In this document: positions 1 to 56,150 of the stretch, piece after piece
Numbering within the stretch: the first letter of the stretch is position 1
How the letters are laid out: every line of letters begins with the position of its first letter
Source of the DNA: Paraburkholderia sp.
Lineage (GTDB): Bacteria > Pseudomonadota > Gammaproteobacteria > Burkholderiales > Burkholderiaceae
Reading direction: 5' to 3'
Assembly (NCBI GenBank): GCA_031286755.1
Contig: JAITTX010000342.1
Span: forward strand, 1-56,150
Length of the DNA: 56,150 nt
Made by a program: the position numbers and the translations under genes
The notes under the pieces: model-generated
Database searches by the model: none
What the model was told of the DNA's origin: nothing
What the model saw: the letters and a program-made list of their open reading frames with translations, nothing else

Positions 1-1
1 C

Positions 2-286
2 GTGGGCGCTGCCGGCACCCCTTTCGAGCTGTCGAAGCTGCTCGGCATCGACACGGGCTTGATGACGCGCCTGCTCGACAAGCTGGAAGACAAGGGCCTC
101 GTCGAGCGCACGCGCAGCATCGAAGATCGCCGCGTCGTGAACCTCACGTTGACGAAAGAGGGCGCGGCCGTCGCCGCGCAAATTCCGCATATCGCGCCCA
201 AAGTGCTCAACGCGCGGCTGCGCAAATTCACCAAGGCCGAATTCAACGAGCTCTGCCGGTTGTTGAACAAGTTCGCGGGCGACTAA
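2..286 (+). CDS. MarR family transcriptional regulator, C-terminal part (5' end outside window)
   Basis: This is the last ~94 residues of a winged-helix DNA-binding regulator; the gene begins before the window. What is visible is the second half of a MarR domain: a recognition helix (GIDTGLMTRLLDKLEDKGLV), then the wing with the family pattern RSIEDRRVVNLTLTKEG, whose D-R-R is the usual MarR wing signature. The C-terminal dimerisation helices follow. The reading frame is open to the left edge. Ligand and targets cannot be told from this fragment. The next gene is on the opposite strand and converges on it, so the regulated genes probably lie to the left. Confidence 0.85.
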   Translation: MGAAGTPFELSKLLGIDTGLMTRLLDKLEDKGLVERTRSIEDRRVVNLTLTKEGAAVAAQIPHIAPKVLNARLRKFTKAEFNELCRLLNKFAGD

Positions 287-425
287 GGGCTAACCGTGCT
301 TTGTGCGGCCCGTGCCGCGGACCCATCGAAATCATTCATGTCTCGCTAGCGCACAGGCTGGTGTCGCAAGCGGACATGATCGGCATGAGGCCCGCGCCGG
401 CCGCTCACGCAGCTAACTGGCTCGC

Positions 426-953
426 TCACCACAACGCCATGCGCTGCACCACGCGATCGCGCAACACGAAGCGATGCAGCAGGGCGGCCCCGACATGCAG
501 GCAGATGAGCGCGAACAAGGCCCACGCCAGGGTGCTGTGAATGTCGCCCATGGCATGCCCGAAAGGCGATCCGGCGGGCGAGAGCGCCGGGAGCGGCAGC
601 ACGCCGAACAGCGTCAGCGGCCAGGCTCGCGACGAGGCATTGATCCAGCCGAGCACGGGAACGGCCACCAGCAAGGCATAAAGCGCAACGTGGGTGAGGG
701 TGGAGATCGCGCGCAACGGCCGCGAGAGATCGGCGGCGGGCGGGCGATGCGTGGCGCGCCAGAGAATGCGCAGGGCCATGGCGGCGAGCAGCGCGGCGCC
801 GACGACCAGGTGCGCGGCAATCAGGCCCACCGGCTGCGTATCGCGGTGAACGTCGGGCATCGTCCAGCCCAGCACGAACTGCGTGACGACGAGCGCCACG
901 ACGAGCCAGTGAAGAAGACGCGCGGGTGCATCGTATCGTGTCGGTCCAGGCAT
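426..953 (-). CDS. Cytochrome b561 family protein
   Basis: Predicted 175-aa inner-membrane di-heme cytochrome b561, a family that passes electrons between quinols and periplasmic acceptors or superoxide. Four hydrophobic helices are visible, with histidines placed as heme ligands in this family: LLHWLVV near residue 15, AAHLVVG, GDIHSTLAW and CLHVGAALLH. I chose ATG 953 because GAGG lies 5 nt upstream and the family typically starts with a short RYD-type segment before the first heme His. A longer in-frame ATG at 1004 would add 17 unlikely residues. It stands alone, convergent with the MarR fragment and divergent from hpnI. Redox partner unknown. Confidence 0.88.
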   Translation of the reverse strand: MPGPTRYDAPARLLHWLVVALVVTQFVLGWTMPDVHRDTQPVGLIAAHLVVGAALLAAMALRILWRATHRPPAADLSRPLRAISTLTHVALYALLVAVPVLGWINASSRAWPLTLFGVLPLPALSPAGSPFGHAMGDIHSTLAWALFALICLHVGAALLHRFVLRDRVVQRMALW

Positions 954-1262
954 GATGACCTCGGTGCAAGAGAGTGGAATCGAGCACGGATTGTAGGTAG
1001 CCACGAGTTAACCCATGCTTAAGGGGGGCGAAGCCGCTGGCCTCGATGCGTTCGTTGTCTTTCGATGCGCTCATGCGTGAATCGGGGCCTGCCGATGAGG
1101 CGCCAGCAACGCAATTAATCTTTTCGTCAGAAAACATTGGTACGCTGTGTCAGTTGGCACGGTGCGGCGCTTCACGCCGCGCATCGGCCGAAAGCTGACA
1201 GCAAGCAGATGGCAAGCAGCAAGCAGAGGCGAACCAGGGTGGCATTCGAAAGGGGGCGCGCA
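954..1262. other. Intergenic region between the cytochrome b561 and hpnI genes
   Basis: About 310 bp separating divergent genes, so it must hold the promoters for both. Open frames here have poor codon structure and no recognisable domain. I see no convincing sigma-70 hexamer pair or long inverted repeat. The only clear signal is a purine-rich Shine-Dalgarno-like AAAGGGGG at 1249-1256, just before the hpnI leader. Confidence 0.5.
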
Positions 1263-1289
1263 ATGTTTTTGCAGTGGTTTTCGCAGTGA
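1263..1289 (+). other. Possible 8-codon leader ORF coupled to hpnI
   Basis: ATG 1263 lies 6 nt after AAAGGGGG, the best Shine-Dalgarno in the area, and encodes MFLQWFSQ before TGA at 1287-1289. That TGA overlaps an in-frame hpnI GTG at 1286-1288, the usual geometry of translational coupling. The hpnI GTG codons at 1274 and 1286 have no Shine-Dalgarno of their own. Translation of the leader is an inference. Confidence 0.35.
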
Positions 1290-2446
1290 ATCTCGCCCAT
1301 TCATTCGCGCAAGGCATGGCGTGGTTTTGCGGTCTTTGCGCCATCTTCGGCATTGTCTACACCGTGGCGGCCTGCCGGCTGATCGGTCGCTTCTTCGCGC
1401 GCGGCGTGGCCGCGCCGCAGCGCTTTCCCGCCGTCACCATCGTCAAGCCGCTGCACGGCGACGAATGGCAGCTCGAAGCGCATCTCGCCAGTTTCTTCGA
1501 GCAGGATTATCCGGGGCCGCTTCAGTATCTCTTTGGCGTGCACGATGCGCGCGACGCGGCGCTCGCCGCCGTCGAAAAGCTGCGTGCGCGCTATCCCGGC
1601 GCGCACATCACCGTGGTGGCCGATGCGCGCCTGTACGGGCCCAACCGGAAGATCGCCAATCTCGTGAACATGCTGGAGAAGGCCGAGCATGAGGTGCTGT
1701 GCTTCGCCGATAGCGATGTGCGCGTCGAGCGGGACTACCTGCGCCATATCGTGGGGACTTTGCAGCAGCCGGGTGTGGGGCTCGTGACGACCGTGTATCG
1801 CGGCCTCTGTGCGCCCGGGTTTTGGCCCCGTCTTGCCGCCGCGCTGACCAACTATCATTTTCTGCCCGGCGTGGTCACGGGGCTCGCGCTCGGGCGGGCC
1901 CGGCCGTGCTTCGGCCAGTCCATCGCCATGACGCGGGACATGCTCGCGCGCATTGGCGGTCTCGCCCAGTTCGCGCATCACCTCGCCGAGGACCACGCGT
2001 TGGGCGAGGCCGTGCGCCGCGCGGGCGCCACTGTCGCCATTCCGCCCATTGTGGTGCAGCACGCTTGCGCGGAGAATACGTTCTCCAAGGTGTTCGCGCA
2101 CGAGTTGCGCTGGAGCCGCACCATCCGCGCGGCGGACCGTTCGGGGCATCTGGGCGCGCTGCTCATGCATCCGTTGCCGCTCGCGCTGCTCGCGGTGGTC
2201 ATGTCGGATGGGGCGCCGGCCGCCTGGGCGCTGGCCGCCGTCGCGCTGTGCGCCCGCGCGCTGCTGGTCTGGCGCACCGATCGCGCCACCGGGCAGAAGT
2301 GCCGCGGGCTGCTGTGCCTGCCGCTTTGGGACGCGGTTCAGTTCGCGATCTATGTCGCGAGCTTTTGCTCGTCAGGCGTGGTGTGGCGCGGCACGCGCTT
2401 TCGCGTCGACGCGCACGGAATGCTCTCGCCGGTTCACGAAAAGTGA
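1274..2446 (+). CDS. hpnI: Hopanoid glycosyltransferase HpnI (GT21, ceramide glucosyltransferase-like)
   Basis: Predicted 390-aa membrane-associated GT-A glycosyltransferase. HpnI proteins add N-acetylglucosamine to bacteriohopanetetrol in the branch leading to the cyclitol ether head group. An N-terminal membrane helix (MAWFCGLCAIFGIVYTVAA) is followed by the catalytic domain with TIVKPLHGDE, the nucleotide/metal motif CFADSDVRV, and the late LRWSRT motif equivalent to the (Q/R)xxRW of this family. C-terminal hydrophobic segments anchor it. The next gene encodes HpnL on the same strand, which supports the call. The start is uncertain: GTG 1274 gives the longest frame and GTG 1286 overlaps a leader stop codon. 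Confidence 0.88.
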   Translation: MVFAVNLAHSFAQGMAWFCGLCAIFGIVYTVAACRLIGRFFARGVAAPQRFPAVTIVKPLHGDEWQLEAHLASFFEQDYPGPLQYLFGVHDARDAALAAVEKLRARYPGAHITVVADARLYGPNRKIANLVNMLEKAEHEVLCFADSDVRVERDYLRHIVGTLQQPGVGLVTTVYRGLCAPGFWPRLAAALTNYHFLPGVVTGLALGRARPCFGQSIAMTRDMLARIGGLAQFAHHLAEDHALGEAVRRAGATVAIPPIVVQHACAENTFSKVFAHELRWSRTIRAADRSGHLGALLMHPLPLALLAVVMSDGAPAAWALAAVALCARALLVWRTDRATGQKCRGLLCLPLWDAVQFAIYVASFCSSGVVWRGTRFRVDAHGMLSPVHEK

Positions 2447-2509
2447 GCGGGACGCAAGAGACAGGCAACGTAAAAACGTAACAGGCGTATCGGAAAAGAG
2501 CACTCGCGG

Positions 2510-3502
2510 ATGAAACACCTGGGACGTATCGCTGCGTTGTGCGGTCTTGCCGTTGCCGTATGGCTCGTCTGGCGCGACCACCCCGCGGCCGTGCTGCAAC
2601 TCCTGCGTGGCGCGGGCATGGGCCTCGTGCTGGCCGCCTTGCTGCATGTCCTGCCGATGTGCGCGAACGCCTGGGACTGGCGCACCCTGATCCGCTCCGC
2701 GCAGCGCCCGCCGTTCGCGGCCATGCTCCGGCTCGTGTGGATTCGCGAGTCCATCAACGGTCTCTTGCCCGTCGCGCGCATCGGCGGGGAAATCGTGTCG
2801 TTCCGCCTGCTCGGGCGTGCCGGCGTGCGTCCGGCGACGGCGGCGGCCAGCCTCGTCGCCGACATGCAGCTCACGCTGATCAGCCAGCTCGTTTTCGGGC
2901 TGGTGGCCGCGGGCTATCTGCTCGAGCACTCGAGCTCCGATGCCGCGCGCGTGGCCGGACGGCTCGCGTGGGGCATCGCGGGGCTCACGCCGGTGCTGGT
3001 GCTGTTCGCGCTGGTTCAGCACGCCCGGCCGTTCGAGCGCGCGGCCCACGCCATCAACCGCATCACGAGCGGCAAGGTGGTCGATCTGGTGGGCAAGTCC
3101 GCGCGCGTCGATCAATCGGTCAAGCTGATCTGGCGGCAGACGGGCGTGGTGGTGCGCTATCTGCTGATCTGGCAGACGCTGCAATGCCTGGGCTATGCGC
3201 TGGAGATCTGGTGCGCGCTGTACGTGCTCGGCGCGCAGGCGACCTTTGCGCAGGCCTTCGTGATCGAGGCGCTGATTCAGCTCGTCAGCAGCGCGGCGTT
3301 TCTGGTGCCGGGCGGCCTGGGCGTGCAGGAGGGCGGCTTCGTGCTGATCGGCGGGCTGCTCGGGTTCGACGCGCCTACCTGCCTCGCGCTCGCAGGCGCG
3401 CGGCGCGTGCGCGATCTGCTGTTCTACGTGCCCGGCTTGCTGGCCTGGCAGGTGGCGGAGTACGGGCTGCCGTCACGGCGCCGGGCGCAGGGCGCGCGGT
3501 AG
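2510..3502 (+). CDS. hpnL: Hopanoid-associated membrane protein HpnL (UPF0104/LPG-flippase-like)
   Basis: Predicted 330-aa polytopic membrane protein of the lysylphosphatidylglycerol synthase transmembrane region (UPF0104) superfamily. The hopanoid subgroup of this superfamily is HpnL, of uncertain biochemical role. Typical family features are visible: hydrophobic helices throughout, the INGLLPVARIGGEIVSFRLL block near residues 85-105, and VPGGLGVQEGGFVLIGGLLG near residues 265-285. It begins 63 bp after hpnI and is probably co-transcribed with it. ATG 2510 is the only sensible start, although the ribosome site is weak. It converges on the TetR gene. Confidence 0.85.
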   Translation: MKHLGRIAALCGLAVAVWLVWRDHPAAVLQLLRGAGMGLVLAALLHVLPMCANAWDWRTLIRSAQRPPFAAMLRLVWIRESINGLLPVARIGGEIVSFRLLGRAGVRPATAAASLVADMQLTLISQLVFGLVAAGYLLEHSSSDAARVAGRLAWGIAGLTPVLVLFALVQHARPFERAAHAINRITSGKVVDLVGKSARVDQSVKLIWRQTGVVVRYLLIWQTLQCLGYALEIWCALYVLGAQATFAQAFVIEALIQLVSSAAFLVPGGLGVQEGGFVLIGGLLGFDAPTCLALAGARRVRDLLFYVPGLLAWQVAEYGLPSRRRAQGAR

Positions 3503-3588
3503 CGGGTTGATTGCCGGTCCATTTTCACGGTCCGTTGCACCTGGCCGCTCGCTATGAGCCCGGCCGTTGCACGGGGCGCCCGCGCGCC

Positions 3589-4269
3589 TCAGGAGGGGGC
3601 GTCGAAACGATACAGCCGGTACGCCAGCGGGGCGGCCACCGAAAGATAGCCGTGCACCGCCGTGCGCAGCACGCGGCCGACCGTGCCGGCATCCGGCGCG
3701 ACCGTTCGGGTTATCAGGGCCTGGGTCACGAGGCCGTAGACCATCGAGTGGGCGGCGAACGCCGCTTCCTGCGCGGGTGCGCCATCGGGCCATCCGGGCC
3801 CGCATGTCAGTGCTTTCGACCACATCCGCACAAATTCGCGGTAAAGCTCGCGGTAGGTGTCCACCTCGGAGATGCGGCGCTCGAGAACGAACAGGGCGGC
3901 CCACTGTTCGGGATTGGCCAATGGCTCGGCGCTTTGGGCGTGGATCAGTGCGTCGACTCGCTGCGGCAACGGTTCGTTCTGCCGCGCGTCGATGCATTCG
4001 CGCATCGCGGCCGCGATTCTCCTGATGCCCAGACGAATGCACACGGCGGCCAGTTCGTCCTTGCTCGAATAGTATTCGTAGAAGCTGCCGGTGCCCACGC
4101 CCGCGAGCGCGACGATCTGGCGAATGGACACCGCACGGTAGCCGCGCTCGACCAGCAACTGAATAAAGGCTTGCTGGATGGCCCCGGTCGTGGCGAGCGC
4201 GCGCGACTGGGCCGGCCTGCGGCGCTTCGTTGCGAGCGCACCCGGCGAAGGCGGCGTGGCGTTTTTCAA
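3589..4269 (-). CDS. TetR/AcrR family transcriptional regulator
   Basis: Predicted ~226-aa repressor with an N-terminal TetR helix-turn-helix: TTGAIQQAFIQLLVERGYRA, then VSIRQIVALAGVGTGSFYEYYSSKDEL, which is the classic TetR recognition-helix region. An all-helical ligand domain follows. I prefer TTG 4269, which has GAGGG 9 nt upstream. The frame is open to an ATG at 4359, but that would add ~30 residues with no family counterpart and use up nearly all of the divergent promoter region. The gene faces away from the aidB-like gene across ~130 bp, so it probably controls it and itself. The ligand is unknown, perhaps an acyl-CoA or fatty acid. Confidence 0.85.
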   Translation of the reverse strand: MKNATPPSPGALATKRRRPAQSRALATTGAIQQAFIQLLVERGYRAVSIRQIVALAGVGTGSFYEYYSSKDELAAVCIRLGIRRIAAAMRECIDARQNEPLPQRVDALIHAQSAEPLANPEQWAALFVLERRISEVDTYRELYREFVRMWSKALTCGPGWPDGAPAQEAAFAAHSMVYGLVTQALITRTVAPDAGTVGRVLRTAVHGYLSVAAPLAYRLYRFDAPS

Positions 4270-4397
4270 ATCCGAACACCCTCGCAGTCGTTCCTCCCTA
4301 CACTTTTGCGTGAATCCCGTGCCGGCCGCTCGCAGCGCAGCCTGCGTGCCGTCGGGCATCGGCGCAAGGTAAAGGAATGGAAAAGGGACATTGCGAT

Positions 4398-6047
4398 ATG
4401 AACTGGAAGACCCACGAAGTCACGAATGTCGTGCCGGAGCTGAAAAATTATAACCTCTACAGCAGCGATATCGCCCTGCGCGAGGCGGTGCAGCGCGCCG
4501 GCGGGGCACTGCACGAAGACGAGCTGACTCGCTATGGCGCGCGGCTCGGCAGCGAAGAAGTCGTGCGCATGGCGGAGGACGCCAACCACTTCAAACCCGA
4601 ACTCCATACCTTCGATCGCCAGGGCAATCGCATCGACCGCGTGGAATTCCACCCCGCGTGGCATGGCTTCATGAGAATGGCGCGCGAGCAAAACCTGATC
4701 TCGCAGCCGTTCAGCGATGCGCGTCCCGGCGCCTGGGCGGCGTACGCCGCAGGCTTCTCGATGCATGGCCAGATCGAGGCGGGCTCGCAGTGTCCGAATT
4801 CGATGACCTTCGCCTGCATTCCGGTATTGCAGAAAGAACCCGAGCTGTTCGAGCAGCTCGCGCCGCGGCTTTATTCGCGCGACTACGACGCCCGCGATAT
4901 TCCGTTCGATCAGAAGTCGTCGATGCTCATCGGCATGGGCATGACCGAGAAGCAAGGCGGCTCCGACGTGCGCGCGAACAGCACGCGCGCCACGCCGCTG
5001 CGTGGCGAAGGGCGTGGCGCGGAGTATGAGATCACTGGTCACAAATGGTTTTTTTCGGCGCCCATGTGCGATGCGCACCTCGTGCTCGCGCGCACCGGGA
5101 ATGGCCTTTCCTGCTTCTTCGTGCCGCGCTGGCGCCCGGACGGCAGCAAGAACGCCATCCATATCCAGCGCTTGAAGGAAAAGGTCGGCAACCGCTCCAA
5201 TTCCAGCAGCGAGGTCGAATTCCAGGGCGCCTGGGGACGCATGATCGGCGAGGAAGGGCGCGGCATTCCCACCATCATCGAGATGGCGTCCTATACGCGC
5301 CTGAATTGCGTCATGGGCAGTGCGGGCACGATTCGCCAGGCGCTCGTGCAGTCGATCCACTATGCGCGCGGCCGCCAGGCATTCGGCAAGCACCTCGTGG
5401 ACCAGCCGCTGATGCGCAACGTGCTGGCCGACCTGGCGCTGGAAAGCGAGGCCGCCACGCAATTGATGATGCGCCTCACCGAGGCGTTCGCGCTGGCCGG
5501 GGACGCGCCGCTTCAGCGCGCCTACAAGCGGATCGTGACGCCGGCTGCCAAGTGCTGGGTCGCCAAGCGCAGCGTCGAGCTCACCGGCGAAGCGATGGAG
5601 GTGTTCGGCGGCAACGGCTACATGGATGAGGGCCCGATGGGGCGCCTCTACCGCGAGGCGCCGGTGATCTCGATCTGGGAAGGGTCCGGCAACGTGATGG
5701 CGCTCGACATGCTGCGCGCAATCGGCCGCGAACCGGACGCGCTCGAGGCGCTGATGGGCGATCTGGCCTCGGTGTGCCGCGACGATGCGCGTTTGCGTCC
5801 TTGCCTCGAGGCTATTCCGCGCGCTTTCCGGCAAGACGGCGAGACGCTCGAATTCCTCGCGCGCCGGGAGGCGCAACGCCTGGTGCTGCTGGTTCAGGCG
5901 CGCCTGCTGCGCGAGTTCGCGCCCGAGCCGGTCGCGGACGCGTTCATCGCCAGCCGCTTCGACGATCAATGGGGACGCGTGTTCGGCACACTGCCCGCGG
6001 GCATGAACGTCGACGCGATTCTCGAGCGCGCCTTTCCGCGCGATTAA
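4398..6047 (+). CDS. aidB: AidB-like acyl-CoA dehydrogenase family flavoprotein
   Basis: Predicted 549-aa FAD enzyme. It follows the E. coli adaptive-response protein AidB from its first residues (MNWKTHEV against MHWQTHTV as I recall it) through MGMTEKQGGSDV, the FAD-binding GHKWFFS, and LKEKVGNRSNSSSEVEF. The catalytic-base motif SIWEGSGN is intact with Glu428. AidB proteins bind FAD and DNA, show weak isovaleryl-CoA dehydrogenase activity, and are linked to protection from alkylating agents. I use ATG 4398 because it aligns with the family start; an upstream ATG at 4377 adds seven residues. The divergent TetR neighbour suggests control unlike the Ada-dependent E. coli gene. Confidence 0.9.
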   Translation: MNWKTHEVTNVVPELKNYNLYSSDIALREAVQRAGGALHEDELTRYGARLGSEEVVRMAEDANHFKPELHTFDRQGNRIDRVEFHPAWHGFMRMAREQNLISQPFSDARPGAWAAYAAGFSMHGQIEAGSQCPNSMTFACIPVLQKEPELFEQLAPRLYSRDYDARDIPFDQKSSMLIGMGMTEKQGGSDVRANSTRATPLRGEGRGAEYEITGHKWFFSAPMCDAHLVLARTGNGLSCFFVPRWRPDGSKNAIHIQRLKEKVGNRSNSSSEVEFQGAWGRMIGEEGRGIPTIIEMASYTRLNCVMGSAGTIRQALVQSIHYARGRQAFGKHLVDQPLMRNVLADLALESEAATQLMMRLTEAFALAGDAPLQRAYKRIVTPAAKCWVAKRSVELTGEAMEVFGGNGYMDEGPMGRLYREAPVISIWEGSGNVMALDMLRAIGREPDALEALMGDLASVCRDDARLRPCLEAIPRAFRQDGETLEFLARREAQRLVLLVQARLLREFAPEPVADAFIASRFDDQWGRVFGTLPAGMNVDAILERAFPRD

Positions 6048-6067
6048 CGCGCGCCCGCGTTATCCGC

Positions 6068-6523
6068 TCACTGCTCCAGCACGGCCTGGGGCGTGTTGCG
6101 GAAGCTGATAGCCATGCGGTTGTACGTGTTCATTAGCCCGATGGCGATCGTGAGATCCACGAGTTCGCGCTCGTCGAACACGGCGTGCGCTTCCTCGTAG
6201 GCCGAATCGGGCACGCCGGTCTGCGCGACGAGCGTGACCGATTCGGCCCATGCCAGCGCGGCGCGCTCGCGCGCATCGAACAGATTCCCGGCTTCCCGCC
6301 ACGCCTGCACCAGCGCCAGCTTTTCCACTTTCATGCCTTTTTTCAGCAGGTCGCGCGTGTGCATGTCGAGGCAGTAGGCGCAGTTGTTGATCTGCGAGAC
6401 GCGCAGATACACCAGATCGACGAGCACGGGCGCGAGCCCGCTCTGCATGATGTAGCCGTAGACGCCGCCAAGCGCCTTGGTGCCCGCGGGGGCGATCTGG
6501 TTGTAGTCGAGACGCTTGCTCAT
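6068..6523 (-). CDS. Carboxymuconolactone decarboxylase / AhpD-core family protein
   Basis: Predicted 151-aa cytoplasmic protein of the CMD/AhpD-like alkylhydroperoxidase core family. The redox motif is intact: NNCAYCLDMHT, a CxxC with the downstream His that forms the peroxidase active site in AhpD-type members. The surrounding helices (ALGGVYGYIMQSG, LVYLRVSQI) are also typical. It lies 28 bp after the secreted cupin gene on the same strand, so the two are probably one transcript, divergent from a MocR regulator. Probable role: disposal of peroxides or electrophiles. The substrate is unknown. Confidence 0.88.
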   Translation of the reverse strand: MSKRLDYNQIAPAGTKALGGVYGYIMQSGLAPVLVDLVYLRVSQINNCAYCLDMHTRDLLKKGMKVEKLALVQAWREAGNLFDARERAALAWAESVTLVAQTGVPDSAYEEAHAVFDERELVDLTIAIGLMNTYNRMAISFRNTPQAVLEQ

Positions 6524-6551
6524 GAGTGTTCTCCTGTTTTGCGTGATGGGC

Positions 6552-6983
6552 TTATTTGACCGGCGTGGTCAGGACCTTGTCGTCGGTATCGGCGACGAAC
6601 ACCGCGAGCAGTCTGGCCGGCTGCGTCTTGCTCGCGTTGCGGCTCACGCGGTGAATGGAGCCCGGATCCTCGTAGAAGCTTTCGCCGGCGTGATAGACGC
6701 GCTTCGGTCCGTCGTTCACCTGCGACTCGATCGCGCCCGAGACGACATAGGCATAAATGAATGCAGACTTTGCATGCTCGTGCGGCGGCGAGGCGCCGCC
6801 TGGCGCATAGTCGACCACCACCGCCGTCAATGACTTGCCGGGCAGGTTGGGGATGGCGTGCTCGAAATTGGGCGTGACGGTTTCCCCGTTGCTGTTGCCA
6901 TGCGCCATGGCCGGCATGGCGGCGAAGGGGGCAAAGAGGGCAAAGGACGCACAGGCGGCGCCAAGGGCGAATCGAATGTTCAT
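6552..6983 (-). CDS. Secreted cupin domain protein
   Basis: Predicted 143-aa protein with a signal peptide (MNIRFALGAACASFALFAPF, likely cleaved after AMA) and a single conserved-barrel cupin domain. The metal-site histidines are in PPHEHAKSAFIYAYVVSG; the second cupin motif is around GESFYEDPGSIHRVSR. ATG 6983 was chosen because AAAGGAG precedes it at normal spacing and a signal peptide begins there; the longer frame to 7055 would bury that signal. It is probably co-transcribed with the AhpD-like gene and separated from the divergent MocR gene by 92 bp containing an inverted repeat. Substrate unknown. Confidence 0.82.
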   Translation of the reverse strand: MNIRFALGAACASFALFAPFAAMPAMAHGNSNGETVTPNFEHAIPNLPGKSLTAVVVDYAPGGASPPHEHAKSAFIYAYVVSGAIESQVNDGPKRVYHAGESFYEDPGSIHRVSRNASKTQPARLLAVFVADTDDKVLTTPVK

Positions 6984-7010
6984 GAACGGTTTCTCCTTTC
7001 GACCGGGGTA

Positions 7011-7034
7011 TTGTGGCCGGCCGCTGGGCCACAA
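7011..7034. promoter_or_regulatory. Probable MocR operator (inverted repeat)
   Basis: TTGTGGCC and GGCCACAA form a perfect 8-bp inverted repeat separated by 8 bp. It sits in the short gap between the cupin gene and the divergent MocR-type regulator, as expected for a shared operator. Binding is an inference. Confidence 0.5.
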
Positions 7035-7075
7035 GAAAGCACCAGAAACGAACATTCTTTATGTACCATGAGCGG

Positions 7076-8482
7076 ATGTCCCAGCCGCTGAAAATCGAAC
7101 TCGACCGCTCCGCGAAAATACCTTTGGCCGAGCAGATCCGCACGGCAATCAGCGCCGCGATCGAGGGCGGGGTGCTGGCGCCGGGCGCGCGTCTGCCGTC
7201 GTGGCTCGACCTGGCCGCGCAACTGGGCGTGGCGCGCGGCACGGTGCGCCTTGCCTACGACCGCCTCTCCGACGCGCAATTGATCGTCGCGTCGCGCGCG
7301 GCCGGCACGCGCGTGGCGGACCGGCCACCCGCCCGCCCGCAGGCGGAGGAGCGCAGCGACCCGGGTTCGTTCATGGAGATGTACCAGGAGCTCACCGCCG
7401 GCCCCGCCATCTTCCAGATGGGCGTGCCGGCCCAGGAAACGCTGCCCGCCAGGCTGTTCACCAACGTGCGCTCGTTCGCGCTGCGCGCGGAATCGAGCGC
7501 CTCGGTCGGCTATCCCGACCCGCGCGGCGAACTGGAGCTGCGGCGGGAAATCGCCGCGTATCTGGCCATTGCGCGCGGCATGACCTGCTCGCCCGCGCAG
7601 ATCATCGTCACGAGCGGGTTCAGCGGCGGGCTCGGACTCGCGCTGCGCGTGCTGGGCCTCGATGGGCAGAAGGCCTGGTTCGAGGATCCGGGATTTCCGT
7701 TCACGCGGCATGGGCTGGAGCTGGCGCGGCTGGCGCTCGCGCCGGTCCCGGTGGATGCCGACGGCATCGACGTCGACTACGGGCTGCGGCATGCGCCGGA
7801 TGCGGCGCTGGCCGTCGTGACGCCGGGGCAGCAGGCGCCGCTCGGCGCCACGCTTTCGCTCTCGCGGCGCTTGCAACTGCTCGACTGGGCGGCACGCCAG
7901 GGCGCCTGGATTATTGAGGATGACTATTTAAGCGAGTTGCAATTGGGCGCGCGCGCCGCACCCGCGCTCGCGGCGCTCGATCGCGGCCAGCGCGTCATTC
8001 ATATCGGCTCGTTCAGCAAGACGATCAGCCCGGCGTTGCGTCTGGGATTCATCGTCGCGCCCGTGCCGCTCGCGTCGCGGTTCGCGGAAGTGGCGGCCTG
8101 TCTCGCGCCGGCGCCGTGGCCGTCCGTGCAGCTCGCCACGGCCCAGTTCATGCGCGAGGGCCACTATCTGCGCCATCTGCGCCGCCTGAAGCGTCTTTAT
8201 TGCGCGCAGCGCGACGCTTTGCTCGAATGCCTTGGCAAGCTCGGCTTCGAGACGAAGACCGCGGGACTGGCCGTGCTCGTGCGCTTGCCCGACGGCGCGC
8301 CGGACATCGCCATCTTCAGGGAATTGCTGGCGTTCGGTTTGGGCCCCGCGCCGCTTTCGCCGTGGTATCTGTCCGCGGCTGGCGCGCGCTCCGGGTTCCT
8401 GCTGGGCGTCGCGACCGCGCCCGAGAAAACCCTTGCCCGAAGCTGCGAACGGCTGCGGGAAGTGATACGGCGGCACGCGTAG
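7076..8482 (+). CDS. MocR-family (GntR + aminotransferase) transcriptional regulator
   Basis: Predicted 468-aa regulator with an N-terminal GntR winged helix (residues ~8-75: IPLAEQIRTAISAAI, LPSWLDLAAQLGVARGTVRL) fused to a class I aminotransferase fold. The PLP-binding lysine motif GSFSKTISPALRLGF is present, as is the Asp of IIEDDYLSE. MocR proteins bind PLP adducts and usually control the adjacent divergent genes. Here those are the cupin and AhpD-like genes. ATG 7076 begins the conserved domain; upstream in-frame ATGs at 7013 and 7061 are possible, but 7013 would overlap the putative operator. The effector is unknown. Confidence 0.9.
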   Translation: MSQPLKIELDRSAKIPLAEQIRTAISAAIEGGVLAPGARLPSWLDLAAQLGVARGTVRLAYDRLSDAQLIVASRAAGTRVADRPPARPQAEERSDPGSFMEMYQELTAGPAIFQMGVPAQETLPARLFTNVRSFALRAESSASVGYPDPRGELELRREIAAYLAIARGMTCSPAQIIVTSGFSGGLGLALRVLGLDGQKAWFEDPGFPFTRHGLELARLALAPVPVDADGIDVDYGLRHAPDAALAVVTPGQQAPLGATLSLSRRLQLLDWAARQGAWIIEDDYLSELQLGARAAPALAALDRGQRVIHIGSFSKTISPALRLGFIVAPVPLASRFAEVAACLAPAPWPSVQLATAQFMREGHYLRHLRRLKRLYCAQRDALLECLGKLGFETKTAGLAVLVRLPDGAPDIAIFRELLAFGLGPAPLSPWYLSAAGARSGFLLGVATAPEKTLARSCERLREVIRRHA

Positions 8483-8598
8483 CCGGGCGTTTATGGGCCC
8501 TCTGGCCGGCGTGCCGTGCTAACCTGCGCGCAGGTTTCGCAGGCATGCCCGTAGCGCAGGACACGATATTCACTAAAAGAATTCCCCCAAAGGAGCTC

Positions 8599-9663
8599 AT
8601 GGAGTTCATGTTGATGAAACCCTTCGCATCGATCGACGGGAACCGGCCGCGAACGCGCCGGCGCGCACGGCGGGAAGGCGGCGGGGCGTTCCCCGTGGCG
8701 TCGGTCGCGGCGGCGCTGGTCTGGCTGGCCTTGCCCACGCAGGCGAGCGCCCAGGAGTTCTCGCTGTTTGGCGGCGGCTCGCGTGCCAGCGACATCAATA
8801 CCTATACGTGGGCCTTCAATTATCAGGAAGGCCTCGGCAAGTATTTCGCGGCGAGCTTCACCTGGCTCAACGAAGGGCACATTCCGAATCATCACCGCGA
8901 CGGCCAGCTGGTCCAGCTATGGGCGCGGATGCCGGTCGGCAGCCCGCAGTTCGTGCTGCAGGCCGGCATCGGGCCGTATCGCTACTTCGACACGACCACC
9001 GCGGACCAGGGCGGTAGCTATTCGGACGTGCACGGCTGGGGTGTCGTGTACAGCGTGCGCGCGTCCTGGTACGCGTCCAACCGCTGGATCACGCAATTGC
9101 AGTTGAACCGCGTGCATGTGCAGCGTGGCCCGGATTCCACCGGCGTGATGCTCGGCGTGGGTTATCAGCTCGACGCGCCCGATACGCCGGGCCCGCGCGA
9201 TTGGGCAGCCGGCTCGGCGAAGAAGACGACCAACAACGAGGTTGCCGTGTACCTCGGCAAGACCATCGTCAACTCGACCAGTTCGCAGGGCGCATTTGGC
9301 GGCGCCATCGAATACCGCCGCGGCCTCGCGAAGTATCTGGACTGGACGGTCGGCTACATGCACGAAGGCAGCAGCGATATCTCCCGCCGCGACGGCATTA
9401 CCACCCAGCTTTGGCTCACGCGGGCGTTTCTCAACGACAAGGTGACGCTGGGCGTGGGCGCCGGTGCCTACTATGCGATCAACGAGAACGAGAACAGCCC
9501 CTCGCCGGGGCCGGGCGCCGGCACGTTCTCGGGGCTCGTGACGATCGCGGGTTCGTATCGCTTCAGCCCGAACTGGGATGCGCGCCTCGAATGGAATCGC
9601 GTGGTGACGAGCTATAACCGCGACACCGACGTTATCCTGGCCGGTGTTGGCTATCGGTGGTAA
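8599..9663 (+). CDS. Outer-membrane beta-barrel protein, unrecognised family
   Basis: Predicted 354-aa exported protein. An arginine-rich N-terminus is followed by a hydrophobic stretch (VASVAAALVWLALP) and a plausible cleavage site after ASA-Q. The mature part shows alternating aromatic/polar strands (GKYFAASFTWLNEGHIPN, GIGPYRYFDTTTADQG, LDWTVGYMHEGSSD) and ends in ...GYRW, a terminal aromatic typical of proteins inserted by the BAM complex. The LGKYFAASFTWLNEGH segment recurs in similar form as LAKYLDWTVGYMHEGS ~160 residues later, suggesting two related halves. AAAGGAG lies just upstream of ATG 8599. It stands alone; cargo or enzymatic role unknown. Confidence 0.7.
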   Translation: MEFMLMKPFASIDGNRPRTRRRARREGGGAFPVASVAAALVWLALPTQASAQEFSLFGGGSRASDINTYTWAFNYQEGLGKYFAASFTWLNEGHIPNHHRDGQLVQLWARMPVGSPQFVLQAGIGPYRYFDTTTADQGGSYSDVHGWGVVYSVRASWYASNRWITQLQLNRVHVQRGPDSTGVMLGVGYQLDAPDTPGPRDWAAGSAKKTTNNEVAVYLGKTIVNSTSSQGAFGGAIEYRRGLAKYLDWTVGYMHEGSSDISRRDGITTQLWLTRAFLNDKVTLGVGAGAYYAINENENSPSPGPGAGTFSGLVTIAGSYRFSPNWDARLEWNRVVTSYNRDTDVILAGVGYRW

Positions 9664-9924
9664 CCCTGCTGGCTGCGGTCCGGAACAGGCCGTCGCGTTC
9701 GCGCATGCCGGACGGCGGCCAGAAAATGCGCTTTAGATAATGGCGTTTAATCCGGCTGCCATTTCAGGTATTGGTCAGGCAAGGAATTTGCGTCGTTTAT
9801 ACAACACGTTCGCTAGTGCACGTACTGTTTTCGTTCGACTCTGATAGCCTTTTTGCAGCAACAGTTCGGGCTGTTCAGTGCCCTGACGCAGGTAATGTCG
9901 AATCGAAGACAGGAGGGCTCATCC

Positions 9925-10206
9925 ATGTTGCGCTGGCTTTCAAACTTGATTGCCCATCACGCGGCAACGCCGGAGAAGCAGGCTGAACGCGCGCTGGGCG
10001 AATTGCGCATGGCGCTGTTTCAGGCCGAGCAGAGGGTTCTGGATGCGCAATTACAGGCCGAATATTATCGAGTGCGCATTGCATTCTGCGAAGAGGTCTT
10101 GAAGACGGGGATCGAGCAGGTATCGGATCAGCGCAAAGTGCAGCATGAATCGGTCACGCACGAATTGAGGCCGAACTTGAAGCTCACGACCTCGCAGCAG
10201 GCTTGA
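9925..10206 (+). CDS. Small coiled-coil hypothetical protein (93 aa)
   Basis: AGGAGGG at 9911-9917 sits 7 nt before ATG 9925, an excellent ribosome site that fixes the start. The protein opens with MLRWLSNLIAHHA, then a charged helical region (residues ~18-70) with heptad-like spacing (EKQAERALGELRMALFQAEQ, VLDAQLQAEYYRVRI) that should form a coiled coil, and a polar tail. I recognise no domain. The length and helix pattern suggest a small protein-interaction or DNA-associated factor, but nothing nearby assigns a role. Confidence 0.75.
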   Translation: MLRWLSNLIAHHAATPEKQAERALGELRMALFQAEQRVLDAQLQAEYYRVRIAFCEEVLKTGIEQVSDQRKVQHESVTHELRPNLKLTTSQQA

Positions 10207-10231
10207 GCGGGCATCATTTCATCGTAGAAGG

Positions 10232-10254
10232 GCACCGCCGCTCCCGGGCGGTGC
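10232..10254 (+). terminator. Possible terminator hairpin after the 93-aa gene
   Basis: GCACCGCC and GGCGGTGC form a perfect 8-bp stem with a 7-nt loop, 25 bp after the stop codon. No clear U-tract follows, so efficiency is doubtful. Confidence 0.4.
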
Positions 10255-10373
10255 GGCTTGCCCGTGCGTGCGCGGACTTGACTATCCTTGACCATCTTCC
10301 CGAGCCGGCCTTGGTACGATCTCGAATTGGCGAGACAGGTTAGCCACGAGTTCGATTCGAAGGGGATGGAACG

Positions 10374-10532
10374 ATGAAACGGTTCGCGATAACAATCCTG
10401 CTAACGATTGCGGCCATATTGCTTGTGACGCTCATGGTCGTGCTCAAGACCGCCCCTCCACACACTATTCAGACAGTGGGCAGCGTGGCTGCGCCGAAAG
10501 GCGGCTGCGTCAATGAAAATCAAGCGGCGTAG
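10374..10532 (+). CDS. Small single-pass membrane protein (52 aa)
   Basis: ATG 10374 is preceded by AAGGGG about 8 nt upstream and opens a 52-codon frame ending TAG at 10530-10532. The product begins MKRFAITILLTIAAILLVTL, continues to MVVLK, and has a short polar tail (TAPPHTIQTVGSVAAPKGG, then CVNENQAA). This reads as one membrane helix with a basic N-terminus and a periplasmic tail carrying one cysteine, or a non-cleaved signal anchor. The tail is too short for a domain. A candidate terminator lies ~135 bp downstream. Confidence 0.55.
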   Translation: MKRFAITILLTIAAILLVTLMVVLKTAPPHTIQTVGSVAAPKGGCVNENQAA

Positions 10533-10903
10533 GCATTCGTGCATGCCAGATTATTTGGCATGCCAATTATCTGCGCTGGAAAAAGAAGGCCGCGCCTGCG
10601 TTCTGTCGCATGGCGGAAGCATTGAGCGGTTGAGTTGATGCGAGAGTGATTCCATTCGATTTATCGGACGGCGCGCGCCGGTTGCCCGAAGCCTTCGGCG
10701 CGGCCGTCTCTTTGTGCCGCCTTTGTGGTGTCTTTTTGGGCGGTCTTTATCTGGCTCCCTGATGCCTGTGTTTTCTATTCATTCGATATCCGAATTATTC
10801 AGTCTGTTTCCTGATAAGCGAAAATGATGCGGCAGCAGCGGCCAGCTAGGACATAGTCCGCTGAACGGGCTCGGCGGGCGCGCTGCAACGCACGGTGCAA
10901 CGA
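10533..10903. other. Intergenic region with palindrome and terminator
   Basis: This stretch separates two convergent genes. It holds a perfect 12-bp palindrome (TTGGCATGCCAA, 10555-10566) preceded by another GCATGCCA at 10541-10548, and the hairpin annotated separately. I find no convincing coding frame. Confidence 0.5.
10667..10713 (+). terminator. Intrinsic terminator-like hairpin
   Basis: The left arm GACGGCGCGCGCCG (10667-10680) pairs with CGGCGCGGCCGTC (10696-10708): 13 base pairs with one bulged G. TCTTT follows. It is positioned to stop transcripts from the small plus-strand gene. Confidence 0.55.
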
Positions 10904-12286
10904 TTATTTCTTCGCGCCGAGCAGGCTTCCGGTGAGCGCCGCGACGCCGTTGAGCGGGCCGGTTGGGTTGCTGCCCGAGGTGTCGCCGGTCAGCGCAGTG
11001 AGCGAGAGGCCCGGCGCGGCGTTTCCCGTGCCCTGGGCACCGGACGCGCCGCTGGTCTTGACCCCGGCGCCCAGCGCCGCACCGGCTGCGACACCGCCCA
11101 CAGTGCCGACGGCGCCGGAGACGAGGCCCGCGACCGGTGCCCCCGATCCGCCATTCGTGCTGGCACCAGCACCGACGCCCGCGCCAACGCCGACACCCGC
11201 GCCACCTCCGCTTGTTCCGCTTGTTCCGCTCGTTGCGCCGCTCAGGATGCCCGTGATCGGAGCAAGCGGCGCGCTGCCGCCCGTCAGCAGATTCCCGGTG
11301 CTGGCGACGGTCTTGCCCGTGTCGGCGACGAGGTTGCCCGCGCCCGTTGTGATGGGGTTCGCGCCGCCCGTTTGCGAGACCAGCGCGCCGCCTTTCTGGA
11401 GGCCGCCGCCGAGCGTTTGCAGCAGGCCCGCGGCCGGCGCGCCGACGCCCGTCGTGTTGCCCACCGTCTGCGTGGTGGCGGCGAGCGTCGAGGTGATGGG
11501 CGTGATGGCCGAGCTCAACTGCGCGGTGGACTGTTGCACCGGGCCCTGCGTGAGCGCGCTGGTGAGCGAGTTGCCCGCGCCGGTGACGGCGCCGCCAACG
11601 GTGCCCACGGTGTTGCCCGCAGGGGTCGCGACGGCGGCGAGCGGCGCGAGCGGGCCGCCGCCGAGACTGGTGACGAGCTGCCCTGTGCTGGTGACGGCCT
11701 TGCCCGTGTCGCTCACGACACCACCTGTGCTCGAGAGCGTGGTGCCCACCGGATTGCTGCTCGCGCCGAGCTGGCCGAGCCCCTGGGAGACGCCGTTGCC
11801 GAGCGTGGAGACCGCGCCGCCCACGTTCTGGACGATGCCGCCCGCGGTTTGCGGGCTCGCGCCGGGCAGCGTTTGCGCGGCGATCGTGCTGCCGACACCG
11901 GAGACCGTCGAGCCGGCGTCGCTCACGACGTTGCCCGCGGGCTGCACGACCCGGCCCACGGCGTTGGCCGCGACGGCCGTGCCGCCGCCGTTGCCTGCGC
12001 CGTTGCCAGAGCTGCCGCCGTTGTCCCCGGTGGTGGTCGTGCCGCCGTTGCCCGCCGAGGAGGCGCCTGCGCCCGAGCCGCTGCCGCTTCCACCTGCGCC
12101 AGAGCCCGATCCAGAGCCGCCGCTGGTGCCCGTGCCGCCCGTCGTCTGCAAGCCGCTGCCGTTGCCGGTACCGGTACCGCTGCTCAGCGTGCCCGAGCCG
12201 CCACAGGCGGTCAGCGAAAGCAGTGTGGCGATGGTTGTGGCAACAACCGTCAAGCGCGTGGTCTGCGCGATGCGTTGCTCGTTCAT
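10904..12286 (-). CDS. Glycine-rich low-complexity lipoprotein (annotated in relatives as collagen-like)
   Basis: Predicted 460-aa secreted lipoprotein. The signal peptide ends in the lipobox LTAC with Cys28 as the lipidated residue, so it should be anchored in the outer membrane. A 65-residue Gly/Ser/Thr linker (GSGSGSGAGGSGSGSG and similar) follows. The rest is a long imperfect repeat of about 20 residues built on units such as GNxVSDTGKxVxSTGxLxT. Related Burkholderia proteins are often called collagen-like triple-helix proteins, but I see no long uninterrupted Gly-X-Y tract. The repeat looks more like a beta-helical or heptad surface protein. GGAGGG precedes ATG 12286 at 7 nt. Likely surface or biofilm role, not proven. 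Confidence 0.8.
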   Translation of the reverse strand: MNEQRIAQTTRLTVVATTIATLLSLTACGGSGTLSSGTGTGNGSGLQTTGGTGTSGGSGSGSGAGGSGSGSGAGASSAGNGGTTTTGDNGGSSGNGAGNGGGTAVAANAVGRVVQPAGNVVSDAGSTVSGVGSTIAAQTLPGASPQTAGGIVQNVGGAVSTLGNGVSQGLGQLGASSNPVGTTLSSTGGVVSDTGKAVTSTGQLVTSLGGGPLAPLAAVATPAGNTVGTVGGAVTGAGNSLTSALTQGPVQQSTAQLSSAITPITSTLAATTQTVGNTTGVGAPAAGLLQTLGGGLQKGGALVSQTGGANPITTGAGNLVADTGKTVASTGNLLTGGSAPLAPITGILSGATSGTSGTSGGGAGVGVGAGVGAGASTNGGSGAPVAGLVSGAVGTVGGVAAGAALGAGVKTSGASGAQGTGNAAPGLSLTALTGDTSGSNPTGPLNGVAALTGSLLGAKK

Positions 12287-12808
12287 GATGTGCCCTCCCC
12301 CTTCGATAGGGTGTTAGCCCCGTTTGCGCCCGGTTATCGTGAATCGCGCGCATGGCAATTGCCGTGATTCAATTCATGTGTTTTTTCGAGCGCTTATGTA
12401 GCGTGTTTTATAGTGCATCGAAGAATGACACTCAATGAATAAGCGTTGATTTGACAATATTTAAAGTGATTTCGGTTAATTGAATTCTCAATGAAAGAGA
12501 GCTATAAAAATCCGGAATATAAAAATCACCGGGAAAGCGGATTCATTGGGCGATATCCGGTAAACGCTCCAATGCTTCGAGTCCCCTCCGCGCGCATCCG
12601 GCAAACGACGAACGGCGGACACCATGTTTCGCGTGAAAAAATTGCATGCACGAGCCCGGGCGTCGTCGGCAGGGGGATGCCACGCCGGTTGAATTTTGGG
12701 GAGCGTGTCATGGAGCGCGTCTTTCCTTGCTTGGGCGTATCTTGACCGGTGCACCGTTCATCGGTCTCACCCAGCGGCATTGCCGCATACACGCAAAAGG
12801 AGTGAAAG
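12287..12808. other. AT-rich intergenic region between the lipoprotein gene and wrbA
   Basis: About 520 bp, clearly more AT-rich than its surroundings between 12370 and 12540. Besides the lipoprotein promoter it contains a plus-strand TTGACA (12451-12456) followed after 18 bp by GTTAAT (12475-12480), possibly a promoter for wrbA with a long leader. An 84-codon frame at 12491-12745 lacks a ribosome site and the local codon bias, so I do not call it. Confidence 0.45.
12407..12435 (-). promoter_or_regulatory. Predicted sigma-70 promoter for the glycine-rich lipoprotein
   Basis: On the minus strand TTGAGT (12430-12435) is followed after 17 bp by TATAAA (12407-12412). This places a transcript start near 12400, giving a ~110-nt leader before ATG 12286. 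Hexamer agreement is 4/6 and 5/6. Confidence 0.5.
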
Positions 12809-13408
12809 ATGTCAAAAGTCCTGGTGCTGTATTACTCGTCGTATGGACACGTCGAAGCGCTGGCGGAGGCCGTTGCCGAAGGGGCGCGCGCGGCGGGCGC
12901 GACCGCCGACGTCAAGCGGGTGCCGGAAACCGTGCCCGAGGAAATCGCCAGGGGCGCCCACTTCAAGCTCGATCAGCAGGCGCCCGTTGCGACCGTCGGC
13001 GAGCTCGCCAACTACGATGCGATCGTCGTGGGCACGCCAACCCGTTTCGGCCGCATGTCGTCCCAGATGGCGGCCTTTCTCGATCAGGCCGGCGGCCTGT
13101 GGATGAGCGGCGTGCTCAACGGCAAGGTCGGCGGCGCCTTCACCTCCACGGCTACTCAGCACGGCGGGCAGGAAACCACGCTGTTCTCGGTCATCACCAA
13201 CCTCCTGCACTTCGGCATGACCGTCGTTGGCCTGCCGTATAGCCACCAGGGACAGATGACGCTGGACGAGATCGTCGGCGGCGCGCCCTATGGCGCCACG
13301 ACCATCGCAGGCGGACAGGGCCAGCGCCAGCCGAGCGCCATCGAGCTTGCCGGCGCCCGTCATCAAGGCGAGCTGATCGCCAGAACCGCCAACAAGCTGT
13401 TCGGCTAA
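12809..13408 (+). CDS. wrbA: NAD(P)H:quinone oxidoreductase WrbA
   Basis: Predicted 199-aa flavodoxin-like FMN enzyme that reduces quinones by two electrons, avoiding semiquinone radicals. The whole WrbA signature is present: [19 protein letters not shown] (FMN phosphate loop), [43 protein letters not shown]-like QHGGQETTL, and [20 protein letters not shown] near residues 157-176. Length matches the family (~198 aa). AAAAGGAG precedes ATG 12809. It appears to be transcribed alone. A stress or stationary-phase role is usual for the family. Confidence 0.95.
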
Positions 13409-13489
13409 CGCCTCAATTCCGGGCGCCACGCGTGTAGCCAACGCGTGAACGCGACGGCTACACGCCCTGTGATGGCCGTCCTCAGCGCA

Positions 13490-13518
13490 TTAAAAATGAA
13501 TATTTGTATGGGTATAAT
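13490..13518 (+). promoter_or_regulatory. Predicted sigma-70 promoter
   Basis: A consensus TATAAT at 13513-13518 follows TTAAAA (4/6 match to TTGACA) at 13490-13495 with a 17-bp spacer. This would start RNA near 13525, just before ATG 13531. Confidence 0.5.
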
Positions 13519-13530
13519 GCTGCCGCGCCG

Positions 13531-13860
13531 ATGCCGCGTCATGAAAGCATCACGAAAGCGCGGCGGCCCGCCCGGTGCTGGACACCCACGCATCCCGGCA
13601 GCGCCGAAGCCCAAGGCACTCACCACACAATGGATGAAAGCCGGGCGCGGTGCCGTCTTGCCCGCACCGCGCCGCCCTGCGCGGACGAAGCCGGTCACCC
13701 GGGAATCGTCACTGTCATCGCCGGCCGGCTGGATTTCCTCGAACAGCATCCAGATGATGCGCGGCGCCTGTTTTGGCCGTCTCGCGCCGATGGCCGGCGT
13801 CTCGTGAAATGGCACTGGCGCATCGGCTTTGCCTTGCACGAGTGTTGCGGCGCCTCCTGA
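13531..13860 (+). CDS. Doubtful small ORF, hypothetical protein (109 aa)
   Basis: ATG 13531 lies immediately downstream of a good promoter match. From codon ATG 13630 onward about 75% of codons end in G or C, similar to neighbouring genes, so at least the last ~76 codons look coding. The C-terminal part reads IVTVIAGRLDFLEQHPDDAR, then RLFWPSRADGRRLVKWHWRI and GFALHECC. The spacing of its Trp, Gly and Cys residues vaguely recalls the DUF3331 proteins of Burkholderia, though the usual CALSG block is absent. It could be a degenerate member of such a family or an unrelated small protein. No strong ribosome site is visible. The overlapping frame 13541-13807 shows a similar third-position bias, so the frame is uncertain. 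Confidence 0.35.
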   Translation: MPRHESITKARRPARCWTPTHPGSAEAQGTHHTMDESRARCRLARTAPPCADEAGHPGIVTVIAGRLDFLEQHPDDARRLFWPSRADGRRLVKWHWRIGFALHECCGAS

Positions 13861-14025
13861 ACATCGGCTTCGGGCATCGCGCCGCGCGAGGTGCCCGTGA
13901 GCCGGGCGCGCTCGCGAAAGCGCCGCGGGCAACGAAGGACAACACCGGTTTACGCCCTCGGCGGAGTGTGCAAGTATCCCCGCAGCGCGTAGCACCGATA
14001 TTTTTGCTTTCTTACGAGGTTCAGA

Positions 14026-15360
14026 ATGGACTGGAGGTTCTGGAAGACAGAGAAGCCGCGCCCCGAAGAAGCGCGCATCTGGCCCACCGACACGCACGAC
14101 TCGATACGGCAACTCCTGGGCATGTACCAGGGCGCTGGCGCGCCGCCGTTCGCGAACTGGGCGGCACCCGGCATTGCCTTCGCGCCCGACGTTGCGGCGA
14201 CCGCCCAGAACGCGGTCAAGGGCTACCAGCTCGCTCTCTGGTTCTGGCTGTTCGCCGAGAAGCACGGCACCATTGCGGCGCGCATGGCGCGCGAAACGTT
14301 CTGCCTGCTCGCCGACGCGGCTCAGCCCGCGTCGGGCGACGCCATCGACGCGCTGCTCGACCTGGAAAACCGTCTCGCGCATTCCGTCGAGGCCATTTCC
14401 GCCGAACAGCGCACTTTCAGGCAGGAAGGCCACGCCGTGGAAGTGCCGATGGAATTCTTCCTGGCCACCGGCACCCTCAGGCTGTGGCACGATTCCCCCT
14501 ATGCGGGGGAGGCCGGCATGTCCCCGCAAGGCAACGACTACAAGCTGGCGGACTGCTTTCGCCATGCCACCGGGGAAGCCTTGTCGCTGTTCCGGCCGAT
14601 GATCGAGGCGGTGGAATTCAACGCGAAATCGCTGCCCAACTGGAAATGGAGCGCCCGGATGGGCGCGGCCGAGCGGCATCTGCAGCGGCGCTACAGCAAT
14701 CCGTTGTTCCCGCTGCACCGGCAGATGGTGACGGCGCACGACGTGCATGAAGCGCGTCTTGCAGACAGCCAGGCGCTGCTGGACATTCGCAACGAACTCA
14801 ATGACGTGCGCCGCGCGTTCTTCGAAAAGCCGGAGCTGCCGTTGAACTGGCAGGCGTACCTCGAAGGCTATCGGGACCATCTCGACCGGCTCGATGAACG
14901 CCGCCTCGTGGCGGGCGGGCAGAACGCGTCGCTCGGCGACGCGATCGCGGCGCTGCGCGCCGACATTCTGGCAACGTGGCGCGCCGAGATCCAGAAGAAC
15001 CGCAACAGCCTCGCCGCGCTCGACCAGGACGAAGCGCGCAAGGCCGAGCGGCGCACGCTGCTGTACGGATGCGACTGGACGGCCCAACTGTTGAGCCACG
15101 GTTCCCAGATCCCGCCCGAGGAAGTGGTGCCCGCGCTGCTGAGCGAATCGCCCGCCGAGCTGGAGAAGGCGGTGAGCGGTTTGCAGGCCGAGCCGCGCTT
15201 GCAGGAGACGCTGGCGCATTGCAGGGCGGCCGCGCATCGGCTCGTGGGCGAGCTGCGCGCGGCGGGTCACAACGTTCCCGATATGACCGACAAGCTGCGC
15301 ATTCTGGACGGCGCGCACGGTGGCGCGCTGGACAGCGCGCCGGGGCCGCTGCCGGCCTGA
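14026..15360 (+). CDS. Unrecognised 444-aa cytoplasmic protein
   Basis: A full-length frame with strong codon bias. ATG 14026 has GAGG 6 nt upstream. The product starts MDWRFWKTEKPRPEEARIWP, has no signal peptide or clear membrane helix, and is largely alpha-helical. The first ~240 residues are rich in aromatics (GYQLALWFWLFAEKHG, VPMEFFLATGTLRLWH). The C-terminal third (residues ~280-430) is charged and helical (LDQDEARKAERRTLLYG, SESPAELEKAVSGLQAE), possibly a coiled coil. I do not recognise the family. It converges with the ABC exporter genes and has no obvious operon partner. Confidence 0.8.
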   Translation: MDWRFWKTEKPRPEEARIWPTDTHDSIRQLLGMYQGAGAPPFANWAAPGIAFAPDVAATAQNAVKGYQLALWFWLFAEKHGTIAARMARETFCLLADAAQPASGDAIDALLDLENRLAHSVEAISAEQRTFRQEGHAVEVPMEFFLATGTLRLWHDSPYAGEAGMSPQGNDYKLADCFRHATGEALSLFRPMIEAVEFNAKSLPNWKWSARMGAAERHLQRRYSNPLFPLHRQMVTAHDVHEARLADSQALLDIRNELNDVRRAFFEKPELPLNWQAYLEGYRDHLDRLDERRLVAGGQNASLGDAIAALRADILATWRAEIQKNRNSLAALDQDEARKAERRTLLYGCDWTAQLLSHGSQIPPEEVVPALLSESPAELEKAVSGLQAEPRLQETLAHCRAAAHRLVGELRAAGHNVPDMTDKLRILDGAHGGALDSAPGPLPA

Positions 15361-15401
15361 CGTGCTGACGTGCGTGACGGGTTGTAGCTGAAGCGCCCGG
15401 C

Positions 15402-16163
15402 TCAGGTTTTCAGCCGGTAGCCCGTCTTGAAGATCCACGCGGTGATCGCGAGGAACACCGCGAGAAAGGCCGCGGTCATGCCAAGGCTCACGCCCACGGC
15501 AACGTCCGCGAGCCCGTAGAAGCTCCAGCGAAAGCCGCTGATGAGATAAACGATCGGGTTGAACAGCGTGATCACCTTCCACGCAGGCGGCAGCATATCG
15601 ACCGAGTAGAAGCTGCCGCCGAGAAAGGTCAGTGGCGTGATGATCAGGAGCGGCACGATCTGCAGCTTCTCGAAGTTGTCCGCCCAGATGCCGATGATGA
15701 AGCCGAGCAGGCTGAACGTGACCGCCGTCAGCAGCAGGAACAGCACCATCCAGAATGGATGCTGGATCTGGATCGGCACGAACAGCGCCGCCGTGGCGAG
15801 AATGATGATGCCGAGCAGCACCGACTTGGTGGCCGCCGCGCCCACATAGCTGATCACGATTTCGAAATACGACACGGGCGCCGAAAGCAGTTCGTAGATG
15901 GTGCCCGTGAAGCGCGGGAAGTAGATGCCGAACGATGCATTCGAAATGCTCTGCGAGAGCAGCGACAGCATGATCAGGCCAGGCACGATGAACGCGCCGT
16001 AGCTCACGCCGTTCACCTCCTTGATGCGCGAGCCGATCGCGGAGCCGAAGACGATGAAGTAGAGCGAGGTGGAAATCACCGGCGCGACAATGCTCTGCAT
16101 CAGCGTGCGCCGGGTGCGCGCCATTTCGAAGCGGTAGATGGCGCGAATTGCGTAGACGTTCAT
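15402..16163 (-). CDS. ABC-2 type exporter permease (YadH-like)
   Basis: Predicted 253-aa inner-membrane permease with six hydrophobic segments. It carries the ABC-2 signature region [21 protein letters not shown] and [19 protein letters not shown] before the final helices. Length and motifs resemble E. coli YadH, whose substrate is not established. It lies 100 bp downstream of the matching ATPase gene on the same strand, forming a two-gene exporter. Regulation is not evident from the sequence. Confidence 0.9.
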
Positions 16164-16263
16164 CTGGACGTTACCTGTCTTTGCTATGGGCCGCGACTGG
16201 CGGTGTTTCGGGCTGCGGGGCTGGCTGCGGGCCGGACTGTGAACCAGGCTGTGAAGCGGACTG

Positions 16264-17199
<936 letters not shown>

Positions 17200-17420
17200 G
17201 TGCGTGACATTACCAGAAGCGGGCGCAACGCATGGGCGCCCGCTACAGGACAGTCGGCACGAACCGGGTGACGGGGCGCAATGAAAGGCGCGAAAGGGCG
17301 CGATGACGCGCAGGACCGGCAAGGAGAAGGGCCGCGCGGCGGGCTGCCAGCCGCCGCGCGGCACCGGGCATGGGGACATGTCAGCGCCTATCAGGGCGCA
17401 TGACCGAACATCACGGCACA

Positions 17421-19421
17421 TCACGGCGTAAATGTATCGCCGAGCACGACGCCTTCGCGGCGCGGATCTGTGCCGCCCTGCAGCGCGGTGGACTGGCCGA
17501 GCGTGACGCGCATCACCGTGTTGATGCCGCTCGCCTGCGCGGACGTCGACACCTGATGGCCGAGCGCGGTCAGGCCGGCGATCAGCGGATCGTGCGTGCC
17601 GTTGTCGGCGAGGTTGAGGTCCGGATGCTCGCCGCCGATCGTCGTGGTCGGGCTGTTGCTCGCGCCGAAGTCCATCAGGCCCGCGGACTGCTGCGCGTCG
17701 AGCCCCCAGTCGAGCGCGCCCACCAGCGTCTTCACCACATACTGGGGAATCGTGCCGCCGCCCGGCGAACCGGTGGCCATCACGAAGTCGCCCCGCGAGC
17801 CGTCCGCCGCGACCTTGAACACGAGCGTGGGCGCCATCGAACTGCGCGGACGCTTGCCTGGCTGCACCCGGTTCGCAATCGGATTGCCGGCGCTGTCCGT
17901 CGGGCTCGCGGAGAAGTCGGTCAACTGGTTGTTCAGCAAGAAGCCGTGCGTCATATGGAACGAACCCATGCTCGATTCCACCGTGGTCGTGGCGGTGAGC
18001 ACGCTGCCGTCGCCATCGACGATCGTGAACTGGTTCGTGCCATGCTCGATCTGATTGGCGGCCACGCCGACCGGCACCGCGCCGAGATCGCCGGGCTGCG
18101 CCGTGCCCATACTCTTCGACATGCTAATCAATCCCGCGCGGTCCTTCAGATAGGGCTTGTTGAGCAGCGTGTCCCACGTGCCGCCCGGCAGCGGAACGAA
18201 ATCGGTGTCGGCAACGTACTTGTCGCGGTCGGCATACGCGAGCCGTTCCGCTTCCGTGATCAGATGCACGGCGTTGACGGCCGGCTTGCCGCCTTCGAGA
18301 TCGATCGCGGTGGGCGGCAGCGACTTCAGATCGAAGTTCTCGAGAATGCCGAGTGCGGAGGCCACCGCGATGCCGCCCGACGAGGGCGGCGGCATTCCGC
18401 AGACCCAGTACGCGTGATAGGTCGTGCAGACCGGCTCGCGCACCTTCGCCTGATATCCGGCGAGGTCGGCCAGGGTGGTTTTGCCGGGCGTCAGCGTCGA
18501 GCCGTCGGCGCCCTGCGTGAGCGCGATCTTCGCGACGATCTCCTGTGCGATCGGGCCGGTGTAGAGCGCGTTCGCGCCCGCTTGTGACATCTGCGTGAGC
18601 GCGTCGGCATAGGCCGGATTTTTCAGCACTGTGCCGAGCGTCTTCGGCGAGCCGTCCGCGTTCAGGAAATATGCCGAGGCCTCGGCGTCGCGCTTCAGGC
18701 TCGATGCGTTCGAGGCGATTGCGGCGGCAAGGCGCCCGCCGATCGGAAAGCCATTCGTGGCGAGCGAAATGGCGTCGCCGAACAGGCCGTTCCAGGCCAG
18801 CTTGCCGTGATCATGCTGCAGTGCTTCGATCAGGCGCGGCACGCCGATTGTGCCGATCGAGCGGCCGCTTGCGCGTGCGCTCGGCAGCGGCGCCGAGTGA
18901 TCGGACGTGTCGTCGACATAGCGCAGATAGTTTTCGGTCGCGGCGGCGGGCGCCGTTTCGCGGCCGTCGTAGGCCTGCAGCGTCTTGCTGCGGCCGTCGT
19001 AGTACAGCAGCACGCCACCGGAGCCGAGGCCCGTTGCCTCGGGAACGGTGAGGCCGAGCACCGCCTGCACGGCAACGGCCGCATCGGCGGCCGTGCCGCC
19101 CCGTTTGAGCACGGCGCAACCGGCCGCGCTGGCGTAGGCGTTCGAAGTCGCGACCATATAGGTCTTCGCGTAGCGCGGCTTCAATCCCGTCCGGTAGCCG
19201 GACGCGGCCTCGGGCAATGAAGGGTCGCCTGGCTGATTCGAGCCGACGACGACGGTCGAGCCGCTGTTGTCGACCGCGAGGCAGCTTGCGTCGGCGGTGG
19301 GCGTGGCTGGCGGCGGCGTTGACGACTGCGGCGGTTGATTATCGGAATCGCCGCTGCAGGCGCTCATCAACGCCGCGGCTAGCAGCACGGATGCGTAAGG
19401 CCGGATCGTATTGATTTTCAT
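17421..19421 (-). CDS. ggt: Gamma-glutamyltransferase (lipoprotein type)
   Basis: Predicted 666-aa N-terminal-nucleophile hydrolase that cleaves or transfers the gamma-glutamyl group of glutathione and related peptides. The signal peptide ends in LMSAC, a near-consensus lipobox, so it is probably an outer-membrane or periplasmic lipoprotein. Conserved parts are present: substrate Arg in [23 protein letters not shown], the nucleophile region [13 protein letters not shown] where Thr462 should become the new N-terminus after autocleavage, and the oxyanion loop [14 protein letters not shown]. At ~666 aa it is longer than E. coli GGT (580 aa), partly from the N-terminal linker. It appears monocistronic and is preceded by a palindrome-rich region. 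Confidence 0.93.
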
Positions 19422-19510
19422 CGTTATGGTGGGGGGGGCCGAAGTTGTCGTTCAGAAGAACGGGATGGGGGTGAATCTGGTGCTGAATGATTTCTTTAAA
19501 CATTCAGAAA

Positions 19511-19536
19511 GGCAATTGGAATAAATTCCACTTGCC
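19511..19536. promoter_or_regulatory. Imperfect 26-bp palindrome, possible operator of ggt
   Basis: GGCAATTGGAAT and ATTCCACTTGCC flank a central AA and match as inverted arms at 11 of 12 positions. The core TGGAAT-AA-ATTCCA resembles IclR-type operators. It lies ~90 bp upstream of the ggt start codon. Confidence 0.4.
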
Positions 19537-19660
19537 GCGGATTGCGGGCAATCGTAGGGAGGGGCGGCGGGGAGGCACCTGAACGGCAGGGGCGAGCAGA
19601 ATCATTGGGCGATCGAGCGACGTGCCCAGAGATCCTGTTCGGATTCAGGAGTTTTCGTTG

Positions 19661-19686
19661 CATCCGCATCCAATTGGATGCGGATG
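19661..19686. repeat. Perfect 26-bp palindrome
   Basis: The arm CATCCGCATCCAA is followed directly by its exact reverse complement TTGGATGCGGATG, with no spacer. Function is unknown: operator, cruciform or part of a dispersed repeat. Confidence 0.7.
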
Positions 19687-19784
19687 GTCGAGCCGGATCG
19701 GGTCGAATCGAGCCGCGCACGATGCATCGCGCATCGTGGCACAGCCGGTGAGTCACTCCGGCTAAACGGTCAAGCGGATCAAGT

Positions 19785-19815
19785 CCAATTAAAAGCCTCC
19801 TGTTTCCAGCAGGCT
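19785..19815 (-). terminator. Intrinsic terminator of the 88-aa membrane protein gene
   Basis: On the minus strand AGCCTGCTG, loop GAAA, and CAGGAGGCT form a 9-bp stem with one mismatch, followed by TTTTAATT. It lies ~50 bp after the stop codon. Confidence 0.7.
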
Positions 19816-19863
19816 CTTACCCGGGCAGCGACAGCGTGCTGCCCGTCTGGACGATGCACGGAG

Positions 19864-20130
19864 TTAGTGGCCGTGCGCCTGGCGCCACCCGGTGCGCTTC
19901 TTGATGCGCGTGCCGGAGTGACTGTTATGGAATCCTGCGGAGATCAGAAAGAGGACGCCGGCGAAAGGCCAGACAAAGGTGGCCATCGAGAAGCAAAGCC
20001 AGAGGGCATCTTGTGGAGGGTACGCATTGAGCGCCCACCCCAGGCACGCAACTGGCAACATCAGCAGACACAACGCCGACCGGTTCAGAACAACGGCGAC
20101 CTTTGCATTCTTGAGCGTCTCAGTTTGCAT
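19864..20130 (-). CDS. Small two-helix membrane protein (88 aa)
   Basis: GGAG sits 6 nt before ATG 20130, which gives a product starting MQTETLKNAKVAVVLNR. Two hydrophobic helices follow: SALCLLMLPVACLGWALNAY and ALWLCFSMATFVWPFAGVLF. The tail is basic and polar (SGTRIKKRTGWRQAHGH). An upstream ATG at 20181 lacks a ribosome site. The gene has its own downstream terminator. I recognise no family. Less GC-biased codon use than its neighbours hints at recent acquisition or low expression. Confidence 0.6.
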   Translation of the reverse strand: MQTETLKNAKVAVVLNRSALCLLMLPVACLGWALNAYPPQDALWLCFSMATFVWPFAGVLFLISAGFHNSHSGTRIKKRTGWRQAHGH

Positions 20131-20295
20131 GCCTGGCTCCATTGGGAATGGCACTGAGACATAGAGTCGCACGTAGGTCATTGCGCGTGAACTTGGTGAA
20201 ATCCCTTACATATACCTATACATCAAGATGTGCGGCGATGCAGCAAATTCGCTGTGCTGCAGTGCATCGACATCGGGGCGTCAGCGGTCGTGGCC

Positions 20296-20340
20296 GTTAA
20301 AAAAACAAAACGGGCGCCTCATTGATGAATGAGGCGCCCG
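20296..20340 (-). terminator. Strong intrinsic terminator of the amino-acid-binding protein gene
   Basis: A perfect 13-bp stem (CGGGCGCCTCATT at 20311-20323 with AATGAGGCGCCCG at 20328-20340) closes a GATG loop. On the minus strand it is followed by TTTTGTTTTTTT, 45 bp after the stop codon. Confidence 0.9.
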
Positions 20341-20385
20341 CCGGAATGCGGAAATCAACCCGCGGAAATCACTCCGCTGCCTGCT

Positions 20386-21168
20386 TTACTTCCCGTAGAT
20401 ATCGAAGTCGAAATACTTCCGGGCAATCTTGTCGTACGTGCCGTCCTTATGCATGTCGGCCAGTGCCTGGTCGATTTTGCCCTGCAGGTCGGTATCTTCC
20501 TTGCGCATGCCGATGGCGGTGCCATTGCCCAGGATCTTCGGGTCGTCAAGCGCACCGCCCACGAACGTGAAGTCCTTGCCGCGCGACGTCTTCAGGAATC
20601 CCAGGTTTGCATGCACCTGGTCTTGCACGGATGCGTCGAGCCGGCCCGATACCAGGTCCGCATAGACGAGATCCTGGTTCTGATAGGGAACGATGGTGGC
20701 GCCGGCCGGCGCCCAGTGCACCCGCGCATAGGTTTCCTGGATCGAGCCCTGCTCCACGCCAATGCGCTTGCCCTTCACGCCTTCGGGCGTGGGCTGGATG
20801 GCCGAGCCTTTCTTCGCAACCATGCGGTCGGGTGAATGCGCGACCTTGGTCGAAAAGGCAATCTGCTGCTCTCGCGCAGCGGTTTTCGACATCGTCGAGA
20901 GAATGGCGTCGAACTTGCGCGCCTTCAGCGCGGGAATCATCCCGTCGAAATCCTGCTCGACCCAGACGCACTTCGCGTGGAGCTGGTGGCAAATTTCGTT
21001 GCCGAGATCGATGTCGAAGCCAACGAGCTGGCCATCGGGCGCTTTGGATTCGTAGGGCGGATAGCTTGCGTCCACGCCGAAGCGGAGCGTGGACCAGTCT
21101 TTCGCCAGCGCGCTGGTGGCCGGCACGGCAAGCAGGGCTGCGATCGAGGCCGCCAGAATTTTCTTCAC
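20386..21168 (-). CDS. Periplasmic amino-acid-binding protein (ArgT/HisJ-like), orphan
   Basis: Predicted 260-aa ABC-type solute-binding protein of the lysine/arginine/ornithine/histidine class. The signal peptide (MKKILAASIAALLAVPATSA, cleavage after ALA) precedes the family 3 fold: LRFGVDASYPPYESKAPDG, LVGFDIDLGNEIC, FDGMIPALKARKFDAILSTM, and KGKRIGVEQGSIQETY. The Asp/Arg contacts for a basic amino acid lie in these blocks. No permease or ATPase is adjacent, so it probably serves a transporter encoded elsewhere. It ends in a strong terminator. Confidence 0.92.
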   Translation of the reverse strand: MKKILAASIAALLAVPATSALAKDWSTLRFGVDASYPPYESKAPDGQLVGFDIDLGNEICHQLHAKCVWVEQDFDGMIPALKARKFDAILSTMSKTAAREQQIAFSTKVAHSPDRMVAKKGSAIQPTPEGVKGKRIGVEQGSIQETYARVHWAPAGATIVPYQNQDLVYADLVSGRLDASVQDQVHANLGFLKTSRGKDFTFVGGALDDPKILGNGTAIGMRKEDTDLQGKIDQALADMHKDGTYDKIARKYFDFDIYGK

Positions 21169-21276
21169 TTTATCTCCTCGTGTAGATAGGGAAATCGCGT
21201 TTTCGTACGGTCACGCTAATATCATTTGACGAACCCGCGATACTACCAGAGCCCCGCGCGCGGGCCGTAAAGACGT

Positions 21277-22587
21277 TCAGCGATTCACGATGCGCGCGGG
21301 CACGAGGAACGTCAGCAGCGCGCCGAGAATGAGCGCGCCCGCCATCGTATAGAGGCCCATGTTGGTGCTGTGCGTGAGGTCCTTCACGAAGCCGATGAAG
21401 TACGGTCCCGCGAAGCCGGCGAGATTGCCCACCGAGTTGATGAGCGCAATGCCCGCCGCCGCGGCGGAGCCGCCGAGGAACGCGGTGGGCAGGCTCCAGA
21501 ACATCGGCAGCGTCGAGAGCGCGCCCGCTGCCGCGATGGTGAGGCCCACCATCGCGAGCACCGGCTGGTCGCCGAACAGGGCCGAGGCGATCAACCCCAC
21601 ACCGCCGAGAACCGAAACGAAGGCCAGGTGCCAGCGGCGTTCGCGGCGCCGGTCGGCGCTGCGCGAGACGAGCCCCATCGTGACGACGGCGGCCGCATAG
21701 GGAATCGCGGTCAGCAGCCCGATCATGAGCGGGTCCGTCACCCCCGTGGAGGCAATCAGCGTGGGCAGCCAGAAGCCCACCGTGTAGAACCCGCAGATCA
21801 GGCAGAAGTAGATCGCGGTGAGCAGCCACATGCGGCCGTTCGTGAACATTTCGCGCAGCGAGTGCTCCGCCTTGTGCGCGGAGTCGGTGGCGATCTGCGC
21901 TTCGAGCAGCGCGCGCTCGTCGGCGCTCAGCCACTTCGCTTTCTTGATGCCGTCCGTCAACACCACGAAGGCGGCGAGGCCCACGAGGATCGAGGGCAGC
22001 CCCTCGACGAAAAAGAGCCACTGCCAGCCCGCGTAGCCCATCGCGCCGCTCAGCGCGTGCAGCAGATAGCCCGAGAGCGGCCCGCCGATGAGACCCGAGA
22101 CGGGCACCGCCATCGCGAAGGCCGCGAACATCTTGCCGCGCCGGTGCGAGGGATACCAGTACGAGAGGTAGAGAATCACGCCGGGGTAGAAGCCCGCTTC
22201 GGCAAGACCGAGCAGGAAGCGCATCACGTAGAACTGGGTGGGCGTGGTCACGAACGCCATGCCCGAGGAGATGATGCCCCACGTGATCATGATGCGCGCC
22301 ATCCAGAGCCGCGCGCCCACCCGGTGCAGGATGATGTTGCTGGGAATTTCGACGAGGAAGTACGCGATGAAGAAGATGCCGGCGCCGAGGCCGTAGACCG
22401 TGTCCGAGAAGTGCAGGTCGGACGACATCTGCAGCTTCGCGAAGCCCACGTTCACGCGATCCAGATACGCAACGAGATAGCACAGCATCAGAAACGGCAC
22501 GATGCGCCGCGTGACTTTGGCGTAGGTGCGCGCCTCGAATGCGCGTTTCTCGTCTGTTTCGATGATTCCGACTGACTGTTGTAGCAA
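21277..22587 (-). CDS. MFS transporter, anion:cation symporter family, tetronate locus
   Basis: Predicted 436-aa, 12-helix importer of the ACS family (tartrate/phthalate/hexuronate type). Signature parts are LDRVNVGFAKLQMSSDLHFS in helix 1, the LGLAEAGFYPGVILYLSYWYP loop, and the RR-rich linker SRSADRRRERRW. I chose TTG 22587 because AAGGAG lies at ideal distance; the frame is open to ATG 22641. It is divergent from the FadR-type regulator of the tetronate operon, with a putative operator between them. I infer that it imports erythronate, threonate or a related C4 sugar acid. Direct specificity evidence is lacking. Confidence 0.88.
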   Translation of the reverse strand: MLQQSVGIIETDEKRAFEARTYAKVTRRIVPFLMLCYLVAYLDRVNVGFAKLQMSSDLHFSDTVYGLGAGIFFIAYFLVEIPSNIILHRVGARLWMARIMITWGIISSGMAFVTTPTQFYVMRFLLGLAEAGFYPGVILYLSYWYPSHRRGKMFAAFAMAVPVSGLIGGPLSGYLLHALSGAMGYAGWQWLFFVEGLPSILVGLAAFVVLTDGIKKAKWLSADERALLEAQIATDSAHKAEHSLREMFTNGRMWLLTAIYFCLICGFYTVGFWLPTLIASTGVTDPLMIGLLTAIPYAAAVVTMGLVSRSADRRRERRWHLAFVSVLGGVGLIASALFGDQPVLAMVGLTIAAAGALSTLPMFWSLPTAFLGGSAAAAGIALINSVGNLAGFAGPYFIGFVKDLTHSTNMGLYTMAGALILGALLTFLVPARIVNR

Positions 22588-22660
22588 GGCTGTCTCCTTG
22601 GGTCCGCTTGCGCGATGGCTGATGCGCTTCGGATGGCGCACCTGGCATTCATCACAAAAT

Positions 22661-22679
22661 TTGTATGATGAGCATACGT
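22661..22679. promoter_or_regulatory. Putative FadR-type operator, site 1
   Basis: GTATG (22663-22667) and CATAC (22673-22677) are inverted around 5 bp, within AT-rich flanks, in the divergent gap between the importer and regulator genes. The flank AAATTTGTATGATGA reappears in opposite orientation before denD. Confidence 0.55.
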
Positions 22680-22776
22680 AATATGTATTGCCGGTTGGAT
22701 GTTAGGTTAAAAAACGGTAAGGTGTCAACGCGGCGCCGAGCAACACCGTTTCGGGCCTTTCCTGAAGCTCACCAAC

Positions 22777-23607
22777 ATGCACACCCCTACATCCACGCCG
22801 TCGCGCCCGGTCGCGTTCGAGGCACCCAACATCACGAGCGCGGGCACGCTGGCCGACCGGGTCACCGCGGTGCTGCTCGAAAAGATCAAGAGCGGCGAGT
22901 TTCCCCCGGGCGCGCGCCTGCCCACCGAGCAGGTGATTTGCGAGCGCTTCGGCGTGAGCCGCACCGTGGTTCGCGAAGCGATCTCGCGGCTCAAGTCCGA
23001 AGGTCTCGTCGAGGTGCGCCAGGGCAGCGGCATGGTCGTGCGCGAGGCCAGCCGGGCGGCCACGTTCCGGCTGCCGGTCGAGGTCAGTGATTCGGTGGAG
23101 GCGGTGCTGCGCGTGACGGAACTGCGCCGCGGCATCGAGGCCGAAGCGGCGGCGCTCGCCGCCGGGCGGCGCACGCGCTCGCAACTCGCCGAGATCAAGC
23201 GCGCGCTCGCCGCCATCGACTCGGCCGCGAAGCAGCGGCGCGACGGCGTGGCCGAGGACCAGGCGTTTCACATGGCCATTTCGCACGCCACCGGCAATTC
23301 CCTCTATCCGCCCATGCTCGAATACCTCGGCCAGTTCGTGCACGCGGCGATCCTCCTCACGCGCACCAACGAAGCGCAGCGCGGCGATTTTTCCGAGCAG
23401 GTGCGCGCCGAGCACAAGGCGATCTACGACGCAATCGCCGCCCAGGATCCGGCCGCCGCGCGCCAGGCGGTGATCACCCACATCGACAACGCGGGCGCCC
23501 GTATCCAGGCCGCGGACCCGGCGTTCTGGGCGGGCGAGGGCAGCACCGCCGCCCAGCCGCTGCTGGAGGAAGGCAAGCGCGCCGCGCGCAAGCGTCCGGC
23601 GCGCTAA
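22777..23607 (+). CDS. GntR/FadR-family transcriptional regulator of the tetronate locus
   Basis: Predicted 276-aa regulator. Residues ~25-95 are a GntR winged helix (LADRVTAVLLEKIKSGEFPP, GARLPTEQVICERFGVSRTV, VREAISRLKSEGLVEVRQGS). Residues ~105-240 form the all-helical FCD ligand domain, with metal/ligand positions in EDQAFHMAISHATGN and AEHKAIYDAI. FCD regulators typically bind sugar acids. It is placed between the divergent importer and denD-otnKCI, and two similar palindromes occur in front of those units. It is probably a repressor released by a tetronate or its oxo-derivative. The ribosome site is weak. Confidence 0.92.
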   Translation: MHTPTSTPSRPVAFEAPNITSAGTLADRVTAVLLEKIKSGEFPPGARLPTEQVICERFGVSRTVVREAISRLKSEGLVEVRQGSGMVVREASRAATFRLPVEVSDSVEAVLRVTELRRGIEAEAAALAAGRRTRSQLAEIKRALAAIDSAAKQRRDGVAEDQAFHMAISHATGNSLYPPMLEYLGQFVHAAILLTRTNEAQRGDFSEQVRAEHKAIYDAIAAQDPAAARQAVITHIDNAGARIQAADPAFWAGEGSTAAQPLLEEGKRAARKRPAR

Positions 23608-23690
23608 AAGCACGGGACGCACGGGACGCACGGGAGCGGCGGCGGGATCGTTGCCGGGATTGGCACGGTGGGCTTGCGCGTTTCGCTAAA

Positions 23691-23711
23691 AGGTAAGATC
23701 ATCATACAAAT
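23691..23711. promoter_or_regulatory. Putative FadR-type operator, site 2 (before denD)
   Basis: GTAAG (23693-23697), 5 bp, then CATAC (23703-23707). The stretch TCATCATACAAATTT is the reverse complement of sequence at site 1, which supports a shared regulator. Confidence 0.55.
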
Positions 23712-23758
23712 TTTAGCGGAAGCATCCGCCGCCATCCCGTAGAACGAAGGAGACGACG

Positions 23759-24736
23759 ATGGAAATCGTGGTGACCGGCGCCGCCGGTTTTCTGGGCCAA
23801 CGCCTGATTCGCGCGCTGCTCGCGCGCGGCGAGCTGACGGGCGCCGATGGGCGCGCGCAGCGCATCGAGAAAATTCGGGCATTCGACGTGGTTGCGCTGC
23901 AGGGCATCGACGATGCACGCGTGGAAGTGCTCACCGGTGACATCGGCGACGCGGCTCAGGTCGAGGCCCTGATCGGCCCGCGCACCGCTAGCGTGTTTCA
24001 CCTTGCGGCAGTCGTCTCGGGCCAGGCCGAACAGGAATTCGACCTTGGCATGAGCATTAACTTCGACGCCACGCGCACGCTCTTCGAGCGCATTCGCGCG
24101 CTGCAAACGGGGGCGCGCTTCGTGATGACGAGTTCGGTGGCCGTGTTCGGCGGCGACCTGCCGACTACCGTCGAAGACACCCAGGTCTGGGCGCCGAAAA
24201 GCTCGTACGGCATGCAGAAGGCACTCGCCGATCTGCTGCTCGCCGACTACAGCCGCCGCGGCTACCTCGACGGCCGCAGCCTGCGCATGCCCACCGTGGT
24301 GGTGCGCCCGGGCAAGCCGAACCGCGCGGCGTCGAGCTTCGCGAGCGGCATCATTCGCGAGCCGATCAATGGCGTGGAGGCCGTGTGCCCCGTTGCGCCC
24401 GAAACGCCGCTGTGGCTCATGTCGCCGGACCGCGCCGTGGAAAATCTCGTGCATGGCCATGAATTGCCGGCCGAACGTCTCGCGCAAGGGCGCGTCATCA
24501 ACATGCCGGGCCTTTCGGTGACCGTGAGCGAGATGCTCGCCTCGCTGCGGCGCATTGCCGGCGACGCCGTGGCTAATCGCGTGCGCTTCGAGCGCGACCC
24601 GGCCATCGAGAAGATCGTCAACTCGTGGCCCGGCAACTTCTCCGCGCCGTATGCGCGCTCGCTCGGCTTCGTCTTCGACGCGAACTTCGACGACGTGGTC
24701 AACGCATTCATCGAGCGCGACGCACTCGTTCGCTGA
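23759..24736 (+). CDS. denD: D-erythronate dehydrogenase DenD
   Basis: Predicted 325-aa extended short-chain dehydrogenase. DenD oxidises D-erythronate at C2 to 2-oxo-tetronate using NAD. The Rossmann motif is VVTGAAGFLGQRL, the acidic turn is IRAFDVVALQG, and catalytic residues are in VMTSSVAVFGG and SSYGMQKALADLLL (YxxxK). The C-terminal segment RVRFERDPAIEKIVNSWPG matches the DenD group. AAGGAG precedes ATG 23759. It starts the otn operon and is followed 67 bp later by otnK. The presence of otnKCI makes this call more specific than a generic epimerase. Confidence 0.93.
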   Translation: MEIVVTGAAGFLGQRLIRALLARGELTGADGRAQRIEKIRAFDVVALQGIDDARVEVLTGDIGDAAQVEALIGPRTASVFHLAAVVSGQAEQEFDLGMSINFDATRTLFERIRALQTGARFVMTSSVAVFGGDLPTTVEDTQVWAPKSSYGMQKALADLLLADYSRRGYLDGRSLRMPTVVVRPGKPNRAASSFASGIIREPINGVEAVCPVAPETPLWLMSPDRAVENLVHGHELPAERLAQGRVINMPGLSVTVSEMLASLRRIAGDAVANRVRFERDPAIEKIVNSWPGNFSAPYARSLGFVFDANFDDVVNAFIERDALVR

Positions 24737-24803
24737 TACGTCGCGACGCGCGGCGCAGGGCTTGCCCGGCGCGCCGCGCTCGCGCCAACCGGATTCCCTC
24801 GCC

Positions 24804-26102
24804 ATGTCTTCCTCTCCTGTCCTGCTCGGCTGCATTGCCGACGATTTCACGGGCGCGACCGATCTCGCGAACATGCTCGTGCGCGGCGGCATGCGCACCG
24901 TGCAGACCATCGGCGTGCCCGCCGCGCCGCTCGACACGCCCGCGCAGGCCGTGGTGGTCGCGCTGAAGTCGCGCACCGCGCCGCGCGACGAGGCCATTGC
25001 CGAATCGCTCGCCGCGCTCGCGTGGCTGCGCTCGCTCGGCTGCCGCCAGTTCTACTTCAAGTACTGCTCCACATTCGACTCCACCGACGAAGGCAATATC
25101 GGCCCTGTCGCGGATGCGCTGATGCAGGCGCTCGGCGCGTCGTTCGCCATCGCCTGCCCCGCGTTTCCGGAAAGCGGCCGCACCGTCTATCGCGGCCATC
25201 TGTTCGTGGGCGACGTGCCGCTCAACGAGTCGGGCATGCAGAATCACCCGCTCACGCCCATGACCGACGCGAACCTCGTGCGCACGCTGCAGCGGCAAAC
25301 GCCTTCCCGGGTGGGCCTGCTGCGCTACGACGCGATCCAGCGTGGCGTGCCCGCGCTCGCCGCGGCGCGTGCGCAGTTGGCCGAAGAGGGCGTGCGCCTC
25401 GCAATCGCCGACGCGATCTCGGACGCCGATCTGCACACGCTTGGCGAAGCGTGCGCGAACGATCTGCTCATCACGGGCGGCTCGGGCCTGGCGCTTGGCC
25501 TGCCCGCCAACTTCGCGCGCGCGGGGTTGCTCGATACGTCGGGCGAGGCGCAGCGGCTTCCGGCCGTGCAGGGCCATGCCGCCGTGCTGGCCGGCAGCTG
25601 CTCGCGCGCGACCCAGGGGCAGGTCGCGCACTGGCGCGAGCGCGGCCGGCCCGCGTTCCGCATCGAGCCGCTCGCGCTCGCGGCCAACGCGCAGGGCGTG
25701 GTCGAAGCGGCGCTGGCCTTCGCGCGCGAGCGCATCGAAAGCGAACCTGTATTGATCTACGCGACGAGCGCGCCGGACGAGGTCGCGCAGGCGCAGCAGG
25801 CGCTTGGCACGGCGGCGTCTGGCGAGCTCGTGGAAGCGGCGCTCGCGGGCGTCGCGCGCGGGCTCGAAAAGATGGGCGTGCAGCGCTTCGTGGTGGCGGG
25901 CGGGGAAACCTCGGGCGCGGTCGTGAACGCGCTCGGCGTGAGCTCGCTGGCGATCGGGCCGCAGATCGATCCCGGCGTGCCGTGGACGGTTTCCGATGGC
26001 GCGCGCCATGCGCTCGCGCTCAAGTCCGGCAACTTCGGCACGGCCGACTTTTTCGAAAAGGCGCTCGCGCAATTCGAGCGCATCGTGGAGCAGGCGCGAT
26101 GA
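24804..26102 (+). CDS. otnK: 3-oxo-tetronate kinase OtnK
   Basis: Predicted 432-aa four-carbon acid sugar kinase (formerly DUF1537). It phosphorylates 3-oxo-tetronate at C4 with ATP. The N-terminal domain has the hallmark LLGCIADDFTGATDLANMLV, KSRTAP and YFKYCSTFDSTDEGNIGPVA. The C-terminal nucleotide-binding domain contains VLAGSCSRATQGQV, VVAGGETSGAVVNALGV and LKSGNFGTADFF, which hold the glycine-rich ATP loops. ATG 24804 begins the conserved domain. Its stop overlaps the otnC start by 4 nt (ATGA), indicating coupled translation. Confidence 0.95.
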   Translation: MSSSPVLLGCIADDFTGATDLANMLVRGGMRTVQTIGVPAAPLDTPAQAVVVALKSRTAPRDEAIAESLAALAWLRSLGCRQFYFKYCSTFDSTDEGNIGPVADALMQALGASFAIACPAFPESGRTVYRGHLFVGDVPLNESGMQNHPLTPMTDANLVRTLQRQTPSRVGLLRYDAIQRGVPALAAARAQLAEEGVRLAIADAISDADLHTLGEACANDLLITGGSGLALGLPANFARAGLLDTSGEAQRLPAVQGHAAVLAGSCSRATQGQVAHWRERGRPAFRIEPLALAANAQGVVEAALAFARERIESEPVLIYATSAPDEVAQAQQALGTAASGELVEAALAGVARGLEKMGVQRFVVAGGETSGAVVNALGVSSLAIGPQIDPGVPWTVSDGARHALALKSGNFGTADFFEKALAQFERIVEQAR

Positions 26103-26761
26103 GCGCGGTGCTTCCCACGGACCACGCCGCCGAGAATCGCGCGCGCGAGGAGATCGCGCGCATCGGCGCGGATCTTTATACGCGCCGCTACACGGTCGGG
26201 TCGGCGGGCAACATCAGCGCGCGGCTCGCGGACGGCTGGCTCATCACGCCAACCGACGCGTGCCTCGGCCACCTCGATCCGGCCGCCATCGCCAAAGTCG
26301 ACGGCAGCGGGCAGTGGGTCAGCGGCGACAAGCCGTCGAAGACGCTCGCGCTGCATCGCAACGTCTACGAAGTGAATGCGGCGGTGAACGGCGTGGTGCA
26401 TACGCACTCGACGCATCTCGTCGCGCTCACGCTGGCGGGCGTGTGGCAAGCCGATGATGTCTTGCCGCCCATCACGCCGTATTACGTGATGAAGGTCGGC
26501 CACGTGCCGCTCGTGCCGTATTGCCGGCCTGGCGACCCCGCGGTGGCCGCGCGCATTCGCGCGCTGGCGAACGACGTGCGCGCTGTGCTGCTCGAACGGC
26601 TGGGCCCGGTGGTGTGGGGCGCCAGCGTTTCGCAGGCGGCGTGGGCGCTCGAGGAACTCGAAGAAACCGCGCGCCTGTGGCTCATGACCACGCCGCGCCC
26701 CGCGCCGCTCAGCGAAGCGCGGATCGACGAACTGCGCACGACTTTCAATGCGAAGTGGTGA
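26099..26761 (+). CDS. otnC: 3-oxo-tetronate 4-phosphate decarboxylase OtnC
   Basis: Predicted 220-aa class II aldolase-fold enzyme that decarboxylates 3-oxo-tetronate 4-phosphate to dihydroxyacetone phosphate. Signature elements: YTVGSAGNISARLADGWLIT, TPTDACLGHLDPAAIAKVD, and metal ligands in VVHTHSTHLVAL, with a further His in MKVGHVPLVPY. Length agrees with the family (~210-220 aa). The start codon overlaps the otnK stop and has GGAG 8 nt upstream. The product feeds glycolysis directly. Confidence 0.95.
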   Translation: MSAVLPTDHAAENRAREEIARIGADLYTRRYTVGSAGNISARLADGWLITPTDACLGHLDPAAIAKVDGSGQWVSGDKPSKTLALHRNVYEVNAAVNGVVHTHSTHLVALTLAGVWQADDVLPPITPYYVMKVGHVPLVPYCRPGDPAVAARIRALANDVRAVLLERLGPVVWGASVSQAAWALEELEETARLWLMTTPRPAPLSEARIDELRTTFNAKW

Positions 26762-26796
26762 GCGTGCTGCGCTCGCCTTTATTCAGGAAACCTGAC

Positions 26797-27588
26797 ATGT
26801 TGCGTTTTTCAGCTAACCTCTCGACGCTGTTCCAGGAGTTGCCGCTCGCGGAGCGTTTCGAAGCGGCGGCGCGCGCCGGCTTCGACTCCGTCGAACTGTG
26901 GTTCCCCTATGAAATTCCGGCGGCGCGGATGCGCGAACTGCTCGCGGCGCACGGGCTGAGCTGCGTCGGCATCAATTCGCCGGCGGGCGATGTGCAGCGC
27001 GGCGACTGGGGGCTGGCCGCCGACCCGGCGCGCCGCGCGGCGTTCGACGCGAGCGTCGAGCAGGCCTTCGACTACGCGCAGGCGATTGGCTGCCCGAGCG
27101 TCCACGTCATGGCCGGGCAGATCGAAGCCAGTGCGCCGCGCCAACCCGCATGGGATCACTACGTGGCATGCATCGGCGCGGCGGCGGACCGCGCGGCCGC
27201 ACGCGGCCTGGTCGTGATGGTGGAGCCGCTCAACGCGCTCGACCGCCCGCGCTACCTGCTCAACACGCAGGCGCAGGCGCTCGAACTGCTGGGCGCGCTG
27301 AACCGCCCGAACCTCAAGATCATGCTCGACCTCTATCACGTGCAGCGCGGCGAGGGCAATCTGATCGAGCAGATGCGCGCATCGCTGCCGCATGCGGGGC
27401 ACGTGCAGATCGCCGACAATCCCGGCCGCCACGAGCCGGGCACCGGTGAAATCCGCTTCGAGAGCGTGTTCGCCGAGATCGAGCGCAGCGGCTACGCGGG
27501 CTTGATCGGCTGCGAATACCTGCCTTCCGGCGCCAGCGCGGAGAGCTTTGGCTGGCTCGAATCGTTCAGGGCGGCGCTGCCGGCCTGA
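26797..27588 (+). CDS. otnI: 2-oxo-tetronate isomerase OtnI
   Basis: Predicted 263-aa TIM barrel of the hydroxypyruvate isomerase/xylose isomerase-like group. OtnI converts 2-oxo-tetronate to 3-oxo-tetronate. Diagnostic parts: MLRFSANLSTLFQELPLAER at the start, FDSVELWFPYE, the metal-binding Glu in VVMVEPLNALDRP, LKIMLDLYHVQRGEGN, HVQIADNPGRHEPGTGE and GCEYLPSG. AGGA precedes ATG 26797 at 8 nt. It is the last gene of the operon. DenD, OtnI, OtnK and OtnC together convert D-erythronate to dihydroxyacetone phosphate. Confidence 0.94.
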   Translation: MLRFSANLSTLFQELPLAERFEAAARAGFDSVELWFPYEIPAARMRELLAAHGLSCVGINSPAGDVQRGDWGLAADPARRAAFDASVEQAFDYAQAIGCPSVHVMAGQIEASAPRQPAWDHYVACIGAAADRAAARGLVVMVEPLNALDRPRYLLNTQAQALELLGALNRPNLKIMLDLYHVQRGEGNLIEQMRASLPHAGHVQIADNPGRHEPGTGEIRFESVFAEIERSGYAGLIGCEYLPSGASAESFGWLESFRAALPA

Positions 27589-27648
27589 GGTTTTCAGCCA
27601 GGGATCTCGCGTCGCGCCCGATATCGCAGGCGTTCGCGAAGAAGCGCC

Positions 27649-28464
27649 TCAGCGCTCCGCAACCGGGCCCAGCCGCGCGGCAATCGTGCGGCACGCCGCG
27701 AGCAGCGGCTCGATATAGCTGCGCTGCGCGTCGTCCTGGCGGCGAAACATCGGCATGCTGATGCTCACGCAGCCCACCGCGCGCCCGTCGGCGCCCATGA
27801 TCGCCGCGCCGTAGCACCAGATCGATTGCTCGTTTTCTTCGCGGTCTTCCGCGTAACCGCGTTGCGCCGTGAGCGCGATCTCCTCGCGTATCGCGTCGAG
27901 ATCGGTCATGGTGTGCTCGGTGAAGCGCACGCGCGGCGCCTGCTGGAGCAGCGGCTCGCGCTCGGCCGGCGTGAGCGTGGCGAGCCACGCCTTGCCCACC
28001 GAGCTCGAGGTGAGCGTCACGCGCGTGCCGATGCGCGATGCCATGCGCACGGCATGCGGGCTTTCGAGTTTTTCGATGTAGACCATCGCGTTGTCGCTCG
28101 GCACCGCGAGGTGCACCGTTTCGCAGGTGGTGTTGCGCAGTTCCATGAGCGCGTCGACGGCGGCGATGCGCAGGTCGGAGCGCTCCCAGCTACGGCTCGC
28201 GAGGCTCACGAGCCGCGTGCCGAGCGCGAACGTGTTGCCGCCGCCCACCGCCGTCACGAGGCCTTCGGCCTGCAGTGCGGCCACGATGCGATGCACGGTC
28301 GGGCGCGGATAGCCGCTCGCCGCCACGAGCTTCGCGATATTCGGCGGCGTGGCGGCGTCGGCAATGAGCTGCAGCACGGCGATGAACTTCGAAAAGGCGG
28401 CGGTGCCGGCGACGGCCTTGGCGTCGCCGGATGGGGAAGGAGCGGAGGATTCTGTGGTCGACAT
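27649..28464 (-). CDS. IclR-family transcriptional regulator
   Basis: Predicted 271-aa regulator. The N-terminal winged helix (residues ~22-85) includes NIAKLVAASGYPRPTVHRIV and ALQAEGLVTAVGGGNTFALG. The C-terminal IclR effector domain includes ETVHLAVPSDNAMVYIEKLES, SSVGKAWLATLTPAER and GYAEDREENEQSIWCYGAAI. It is the last gene of a minus-strand group (cupin dioxygenase, SDR, MFS, SDR) and probably controls it through the paired TGGAC/GTCCA palindromes at the operon front. The effector is unknown. It converges on otnI. Confidence 0.93.
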   Translation of the reverse strand: MSTTESSAPSPSGDAKAVAGTAAFSKFIAVLQLIADAATPPNIAKLVAASGYPRPTVHRIVAALQAEGLVTAVGGGNTFALGTRLVSLASRSWERSDLRIAAVDALMELRNTTCETVHLAVPSDNAMVYIEKLESPHAVRMASRIGTRVTLTSSSVGKAWLATLTPAEREPLLQQAPRVRFTEHTMTDLDAIREEIALTAQRGYAEDREENEQSIWCYGAAIMGADGRAVGCVSISMPMFRRQDDAQRSYIEPLLAACRTIAARLGPVAER

Positions 28465-28583
28465 GGGAAAGCTTGCGGGCGCCAGGTGGCGTCATTATGC
28501 CCGCAATTCCAGGCCCCGGACATCGGCGCGGAGGGTGCGCGCCAATGGCCCGGCCCGATGTTTATGAGCGGTTCATCGGCGCA

Positions 28584-29339
28584 TCACGCGCACAGGTAGC
28601 CGCCATCTACTGGCACGATCGCGCCCGTCATGAACGAAGCGGCGGGCGTGCAAAGAAACGCGGCCACGTTCGCCACTTCCTCGGGCTGGCCCCAGCGCTT
28701 CATGGGCGTGCGCTCGAGGATGCCTTGCGCGCGGCCTTCGTCGTCCTGCAGCGCCTGCGTGAGCGGCGTCGCGATCCAGCCGGGGGCGAGCGCGTTCACG
28801 CGGATATTGTCGCTCGCATAAGCAATCGCGAGCGAGCGCGTGAGCTGCGCCACGCCGCCCTTGCTCGCGCTGTAGGCGGGCACGAGGCCGCCGCCGAAAA
28901 AGCTCAGCATCGAAGCCGTATTGACGATGCAGCCCGACGATGCCTTCAGCAACGCGCGCGCGCTCGCGCACACGCGCATCGTGCCGTTCAGGTTGATGTC
29001 GAGCACGCGCTCGAACACCTCGATCTGGTGTTCCTCGCCGCGGCTGATGACGCCCGCGCAATTCACCACGATATCGAGTCGCTCGAAGCCGCCGATCACG
29101 CGCTCGACGTCTTCGGTCGAGCGCACGTCGAGCGTCGCGCGTTGCACGCCGGGATCGAGCGCGTCGGGCGCGTTGTGTGTGCCGTGTGTGCCTGGTGCGA
29201 CCGAAGGCGGCGGCAGGCCCGCCGCCACGGTTCGCGCGCCGAGCTGCGCGAGCCGGTTGGCGATGGCCGTGCCGATGCCGGAGAGGCCGCCCGTCACGAG
29301 GGCGACTTTGCCCTCCAGAAGATTGTCCTTGAATGTCAT
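28584..29339 (-). CDS. Short-chain dehydrogenase/reductase (SDR), first of two
   Basis: Predicted 251-aa NAD(P)-dependent oxidoreductase. The cofactor loop is [12 protein letters not shown], the structural motif NCAG is present in [11 protein letters not shown], the catalytic Ser is in [10 protein letters not shown], and the YxxxK is in [12 protein letters not shown]. The C-terminus [13 protein letters not shown] is typical. An insert of ~15 residues after the first Rossmann unit ([20 protein letters not shown]) is longer than usual and proline/threonine-rich. It is part of the IclR/MFS/cupin group and probably oxidises a sugar-acid or hydroxy-ketone intermediate. Confidence 0.9.
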
Positions 29340-29366
29340 GGTGCGCAGTGCGAATGAATGCCTGAA

Positions 29367-30668
29367 TCAGGTGGGTTGAGTGGCCGTCGTCTGGCGCTCG
29401 CCTTGCGGCGCGACTTCCTTGACGACGAAGAGATAGACGAACGCCGCGGCGAACGCGACCGCCGCGCTGATGAGCAGGGCGTTGACGAACGAATGGGTCT
29501 GGTCGACCACGATGCCCGTGATGACCGGCGCGAACGAGCCGCCGAGATAGCCGCCGAAGTTCTGCATGCTGCCGAGCGAGGCCACGAGATGGCGCGGCGC
29601 GGCCACGCTCACGAGCGCCCAGGCGGCGCCGCTCGACATGTTCACGAAGAACATGGCGACCGAGACATAGGTGATGGCGAGCGCGGTGCTGGGCGTGTAG
29701 GCGGCGGGCACGGTGAACGCGGCCGCGCCGATCAGGCCCACGCACAGCGGCCACTTGCGGCTGCGAATGGGCGCCATGCCGCGCTTGAGCAGGTAGTCGG
29801 AGATGAAGCCGCTGCTGGCCATGCCGATGGTGCCGAACACATAGGGAATGGCAACCAGCCAGCCCGTGTGCGCGATGCTGATGTGGCGTTCCTTTTCCAG
29901 GTAGCCGGGCAGCCAGGTGAGGTAGAGCCACACCATGTAGATCACGCCCATGAAGCCGAAGATCATGCCCCACGTGTTGCGCTGCTTGAGCAGCGTGCCC
30001 CACTCGGCGAAGCTCAGCGCGCTCTTTTGCGGCGCTTCGGTGGCGCCGTCTTCGAGCCAGGCCGTTTCCTCGCTGGTGAGCGCGATCTGGTCGCGGTTGC
30101 GGTAGACCATATACCAGCCAACGGCAACCAGCACGCCGAGCAGGCCCATGATGATGAACATCGGGCGCCAGCCGAACGTGAGCATCAGCACCGTGAGCAG
30201 CGGCGGGGCGATCATCGGCGCGATCGTCGAGGAGGAGACGAAGGTGCCGGTGGGCCCGCCGCGCTCGCGCACGGCGAACCACTCGTGGATAACCTTGGCC
30301 CCCGCGGGGAACAGCGGCGCTTCGGCAATGCCCAGCACCACGCGCGCCGCGAGAAAGTGATTGAGCGTCTGGATGAAGCCGCCCGTCACCTGCGCGAGCG
30401 ACCAGACGAGCATGCCGAGCCCCAGCATCACGCGCGAGCCGAAGCGGTCGAGCATCGCGCCCACCGGCAATTGCGCGAACGCGTAGGCGAGCGAGAACGC
30501 CGAGAGCAGCAGCCCCATTTCCGAGGCGCTCAGATGCAACTCCTCGGCCACCGAATGGTTGGCGATGGACAGCGTGCTGCGGTCGAGATAGTTGACGATG
30601 CCGGCAATCGTCAGAAAGGCGACGGCGATGGTCTGGGTGCGTTTAAGCCGTGGCGATTTTTTCAGCAT
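29367..30668 (-). CDS. MFS transporter, ACS family (hexuronate-type)
   Basis: Predicted 433-aa importer with 12 membrane segments and the ACS motifs NYLDRSTLSIANHSVAEELH, LGIAEAPLFPAGAKVIHEWF, and a conserved WLYLTWLPGYLEKERHI. ATG 30668 was chosen because GGAG lies 7 nt upstream and the protein then begins with a basic leader (MLKKSPRLKRTQTIA). It lies between the two SDR genes, 27 bp from one and 77 bp from the other, so it is in the same transcript. Substrate probably an organic or sugar acid. Confidence 0.92.
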   Translation of the reverse strand: MLKKSPRLKRTQTIAVAFLTIAGIVNYLDRSTLSIANHSVAEELHLSASEMGLLLSAFSLAYAFAQLPVGAMLDRFGSRVMLGLGMLVWSLAQVTGGFIQTLNHFLAARVVLGIAEAPLFPAGAKVIHEWFAVRERGGPTGTFVSSSTIAPMIAPPLLTVLMLTFGWRPMFIIMGLLGVLVAVGWYMVYRNRDQIALTSEETAWLEDGATEAPQKSALSFAEWGTLLKQRNTWGMIFGFMGVIYMVWLYLTWLPGYLEKERHISIAHTGWLVAIPYVFGTIGMASSGFISDYLLKRGMAPIRSRKWPLCVGLIGAAAFTVPAAYTPSTALAITYVSVAMFFVNMSSGAAWALVSVAAPRHLVASLGSMQNFGGYLGGSFAPVITGIVVDQTHSFVNALLISAAVAFAAAFVYLFVVKEVAPQGERQTTATQPT

Positions 30669-30745
30669 GGCTCGTCTCCGTGTACTGTTGTAGTAGTGTG
30701 TTTGCGCCGGGGGCGACCCGATGAGTCCCCACGTATCCCGGTGAA

Positions 30746-31483
30746 TCAGTAGGTCGCGCGTCCGCCTGAAAGATCGAAAGTCGCGCCGGTGCTGAACGTG
30801 CAGGAATCCGAACAAAGCCAGAGCGCCAGCGCCGCAACCTCGTCGACGGTGCCGAGGCGGCCCAGCGGGCTTTTGTCGATCATCGTCTGCACGTGCGCGG
30901 GCGACATCTGCGCGAGCAGCGGGGTTTCCACGGCAGCGGGCGCGATGGCGTTGACGAGAATGCCCGTTTGCGCGAGTTCCTTGCCGAGCGACTTGGTCAG
31001 CGCGATCACGCCGGCCTTCGCGGCGCTGTAGGCGGAGGCGTTCGGCGTGCCTTCCTTGCCCGCGAGCGAGGCCACGTTGACGATGCGCCCCGCTTGCGCG
31101 CCGCGCATGACCGGCACGATGTGGCGGCAAACGTGGTAGACGCCGACCAGATTGACATCGACAATGCGCTGCCATTCGGCCGGATCGTAGGCGTCGAGCG
31201 GCAAGGTCGAGCCGGCGAAGCCCGCGTTGTTCACGAGGTAGTCGATGCGCCCGAAGCGCGCAAGCGTGGCGGCCAGCGCGGCTTCGATGGTCTCGGGGCG
31301 GGTGACGTCCACGGTGGCATGCCAGGGGGCGTCGGTGCCGTCCTGCTCGCCGGGCACGCGGTCCCAGTTGACCGCGCGTGCGCCGCCACGCGCGAACGCC
31401 TGGGCAATCGCGCGGCCAATGCCGCCCGCGGCGCCCGTCACCACGGCCACGCGCCCAGTGAAGTCGTATTGGGCGCCGCTCAT
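30746..31483 (-). CDS. Short-chain dehydrogenase/reductase (SDR), second of two
   Basis: Predicted 245-aa classical SDR. Motifs: TGAAGGIGRAIA (cofactor), VNNAGFAGS, VNVASLAGKEG (Ser), AYSAAKAGVIALTKSLG (YxxxK) and a C-terminal FDLSGGRATY. Its ATG 31483 overlaps the stop of the cupin dioxygenase gene by 4 nt, so the two are translationally coupled and likely act in sequence. The two SDRs of this operon differ along their length and probably act on different steps. Confidence 0.9.
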   Translation of the reverse strand: MSGAQYDFTGRVAVVTGAAGGIGRAIAQAFARGGARAVNWDRVPGEQDGTDAPWHATVDVTRPETIEAALAATLARFGRIDYLVNNAGFAGSTLPLDAYDPAEWQRIVDVNLVGVYHVCRHIVPVMRGAQAGRIVNVASLAGKEGTPNASAYSAAKAGVIALTKSLGKELAQTGILVNAIAPAAVETPLLAQMSPAHVQTMIDKSPLGRLGTVDEVAALALWLCSDSCTFSTGATFDLSGGRATY

Positions 31484-32001
31484 CGGATGAACTGGTCCAC
31501 GTAGTCTTCGCCGAGGCCGACCGCCGCGTAGTGCTTGCGGCACATGTCGATCTTCGTGAACACGTCCTCGTAGCCCGTGTAGTTGCCCCACGGGTCGCAG
31601 TAGAACATCACGCCGTTCACCTGGAAGAAGGTGATCATTTCCTCCACGTCTTCCGGCACGTAAAGCGTGTGCGTTTCGCCGGGCGGCTCGAACACGTAGC
31701 TGCCCTCGGTGGCTTCCCAGTCGTGCTCCAGATAGCGCCAGCGGCCCTTCAGGACCATGCCGTGCACGGCCTGCGGATGACGATGCCTGCTCAGGACACC
31801 TGATTTACGAACACGCAATAAATTCATCCAGTAGCCTTGCGCTGTATTCAGGCACAGCGGGCGGAACCAGACGTTCTCGGCCTGGGGCACCCAGACGCGC
31901 TCGTCGGTGGGAATGGCATGGGGGACGACGATTTCCTGCTGGGCTTCCTTGGGGAACGGAAGCTGATACGGCGTCATGGGGGAGTAGGGCTTATCCGACA
32001 T
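31480..32001 (-). CDS. 2,4'-dihydroxyacetophenone dioxygenase family cupin
   Basis: Predicted 173-aa single-domain cupin of the family of 2,4'-dihydroxyacetophenone dioxygenase, an iron enzyme that cleaves a carbon-carbon bond next to a carbonyl. Family blocks: DERVWVPQAENVWFRPLCLN, LLRVRKSGVLSRHRHPQAVH (metal His pair), RYLEHDWEATEGSYVFEPPG, ETHTLYVPEDVEEMITFF, and GLGEDYVDQFIR at the end. ATG 32001 has AGAGGA 6 nt upstream; the ATG at 32055 would include operator DNA. It heads the operon. Other cupins of this family have unrelated substrates, so the exact reaction is open. Confidence 0.85.
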   Translation of the reverse strand: MSDKPYSPMTPYQLPFPKEAQQEIVVPHAIPTDERVWVPQAENVWFRPLCLNTAQGYWMNLLRVRKSGVLSRHRHPQAVHGMVLKGRWRYLEHDWEATEGSYVFEPPGETHTLYVPEDVEEMITFFQVNGVMFYCDPWGNYTGYEDVFTKIDMCRKHYAAVGLGEDYVDQFIR

Positions 32002-32330
32002 CTGCTGTCCTCTGATTGTCCATAATATGGACGTTAAGTCCACGATGTGACTCATTGTGCGGGATAGGTTTGATTCAGGTCAATGCCAGGGTTTGCCCCA
32101 GGCGGCCTGCGTTCATCGCATATAAATATGGATAACTAAGTAATTGGCGAGGCGTGGCGACCTCGAACGTCAGGGCAAACTTGTATCGCTCGCGCGCGGA
32201 TTCGGTCATGGCCATGAGGGTTGCGCCCGATGAAACGCGTACCTCGTGAAGTGCCGCCGCCTCGCGTGTGTGCCCGGCTTTCTCGCGTTAGAATCAGCTT
32301 TCGATTCTTCATCTCTTGCCGGAGGCAAAC
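32002..32330. other. Divergent intergenic region
   Basis: About 330 bp between the cupin dioxygenase operon and the class V aminotransferase gene. Apart from the double palindrome near 32018-32042 it holds an AT-rich patch at 32118-32144 (ATATAAATATGGATAAC) suited to a promoter. I see no coding frame. Confidence 0.5.
32018..32042. promoter_or_regulatory. Two overlapping palindromes, probable IclR-type operator
   Basis: GTCCATAATATGGAC (32018-32032) is a perfect palindrome. TGGACGTTAAGTCCA (32028-32042) is a second one with 5-bp arms, and the two share the central TGGAC. They lie 17-41 bp upstream of the first gene of the cupin/SDR/MFS operon. Confidence 0.65.
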
Positions 32331-33458
32331 GTGCCAGGCTTACTTCCCAATGTCGATCGCGAGGGGCTCCTCGAATACTCAGTGGTCTACACCGACCGCT
32401 CGATCAACCATATGTCGCAGCTCTTCCAGGGCGTCATGCGCGATATTTCCAGCACCCTGAAGAAGGTCTACGACGCGAAGTCGGTCGTGGTGGTCCCGGG
32501 TAGTGGAACGTTCGGCATGGAGGCGGTTGCCCGGCAGTTCGCGACGAACAAGAAGTGCCTGGTCATCCGCAATGGCTGGTTCAGTTTCCGCTGGTCGCAG
32601 ATTTTCGACATGGGCGGTATTCCGTCCGAATCGATCGTGCTGAAGGCGCGTCCGGTTGAACAGGGCAGGCAGGCCGCCTATGCGCCGGCACCCATCGACG
32701 AAGTGGTTGCCGCGATCAAGGAGCACAAACCGGATCTGGTCTTTGCGCCGCATGTCGAAACCGCATCCGGCATGATGCTGCCCGACGATTACTTGCGCGC
32801 GGTGGCCGACGCCGTGCATGCCGTTGGCGGCATGTTCGTGCTCGATTGCATTGCTTCCGGCACGATCTGGGTCGACATGGAGGCCAGCGGCGTCGACATT
32901 CTGATCAGCGCGCCACAAAAGGGCTGGAGCGCTTCGCCGTGCTGCGCGCTGGTCATGCTCAGCCCGCTCGCGCGCGAGCGAATCGACGCAACCACCAGCA
33001 CCAGCTTCGCCTGCGATCTGCGCAAATGGCTGCAGATCATGGAAGCCTACGAGGGCGGCGGGTTTGCTTACCACGCCACGATGCCCACGGACAGCCTCGC
33101 GACGCTGCGCGACGTGATCAAGGAAACCGAGGCATACGGCTTCGACAAGGTGCGGGCGGAGCAGCTCGAACTCGGCAAGCGCATTCGCGCGCTGCTGGCC
33201 AGCAAAGGATTCCGGAGCGTGGCCGCCGAAGGCTATCAGGCGCCGGGCGTGGTGGTCTGCTACACCGACGACGACGGCATCCGGTCGGGCAAGAAGTTCG
33301 CCGACGCCGGCTTGCAGATCGCGGCCGGCGTTCCCTTGCAATGCGATGAGCCTGCGGACTTCAAGACCTTCCGGCTTGGATTATTCGGGCTGGAAAAACT
33401 GCATGACATCGACGGTGCGGTCGACCGGTTCGCCAGGGCACTGGAGCGCATTCTTTAA
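32331..33458 (+). CDS. Class V aminotransferase (alanine/serine-glyoxylate type)
   Basis: Predicted 375-aa fold-type I PLP enzyme related to alanine-glyoxylate and serine-glyoxylate aminotransferases. Visible features: VVVVPGSGTFGMEAVARQFA (cofactor loop), LVFAPHVETASGMMLPDDYL, FVLDCIASGTIW with the PLP Asp, the Schiff-base Lys197 in SAPQKGWSASPCCA, and a C-terminal FRLGLFGLEKLHDID. GTG 32331 was selected because GGAGG lies 5 nt upstream; an in-frame TTG at 32316 lies before that site. It precedes the RpiR operon by ~370 bp and may or may not belong to the same pathway. Likely moves an amino group between an alpha-amino acid and glyoxylate or pyruvate. Confidence 0.88.
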   Translation: MPGLLPNVDREGLLEYSVVYTDRSINHMSQLFQGVMRDISSTLKKVYDAKSVVVVPGSGTFGMEAVARQFATNKKCLVIRNGWFSFRWSQIFDMGGIPSESIVLKARPVEQGRQAAYAPAPIDEVVAAIKEHKPDLVFAPHVETASGMMLPDDYLRAVADAVHAVGGMFVLDCIASGTIWVDMEASGVDILISAPQKGWSASPCCALVMLSPLARERIDATTSTSFACDLRKWLQIMEAYEGGGFAYHATMPTDSLATLRDVIKETEAYGFDKVRAEQLELGKRIRALLASKGFRSVAAEGYQAPGVVVCYTDDDGIRSGKKFADAGLQIAAGVPLQCDEPADFKTFRLGLFGLEKLHDIDGAVDRFARALERIL

Positions 33459-33765
33459 AAAATGAAGGGGGCTGCTGCATCATCGAGCGACGCCCCCGGC
33501 ACTACTGCGCCAGCGCCGCGAGCAACGGGTTCTTGACGATTGCCGTTGCCCGGGGCTGGCGACTGCCCCCCGCGGCACGGCCGAAATCCGCCTCACTCTC
33601 CCCATCCCCTTTGCCGCACGAGTTCGACAGAACGCGCGGCGGCCGGGCCGAACCGCATGCCTGGATACGCCATAGGCAGCGGCGCGGAATTGTTCCGACG
33701 AATCGATTCACCCGGACCTCGCTTCCGCCGCTTTCGGCAGGAGGATGGGGTTTTAAATTTTCTTG

Positions 33766-33794
33766 TTGACACCGGAGTTTCGTATACGTACTTT
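33766..33794 (+). promoter_or_regulatory. Predicted sigma-70 promoter of the RpiR operon
   Basis: A perfect TTGACA (33766-33771), 17-bp spacer, then TACTTT (33789-33794). The start of RNA would fall near 33801, inside the adjacent palindrome. This is why I place the rpiR start codon at 33826, not at the upstream ATG codons. Confidence 0.6.
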
Positions 33795-33816
33795 TATGAA
33801 ACCAAAGTTTCATAAA
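33793..33816. promoter_or_regulatory. Probable RpiR operator (10-bp inverted repeat)
   Basis: TTTATGAAAC and GTTTCATAAA are exact inverted repeats around CAAA. The site overlaps the -10 region and predicted transcript start, a position suited to autorepression. A further GTTTC half-site lies at 33778-33782. Confidence 0.65.
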
Positions 33817-33825
33817 GACGATGCC

Positions 33826-34668
33826 ATGACTTCGAAGTTGCACGACAGGATTCTCGAGCTTCAGGACCAGTTCACCGAAAGCGAGCGCCGCCTCGCGCAG
33901 GTCACGCTCGAATGCATCGGCAACCTCGCCGCTTATACCGGCGCGGAGCTCGCCCAGCGCGCGGGCGTCTCGAAGGCGAGCGCCGGCCGCTTCTTCCGCC
34001 GCCTCGGTTACGAGAATTTCAACGAAGTGCGCGCGCTGGCGCGCGACGAGGCCGACCTCGGCTCCCCCTTGCGCGAACTGGCGCATATCGACGATTCGGC
34101 AGCCAACCCGGCTGCGCGGCATCTGGCCAACGACCTGCAGAATCTCTCGAAGACCTTCGAGCGCCTCGACCCCGACGACGTGCGCCAGGTGAGCGCGCTC
34201 CTGAAAAGCGCGCGCAAAGTCTATATCGCGGGCTTTCGCAATGGCCGCGTGGTGGCACAGTACGCATGGGCGCTGCTCACGCAGTTGCGTGGCGATGTGG
34301 CGCTCGTGCCCGGCGCGGGTCTCAATCTCGCGGAGGATCTCGCCGATCTCGGCGCGCGCGATCTGCTGCTCGTGATGGACTTTCGCCGTCGCGTGTCGCT
34401 GCTGCGCCCGATGGTCGAGCACGCCAACCGCGTGAATGCCAAGGTCGTGATCCTGACCGACCCGACCGCGACGGAGTTGCCCGCGCGCTCGGATGTCGTG
34501 CTGCGCTGCGTGAACCGCGGCTCGGCGCTGTTCGATTCGTATGTCGCGGCCATCAGCGTCGTGAACCACCTGTGCGGCACCTTCGCGAGAACACTCGGCG
34601 ACGCGGCGCGCGAGCGGCTCGAAAGCATCGAGACGCTGCATGAACACTACGGCGATCTGCATCGCTGA
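33826..34668 (+). CDS. RpiR-family transcriptional regulator
   Basis: Predicted 280-aa regulator with an N-terminal HTH_6 domain (residues ~1-75: LHDRILELQDQFTESERRLA, LAQRAGVSKASAGRFFRRLG) and a C-terminal SIS sugar-isomerase-like domain (KVYIAGFRNGRVVAQYAWAL, LVMDFRRRVSLLRPMVEHAN, VVILTDPTATELPARSDVVL). SIS domains normally sense phosphosugars, but RpiR members also control amino-acid and purine catabolism. It heads a plus-strand series of amidohydrolases and DpaL, 21 bp before dpaL, so it should regulate that set. I chose ATG 33826 because upstream ATGs precede or overlap the predicted transcript start. Confidence 0.92.
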   Translation: MTSKLHDRILELQDQFTESERRLAQVTLECIGNLAAYTGAELAQRAGVSKASAGRFFRRLGYENFNEVRALARDEADLGSPLRELAHIDDSAANPAARHLANDLQNLSKTFERLDPDDVRQVSALLKSARKVYIAGFRNGRVVAQYAWALLTQLRGDVALVPGAGLNLAEDLADLGARDLLLVMDFRRRVSLLRPMVEHANRVNAKVVILTDPTATELPARSDVVLRCVNRGSALFDSYVAAISVVNHLCGTFARTLGDAARERLESIETLHEHYGDLHR

Positions 34669-34689
34669 TTCCATCGAAAGGAGATTCCC

Positions 34690-35922
34690 TTGACTCATCC
34701 GCTTCCCCACGTCCGTCTGCAGGCGGCGCTCAATCCCGCCGTCGAGCCGCGCGCGCCGTATGGCGAGCCGCAGCGCGCCATTCTGGGCGGCCAGGCATGG
34801 ACCGAGGCGCAGGCGCAAATCACGCGCTGGCCCGGCTACGCGCCCACCCCGCTGCGCACACTGGATGGCCTCGCCCGCGCGGCGGGCATCGCGCAGATTC
34901 TCTACAAGGACGAAGGCGGCCGCTTCGGCCTCGGCAGCTTCAAGGCGCTTGGCGGCGCCTATGCGGTGAGCCGGCTGCTCACGCGCGAAATCATGGCGCG
35001 CACCGGCGCGGCGCAGGTCGGCATCGACGATCTGCTTGCGGGCCGCTATGAGGACATCACGCGCGAGATCACGGTGACTTGCGCGACGGACGGCAATCAC
35101 GGGCGTTCGGTGGCGTGGGGCGCGCAACGCTTCGGCTGCGCCTGCGTGATCTACGTGCATGCCACCGTGAGCGAGGGCCGCAAGGCCGCGATCGAGCACT
35201 ACGGCGCACAGGTCGTGCGCACGGCCGGCAACTACGACGACTCGGTGCGCGAAGCGGCCGCCGACGCGGCTCGCCTCGGGCGCTTCGTGGTTTCCGATAC
35301 CTCGTACGAGGGCTACATGGACGTGCCGCGCGACGTGATGCAGGGTTATGCGGTGATGGCCGACGAGGCGCTGGCGCAGTTGCCGGACGCCGCGCTGCCC
35401 ACCCATGTGTTTCTGCAGGGTGGCGTGGGCGGTCTGGCCGCCGCCGTGTGCGCCCACTTCTGGGAGCGGCTCGGCGAGCGGCGCCCGCGCATCGTCGTGG
35501 TCGAGCCCGACAAGGCCGCCTGTCTTTACGAGAGCGCGCGCGCAGGGCAGCCCGTCGCCGTGCACGGCGATCTCGACACGGTCATGGCCGGTCTGGCGTG
35601 CGGCGAGGTCTCGCTGCTCGCGTGGTCGATTCTCAAGCCGGGAGCCTTCGGATTCCTGACGATCGACGACGAGGCCGCGCTCGATACGGTTCGCCTGCTG
35701 GCCTCGGGGCGCTACGGCGACGCGCCTGTGGTGGCCGGGGAGTCGGCGGTGGCGGGTCTCACGGGCTGTCTCGGCGCGCTCGCCGACGCAACCGTGCGCG
35801 CGCAGCTCGGCCTCGATGCGGCCAGCCGCGTGCTGGTGTTCGGCAGCGAGGGCGCGACGGACGCGGAGCTGTATCAGCGCATCGTCGGGCGCACCGCCGA
35901 GGCGGTGAGGATGGCCGCATGA
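34690..35922 (+). CDS. dpaL: Diaminopropionate ammonia-lyase DpaL (YgeX type)
   Basis: Predicted 410-aa PLP enzyme of fold type II. DpaL cleaves D- or L-2,3-diaminopropionate to pyruvate and two ammonia. The PLP lysine is Lys85 in GLGSFKALGGAYA. The rest matches the family: PLRTLDGLARAAG, YKDEGGRFGLGSFK, VTCATDGNHGRSVAWGAQRF, VSDTSYEGYMDVPRDVMQGY, FLQGGVGGLAAAV and VVAGESAVAGLTG. The start is TTG 34690 with AAAGGAG upstream, also giving the family N-terminus. Its stop overlaps the next start by 4 nt. Association with carbamoyl hydrolases suggests it receives diaminopropionate released from a substituted precursor. Confidence 0.93.
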   Translation: MTHPLPHVRLQAALNPAVEPRAPYGEPQRAILGGQAWTEAQAQITRWPGYAPTPLRTLDGLARAAGIAQILYKDEGGRFGLGSFKALGGAYAVSRLLTREIMARTGAAQVGIDDLLAGRYEDITREITVTCATDGNHGRSVAWGAQRFGCACVIYVHATVSEGRKAAIEHYGAQVVRTAGNYDDSVREAAADAARLGRFVVSDTSYEGYMDVPRDVMQGYAVMADEALAQLPDAALPTHVFLQGGVGGLAAAVCAHFWERLGERRPRIVVVEPDKAACLYESARAGQPVAVHGDLDTVMAGLACGEVSLLAWSILKPGAFGFLTIDDEAALDTVRLLASGRYGDAPVVAGESAVAGLTGCLGALADATVRAQLGLDAASRVLVFGSEGATDAELYQRIVGRTAEAVRMAA

Positions 35923-37184
35923 GCGCCGCGCCCGACAAGGCATGCGCCGCCGCGCAGGAGGCCGCGCCGCGCATCGATCTCGCGCGGCTGCTCGCGCGCA
36001 TCGAGGCGCTGGCGCAGGTCGGGGCGATCGAAGGCGGCGGCGTCTGCCGTCTCGCACTGAGCGACGAGGATCGCGCGGGGCGCGATCTCGTGGCCGGCTG
36101 GATGCGCGAACTCGGCCTCGACGTGACGATTGACGCGATCGGCAATGTGGTCGGCGTGCGCGCGGGCCGCGAGGCGCTCGCGCCGGTAATGACCGGCTCG
36201 CATATCGACACGGTGCGCACGGGCGGCCGCTACGACGGCAATCTGGGCGTGCTGGCGGGCCTCGAAGTCATCGCCGCGCTCAACGACGCCGGCATCGTCA
36301 CGCGCCGGCCCGTCGCGATGGCGTTCTTCACGAACGAAGAAGGTGCGCGCTTTGCGCCGGACATGATGGGCAGCCTCGTGTGTCAGGGCGGCTTGCCGCT
36401 GGACGAGGCGCTGCGCACCAAGGGGATCGACGGGACGACGGTGGGCGAGAATCTCGCGCGCATCGGCTATGCGGGGGACGCGCCTGTGGGCGCGCGCGAG
36501 GTGCACGCGTTCGTCGAGCTGCATGTGGAGCAGGGGCCGCTGCTCGAGCACGAGGGCGTCACGATTGGCGCGGTGACGGGCGTGCAGGGCATCCACTGGA
36601 CCGAGTTCGTGGTGGAGGGCACGTCGAACCACGCGGGCACGACGCCGATGGCGTTGCGTCACGACGCAGGCATCGTGGCCATGCAGATTGCCTGCCATGC
36701 CCGCGAAGTGGCGCGCGAATTGAGTGGCGGCCAGCTCGCGACCGTGGGCCATATGAAGCTCACGCCCGATCTCGTCAACGTCATTCCGAACCGCGCCGAA
36801 TTTACGCTCGATCTGCGCAATACCGACGCCGGCGTGCTGGCGGAAGCCGTGCAGCGCGTGTTCGCCTTTGCGCAGGCTGCGGCCCAGGCGGAGGGCGTGC
36901 GCATCACGCACCGCTCGCTCGCGGACTTCGCGCCGGTTGCCTTCGACGAGCGCATCGTCTCGCGCGTGGAAGCCATCGCGCGGCAGCGCGGCCATAGCGT
37001 GCGCCGCATGCCGAGCGGCGCGGGCCACGATGCGCAGATGCTCGCGCGCATGTGTCCAGCAGGCATGATCTTCGTGCCCAGCGTGGCGGGGCTGTCGCAC
37101 AACGTGGCCGAGTATACGCACGGCCACGATATCGAAGCGGGCGCGGGCGTGCTGCTCGACCTGCTTATGGAATTAGCCGGCTAA
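35919..37184 (+). CDS. M20-type Zn-dependent hydrolase (allantoate amidohydrolase / N-carbamoyl-L-amino acid hydrolase family)
   Basis: Predicted 421-aa binuclear metallohydrolase. Metal ligands are visible in VMTGSHIDTVRTGGRYDGNL (His, Asp), FFTNEEGARFAPDMMGS (Glu-Glu), VELHVEQGPLLEHEG (His) and GLSHNVAEYT near the end (His). The dimerisation domain holds GTSNHAGTTPMALRHDA and the substrate Asn/Arg in VIPNRAEFTLDLRN. The family removes carbamoyl or ureido groups, releasing ammonia and CO2. ATG 35919 overlaps the dpaL stop, so the two enzymes are translationally coupled. Substrate inferred to be a ureido or N-carbamoyl amino acid upstream of DpaL. Confidence 0.9.
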   Translation: MSAAPDKACAAAQEAAPRIDLARLLARIEALAQVGAIEGGGVCRLALSDEDRAGRDLVAGWMRELGLDVTIDAIGNVVGVRAGREALAPVMTGSHIDTVRTGGRYDGNLGVLAGLEVIAALNDAGIVTRRPVAMAFFTNEEGARFAPDMMGSLVCQGGLPLDEALRTKGIDGTTVGENLARIGYAGDAPVGAREVHAFVELHVEQGPLLEHEGVTIGAVTGVQGIHWTEFVVEGTSNHAGTTPMALRHDAGIVAMQIACHAREVARELSGGQLATVGHMKLTPDLVNVIPNRAEFTLDLRNTDAGVLAEAVQRVFAFAQAAAQAEGVRITHRSLADFAPVAFDERIVSRVEAIARQRGHSVRRMPSGAGHDAQMLARMCPAGMIFVPSVAGLSHNVAEYTHGHDIEAGAGVLLDLLMELAG

Positions 37185-37204
37185 AAACCAGGTATTTTTT
37201 TAGC
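37180..37204 (+). terminator. Weak AT-rich hairpin after the M20 hydrolase gene
   Basis: GCTAAAAA (37180-37187) pairs with TTTTTAGC (37197-37204) and CTTTT follows. The left arm includes the stop codon. The stem is mostly A-T, so at best a partial terminator or processing site within the series. Confidence 0.3.
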
Positions 37205-37257
37205 TTTTACGTGAAATTCGATTAGTACGCCATAGCGACTATCAGGAGGATTTTTCC

Positions 37258-38202
37258 ATGTCACGCATCATCAACGTCGCTGCCGCCCAGCTCGGCCCCA
37301 TCGAGCGCTCGCATTCACGCCGGGAGGTCGTCCAGCGCCTGCTCGCGCACCTGCGCGAGGCGCATGCGATGGGCTGTCACCTCGTGGTGTTTCCCGAGCT
37401 TGCGCTCACGACCTTCTTCCCGCGCTGGTACGCCGAGGACATCACGGAAATGGACGCGTTCTACGAGCGCCAGATGCCGGGCCCGGAAACGCAGATCCTC
37501 TTCGACACCGCGAGGCAACTCGGCATCGGCTTCTATCTGGGCTATGCGGAACTCAGCGTCGAAGCGGGGCGGGTGCATCGCTACAACACGGCGATTCTGG
37601 TTGGGCAGAGCGGCGAGATCGTCGGCAAGTATCGCAAGGTGCACTTGCCGGGCCACGCCGCGCACGAGCCGTGGCGCGCGTTCCAGCATCTGGAGAAGTA
37701 CTACTTCGAGCCCGGCGAGCGTTTCGACGTGTGGCGCGCTTTCGGGGGCGTGCTCGGCATGGCGCTGTGCAACGACCGGCGCTGGCCGGAAACCTACCGC
37801 GTGATGGGGCTGCAAGGCGCGGAGATGATTCTGCTCGGCTACAACACGCCGGTGCACAACCCTCCCGCGCCCGAGCACGACGACCTGTCGATGTTCCATA
37901 ACCATCTCGTGATGCAGGCGGGCGCGTATCAGAACGGAACGTGGGTGGTGGGCGTCGCGAAGGCCGGCAACGAGGCGGGCTGCGAAATGATCGGCGGCAC
38001 CTGCATCATCGCGCCTTCGGGCGAGATTGTCGCGGCCTGCTCGACCAAGGGCGACGAACTCGCCATCGCGCGCTGCGACCTGAGCCTGTGCGACTCGTAC
38101 AAGAACACCACCTTCAATTTCGAGCGGCACCGCCGTCCGGAAGCCTATGGGCTGATCACCGAACGCCGCGGCGCCGTGAGGCCCGCATCGCTCGCCGCTT
38201 AA
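37258..38202 (+). CDS. N-carbamoyl-D-amino acid hydrolase (D-carbamoylase, nitrilase superfamily)
   Basis: Predicted 314-aa nitrilase-fold amidase closely resembling the Agrobacterium D-carbamoylase, which splits N-carbamoyl-D-amino acids into the D-amino acid, CO2 and ammonia. The triad is complete: Glu47 in VVFPELALTTFFPRWY, Lys127 in GKYRKVHLPGH, Cys171 in GMALCNDRRWPETYRVMG. YFEPGERF, GYNTPVHNPPAPEHDDL and GAYQNGTWVVG also follow the family. AGGAGG precedes ATG 37258. No hydantoinase gene is present in the window, so the carbamoyl substrate is probably taken up as such. Confidence 0.92.
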   Translation: MSRIINVAAAQLGPIERSHSRREVVQRLLAHLREAHAMGCHLVVFPELALTTFFPRWYAEDITEMDAFYERQMPGPETQILFDTARQLGIGFYLGYAELSVEAGRVHRYNTAILVGQSGEIVGKYRKVHLPGHAAHEPWRAFQHLEKYYFEPGERFDVWRAFGGVLGMALCNDRRWPETYRVMGLQGAEMILLGYNTPVHNPPAPEHDDLSMFHNHLVMQAGAYQNGTWVVGVAKAGNEAGCEMIGGTCIIAPSGEIVAACSTKGDELAIARCDLSLCDSYKNTTFNFERHRRPEAYGLITERRGAVRPASLAA

Positions 38203-38207
38203 GCGGC

Positions 38208-38265
38208 GCGCCCCCCTCCCCGCCGTGATGGATGCGAGCGCCCACGGGCGCCCGCAGGGGGGCGC
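38208..38265 (+). terminator. Long hairpin between D-carbamoylase and MFS genes (terminator or attenuator)
   Basis: GCGCCCCCCT (38208-38217) pairs exactly with AGGGGGGCGC (38256-38265), followed by TTTA. An inner GCGCCC/GGGCGC hairpin lies in the loop. It starts 6 bp after the stop codon and ends 32 bp before the next start codon. Confidence 0.5.
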
Positions 38266-38296
38266 TTTACCTGAAAAATGCCGAAGGAGAACCAAC

Positions 38297-39628
38297 ATGA
38301 GTGATTCCCTGCAGATTTCGTCCGCGGACGCGATGTCCGCCACGCCCGCTACGCTCGCCGTGAACGATCATGCGCTCTATCGCAAGGTTGCGAGGCGTCT
38401 GCTGCCGTTTCTGATGGTGTGTTATGTGGCGGCCTTTCTCGACCGCGTCAACGTGGGCTTTGCGAAGCTGCAGATGCTCGCCGACCTGAACTTCAGCGAG
38501 ACGGTGTACGGGCTCGGCGCGGGGATCTTCTTCATTGGCTATTTCTTGTTCGAGGTGCCGAGCAATGTTCTCATGCACCGCATCGGCGCGCGCAAGACGC
38601 TCGCGCGCATCATGATCCTGTGGGGCTGCGTCTCCGCGCTGATGATGTTCACGCGCACGCCGTGGCAGTTCTACCTGCTGCGCTTTTTGCTGGGCGCGGC
38701 CGAAGCGGGCTTCTATCCCGCCATCATTCTCTACCTGACCTACTGGTTCCCCTCGAACCGGCGCGCCCAGGTGGTGGCGACCTTCATGGCGGCGGTGCCG
38801 CTCGCGGGCATCATCGGCGGGCCGCTGTCGGGCGGCATCATGAGCGCGCTGCATAGCCACCACGGCATCGCCGGCTGGCAGTGGATGTTTCTCATCGAGG
38901 CGGTGCCGTCGCTCGTGCTCGGCGTGGCGGTGCTCGGCTATCTCGACAACCGCATCGGTGACGCCAACTGGCTGAGCGCGGCAGAAAAAGCCCGCCTCGA
39001 AGAGAATCTGCGCGGCGAACGCAGCACGCGCACCGAGCACGTCTCGCTCTGGCAACTGCTGCGCGACCGCCGCGTGCTGCACATGGCGCTGATCTGCTAT
39101 TGCACGGTGTCGAGTCTGTCCGGCCTCGCATTCTGGGTGCCGTCCATCATCAAGGCGACGGGCGTTGCCTCGCTCTTCACGGTGGGCCTGCTCACGGCGA
39201 TACCGAACCTCTTCGCCGTGGTTTCGATGGTGCTCGTCTGCCGCCATTCGGACGCCACCCGCGAGCGCCGCTGGCACATGATCGTGCCGTTTCTCGTGGG
39301 CGGCAGCGGCCTCATGCTCAGCACGCTCTTCAGTCACAACCCGGTGCTTGCCGTGGCGATGCTCTCGGTGGCGTCCGCGGGCTGCATGGTGTGCTCGCCG
39401 CTGTTCTGGAGCCTGCCCACGGCCTTCCTCGATGGCAAGAGCGCGGCTGCCGGCATCGCGGGCATCAACGCCTTCGCGGGGCTTGCCGCCTTCGCGAGCC
39501 CCTATGTGATCGGCTGGTGCAAGGACCTGACCGGCAGCACGAATTCGGGCATGTATTTTCTCGCGAGCTTCACGGTGCTGGGCGCGATTCTCGTCTACCT
39601 CACGCCGAGCAAACTCGTCGACCGCTGA
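38297..39628 (+). CDS. MFS transporter, ACS family, of the DpaL/carbamoylase locus
   Basis: Predicted 443-aa 12-helix importer. Motifs: FLDRVNVGFAKLQMLADLNF, GLGAGIFFIGYFLFEVPSNV, LLGAAEAGFYPAIILYLTYW and the charged loop CRHSDATRERRWHM. AAGGAG precedes ATG 38297. It is similar to the importer at the tetronate locus (same FLDRVNVGFAKLQM and RERRWH segments), so the two are probably paralogues. Its place among the amidohydrolases suggests uptake of an acidic or zwitterionic amino-acid derivative. Confidence 0.92.
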   Translation: MSDSLQISSADAMSATPATLAVNDHALYRKVARRLLPFLMVCYVAAFLDRVNVGFAKLQMLADLNFSETVYGLGAGIFFIGYFLFEVPSNVLMHRIGARKTLARIMILWGCVSALMMFTRTPWQFYLLRFLLGAAEAGFYPAIILYLTYWFPSNRRAQVVATFMAAVPLAGIIGGPLSGGIMSALHSHHGIAGWQWMFLIEAVPSLVLGVAVLGYLDNRIGDANWLSAAEKARLEENLRGERSTRTEHVSLWQLLRDRRVLHMALICYCTVSSLSGLAFWVPSIIKATGVASLFTVGLLTAIPNLFAVVSMVLVCRHSDATRERRWHMIVPFLVGGSGLMLSTLFSHNPVLAVAMLSVASAGCMVCSPLFWSLPTAFLDGKSAAAGIAGINAFAGLAAFASPYVIGWCKDLTGSTNSGMYFLASFTVLGAILVYLTPSKLVDR

Positions 39629-39650
39629 AACCTTTTGACGGAGTGACTTC

Positions 39651-40799
39651 ATGTTGAGCGACGTAATCACGTTGACGCAGGAAATGGTTCGCGTGCCGAG
39701 CCTTTCGGGCAACGAGGCGGGTGTGGCGGAACTGGTGGCCGGGCGTATGCGCGCCCTCGGCTTCACCGACGTGCGCACCGACCGCAACGGCTCGGTCCTC
39801 GGGCTGGCGGGGCCGGAGGATGCCGAAGTGGCGCTGCTGTTCGATGGTCATCTCGACGTCGTGCCCGTGGTGGGCGAGTGGCGCTTCGATCCGTTCGGCG
39901 CGACGATTCATGAAGGGCGCCTTTATGGACGCGGCAGCACCGACATGAAAGGCGGGGTGGCCGCCGCGATCTGCGGCGTGGCCGCGGCGGCGCGCGAGGG
40001 CAAGCTCGTGCGGCGCGTGGGCGTCTCTGCAAGCGTGCTGGAGGAGGTGATCGAGGGCCACGCGCTCGGCTCGGTGCTCGATCTGTGCCAGCCCGCGGCC
40101 GTGGTGATCTGCGAACCGTCGAAGCTCGAAGTGCGAACTGGGCAGAAGGGCCGGCTCGAACTGTCGCTGACGCTGCACGGCAAGCCGGCGCATGCCGCTT
40201 CGCCGCATCTGGGCGTGAATCCATTGCACGCGGCGGCGCGCGCGCTGCTCGCGCTCGAGAGTCTGACGCTGCCGACCGACCCGGCGCTCGGGCCCGCGCT
40301 GCTCGTGCCGACCGATATCGTTTCGTCGCCGTATCCATCGATCTCGATGATTCCCTCGGCCACGACGATTCGCTTTGACCGCCGCACGTTGAGCGGCGAG
40401 ACCGCGGAGGACGTGCTGAGTGAGATACGCGGGCATCTCGCGAAGCACGGCATCGACGACTACACGCTAACGATCACCGACGACGCCGTGCAGACCTTCA
40501 CGGGAATCGAGGCCCGCCCGACGCGCTGGTTGCCGGCATGGAGCCAGCCCGTGGAGGCCCCGCTCGTCAAGCAGGCCTTCGAGGCGCTGACGCGCGCGGG
40601 CGTGTCGCCGCGCGCGGGAAGCTGGCCGTTCTGCACGAACGGCTCCGAGTCCGCGGGGCGGCGGCGCATTCCGACCATCGGGCTGGGGCCGGGCCGCGAG
40701 GAGGACGCGCATACGATCGACGAATCGATCGCGCTCGATCAGCTCGAGGCGGCGCGGGAGATCTATAAACAGCTCACATGGATTGCTTGCGCAGCTTGA
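39651..40799 (+). CDS. M20 family metallohydrolase, YgeY / ArgE-DapE-like
   Basis: Predicted 382-aa hydrolase of the acetylornithine deacetylase / succinyl-diaminopimelate desuccinylase group, closest in layout to YgeY, which neighbours DpaL (YgeX) in E. coli. Metal ligands: LLFDGHLDVVP, YGRGSTDMKGGVAAAI, the Glu pair in SVLEEVIEGHA, Glu in VICEPSKLEV, and His in EEDAHTIDESI. The lid domain contains KPAHAASPHLGVNPLHAA. It starts 22 bp after the MFS gene and ends the series. It could remove an N-acyl group from diaminopropionate or a related amino acid; YgeY itself has no established substrate. Confidence 0.9.
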   Translation: MLSDVITLTQEMVRVPSLSGNEAGVAELVAGRMRALGFTDVRTDRNGSVLGLAGPEDAEVALLFDGHLDVVPVVGEWRFDPFGATIHEGRLYGRGSTDMKGGVAAAICGVAAAAREGKLVRRVGVSASVLEEVIEGHALGSVLDLCQPAAVVICEPSKLEVRTGQKGRLELSLTLHGKPAHAASPHLGVNPLHAAARALLALESLTLPTDPALGPALLVPTDIVSSPYPSISMIPSATTIRFDRRTLSGETAEDVLSEIRGHLAKHGIDDYTLTITDDAVQTFTGIEARPTRWLPAWSQPVEAPLVKQAFEALTRAGVSPRAGSWPFCTNGSESAGRRRIPTIGLGPGREEDAHTIDESIALDQLEAAREIYKQLTWIACAA

Positions 40800-41008
40800 G
40801 TGCGCGGTTTTGCGGCGGACGGGGAGCGGTCGATGCGCACGCGCTCCCTGCCAAACATTCGCTATTGCGGGGGCCGGACGAGCGTTAGGGCATGCCCGGG
40901 GTGAGTCGCAAAAGCGAACATCAGATGGAAAGAATTCGCTATACGGCGCGTCATCGGCGTCGATATAGTCGAGCGCATATAAACAGGAGAAAGCAGGAGA
41001 CATCCACG

Positions 41009-41929
41009 ATGACACAGGCAGCCTTGCGCGGCGTGTTCCCGGTCGCCCCCACCATCTTCGACGACCAGGGCCGCCTCGATCTCGACGGCCAGCGGCGCGC
41101 GATCGACTTCATGATCGACGCCGGATCCCAGGGTATTTCCATACTCGCCAATTTTTCCGAGCAATTCTCGCTTTCCGACGACGAGCGCACGACGGTGCAG
41201 AATGTCGTGCTCGAACACGTGGCCGGCCGCGTGCCAGTGATCGTCACCACCACGCATTTCAGTTCCGACGTCTGCGCCGCGCGCAGCCGTGCCGCGCAGG
41301 ACGCGGGCGCGGCGATGGTGATGATCATGCCGCCCTATCACGGCGCCACGATCCGCGTGGCCGAGCGCGGCATTCACGAGTTCTACCGGCGCGTGTCCGA
41401 TGCGATCGAGATTCCGATCATGATTCAGGACGCGCCCGTCTCCGGCACGCCGCTCAGCGCGCCGTTCCTCGCCCGCCTCGCGAAGGAAGTGCAAAACGTC
41501 TCGTACTTCAAGATCGAATGCCCGCAGGCGGCCGCCAAGCTGCGCGAGCTGATCGAGCTGGGCGGCGACGCGATCGTCGGCCCGTGGGACGGCGAGGAGG
41601 CCATCACGCTGCTCGCCGATCTAGATGCGGGCGCAACGGGTTCGATGACGGGCGGTGGCTACCCGGACGGCATTCGCAAGATCGTCGACGCTTATGCGGC
41701 CGGCCATGTGGAGCAGGCCGCCGCGCTCTACCAGCAGTGGCTGCCGCTCATCAACTTCGAGAACCGCCAGGCCGGCCTCGGCGCCTGCAAGGTGCTGATG
41801 AAAGAAGGCGGCGTGATCGCCTCCGACGCAGTGCGCCATCCGCTGGCGCCCATGCATCCGGCCACCCGCGAGGGCCTGCTCAAGGTCGCGCGACGCCTCG
41901 AACCGCTCGTGCTGAGCTGGGGCCGCTGA
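41009..41929 (+). CDS. DHDPS-family dehydratase, L-2-keto-3-deoxyarabonate dehydratase-like
   Basis: Predicted 306-aa class I aldolase-fold lyase. It resembles the Azospirillum L-2-keto-3-deoxyarabonate dehydratase (AraD1) along its length as I recall it: GVFPVAPTIFDDQGRLDLDG, FMIDAGSQGISILANFSEQF, VMIMPPYHGATIRV with the catalytic Tyr, Lys168 in SYFKIECPQAAAKLRELIEL, and GPWDGEEAITLLADLDAGAT. The reaction removes water from a 2-keto-3-deoxy acid to give alpha-ketoglutarate semialdehyde. AGGAGA precedes ATG 41009. The arabonate dehydratase and semialdehyde dehydrogenase genes are not here, so the true substrate may be another deoxy keto acid. Confidence 0.88.
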   Translation: MTQAALRGVFPVAPTIFDDQGRLDLDGQRRAIDFMIDAGSQGISILANFSEQFSLSDDERTTVQNVVLEHVAGRVPVIVTTTHFSSDVCAARSRAAQDAGAAMVMIMPPYHGATIRVAERGIHEFYRRVSDAIEIPIMIQDAPVSGTPLSAPFLARLAKEVQNVSYFKIECPQAAAKLRELIELGGDAIVGPWDGEEAITLLADLDAGATGSMTGGGYPDGIRKIVDAYAAGHVEQAAALYQQWLPLINFENRQAGLGACKVLMKEGGVIASDAVRHPLAPMHPATREGLLKVARRLEPLVLSWGR

Positions 41930-41962
41930 TCCCGCGCAGACCGTCACAAGGAGTCCACCCCG

Positions 41963-43270
41963 ATGAATTCCACCTCCGCCCAGACCCGGACGCAATCCCT
42001 GCGGATGACGAGTGTCCGCTGGAAAATCTTCTTTCTGCTGTTGACGCTGGTGTCGATCAACTACATCGATCGCGCGGCGCTATCGGTCGCGATGCCGATG
42101 ATCTCGAAGGAGTTCGAGCTCACGCCGGAGCGTCAAGGCCTGATTCTCAGTTCGTTCTTCTGGACCTATCTGTTCATGCAGATGCCGTCCGGCATGCTCG
42201 CCGACCGCTTCAAGCCGCGCATCATCATCGCCGTGGCCACGCTCGGCTGGGGCTTCTTCCAGGGCCTCGCCGCGTTCTGCACGGGCTGGTTCTCGCTGCT
42301 GCTCACGCGCCTCGGCCTCGGCATCGCGGAAGGGCCGATCTATCCGGCGGGCGGCAAGCTCAACGCGCTGTGGCTCACGGCGAACGAGCGCACGCGCGGC
42401 GCTTCGCTGCTCGACAGCGGCAGCGCGCTGGGCTCGGGCCTCGGCGCGATCATCGTGGCCGGGCTCATCACGCTGCTGGGTTCGTGGCGCGACGCCTTCC
42501 TCGTCGCGGGTGTCGGCACGATGCTCTGCGGCCTGTGGGCATGGTGGTACATCCGCAATGCGCCGCGCGAGCATCCGCGCATCGGCGAGGCCGAAATCGC
42601 GCATATCGAGGAAGCGCTCGCGCGCGAGGACGCGGCCGAGCCGAAGGTGGCCTCGGGTGTCTCGTTCCTGCGCTTTTTCGGCTATCGCTCGGTGTGGGCG
42701 ATGTGCCTGAGCCATACCTGCACGAACCTGATTTTCTTCGGTCTGATGACGTGGCTGCCGACCTATCTGTACAAGGTCCACGGCTTCGACATCAAGGCGC
42801 TCGGCGGCGCGACGTTCATCATTTTCTTCTTTGGCTTCGTGGGCGAAGTGCTGGCCGGCCAGATCGCGGACCGCTGGAGAATGTCCGGCGCCGGCGCGAA
42901 CCGCGTCTACCGCACGATGATGGTGATTGGCGCGTCCTGTGTCGCGCTCTCGATGTGGGCGGTCGCCTATGTGAAGTCGCCGTTCGCCGTGGTCTCGCTG
43001 CTTTGCGCGGCGCTCTTTTTCCTGCGCTGGTGCGGCGGCTGCAACTGGGCCACGCCTTCGATGCTCGCCACGCGCGCCCGCGCCGGCGCGCTCACGGGGA
43101 TCATGAACTTCGTCGGCAACATCGCGGGCATTTTCGTGCCGATCTTCATCGGCTTCATCGTGCAGACCACCGGCTCGTACTTCCTCGCGCTGATGTTCTT
43201 CGTCGCGGTGGCCGGTGTGCAGATTCTGTGCGCGCTGTCGCTCAATTACCAGAAGAAGCTGCCCGTTTGA
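41963..43270 (+). CDS. MFS transporter, ACS family (hexuronate/glucarate type)
   Basis: Predicted 435-aa importer. The segment NYIDRAALSVAMPMISKEFE in helix 1, GLGIAEGPIYPAGGKLNALW, and the C-terminal MNFVGNIAGIFVPIFIGFIV are typical of ExuT/GarP-type transporters. It starts 33 bp after the dehydratase gene and is followed 17 bp later by a beta-hydroxyacid dehydrogenase, making a three-gene operon for a sugar acid. Confidence 0.93.
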   Translation: MNSTSAQTRTQSLRMTSVRWKIFFLLLTLVSINYIDRAALSVAMPMISKEFELTPERQGLILSSFFWTYLFMQMPSGMLADRFKPRIIIAVATLGWGFFQGLAAFCTGWFSLLLTRLGLGIAEGPIYPAGGKLNALWLTANERTRGASLLDSGSALGSGLGAIIVAGLITLLGSWRDAFLVAGVGTMLCGLWAWWYIRNAPREHPRIGEAEIAHIEEALAREDAAEPKVASGVSFLRFFGYRSVWAMCLSHTCTNLIFFGLMTWLPTYLYKVHGFDIKALGGATFIIFFFGFVGEVLAGQIADRWRMSGAGANRVYRTMMVIGASCVALSMWAVAYVKSPFAVVSLLCAALFFLRWCGGCNWATPSMLATRARAGALTGIMNFVGNIAGIFVPIFIGFIVQTTGSYFLALMFFVAVAGVQILCALSLNYQKKLPV

Positions 43271-43287
43271 ATCAGGAGACGAAACTC

Positions 43288-43323
43288 ATGAGCCGCGATA
43301 TGAGCCGCGATATGAGCCGCGAT
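43288..43323 (+). repeat. Tandem 12-bp repeat carrying three in-frame start codons
   Basis: ATGAGCCGCGAT occurs three times in direct succession, encoding MSRD each time, at the 5' end of the beta-hydroxyacid dehydrogenase gene. Copy-number change would keep the frame and alter only the N-terminal length. Confidence 0.9.
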
Positions 43324-44238
43324 AGCAACGCTTTACAACCGGTGAAACGCGTCGGGATGATCGGCCTCGGGCTGATGGGCAGCGCGATTGCCCACAACAT
43401 CCTGCGCCATGGCTTCGAGTTGACGGTGCTGGCGCACCGGCGTCGCGACGCGTTGACGAAGCTCGCGGACGCGGGCGCGAGCGAGGCGGCAACGGCCGCG
43501 GATCTCGCGCGCGAGGCCGACGTGGTGCTGATTTGCGTGACCGGCACGCCGCAGGTGCGAGACGTGCTGTTTCGGGAGGACGGCGTGCTGGCCGGCGCGC
43601 ATCCCGGGCTGATCGTGGTCGACAGCAGCACGTCCGATCCGGGGCTGGCCGCCGAGGCGGCGCACGCGCTGCAAGCGAAAGGCGCGGCGTTCGTGGACGC
43701 GCCCGTGAACCGCACGCCGAAGGAGGCCGCGCAGGGCAAGCTGAACGTGCTCGCGGGCGGCGAAGCGCCGGTGGTGGACGCGCTGCGGCCGCTGTTCGCG
43801 GCTTATGGCGAGACCGTGCATCACCTCGGCGCACATGGTTCGGGGTATCGCGCGAAGCTGATCCACAACTTCATCGCCCAGGCCAATGCCGTGGTGCTCG
43901 CGGAGGCCTTCGGGACCGCGCGCAAGGCGGGGCTCGATCTGGCCGAATTCGCTGGCGTGTGCCGGCTGAGCGGCGCGCATAGCAAGACGTTCGATCGCAT
44001 CGTCCCGTTCGTGCTGGAAGGCGACGACAGCGGCCAGCAGTTCGCGATGCGCAACGCGGCGAAGGACATGCGCTCGTACGCGGCGCTCGCCACCGAGGCT
44101 TCGTCGACGGCCATCGTGGCCGAGGCGGTGCGGCAGATCTATGTGCTGGCCTGCAACCTCGGGCACGGCGAGGCGTATGTGCCGCGCCTGTTCGATGTGA
44201 TCGACGCGCTCAACGGCGTAGAGCCGTCGCGGGCTTGA
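43288..44238 (+). CDS. Beta-hydroxyacid dehydrogenase (GarR / 3-hydroxyisobutyrate dehydrogenase family)
   Basis: Predicted 316-aa NAD(P)-dependent enzyme. The cofactor motif is VGMIGLGLMGSAIAHNIL, the substrate loop is DAPVNRTPKEAAQGKLNVLA, and the catalytic Lys is in GSGYRAKLIHNFIAQANAV. Such enzymes reduce tartronate semialdehyde or oxidise 3-hydroxy acids. AGGAGA precedes ATG 43288. The N-terminus is odd: a 12-bp unit is repeated three times, giving (MSRD)3 with an ATG in each copy before the conserved domain begins at ~residue 19. Last gene of its operon, convergent with the LysR gene. Confidence 0.92.
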   Translation: MSRDMSRDMSRDSNALQPVKRVGMIGLGLMGSAIAHNILRHGFELTVLAHRRRDALTKLADAGASEAATAADLAREADVVLICVTGTPQVRDVLFREDGVLAGAHPGLIVVDSSTSDPGLAAEAAHALQAKGAAFVDAPVNRTPKEAAQGKLNVLAGGEAPVVDALRPLFAAYGETVHHLGAHGSGYRAKLIHNFIAQANAVVLAEAFGTARKAGLDLAEFAGVCRLSGAHSKTFDRIVPFVLEGDDSGQQFAMRNAAKDMRSYAALATEASSTAIVAEAVRQIYVLACNLGHGEAYVPRLFDVIDALNGVEPSRA

Positions 44239-44301
44239 TGCGAAGCGGGACGGGCCTGCGTGTCGCCAGTGTGCCGCACGCACGCCCCTCGCATTTCACC
44301 T

Positions 44302-45237
44302 TCACGCCGGGCTCATCTGCGCTTCCAGCAGGCGGATGAACTGCGCCGCCGCGGGCGACTGCACGCTGCCCCGGCGCGTGACGATGCCGAATGTCTGCGA
44401 ATGCGACTTCAGCTTCACGGGCAGGATCCGCAGCATGTCGTGGCGCGCGAACAGGCGGGCGATATCGGTGGGGAGCAGGGAAACAAGATCGGTGCTCCGG
44501 TGCAGCAGCGCGACCGTCACGAAGGTGGACGCCGTGGAGATGGTGTTCACCGGCATGTCGAGGCCCGCGAGCTCCATTTCGCGTTCGAGCAGGGCACGCA
44601 GCGGCATATGCGCGGGATACGTGACCCAGCGATACGCGGCCAGATCGCGCAGCGCGATGTTGTTCTTCTGCGGCGCCGGGTGCGCGCTGCCAACGACGAC
44701 CGACAACGGTTCCTCGCCAATCGACCGGTAGCGGTACTTCGACGGATCGTGGCTGACCGCCGAGCGGCCGATCACGAGATCGAGCTGGCCCTCGTCGAGT
44801 TGCGCGAGCATGCGAGTGCTGGTGTCCTCGGTGATCTCGATCGAGAGGTTGGGCTGGCTCGCCTGCAAGGCCTTGACGGCCGGCACCACGATATCGGAGA
44901 TCGCGCCCATGATGGCCCCGATGGCGAGGCGTCCGCCACGGCCCGAGCGGATCTGCGCAACGTCGTCGCACAGCGCGCCCAGATCGGTCGTGACCACGCG
45001 CGCGTAGCGGATCACGCAATGGCCGAACTGGTTGGGAATCATGCCGCTCTTCGAGCGCTCGAAGAGCGGCGCGTCGAGCATCGACTCCAGCTCGCGCAGC
45101 GCCTTGCTCGCCGCCGACTGGGTCATGGCGAGTGCGCTGGCGGCCTTGTGCAGCGAACGATGATCGTCGAGCGCGATCAGCAATTGCAGTTGCCGCATCC
45201 GCAGGCGTGACAGCAGCACATTCAGGGTCGTTTTCAT
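44302..45237 (-). CDS. LysR-family transcriptional regulator
   Basis: Predicted 311-aa regulator. The N-terminal winged helix (residues ~12-70) reads MRQLQLLIALDDHRSLHKAA, then TQSAASKALRELESMLDAPL, FERSKSGMIPNQFG, as in the GbpR/CbbR-like sugar-linked subgroup. The C-terminal periplasmic-binding-protein-like domain contains LAIGAIMGAISDIVVPAV, LDEGQLDLVIGRS and VTYPAHMPLRALLE. It lies 98 bp downstream of the Ldh-family gene on the same strand and converges on the beta-hydroxyacid dehydrogenase. It may control either or both of the facing sugar-acid units. Confidence 0.93.
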   Translation of the reverse strand: MKTTLNVLLSRLRMRQLQLLIALDDHRSLHKAASALAMTQSAASKALRELESMLDAPLFERSKSGMIPNQFGHCVIRYARVVTTDLGALCDDVAQIRSGRGGRLAIGAIMGAISDIVVPAVKALQASQPNLSIEITEDTSTRMLAQLDEGQLDLVIGRSAVSHDPSKYRYRSIGEEPLSVVVGSAHPAPQKNNIALRDLAAYRWVTYPAHMPLRALLEREMELAGLDMPVNTISTASTFVTVALLHRSTDLVSLLPTDIARLFARHDMLRILPVKLKSHSQTFGIVTRRGSVQSPAAAQFIRLLEAQMSPA

Positions 45238-45335
45238 GAGACTTGCCGTCGCGGGCGCCGGGTCGGGTGTGGCCGGCGCGCCTATGGTTCTCGTTGCCCG
45301 CGCCTGAACGTGAGCCTTCACGGCGTGCCTGGCGC

Positions 45336-46412
45336 TCAGCCGCGCGCCTCGCCTGCATCGAGCGCGGCCGGGAACGGCACGCCGAAACGGCCGCTCCAGA
45401 CTTCGAGCGCCGGGCGGATGCCAGGGTGCAGCCGCACGCCGTGCGCAAGCTGGTCGGCGCGGCGGGCCATGCCGCCGTCGCCGGGCATGCGCACGCGCTC
45501 GACGTCGGGGCGCGGCGGGTTGCTGCGGCACGCGTCGGCGAGCCAGTCCATCTGCCGGTTGAACGCCGGCATGCCGCCGAATGCCTCCGGATCGTAGAGC
45601 GTCATGAACACGGTCGCGCCCCAGCCTGCCGGTGGATCGGCGCGGCCATGGCCCGCGAGACCGCTCGTCAGCGCCTCGATCAGCACCGCGAGGCCGAAGC
45701 CCTTGTGGCCGGCCTCCATGCCGCCGAGCGGCAGGATCGTGCCGGCCGGGTCGGCGAACAGCACGCCGGGCTCGCGCGTCGCGTGGCCTTGCGCGTCGAG
45801 CATCCACGGCTGGGGAAACTGCTCGCCGGCCTTGTGCAGCCGCCCGGTCATCGCGTTGGTCGTGACCGACGCGGAGATGTCGATCAGGAACGGCGTGTTC
45901 GAGGTGGGCACGCCAATCGCGATCGGGTTCGGCGTGAACACCGCGCGCGTGCCGCCGAACGGCGCGACGCTCTGGCCGCTCGGGTCCGAGCACGACAGCA
46001 GCAGCACGAAGCCCGCTTCGGTCGCGCGCAGCAGATAGGCCGCGAGACAGGCGATGTGATGGCTGTGGCGGATCACGAGCGTGGCCGTGCCGTAATCGCG
46101 TGCGCGGGGAATCAGCGCGTCGATGCCGCGCAGGACCAGCGAAGGGCCGGGCAGGCGGCGGCCGTCCCAGAGCAGCGCGGCGGGGCGCTCGGAGAGGACC
46201 AGCGGCTCGCCGGTCTTCGTCATGCGGCCGGCTTCCAGTTCGCCCAGATAGCCCGCGAGCTGCGCGAGACCGTGCGTGTCGTGGCCGAGCAGATCGCCTT
46301 CGACGAGCGTTTGCGCGACGGCCTCGGCATGATCGGCGCTCACACCCGCCGCATCGAGCAATTGTCTTGCGTAGGCGCCGAGCGCGTCGGCGGAATAACG
46401 CGGCGCGCTCAT
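45336..46412 (-). CDS. Ldh family oxidoreductase (malate/ureidoglycolate/2,3-diketogulonate reductase type)
   Basis: Predicted 358-aa NAD(P)-dependent dehydrogenase of the L-sulfolactate/malate (Ldh_2) family, which lacks a classical Rossmann fold. Family blocks: LLGHDTHGLAQLAGYLGELE, VIRHSHHIACLAAYLLRATE with the catalytic His, PFGGTRAVFTPNPIAIGVPT, and PLGGMEAGHKGFGLAVLIEA. ATG 46412 begins the conserved domain. It lies 153 bp after the UxaA/GarD-type gene on the same strand and probably reduces or oxidises a keto-acid intermediate of that pathway. Confidence 0.92.
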   Translation of the reverse strand: MSAPRYSADALGAYARQLLDAAGVSADHAEAVAQTLVEGDLLGHDTHGLAQLAGYLGELEAGRMTKTGEPLVLSERPAALLWDGRRLPGPSLVLRGIDALIPRARDYGTATLVIRHSHHIACLAAYLLRATEAGFVLLLSCSDPSGQSVAPFGGTRAVFTPNPIAIGVPTSNTPFLIDISASVTTNAMTGRLHKAGEQFPQPWMLDAQGHATREPGVLFADPAGTILPLGGMEAGHKGFGLAVLIEALTSGLAGHGRADPPAGWGATVFMTLYDPEAFGGMPAFNRQMDWLADACRSNPPRPDVERVRMPGDGGMARRADQLAHGVRLHPGIRPALEVWSGRFGVPFPAALDAGEARG

Positions 46413-46565
46413 TGGGCGACCTCGCGGGCGGTCTCGCGCGTGGCATGCAGCGGCCGGGTTGCAGCGGTTTCGCTGGAACAAGCGTTGAAACAAGTCATGG
46501 CGGATGTCCTGGTCAGGAGTGGGTGGTGCCGGCGCATGGGCCTCTGCATCATCGTTATGCAATCC

Positions 46566-48140
46566 TTACGTAATCGCGCCGATCTGCCAGGGCACGAATT
46601 CGCTCTGGCCGTAGCCATGCAGCTCGCTGCGCGAGCGCTTGCCCGAGGCGGTGTCCAGCATCATCTGGAACATCGCCTGGCCGAGTTCCTCGATGCTCGC
46701 TTCGCCGTCGAGCACGCTGCCGCAGTTCAGGTCCATGTCGTCGGACTGGCGCTCCCAGAGCGCGGTGTTGGTGGCGAGCTTGATCGAAGGCGAGGGCGCG
46801 CAGCCATAGGCGGAGCCGCGCCCGGTCGTGAAGCAGATCAGGTTCGCGCCGCCCGCGACCTGGCCTGTCGCGGAGACTGGGTCGTAGCCGGGCGTGTCCA
46901 TGAAGACGAGCCCTTTTTGCGCGACCGGCTGTGCATATTCATACACCTCCACGAGATTCGTGTGGCCCGCTTTCGCGATGCCGCCAAGCGACTTTTCGAG
47001 CACCGTCGTGAGGCCGCCGGCCTTGTTGCCCGCCGAGGGATTGTTGTTGATCGCCGCGTGATGGCGCTCGCAATAGTCTTCCCACCAGCGGATGCGCGCG
47101 ACCAGTTTCTCGCCCACTTCGCGCGAGACCGCGCGGCGCGTCAGCAGGTGTTCGGCGCCATAGATCTCGGGCGTCTCGGAGAGGATTGCCGTGCCGCCGT
47201 GGCGCACTAGCAGATCGACCGCGGCACCCAGCACCGGATTCGCGGTGATGCCGGAATAGCCGTCCGAGCCGCCGCATTGCAGGCCAACGGTGAGATGGCT
47301 CGCGGGCACCGTCTGGCGGCGCACGTCGTTCGCGGCGGGCAACATCGACTCGATCAGCTCGATCCCCTTGGCGATGGTCTTCGTCGTGCCGCCCGTGTCC
47401 TGAATCGTGAAGGTGCGCAGGCGCGCGTGTTCGGTCAGGCCCTGCGTGGCGAGCAGGCGCGGGATCTGGTTCGTCTCGCAGCCGAGCCCGATCACGAGCA
47501 CGGCGGCGAAGTTCGGATGGCATGCATAGCCGCCGAGCGTGCGTTGCAGAATCTGCAATGCTTCGCCCTCCGAATCGATGGCGCAGCCTGAGCCGTGGGT
47601 CAGGGCCACGACGCCATCCACGTTCGGGTAGGCGGCGAGGGCCTCGGGGCGGATGTCGCGGCGGAAGTAGTCGGCAATCGCGCGCGCCACCGTTGCCGAG
47701 CAGTTCACCGAGGTGAGAATGCCGATGTAGTTGCGGGTCGCGACGCGGCCGTCCTCGCGCACGATGCCTTCGAAGGTCGCCTGGGCGGCGGCCGGCACGG
47801 ACTCGGTGTCGCGTGCGCCCTGGCAATAGGCGTAGTCGCGCGCGAACTCGCCCATCGCGAGATTGTGCGTATGCACATGCTGACCCGCGCGGATCGGCTG
47901 GCTCGCAAAGCCGATGATCTGGCCATAGCGATGGACCGGCTCGCCCGTCGCGATGTCGCGCGTCGCGATCTTGTGGCCGGGCGGGATCAGGCCGGAAACG
48001 ATGATGCCTTCTTCGTCGAGCGTGGTGCCCGAGACGAGTTGATCGAGGGAGATCACGACGTCGTCGGCGGGATTCAGACGGATCACGCGGGCGTGCCGCG
48101 TGGTGCCGGCGGGAGAGTGTTCGGTGTCGAGGGGGGGCAT
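46566..48140 (-). CDS. UxaA/GarD family sugar-acid dehydratase
   Basis: Predicted 524-aa iron-dependent lyase. An N-terminal SAF domain (residues ~18-105: VIRLNPADDVVISLDQLVSG, IPPGHKIATRDIATGEPVHR, metal His in GQHVHTHNLAMG) is joined to the UxaA core (GIVREDGRVATRNYIGILTS, VNCSATVARAIADYF, THGSGCAIDSEGEALQILQR, IGLGCETNQIPRLL, SDGYSGITANPVLGAAVDLL). The length equals galactarate dehydratase GarD (~523 aa) and exceeds UxaA (~495 aa). It dehydrates altronate, galactarate or a related acid to a 2-keto-3-deoxy acid. Probable first enzyme of this cluster; substrate undetermined. Confidence 0.9.
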   Translation of the reverse strand: MPPLDTEHSPAGTTRHARVIRLNPADDVVISLDQLVSGTTLDEEGIIVSGLIPPGHKIATRDIATGEPVHRYGQIIGFASQPIRAGQHVHTHNLAMGEFARDYAYCQGARDTESVPAAAQATFEGIVREDGRVATRNYIGILTSVNCSATVARAIADYFRRDIRPEALAAYPNVDGVVALTHGSGCAIDSEGEALQILQRTLGGYACHPNFAAVLVIGLGCETNQIPRLLATQGLTEHARLRTFTIQDTGGTTKTIAKGIELIESMLPAANDVRRQTVPASHLTVGLQCGGSDGYSGITANPVLGAAVDLLVRHGGTAILSETPEIYGAEHLLTRRAVSREVGEKLVARIRWWEDYCERHHAAINNNPSAGNKAGGLTTVLEKSLGGIAKAGHTNLVEVYEYAQPVAQKGLVFMDTPGYDPVSATGQVAGGANLICFTTGRGSAYGCAPSPSIKLATNTALWERQSDDMDLNCGSVLDGEASIEELGQAMFQMMLDTASGKRSRSELHGYGQSEFVPWQIGAIT

Positions 48141-48194
48141 GGGCGCGATCTCGGTTGTCGGAAGGGGGGGCCTTGTTCTGGGGTGTCTGGCCCA

Positions 48195-48208
48195 ACTAAT
48201 ATATTAGT
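48195..48208. promoter_or_regulatory. 14-bp AT-rich palindrome upstream of the UxaA/GarD-type gene
   Basis: ACTAATATATTAGT is a perfect palindrome 55 bp before the start codon of the dehydratase, in the gap after the IclR gene. Likely an operator; the binding protein is not identified. Confidence 0.5.
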
Positions 48209-48259
48209 ATGCTAAGTTTGTAGGCGTAACAGGACCATCCGGGTTAACCCACTGTGGTG

Positions 48260-49114
48260 CTACGCCAGTGGCTCGGTCGTTCGCGCGCGCGTGAGCCCGT
48301 GCATAGGGCGGCGCATCGCCACGTCGAACGGGTTGGTCTGCGGCCCGATGATCTCCGCCTGCCGCTTGAGCAATTCGACCACCGTGGGCAAGCGTTCGTC
48401 CGTCAAGCGCGCCGCCAGCGTGCCGACACTGAGCGCGCCCACCGCGCAACCGTTGCGGTCGAAGATCGGCACGGCCACGCCCGCCATGCCCTCCAGCACG
48501 CCGGTATTGCGCCCCGCGTAACCGAGCTTGCGCACCCGCTCGATTTCCGTGCGCAGGTACACCTCGTCGAGCACGCCATAGCTGCGCAGGCGCGGCACGT
48601 TGAAACGGATGATCTCCTCGCGCTCGGCCTCGGGCTGGAACGCCAGAATCGCGAGGCTCCCCTGGCCCACCCCCAGCGCCACGCGCCCGCCAATGTCGCC
48701 CGTGAACGAGCGGATCGGGAATGGCCCTTCGCACATGTCGAGGCAGACGGCGTCGAAACTGCTCTTCACGAGCAGGAAGATCGTGTCGCCCAGGCTCGCG
48801 CACAGGCGCAGCAACGCGGGACGGCATAGCGCACGCATGCCGCTCGGGTTGCCGGCCTGCGCCGCCATGGCGAAGAACTCCACGCTCAGGCGGTAGCGTT
48901 TCGTGCCTTCGTCCTGCTCGACGACGCCTTCGGCAATCAGCGCTTGCAGCAGGCGATGCACCGTGGCCTGGGTGAGGCCCACGGTCTTGGCCAGCGCCGT
49001 CACGCGAATGCCTTCCGCCTGGCTCTCGCCCAGCGCCCGGATCAGTGTGAAGGCACGCTGCAATACGCCCGCGCCGCGTGAGTCGTCGCTTTGCGTTCCG
49101 TTTTTTTCTTCCAT
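48260..49114 (-). CDS. IclR-family transcriptional regulator (divergent to ABC/amine-oxidase operon)
   Basis: Predicted 284-aa regulator. The winged helix contains VLQRAFTLIRALGESQAEGI, VTALAKTVGLTQATVHRLLQ and ALIAEGVVEQDEGTKRYRLS. The effector domain contains TIFLLVKSSFDAVCLDMCEG, DIGGRVALGVGQGSLAILAF and GYAGRNTGVLEGMAGVAVPI. It is upstream of the UxaA/GarD-type gene on the same strand, and divergent from the ABC transporter operon across 338 bp that contain repeated GGAAT boxes. It may therefore regulate the dehydratase unit, the ABC/oxidoreductase operon, or both. Confidence 0.93.
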   Translation of the reverse strand: MEEKNGTQSDDSRGAGVLQRAFTLIRALGESQAEGIRVTALAKTVGLTQATVHRLLQALIAEGVVEQDEGTKRYRLSVEFFAMAAQAGNPSGMRALCRPALLRLCASLGDTIFLLVKSSFDAVCLDMCEGPFPIRSFTGDIGGRVALGVGQGSLAILAFQPEAEREEIIRFNVPRLRSYGVLDEVYLRTEIERVRKLGYAGRNTGVLEGMAGVAVPIFDRNGCAVGALSVGTLAARLTDERLPTVVELLKRQAEIIGPQTNPFDVAMRRPMHGLTRARTTEPLA

Positions 49115-49140
49115 GATGTTCGCGTCTCCCTCTATTTATT

Positions 49141-49340
49141 TCATTCAGCGGAATATTTGCTGACGATTCATGTGAACCGATGTGGCGTACGAATCGATAG
49201 TGCCAGCTGGAATTGCTTTATTTCGTAGGGAAAATAAGGGATTTCCCGAGGATTATCTGGCGGAATAATTTTTCTGGAAGCCGCTTTGAAATTCCATTAA
49301 ACGGAATAGATGACATATTTATACCATTGAATGGAATATG
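49141..49340. promoter_or_regulatory. Array of GGAAT boxes, probable IclR binding region
   Basis: CGGAAT or TGGAAT boxes occur at 49149, 49208, 49261, 49302 and 49332. Two are parts of inverted repeats: TTCCATTAAACGGAA (49292-49306) and CCATTGAATGG (49324-49334). They fill the gap between the IclR gene and the divergent ABC operon and resemble the GGAA/TTCC pattern of IclR operators. Confidence 0.5.
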
Positions 49341-49452
49341 AAGTTGACGATCAAATATCTGGCTGACTAGAGTCGCCTCCATGCAACGCAATGCAAACGC
49401 TTCAGGGTGTGCTGCCGCACCCCGGGCACTCAATGCACTGGAAGGCCAGATC

Positions 49453-50536
<1,084 letters not shown>

Positions 50537-50544
<8 letters not shown>

Positions 50545-51454
50545 CACGCTTCCGGCTTCACAGCCCACTCCGCAGCGCGCGCCGCGTGCCTCGGTGCGTC
50601 CCGGCTGGCGCGCTTACCTCCCGCTGTGGCTCCTGAGCGCCCCCGCGCTGCTGCTGTTCGCCGCACTGGTGCTCGCGCCGCTTGCGATGATCTTCGCGCT
50701 GACTTTCTACCGCTTCGATCCGTCGAGCGGCCCGATCGCCGCCTTCGATCTGCACAACTACATAGAAGTGCTCGGCTCGTCGTACTTTCACACGATCTTC
50801 CTGCGCACCTTCGGCATCGCCGCGCTCACGACGCTGCTGTGCGTGGCGATCGGCACGCCCGAGGCCTATATCCTCTCGCGCATGCGCGACCCGTGGCGCT
50901 CGCTGTTCCTGCTCGTGATCCTCGCGCCGCTGCTGGTTTCAGTGGTGGTGCGCGCGTTTGGCTGGAGCATGCTGCTCAACATGAACGGCCTCGTGAACCA
51001 GTTTCTCGGCCTGTTCGGCGCGGGGCCGTTCAAGCTCGAATACACGACCTTCGCGATCGTCATCGCGCTCGTGCACGTGATGCTGCCGTTCATGGTGATT
51101 CCGGTGTGGACCGCGCTGCAGCGGCTCGACCCGCAAACCGAAAACGCCGCGCTCTCGCTGATGGCCTCGCCGTTCACCACGCTGCGCCGCATCGTGCTGC
51201 CGCAACTGATGCCCGGGGTCCTCTCGGGCAGCCTCATGGTGTTCGGCCTCTCGGCCAGCGCGTTTGCGATTCCGGGACTGCTCGGCGGGCGGCGCCTGAA
51301 AGTGGCCGCCACGGCCGTCTACGACCAGTTCCTGAGCTCGATGAACTGGCCGCTCGGCGCCACGATCGCCGTGCTGCTGCTGGTGGCCAATCTCGTGATC
51401 ATGCTCACCTATTACCGCGTGCTCGAACGCCGCTACGCACGCAGCATGGGCTAA
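50537..51454 (+). CDS. ABC importer permease (PotB-like)
   Basis: Predicted 305-aa inner-membrane permease with six helices and the EAA loop region ENAALSLMASPFTTLRRIVL that contacts the ATPase. The start is GTG 50537 with AGGAGG 6 nt upstream, overlapping the ATPase gene by 8 nt, so translation is coupled. Family similarity is to spermidine/putrescine-type permeases (FGWSMLLNMNGLVNQFL block). Partner of the next gene. Confidence 0.92.
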
Positions 51455-51509
51455 CGCGTCGTCTGCCATAGGCATCGCACGGAACCCGGAATTCGTCAGG
51501 TCATTCATC

Positions 51510-52304
51510 ATGCGCAAAAACGGACTGCTCTCACTCACGTTCCATAGTCTCGTCATCCTGTTCGTGCTGGCACCGCTCGTCATCGTCGTGCTGGTGGCGT
51601 TCACGCCCGACGAAACCTTGACCCTGCCCACGCACGGCTTCTCGCTGCGCTGGTTCCGGGCGATTCTCGATTATCCGGACTTCATCAGCGCGTTCTTCAA
51701 TAGCCTGAAGCTTGCTTTCGCGTCGGCCACGCTCTCGCTCGTGATTGCGCTGCCCGCGGCGCTCGCGATTGGCCGCGCGCGCTTTCCGGGGCGCGGCTTC
51801 CTGAACGCGCTGCTGCTTTCGCCGCTCGTGATTCCGGGGCTCGTGCTCGGCATCGCGTTGCTGCGCTTTTTCGCGCTGATTGGCGCAACGGGTTCGTTCG
51901 CCTGGCTGATTCTCGCGCACATGATCATCATCACGCCGTTCGTGATGCGGCTCGTGCTGGCTTCGGTGAGCGGCCTCGACCGCAGCATCGAGCATGCGTC
52001 CTCGTCGCTCGGCGCGAGCGCGTGGACCACCTTCCGCCGCATCACGCTGCCGATGATCGTGCCGGGCATCACGGGCGGGTGGCTGCTGGCGTTCATCAAC
52101 AGCTTCGACGAGCTGACGATGTCGATCTTCGTGACGTCGCCGCAAACCGTCACGCTGCCGGTGCGCATGTACATGTACGCGACCGAGTCGATCGACCCGA
52201 TGATGGCGTCCGTTTCGGCGCTCGTCATTTTCATCACCGCGGGCGCGATGCTGCTGCTCGATCGCGTTTATGGGCTCAACCGCATCCTGATCGGACAGCA
52301 CTGA
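51510..52304 (+). CDS. ABC importer permease (PotC-like)
   Basis: Predicted 264-aa permease with six helices; EAA loop in SSLGASAWTTFRRITLPMIV. Family features include VLVAFTPDETLTLPTHGFSL near the N-terminus and FINSFDELTMSIFVTSPQTV before the last helices, both typical of PotC/YdcV-type proteins. It begins 55 bp after the PotB-like gene. Together they form the heterodimeric channel. Confidence 0.93.
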   Translation: MRKNGLLSLTFHSLVILFVLAPLVIVVLVAFTPDETLTLPTHGFSLRWFRAILDYPDFISAFFNSLKLAFASATLSLVIALPAALAIGRARFPGRGFLNALLLSPLVIPGLVLGIALLRFFALIGATGSFAWLILAHMIIITPFVMRLVLASVSGLDRSIEHASSSLGASAWTTFRRITLPMIVPGITGGWLLAFINSFDELTMSIFVTSPQTVTLPVRMYMYATESIDPMMASVSALVIFITAGAMLLLDRVYGLNRILIGQH

Positions 52305-52379
52305 ACGCCGCCCGACGCCTTCCCGACATTTGCCCCGACTCATTTGCCAAAAATCCCGCAGCCAGACCGCCGATCTCCC

Positions 52380-52718
52380 ATGAGCACCGCCACGCCGTTT
52401 CCCCATGCCCAGTTCGTCCGCGTTGCCGAAACCGCGCGCGCGAGCGTTTCCTTCGTTCTCGACGGCGTCGAAGCGGAGGCGCTCGCGGGCGACACGCTTC
52501 TCACCGCGATCCTCACCCAGCAGCGGCAGGTGCGCCACAGCGAATTCAGCGGCGAGCCGCGCGCGGGTTTCTGCATGATCGGCGCCTGCCAGGACTGCTG
52601 GGTTCAAAGCGAGGACGGCACCCGGCTGCGAGCCTGCTCGACACCGCTGCGCGAAGGCATGCGCGTGCGCACGCGATTCAGTCAGGATGCCGAATTTATG
52701 GAAGGAGAGGCGCAATGA
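52380..52718 (+). CDS. (2Fe-2S)-binding subunit, HcnA / opine-oxidase small subunit-like
   Basis: Predicted 112-aa ferredoxin-like subunit. The cluster ligands are in GFCMIGACQDCWVQ and the following LRACSTPL, giving C-x4-C-x2-C plus a distal Cys. SVSFVLDGVEAEALAGDTLL forms the ubiquitin-like beta-grasp start. This matches the small subunit of HcnABC and of opine and hydroxyproline dehydrogenases. The stop overlaps the next start by 4 nt. It passes electrons between the two flavin subunits or to the respiratory chain. Confidence 0.9.
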   Translation: MSTATPFPHAQFVRVAETARASVSFVLDGVEAEALAGDTLLTAILTQQRQVRHSEFSGEPRAGFCMIGACQDCWVQSEDGTRLRACSTPLREGMRVRTRFSQDAEFMEGEAQ

Positions 52719-54169
52719 GCGCGCAACCTCCTCGCATCGTCATCGTGGGCGCGGGGCCGGCCGGCATTCGCTCCACGCAGACACTCGTGGCCGCGGGGCT
52801 GCGCCCCACCGTGATCGACGAAAACGCGCGCTGGGGCGGCCAGATCTATCGCCAGCCCGCCGCGGGCGCGGGCTTCGCGCGCACGAAGGCCGCGCTTTAC
52901 GGCTTCGAGGCAAAGAAGGCCGATGCGGTTCACGAAGCCATGGCGCGAATCCTCGCGCAGGTCGATTACCGGCCCGACACGCTTGCGTGGTCGTGCGAGC
53001 CCGGGCGGCTCGACATCTTGCGCGAGGGCCGCGAGGCGAGCGTGCCGTGGTCGCATCTCATCATCGCGAGCGGCGCGACCGATCGCATCGTGCCGCTGCC
53101 GGGCTGGACGCTGCCCGGCGTTTATACGCTCGGCGGCGCGCAGGTCGCGCTGAAGGCGCAGGGTTGCGCGATTGGCCGGCGCACCGTGCTCGCGGGCACC
53201 GGGCCGCTGCTCTATCTCGTCGCCTACCAGTACGCGAAAGCGGGCGCGCAGGTGGCGGCCGTGCTGGACACGAGCCCGTTTGCGCGCCAGGCCGCCGCCG
53301 CGCCGAAGCTGCTCAACCAGCCGGGCACATTCGCCAAGGGCGTTTATTACCTCGCCTGGCTCAGGACCCACGGCGTGCGCATCGAGCACGGCGTTTCGCT
53401 TGCCGGCATCGAAGGCGCGCAGGCCGTGCAGGGCGTGCGCTGGCACACGGGCAACGGCGCGGAGCAGGCGCTCGCCTGCGATGCCGTGGGCCTCGGCTAC
53501 GGCTTGCGGCCCGAAACGCAACTGGCCGATCTCGCGGGCTGCCGCTTCGCCTTCGACGCGCTCAACCGCTGCTGGCTGCCCGAGCGCGACGCGGCGGGCC
53601 GCAGCTCGGTCGAAGGCGTCTATCTCGCGGGCGACGGCGCGGGCATCGCGGGCGCCGATGCCGCCGAACTCGCGGGCCGCCGCGCCGCGCTCGCGGTGCT
53701 GGAGGACCTTGGCGTGGCATCGTCCTCGCATGATGATCATGCGGCTCACCTGGAGCACGCGCTCGATGCCGCGACGATCGACCAACGCCTCGCGTGCATC
53801 GCGCGGTTTCGCGCCGGCATCGAGCAGGCCTTCGCACCGCCGCCTGCCCATTGCGCCGCCCACTGGCCCGACGAGCTGACCGTGTGCCGCTGCGAGGAGG
53901 TCAGCGCGGGCACCTTGCGCAGTTGCATTCGCAGCGGCCTCGCCACGGAAGTCAATCGCCTGAAGGCGCTCACCCGCATCGGTATGGGGCGCTGCCAGGG
54001 GCGCATGTGCGGCGAATCGGCGATGGCGCTGCTGAGCGCGGAAACCGGCAAGCCCTTGCACGAAGTGGGGCGCCTGCGCAGCCAGGCGCCCATCAAGCCG
54101 ATTCCGATTTCGCCGATGCTATTCGACGACGACGTCCAGGTGGCCGAAGAGGAAGCCCACGATGAGTGA
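52715..54169 (+). CDS. NAD(P)/FAD-dependent oxidoreductase subunit (HcnB / opine oxidase subunit A-like)
   Basis: Predicted 484-aa flavoprotein. The N-terminal FAD motif is IVIVGAGPAGIRSTQTLVAA with the following RWGGQIYRQP. A second nucleotide motif is VLAGTGPLLYLVAYQYAKAG, and GVYLAGDGAGIAGADAAELA is the FAD-closing segment. The C-terminal ~90 residues carry a BFD-like [2Fe-2S] domain: VCRCEEVSAGTLR and GMGRCQGRMCG. This arrangement is characteristic of HcnB and octopine/nopaline oxidase alpha subunits. Coupled to the 2Fe-2S gene on one side (ATGA) and overlapping the next gene by 8 nt. Confidence 0.92.
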   Translation: MSAQPPRIVIVGAGPAGIRSTQTLVAAGLRPTVIDENARWGGQIYRQPAAGAGFARTKAALYGFEAKKADAVHEAMARILAQVDYRPDTLAWSCEPGRLDILREGREASVPWSHLIIASGATDRIVPLPGWTLPGVYTLGGAQVALKAQGCAIGRRTVLAGTGPLLYLVAYQYAKAGAQVAAVLDTSPFARQAAAAPKLLNQPGTFAKGVYYLAWLRTHGVRIEHGVSLAGIEGAQAVQGVRWHTGNGAEQALACDAVGLGYGLRPETQLADLAGCRFAFDALNRCWLPERDAAGRSSVEGVYLAGDGAGIAGADAAELAGRRAALAVLEDLGVASSSHDDHAAHLEHALDAATIDQRLACIARFRAGIEQAFAPPPAHCAAHWPDELTVCRCEEVSAGTLRSCIRSGLATEVNRLKALTRIGMGRCQGRMCGESAMALLSAETGKPLHEVGRLRSQAPIKPIPISPMLFDDDVQVAEEEAHDE

Positions 54170-55298
54170 GACGCGCCATTTCCAGGTGGTGATCGCGGGC
54201 GGCGGGCTCGTGGGCGCCTCGGCGGCGCTCGCGCTGGCGCGCAAGGGCGTGAGCGTGGGCCTGTTCGAGCGGCGCTTTTGCGGCGCGCAGGCGAGCGGCG
54301 TGAACTACGGCGGCGTGCGCACCCAGGGCCGCTCCGCCGAGCAGTTGCCGCTAGCCGTGCGGGCGCGGCGCGTGTGGAGCCGCTTGCCCGAACTGATCGG
54401 CATCGGCGGGGAGTTCGTGGTTTCCGGGCACTTGCGGCTCGCGCGCCGCGACAGCGATCTCGAAGCACTGCACGCCTGGTCCGCCATGGCGCGCGAATAC
54501 GGCGTGCAATCGCAGGTGATGAGCGGCGACGCGTTTCGCCGCCGCTATCCCTGGCTCGGCCAGGCGGCCGTCGGCGGGTCGCTCTGCGCGAGCGACGGCC
54601 ATGCGAATCCGCGTCTCGTCTCGCCGGGCTTCGCCGCCGCGGCGCGTCGAGCGGGGGCGCACGTGCAGGAGCAGACCGCGCTGGCCGACCTGAGCTTCGA
54701 CGGCCGCCGCTTCCAGATGCGCGCGGGCAACGAGCGCATCAGTGCCGACTGGCTCATCAATGCCGCGGGCGCCTGGGCCAACCAGGTCGCGCTCGCGTTT
54801 GGCGAGACCGTGCCCATGCAGCCGATCTATCCGAACATGTGGGTGACCGAGCCACTGCCGCGCTTCGTCGAGCACAACCTCGGCGTGTACGGAGGCGGCG
54901 TCTACGCGCGCCAGGTCGAGCGCGGCAACTGCGTGATCGGCGGCGGACGCGGCCACGGCGATGGAGAGTACGCGCAGCCCTCGACCGCCACCACGCGCGC
55001 AGTGATGCGCGACGCCTGCGCGCTGCTGCCGGGCTTGCGCAACGCGCTGCTCATTCGCACGTGGAGCGGCGTGGAAGGCGAAACGCCGGACAGCAATCCC
55101 ATCATCGGCGCGAGTCACACCACGCCGCGCCTCCTGCATGCCTTCGGCTTTTCCGGTGGCGGCTTTCTGCTCGCGCCGGGCGTGGGCGAAGTGCTCGCGG
55201 AGCTAGTCACCGAGGGCGCGACCAGCACGCCCATCGAACCGTTCGCAATCGGCCGCTTCACCCAGTCTTGTGTCCATGCTGCTCTCCCCACCAAATAA
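54162..55298 (+). CDS. FAD-dependent amine/D-amino acid oxidoreductase subunit (HcnC / DAO-like)
   Basis: Predicted 378-aa DAO-family flavoprotein. FAD motif VVIAGGGLVGASAALALARK, a conserved ASGVNYGGVRTQGRSAEQLP, the internal INAAGAWANQVALAFGE, and the C-terminal HAFGFSGGGFLLAPGVGEVL. This subunit would carry the substrate site, oxidising a secondary amine or amino acid. The gene overlaps the preceding one, so the three subunits form one complex. Glycine (HCN synthase), proline derivatives, sarcosine or opines are all possible substrates; the transporter context favours a catabolic amine. Confidence 0.9.
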   Translation: MSETRHFQVVIAGGGLVGASAALALARKGVSVGLFERRFCGAQASGVNYGGVRTQGRSAEQLPLAVRARRVWSRLPELIGIGGEFVVSGHLRLARRDSDLEALHAWSAMAREYGVQSQVMSGDAFRRRYPWLGQAAVGGSLCASDGHANPRLVSPGFAAAARRAGAHVQEQTALADLSFDGRRFQMRAGNERISADWLINAAGAWANQVALAFGETVPMQPIYPNMWVTEPLPRFVEHNLGVYGGGVYARQVERGNCVIGGGRGHGDGEYAQPSTATTRAVMRDACALLPGLRNALLIRTWSGVEGETPDSNPIIGASHTTPRLLHAFGFSGGGFLLAPGVGEVLAELVTEGATSTPIEPFAIGRFTQSCVHAALPTK

Positions 55299-55311
55299 AG
55301 GAGTCCATACG

Positions 55312-56150
55312 ATGAAACTCACGCGCACTTTGGCCTCGCTGGCCGCGCTCGTCGCCTTCGGTCTGTCCGCCTCCGCCTGGTCGCAAACGAAGACGATCTA
55401 TATCGGCATGAACGGCGGCCCGATGGAGAAGGCCTACACGAGCTCGGTCCTGCCCGACTTCGAGAAGGCCAACAACGTCAAGGTGGTGGTCGTGCCCGGC
55501 ACGTCCTCCGACGTGCTCGCCAAGCTGCTCGCCAACCGCAACAGCCCGCAGATTCATGTGGCCTTCCTCGACGACGGCGTGATGGCGCGCGCGGTGAGCA
55601 TGGGCGTGTGTGAAAAGCTCGACGACTCCGCGGTGCTCAAGGAGCTCTATCCCTTCGCGCGCATGAAGGGTGACGTGGGCGCGGGCGTGCAACTGGGCAT
55701 GACCGGCATTGGCTACAACACGAAGCTGTTCACCGAGAAAGGCTGGGCGCCGCCCACTTCGTGGCTCGATTTCGAGAATCCGAAGTACAAGGGCAAAGTG
55801 GTGTTCCAGTCGGCCTCCAGCAGCACCTTCGGGCTGCACGGCTTTCTCGCCATCAACCGGCTGATGGGCGGCAGCGAGAACAACGTGGAGCCGGGCTTCA
55901 CGAAGTGGGCGAGCACGGTGGGCCCGAACGTCGTCGAATATATTCCGAACTCGGCCAAGCTCTCCGAGATGATCCAGACCGGCGAGGCCGGCATTTTCCC
56001 GCTCACGCCCACGGCGGTTGGCGACCTGAAGGCCAAGGGCCTGCCCGTGGCCTACGCGAACCCGAAGGAGGGCGCCGTGCTGCTGCTCGTCGACCTGTGC
56101 GTGGTGAAGAACAATCCCGACCCGCAGCTCGCGCAAAAGCTCGCGCAGTT
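55312..56150 (+). CDS. ABC importer substrate-binding protein (PotD-like), 3' end outside window
   Basis: AAAGGAG lies 8 nt before ATG 55312; the frame is open to the window end (279 codons). A signal peptide (MKLTRTLASLAALVAFGLSA, cleavage near AWS-Q) precedes a family 1 solute-binding fold: TIYIGMNGGPMEKAYTSSVL, VVVVPGTSSDVLAKLLANRN, GVQLGMTGIGYNTKLFTEKG, SWLDFENPKYKGKVVFQSAS. The blocks are those of PotD/iron-type binding proteins. It completes the importer encoded at the start of this operon. The ligand is unknown. Confidence 0.92.
   Translation, partial: MKLTRTLASLAALVAFGLSASAWSQTKTIYIGMNGGPMEKAYTSSVLPDFEKANNVKVVVVPGTSSDVLAKLLANRNSPQIHVAFLDDGVMARAVSMGVCEKLDDSAVLKELYPFARMKGDVGAGVQLGMTGIGYNTKLFTEKGWAPPTSWLDFENPKYKGKVVFQSASSSTFGLHGFLAINRLMGGSENNVEPGFTKWASTVGPNVVEYIPNSAKLSEMIQTGEAGIFPLTPTAVGDLKAKGLPVAYANPKEGAVLLLVDLCVVKNNPDPQLAQKLAQ

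What the first reader, a model, noticed from the sequence alone, without database searches (positions are those of the whole stretch)
33766..40799. RpiR-controlled DpaL plus carbamoyl-hydrolase cassette: candidate pathway for ureido or N-substituted 2,3-diaminopropionate
One strand holds RpiR, DpaL, an allantoate/L-carbamoylase-type hydrolase coupled to DpaL by ATGA overlap, a D-carbamoylase-type nitrilase with intact Glu47-Lys127-Cys171, an MFS importer and a YgeY-like M20 hydrolase. E. coli pairs ygeX-ygeY without known substrates. No hydantoinase is present, so the carbamoyl compound is probably imported ready made. DpaL yields pyruvate and two ammonia from 2,3-diaminopropionate. A ureido derivative such as albizziine (2-amino-3-ureidopropionate, found in mimosoid legumes) would fit: decarbamoylation gives diaminopropionate, then DpaL acts. 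Having both L- and D-type carbamoylases suggests stereochemically broad use. The substrate is my inference.
Basis: partly seen in the sequence, partly recalled or inferred. Interest (0 to 1): 0.75.

Follow-up and report, generated by a model that had tools for sequence, protein, structure and literature searches.

The report
Operon degrading ureido-diaminopropionate compounds
A six-gene bacterial operon probably imports a carbamoylated form of the amino acid 2,3-diaminopropionate, strips its carbamoyl groups and breaks the rest down to pyruvate and ammonia; in some relatives the same enzymes sit in one operon with genes like those of a recently found uric acid pathway, which points to its substrate.

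Summary
In detail: six genes as stated (RpiR, DpaL, AllC/L-carbamoylase family, D-carbamoylase-family nitrilase, MFS, YgeY-like M20), ATGA overlap, Glu47/Lys127/Cys171 intact. Homology to the nearest relative, Paraburkholderia unamae, stops at 33750 and 40799: one unit. Of 64 DpaL loci with at least 5 kb of right flank, 40 carry both carbamoylases, 21 of 22 where DpaL is at least 70% identical.

In 2025 E. coli YgeY plus YgeX were shown to turn albizziin into pyruvate, ending a reductive uric acid pathway that runs through 2,3-diureidopropionate. The key find: in Pleomorphomonas and kin, relatives of this DpaL, AllC and nitrilase stand in one operon with XdhD-, YgfK- and SsnA-like genes, the upper half of that pathway, without YgeW or YgeY (AllC in 14 of 14 loci with enough flank, nitrilase 13, DpaL 11). 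So the two carbamoylases probably remove the two ureido groups of 2,3-diureidopropionate. The window's genome shows no such upper half; its cassette looks like the lower half alone, fed by import. Substrate, stereochemistry and the YgeY-like enzyme's role are untested. New variant of a known kind.

The parts
33750..40799 (+). whole cassette: the block homologous to Paraburkholderia unamae L007; no match at E <= 1e-20 on either side of it in the flanks held
   Evidence: blastn of the window against L007: one main block 33750-40799, 87.5% identity over 7101 columns; one further 202-column hit inside the MFS gene to another place in L007
33826..34668 (+). MurR/RpiR-family regulator (HTH_6 + SIS); longest ORF from TTG 33763, likely start ATG 33826
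   Evidence: Pfam HTH_6 36.9 and SIS 35.4 bits, both over cut-off; no NCBIfam equivalog reached; a relative in 41 of 80 DpaL loci
34690..35922 (+). DpaL, 2,3-diaminopropionate ammonia-lyase (PLP, PALP fold); TTG start behind AAAGGAG
   Evidence: NF006058 521.8 over 276 bits; 39.6% identical to E. coli YgeX; PDB 5ygr and 4d9g
35919..37184 (+). AllC: M20 hydantoinase/carbamoylase-family amidase of a DpaL-linked clade; ATGA overlap with DpaL
   Evidence: TIGR01879 402 over 204 bits; metal and ligand residues invariant in 42 of 42 relatives; clade
37258..38202 (+). D-carbamoylase-family nitrilase-superfamily hydrolase, Glu47-Lys127-Cys171
   Evidence: best PDB relatives 8i99, 6lcg, 1fo6 (E 1.9e-127 to 3.8e-115), N-carbamoyl-D-amino-acid hydrolases; residues invariant in 43 of 43
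38297..39628 (+). MFS transporter, best models of the 2A0114 group; presumed importer
   Evidence: MFS_1 over cut-off; TIGR00893 328 and TIGR02332 HpaX 321 bits, both below cut-off
39651..40799 (+). YgeY-like M20 metallohydrolase
   Evidence: NF009555 361 over 321 bits, TIGR03526 210 under 321.5; 29% identical to E. coli YgeY; in 21 of 80 loci, always with the MFS gene

Best explanation
The cassette is an RpiR-regulated catabolic operon for N-carbamoylated (ureido) 2,3-diaminopropionate, in effect the lower half of a reductive uric acid pathway standing alone and fed by import. The MFS protein imports the compound. The D-carbamoylase-type nitrilase removes a carbamoyl group from the 2-amino position (D configuration). 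AllC, and perhaps the YgeY-like enzyme, removes it from the 3-amino position. DpaL splits the free diaminopropionate into pyruvate and two ammonia; each carbamoyl group gives CO2 and ammonia. The most likely full substrate is 2,3-diureidopropionate, with albizziine (2-amino-3-ureidopropionate) as intermediate or alternative substrate. Shown here: genes, families, intact catalytic residues, conserved linkage, block deletion, DpaL-linked AllC clade, operons that join the same enzymes to XdhD-, YgfK- and SsnA-like genes. Shown by others for E. coli relatives only: YgeY + YgeX on albizziin, and the pathway through 2,3-diureidopropionate. Inferred: substrate, which enzyme takes which group, import, regulation.
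For: Operons: a Pleomorphomonas-type SsnA-like gene is in 16 of 397 genomes of the order of Pleomorphomonas. I fetched all 16 places; 2 are cut off by contig ends. Of the other 14, all have YgfK-like and XdhD-like genes and AllC beside it, 13 the nitrilase and 11 DpaL, as one row of genes; no YgeW, YgeY or HyuA match at E <= 1e-12 in any. The XdhD-like protein passes TIGR03311 (870.8 over 830.45 bits). AllC of these operons is nested within the DpaL-linked clade, with the catalytic residues intact in 12 of 12 and those of the nitrilase in 11 of 11 newly fetched. Linkage: both carbamoylases in 40 of 64 DpaL loci, 21 of 22 at DpaL identity >= 70%; AllC within 12 kb in 15 of 35 phylum-sample genomes, ten genera. 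Achromobacter agilis L026 lacks AllC, nitrilase, MFS and most of YgeY through one clean gap against L018. AllC tree: 49 DpaL-linked rows and 3 others on one side of a 100/100 branch, 12 unlinked relatives on the other. Nitrilase keeps Glu47, Lys127, Cys171, Asn172, Arg174, Arg175, His129, His144 in 43 of 43; AllC keeps His95, Asp106, Glu140, Glu141, His202, Gln205, His238, Arg300, His394 in 42 of 42. Importers differ (MFS, TRAP, peptide-type ABC) around the same enzymes. E. coli YgeY + YgeX turn albizziin into pyruvate, and YgeX is stated to act equally on L- and D-diaminopropionate (PMC12507026, passages). 2,3-diureidopropionate is likened to allantoate and an R configuration has been proposed (PMC12990295). 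A solved AllC-family enzyme prefers beta-ureido acids (PMC10952681, abstract and passages).
Against: No substrate was tested. The SsnA-like and YgfK-like proteins of the Pleomorphomonas-type operons are below the curated cut-offs (249.9 under 455.5; 403.7 under 835.3, matching only the first 407 of 1012 positions), so uric acid as their substrate is inferred, and these operons lack HyuA; a D-hydantoinase over cut-off is elsewhere in 15 of 16 of those genomes, which is not specific. One of the 14 loci lacks the nitrilase and three lack DpaL nearby. The solved AllC relative is inactive on N-carbamoyl-D-amino acids, so a D-configured intermediate might suit AllC poorly. Three hydrolases are more than two carbamoyl groups need. 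Most DpaL genomes of the phylum sample lack the nitrilase near DpaL (30 of 35); three of 80 loci have the nitrilase without AllC over my threshold (L031 just under it, L033, L051); 4 of 8 nitrilases not linked to DpaL sit beside a hydantoinase. Vibrio hangzhouensis has the whole E. coli-type cluster and the cassette, so the compound would have two routes there. A source of 2,3-diureidopropionate for aerobic bacteria is not known to me.
Confidence: 0.7

Rival explanations
1. Mirror-image reading: the substrate carries one carbamoyl group, as in albizziine or N2-carbamoyl-diaminopropionate. AllC takes the L form and the nitrilase the D form, and DpaL accepts both.
For: The solved AllC-family enzyme of PMC10952681 is L-selective and the solved nitrilase relatives are D-carbamoylases. 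YgeX is stated to act on both isomers.
Against: The nitrilase family acts on the alpha-carbamoyl group; in albizziine the alpha-amine is free. Both enzymes kept in 40 of 64 loci, and both in 13 of 14 operons with upper-half genes, are easier to explain by two groups than by a racemic substrate.
Confidence: 0.13
2. Substrate with other acyl groups: N-oxalyl-, N-acetyl- or peptide-bound diaminopropionate, with the hydrolases acting as amidases.
For: M20 enzymes often remove acyl groups; in two DpaL-AllC loci without nitrilase (L104, L106) the third gene is an M20D enzyme like N-acetyl-diaminobutanoate deacetylase DoeB2, below that model's cut-off. Peptide-type ABC importers occur near some cassettes. 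Beta-ODAP is a plant diaminopropionate derivative (search listing).
Against: The nitrilase keeps every D-carbamoylase residue checked in 43 of 43, AllC belongs to the carbamoylase family, and the operons with XdhD-, YgfK- and SsnA-like genes point to purine-derived ureides.
Confidence: 0.08
3. In the window's own species the cassette is the lower half of a complete uric acid pathway whose upper half lies elsewhere in the genome.
For: The Pleomorphomonas-type operons join both halves. The own genome has four D-hydantoinase-family genes over cut-off.
Against: Own genome: best E. coli-type SsnA match 158 against 455.5 bits and no Pleomorphomonas-type SsnA at E <= 1e-45. Of 27 genomes searched with that type, 3 match: the two Pleomorphomonas genomes and Vibrio hangzhouensis, whose match is its own E. 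coli-type SsnA. The own genome is only 86% complete.
Confidence: 0.05

Closest known systems
Reductive uric acid degradation cluster (ygeW-ygeX-ygeY-hyuA-yqeA and ygfK-ssnA-xdhD of E. coli; UacX/UacY variant of C. difficile)
   Same: Ends with removal of ureido groups from diaminopropionate and cleavage by a DpaL; the window has a YgeY-like gene; in Pleomorphomonas-type operons the same DpaL, AllC and nitrilase families stand with XdhD-, YgfK- and SsnA-like genes.
   Different: No XdhD, YgfK, SsnA, HyuA or YgeW match in the window. YgeW (phosphorolysis) or UacY, and YgeY, would be replaced by a D-carbamoylase-type nitrilase and an AllC-type amidase. RpiR regulator and own importer.
D-hydantoinase / D-carbamoylase (hydantoin utilisation) clusters
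   Same: The same D-carbamoylase family.
   Different: No HyuA-like gene in the stretch held of any of the 40 loci with both carbamoylases; DpaL and AllC instead. Of 8 nitrilases not linked to DpaL, 4 do sit beside a hydantoinase.
Reductive pyrimidine (Pyd) pathway with an AllC-family beta-ureidopropionase
   Same: AllC-family decarbamoylation of a beta-ureido acid.
   Different: AllC relatives beside reductase- and hydantoinase-like genes (read by me as Pyd type) fall outside the DpaL-linked clade; no such genes in the cassette.

Membership tests
Diaminopropionate ammonia-lyase (DpaL) | score over the curated equivalog cut-off | tested here: met
   NF006058 521.8 over 276 bits; but TIGR03528 347 under 532
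Diaminopropionate ammonia-lyase (DpaL) | PLP lysine and active-site aspartates (positions recalled) | tested here: met
   RFGLGSFK, ATDGNHGR and SDTSYEGY align with the E. coli YgeX motifs
N-carbamoyl-D-amino-acid hydrolase (D-carbamoylase) | Glu-Lys-Cys triad and ligand residues | tested here: met
   Glu47, Lys127, Cys171, Asn172, Arg174, Arg175, His129, His144 in 43 of 43 relatives; residue roles from PMC11503299 passages and in part recalled
N-carbamoyl-D-amino-acid hydrolase (D-carbamoylase) | activity on N-carbamoyl-D-amino acids | not testable with these tools
   needs assay
Hydantoinase/carbamoylase-family amidase (AllC group) | TIGR01879 cut-off and metal/ligand residues | tested here: met
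   402 over 204 bits; residues in 42 of 42
Allantoate deiminase AllC proper | TIGR03176 equivalog cut-off | tested here: not met
   273 under 597.75 bits; two subfamily models named allantoate amidohydrolase are passed (NF006769 453.6 over 452, NF006771 424.3 over 399)
YgeY (E. coli ureido hydrolase) | curated cut-offs | tested here: inconclusive
   NF009555 met (361 over 321), TIGR03526 not met (210 under 321.5); 29% identity
Reductive uricolytic gene cluster, the window's genome | SsnA, the marker used in PMC12507026 | tested here: not met
   best 158 bits under 455.5; no Pleomorphomonas-type SsnA at E <= 1e-45; genome 86% complete
Reductive uricolytic gene cluster, the window's genome | HyuA, YgeW, YgfK, XdhD linked to DpaL | tested here: not met
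   no match in the window to the E. coli proteins at E <= 1e-6; D-hydantoinase family only on other contigs
Reductive uricolytic gene cluster, Pleomorphomonas-type operons | XdhD-, YgfK- and SsnA-type genes by curated cut-off | tested here: inconclusive
   L040: TIGR03311 selenium-dependent XDH met (870.8 over 830.45); TIGR03315 YgfK 403.7 under 835.3; TIGR03314 SsnA 249.9 under 455.5

The most novel reading that the evidence does not exclude
[quoted passage not shown] The window's cassette is the same lower half set free: a widespread salvage route in other Proteobacteria that feeds on diureidopropionate or albizziine made elsewhere, for instance by uric acid degraders.
Probability: 0.5. Interest if true: 0.7.

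Novelty: new variant of a known kind. Interest (0 to 1): 0.6.

Why it matters
DpaL is in 35 of 398 Pseudomonadota genomes, the E. coli-type uric acid marker SsnA in 1 (the threshold misses divergent SsnA, so this is a lower bound), so the known pathway does not account for most DpaL genes there. The cassette and the Pleomorphomonas-type operons give a directly testable function for many of them, predict the substrate of a clade of AllC enzymes, and bear on which ureido group is cleaved by what, which PMC12990295 lists as open.

Tried and rejected
Searches followed it up, and that section is rewritten. Odds changed for this reason only: best explanation 0.6 to 0.7, novel case 0.3 to 0.5, overall interest 0.5 to 0.6, two rivals down (0.2 to 0.13 and 0.15 to 0.08), and the interest of the novel case, which now covers more, 0.65 to 0.7.

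Looked for a conserved operator upstream of RpiR by aligning about 350 bases from the window and the Burkholderiales-type loci: no clear shared element in the part printed, so no binding site is claimed. The upstream aminotransferase (32316-33458) and downstream DapA-like, MFS and dehydrogenase genes (41006-44238) were rejected as parts: homology to P. unamae stops at 33750 and 40799, and in the 80 loci they have no relative at E <= 1e-20 except one weak dehydrogenase in L084. The DpaL paralogue on contig C567 has no AllC or nitrilase match beside it, but the contig ends 353 bases after it. The nitrilase tree is less clean than the AllC trees: DpaL-linked rows need 4 label changes, one hydantoinase-linked row falls inside, and many long branches are flagged. 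The AllC trees also carry long-branch or make-up warnings, and near-copies inflate clustering; their outside rows were picked by me (15; 13, two very long ones left out). One search used 23 of the 42 cassette rows. Counts drop relatives under 330 bits (AllC) or 300 bits (nitrilase); the 64-locus count drops 16 of 80 loci with under 5 kb of right flank. For one search I entered 18 of the 72 AllC hits and checked the other 54 by eye for contig and place. Transporter counts rest on broad ABC families and may include unrelated neighbours. A protein search with the nitrilase (8000 candidates scored, 120 listed) gave only names. No structure was predicted: close solved relatives exist.

Full report
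What is there. The window is contig C213 of an unnamed, 86% complete genome. The closest relative found is Paraburkholderia unamae (DpaL 93% identical). On the + strand lie an RpiR regulator, DpaL, an AllC/carbamoylase-family M20 amidase, a nitrilase-superfamily enzyme, an MFS transporter and a YgeY-like M20 enzyme. DpaL and AllC overlap by ATGA at 35919-35922.

Limits of the unit. Against P. unamae the window matches in one main block, 33750-40799, at 87.5% nucleotide identity; the flanks held (4.4 and 5.1 kb) do not match at E <= 1e-20. The cassette is therefore read as one inherited or transferred unit.

Linkage. I fetched 80 DpaL loci (126 relatives were found, the best 80 kept). Of 64 with at least 5 kb of right flank, 41 have AllC, 43 the nitrilase and 40 both within 10.5 kb; YgeY-like is in 21. 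By DpaL identity, both are present in 21 of 22 loci at 70% or more, 12 of 20 at 60-70% and 7 of 22 at 50-60%. Where the MFS and YgeY-like genes are absent (Alphaproteobacteria, Comamonas, Vibrio), TRAP or peptide-type ABC transporters often stand near. In Achromobacter agilis (L026) one clean gap against L018 removes AllC, nitrilase, MFS and most of YgeY.

Wider sample, with misses. In 398 Pseudomonadota genomes DpaL (E <= 1e-60) is in 35. Of these 35, the nitrilase is in 10 anywhere and within 12 kb of DpaL in 5; an AllC relative is in 30 anywhere and within 12 kb in 15, from ten genera; all 5 with the nitrilase linked also have AllC linked. So DpaL-AllC is the wider pair. Against this order, 3 of the 80 loci have the nitrilase without AllC over threshold (L031 just under it). 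In two DpaL-AllC loci without the nitrilase whose next gene I scanned, that gene is an M20D hydrolase.

Dedicated enzymes. In a tree of 64 AllC relatives the 49 DpaL-linked ones and 3 others lie on one side of a 100/100 branch; two of those 3 stand near a nitrilase relative. Twelve unlinked ones, three of them beside YgfK-like reductase genes, lie on the other side. Catalytic and ligand residues are invariant in 43 of 43 nitrilases and 42 of 42 AllC relatives.

Link to known chemistry. That was answered in 2025: E. coli reduces uric acid to yanthine (XdhD), then YgfK, SsnA and HyuA lead to 2,3-diureidopropionate; one ureido group is removed by YgeW (or UacY) and the other by YgeY, and YgeX makes pyruvate. 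YgeY plus YgeX act on albizziin (PMC12507026: abstract, sections 9 and 13, and passages). Two groups disagree on which ureido group goes first, and R configuration has been proposed (PMC12990295, whole text). The second group's paper (Liu et al. 2025) is not held; I know it only through that commentary.

The operons that join the halves. In Pleomorphomonas koreensis (L040) the order on one strand is DpaL, AllC, nitrilase, a 628-residue YgfK-like protein, an 881-residue XdhD-like protein and a 396-residue SsnA-like protein, closely packed and in part overlapping, with RpiR divergent; P. carboxyditropha (L039) is alike. The XdhD-like protein passes TIGR03311; YgfK-like and SsnA-like match the YgfK and SsnA models best but below cut-off. 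The SsnA-like gene is in 16 of 397 genomes of that order. All 16 places were fetched; two are cut off by contig ends. Of the other 14, AllC, YgfK-like and XdhD-like are in 14, the nitrilase in 13, DpaL in 11; YgeW, YgeY and HyuA in none at E <= 1e-12. Their AllC sequences form one clade (100/100) nested within the DpaL-linked clade that holds the window's AllC. A D-hydantoinase over cut-off is elsewhere in 15 of these 16 genomes, so ring opening could be supplied from outside the operon; that is inference.

Mechanism. (R)-2,3-diureidopropionate is at once an N-carbamoyl-D-type amino acid (2-position) and a beta-ureido acid (3-position). These are the specialities of the D-carbamoylase family and of some members of the AllC family; a solved member of the latter prefers N-carbamoyl-beta-alanine and is inactive on N-carbamoyl-D-amino acids (PMC10952681, abstract and passages). 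I therefore read the pair as dividing two positions. This is inference; the mirror-image reading stays open. YgeY-like, 29% identical to E. coli YgeY, may be a second 3-ureido hydrolase or act on another derivative.

The window's own case. E. coli-type SsnA passes its cut-off in 1 of 26 DpaL genomes searched, 23 of them with both carbamoylases linked (27 were asked for; L036 is not held), and the Pleomorphomonas type is in 3 of 27 at E <= 1e-45, not in the window's genome. E. coli-type SsnA is in 1 of 398 phylum genomes, a lower bound because the threshold misses the Pleomorphomonas type. Vibrio hangzhouensis has a full E. coli-type cluster and a separate DpaL-AllC-nitrilase-TRAP cassette. D-hydantoinase is over cut-off in 17 of 25 genomes searched; in the window's genome the four copies are on other contigs, one with a reductase-like and an AllC-family gene, two behind a transporter and a 242-residue gene. 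The substrate is thus probably imported.

Print. In the open-licence library I found no paper that links DpaL with these carbamoylases in an operon, nor one on Pleomorphomonas and uric acid. The three papers that hold both DpaL and hydantoinase were looked at by passage: two are gene lists, and PMC2276186 tabulates the E. coli-type cluster. Other papers not cited above were seen in listings only.

Noticed in passing
L039, L040, L151-L163 (order of Pleomorphomonas): Operon DpaL-AllC-nitrilase-YgfK-like-XdhD-like-SsnA-like: both halves of a probable reductive uric acid pathway with carbamoylases in place of YgeW/YgeY. In L158 and in L043 the nitrilase is split over two frames.
   Followed up: yes
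G000 contig C567 9775-10932 (L087): A second DpaL, 48% identical, beside a short gene that looks like an Lrp/AsnC regulator and a transporter-like gene; the contig ends 353 bases after DpaL.
   Followed up: partly
L047, L048, L050, L053, L057-L065: A different DpaL neighbourhood in MAGs labelled Acidiferrobacteraceae, Arenicellales or unclassified Proteobacteria: DAO oxidoreductase, arylmalonate-decarboxylase fold, class I GATase, DpaL, M24 creatinase-like peptidase. Another DpaL pathway without a known substrate.
   Followed up: partly
L104, L106: DpaL-AllC followed by an M20D hydrolase like DoeB2 (below its cut-off), without nitrilase.
   Followed up: partly
L070, L073, L077, L080, L082-L085: Acetobacteraceae/Rhodospirillales-type DpaL loci with TctC-type receptors or an epimerase-like gene and no carbamoylases over threshold in the flanks held.
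   Followed up: no
G000 contig C19 (L097): Two tandem units of an MFS gene (58% identical to the window MFS at 41963-43270), a 242-residue gene and a D-hydantoinase.
   Followed up: no
window 41006-44238: DapA-like aldolase, MFS and a 3-hydroxyisobutyrate-dehydrogenase-like gene (last label by eye), a separate likely catabolic unit downstream of the cassette.
   Followed up: no
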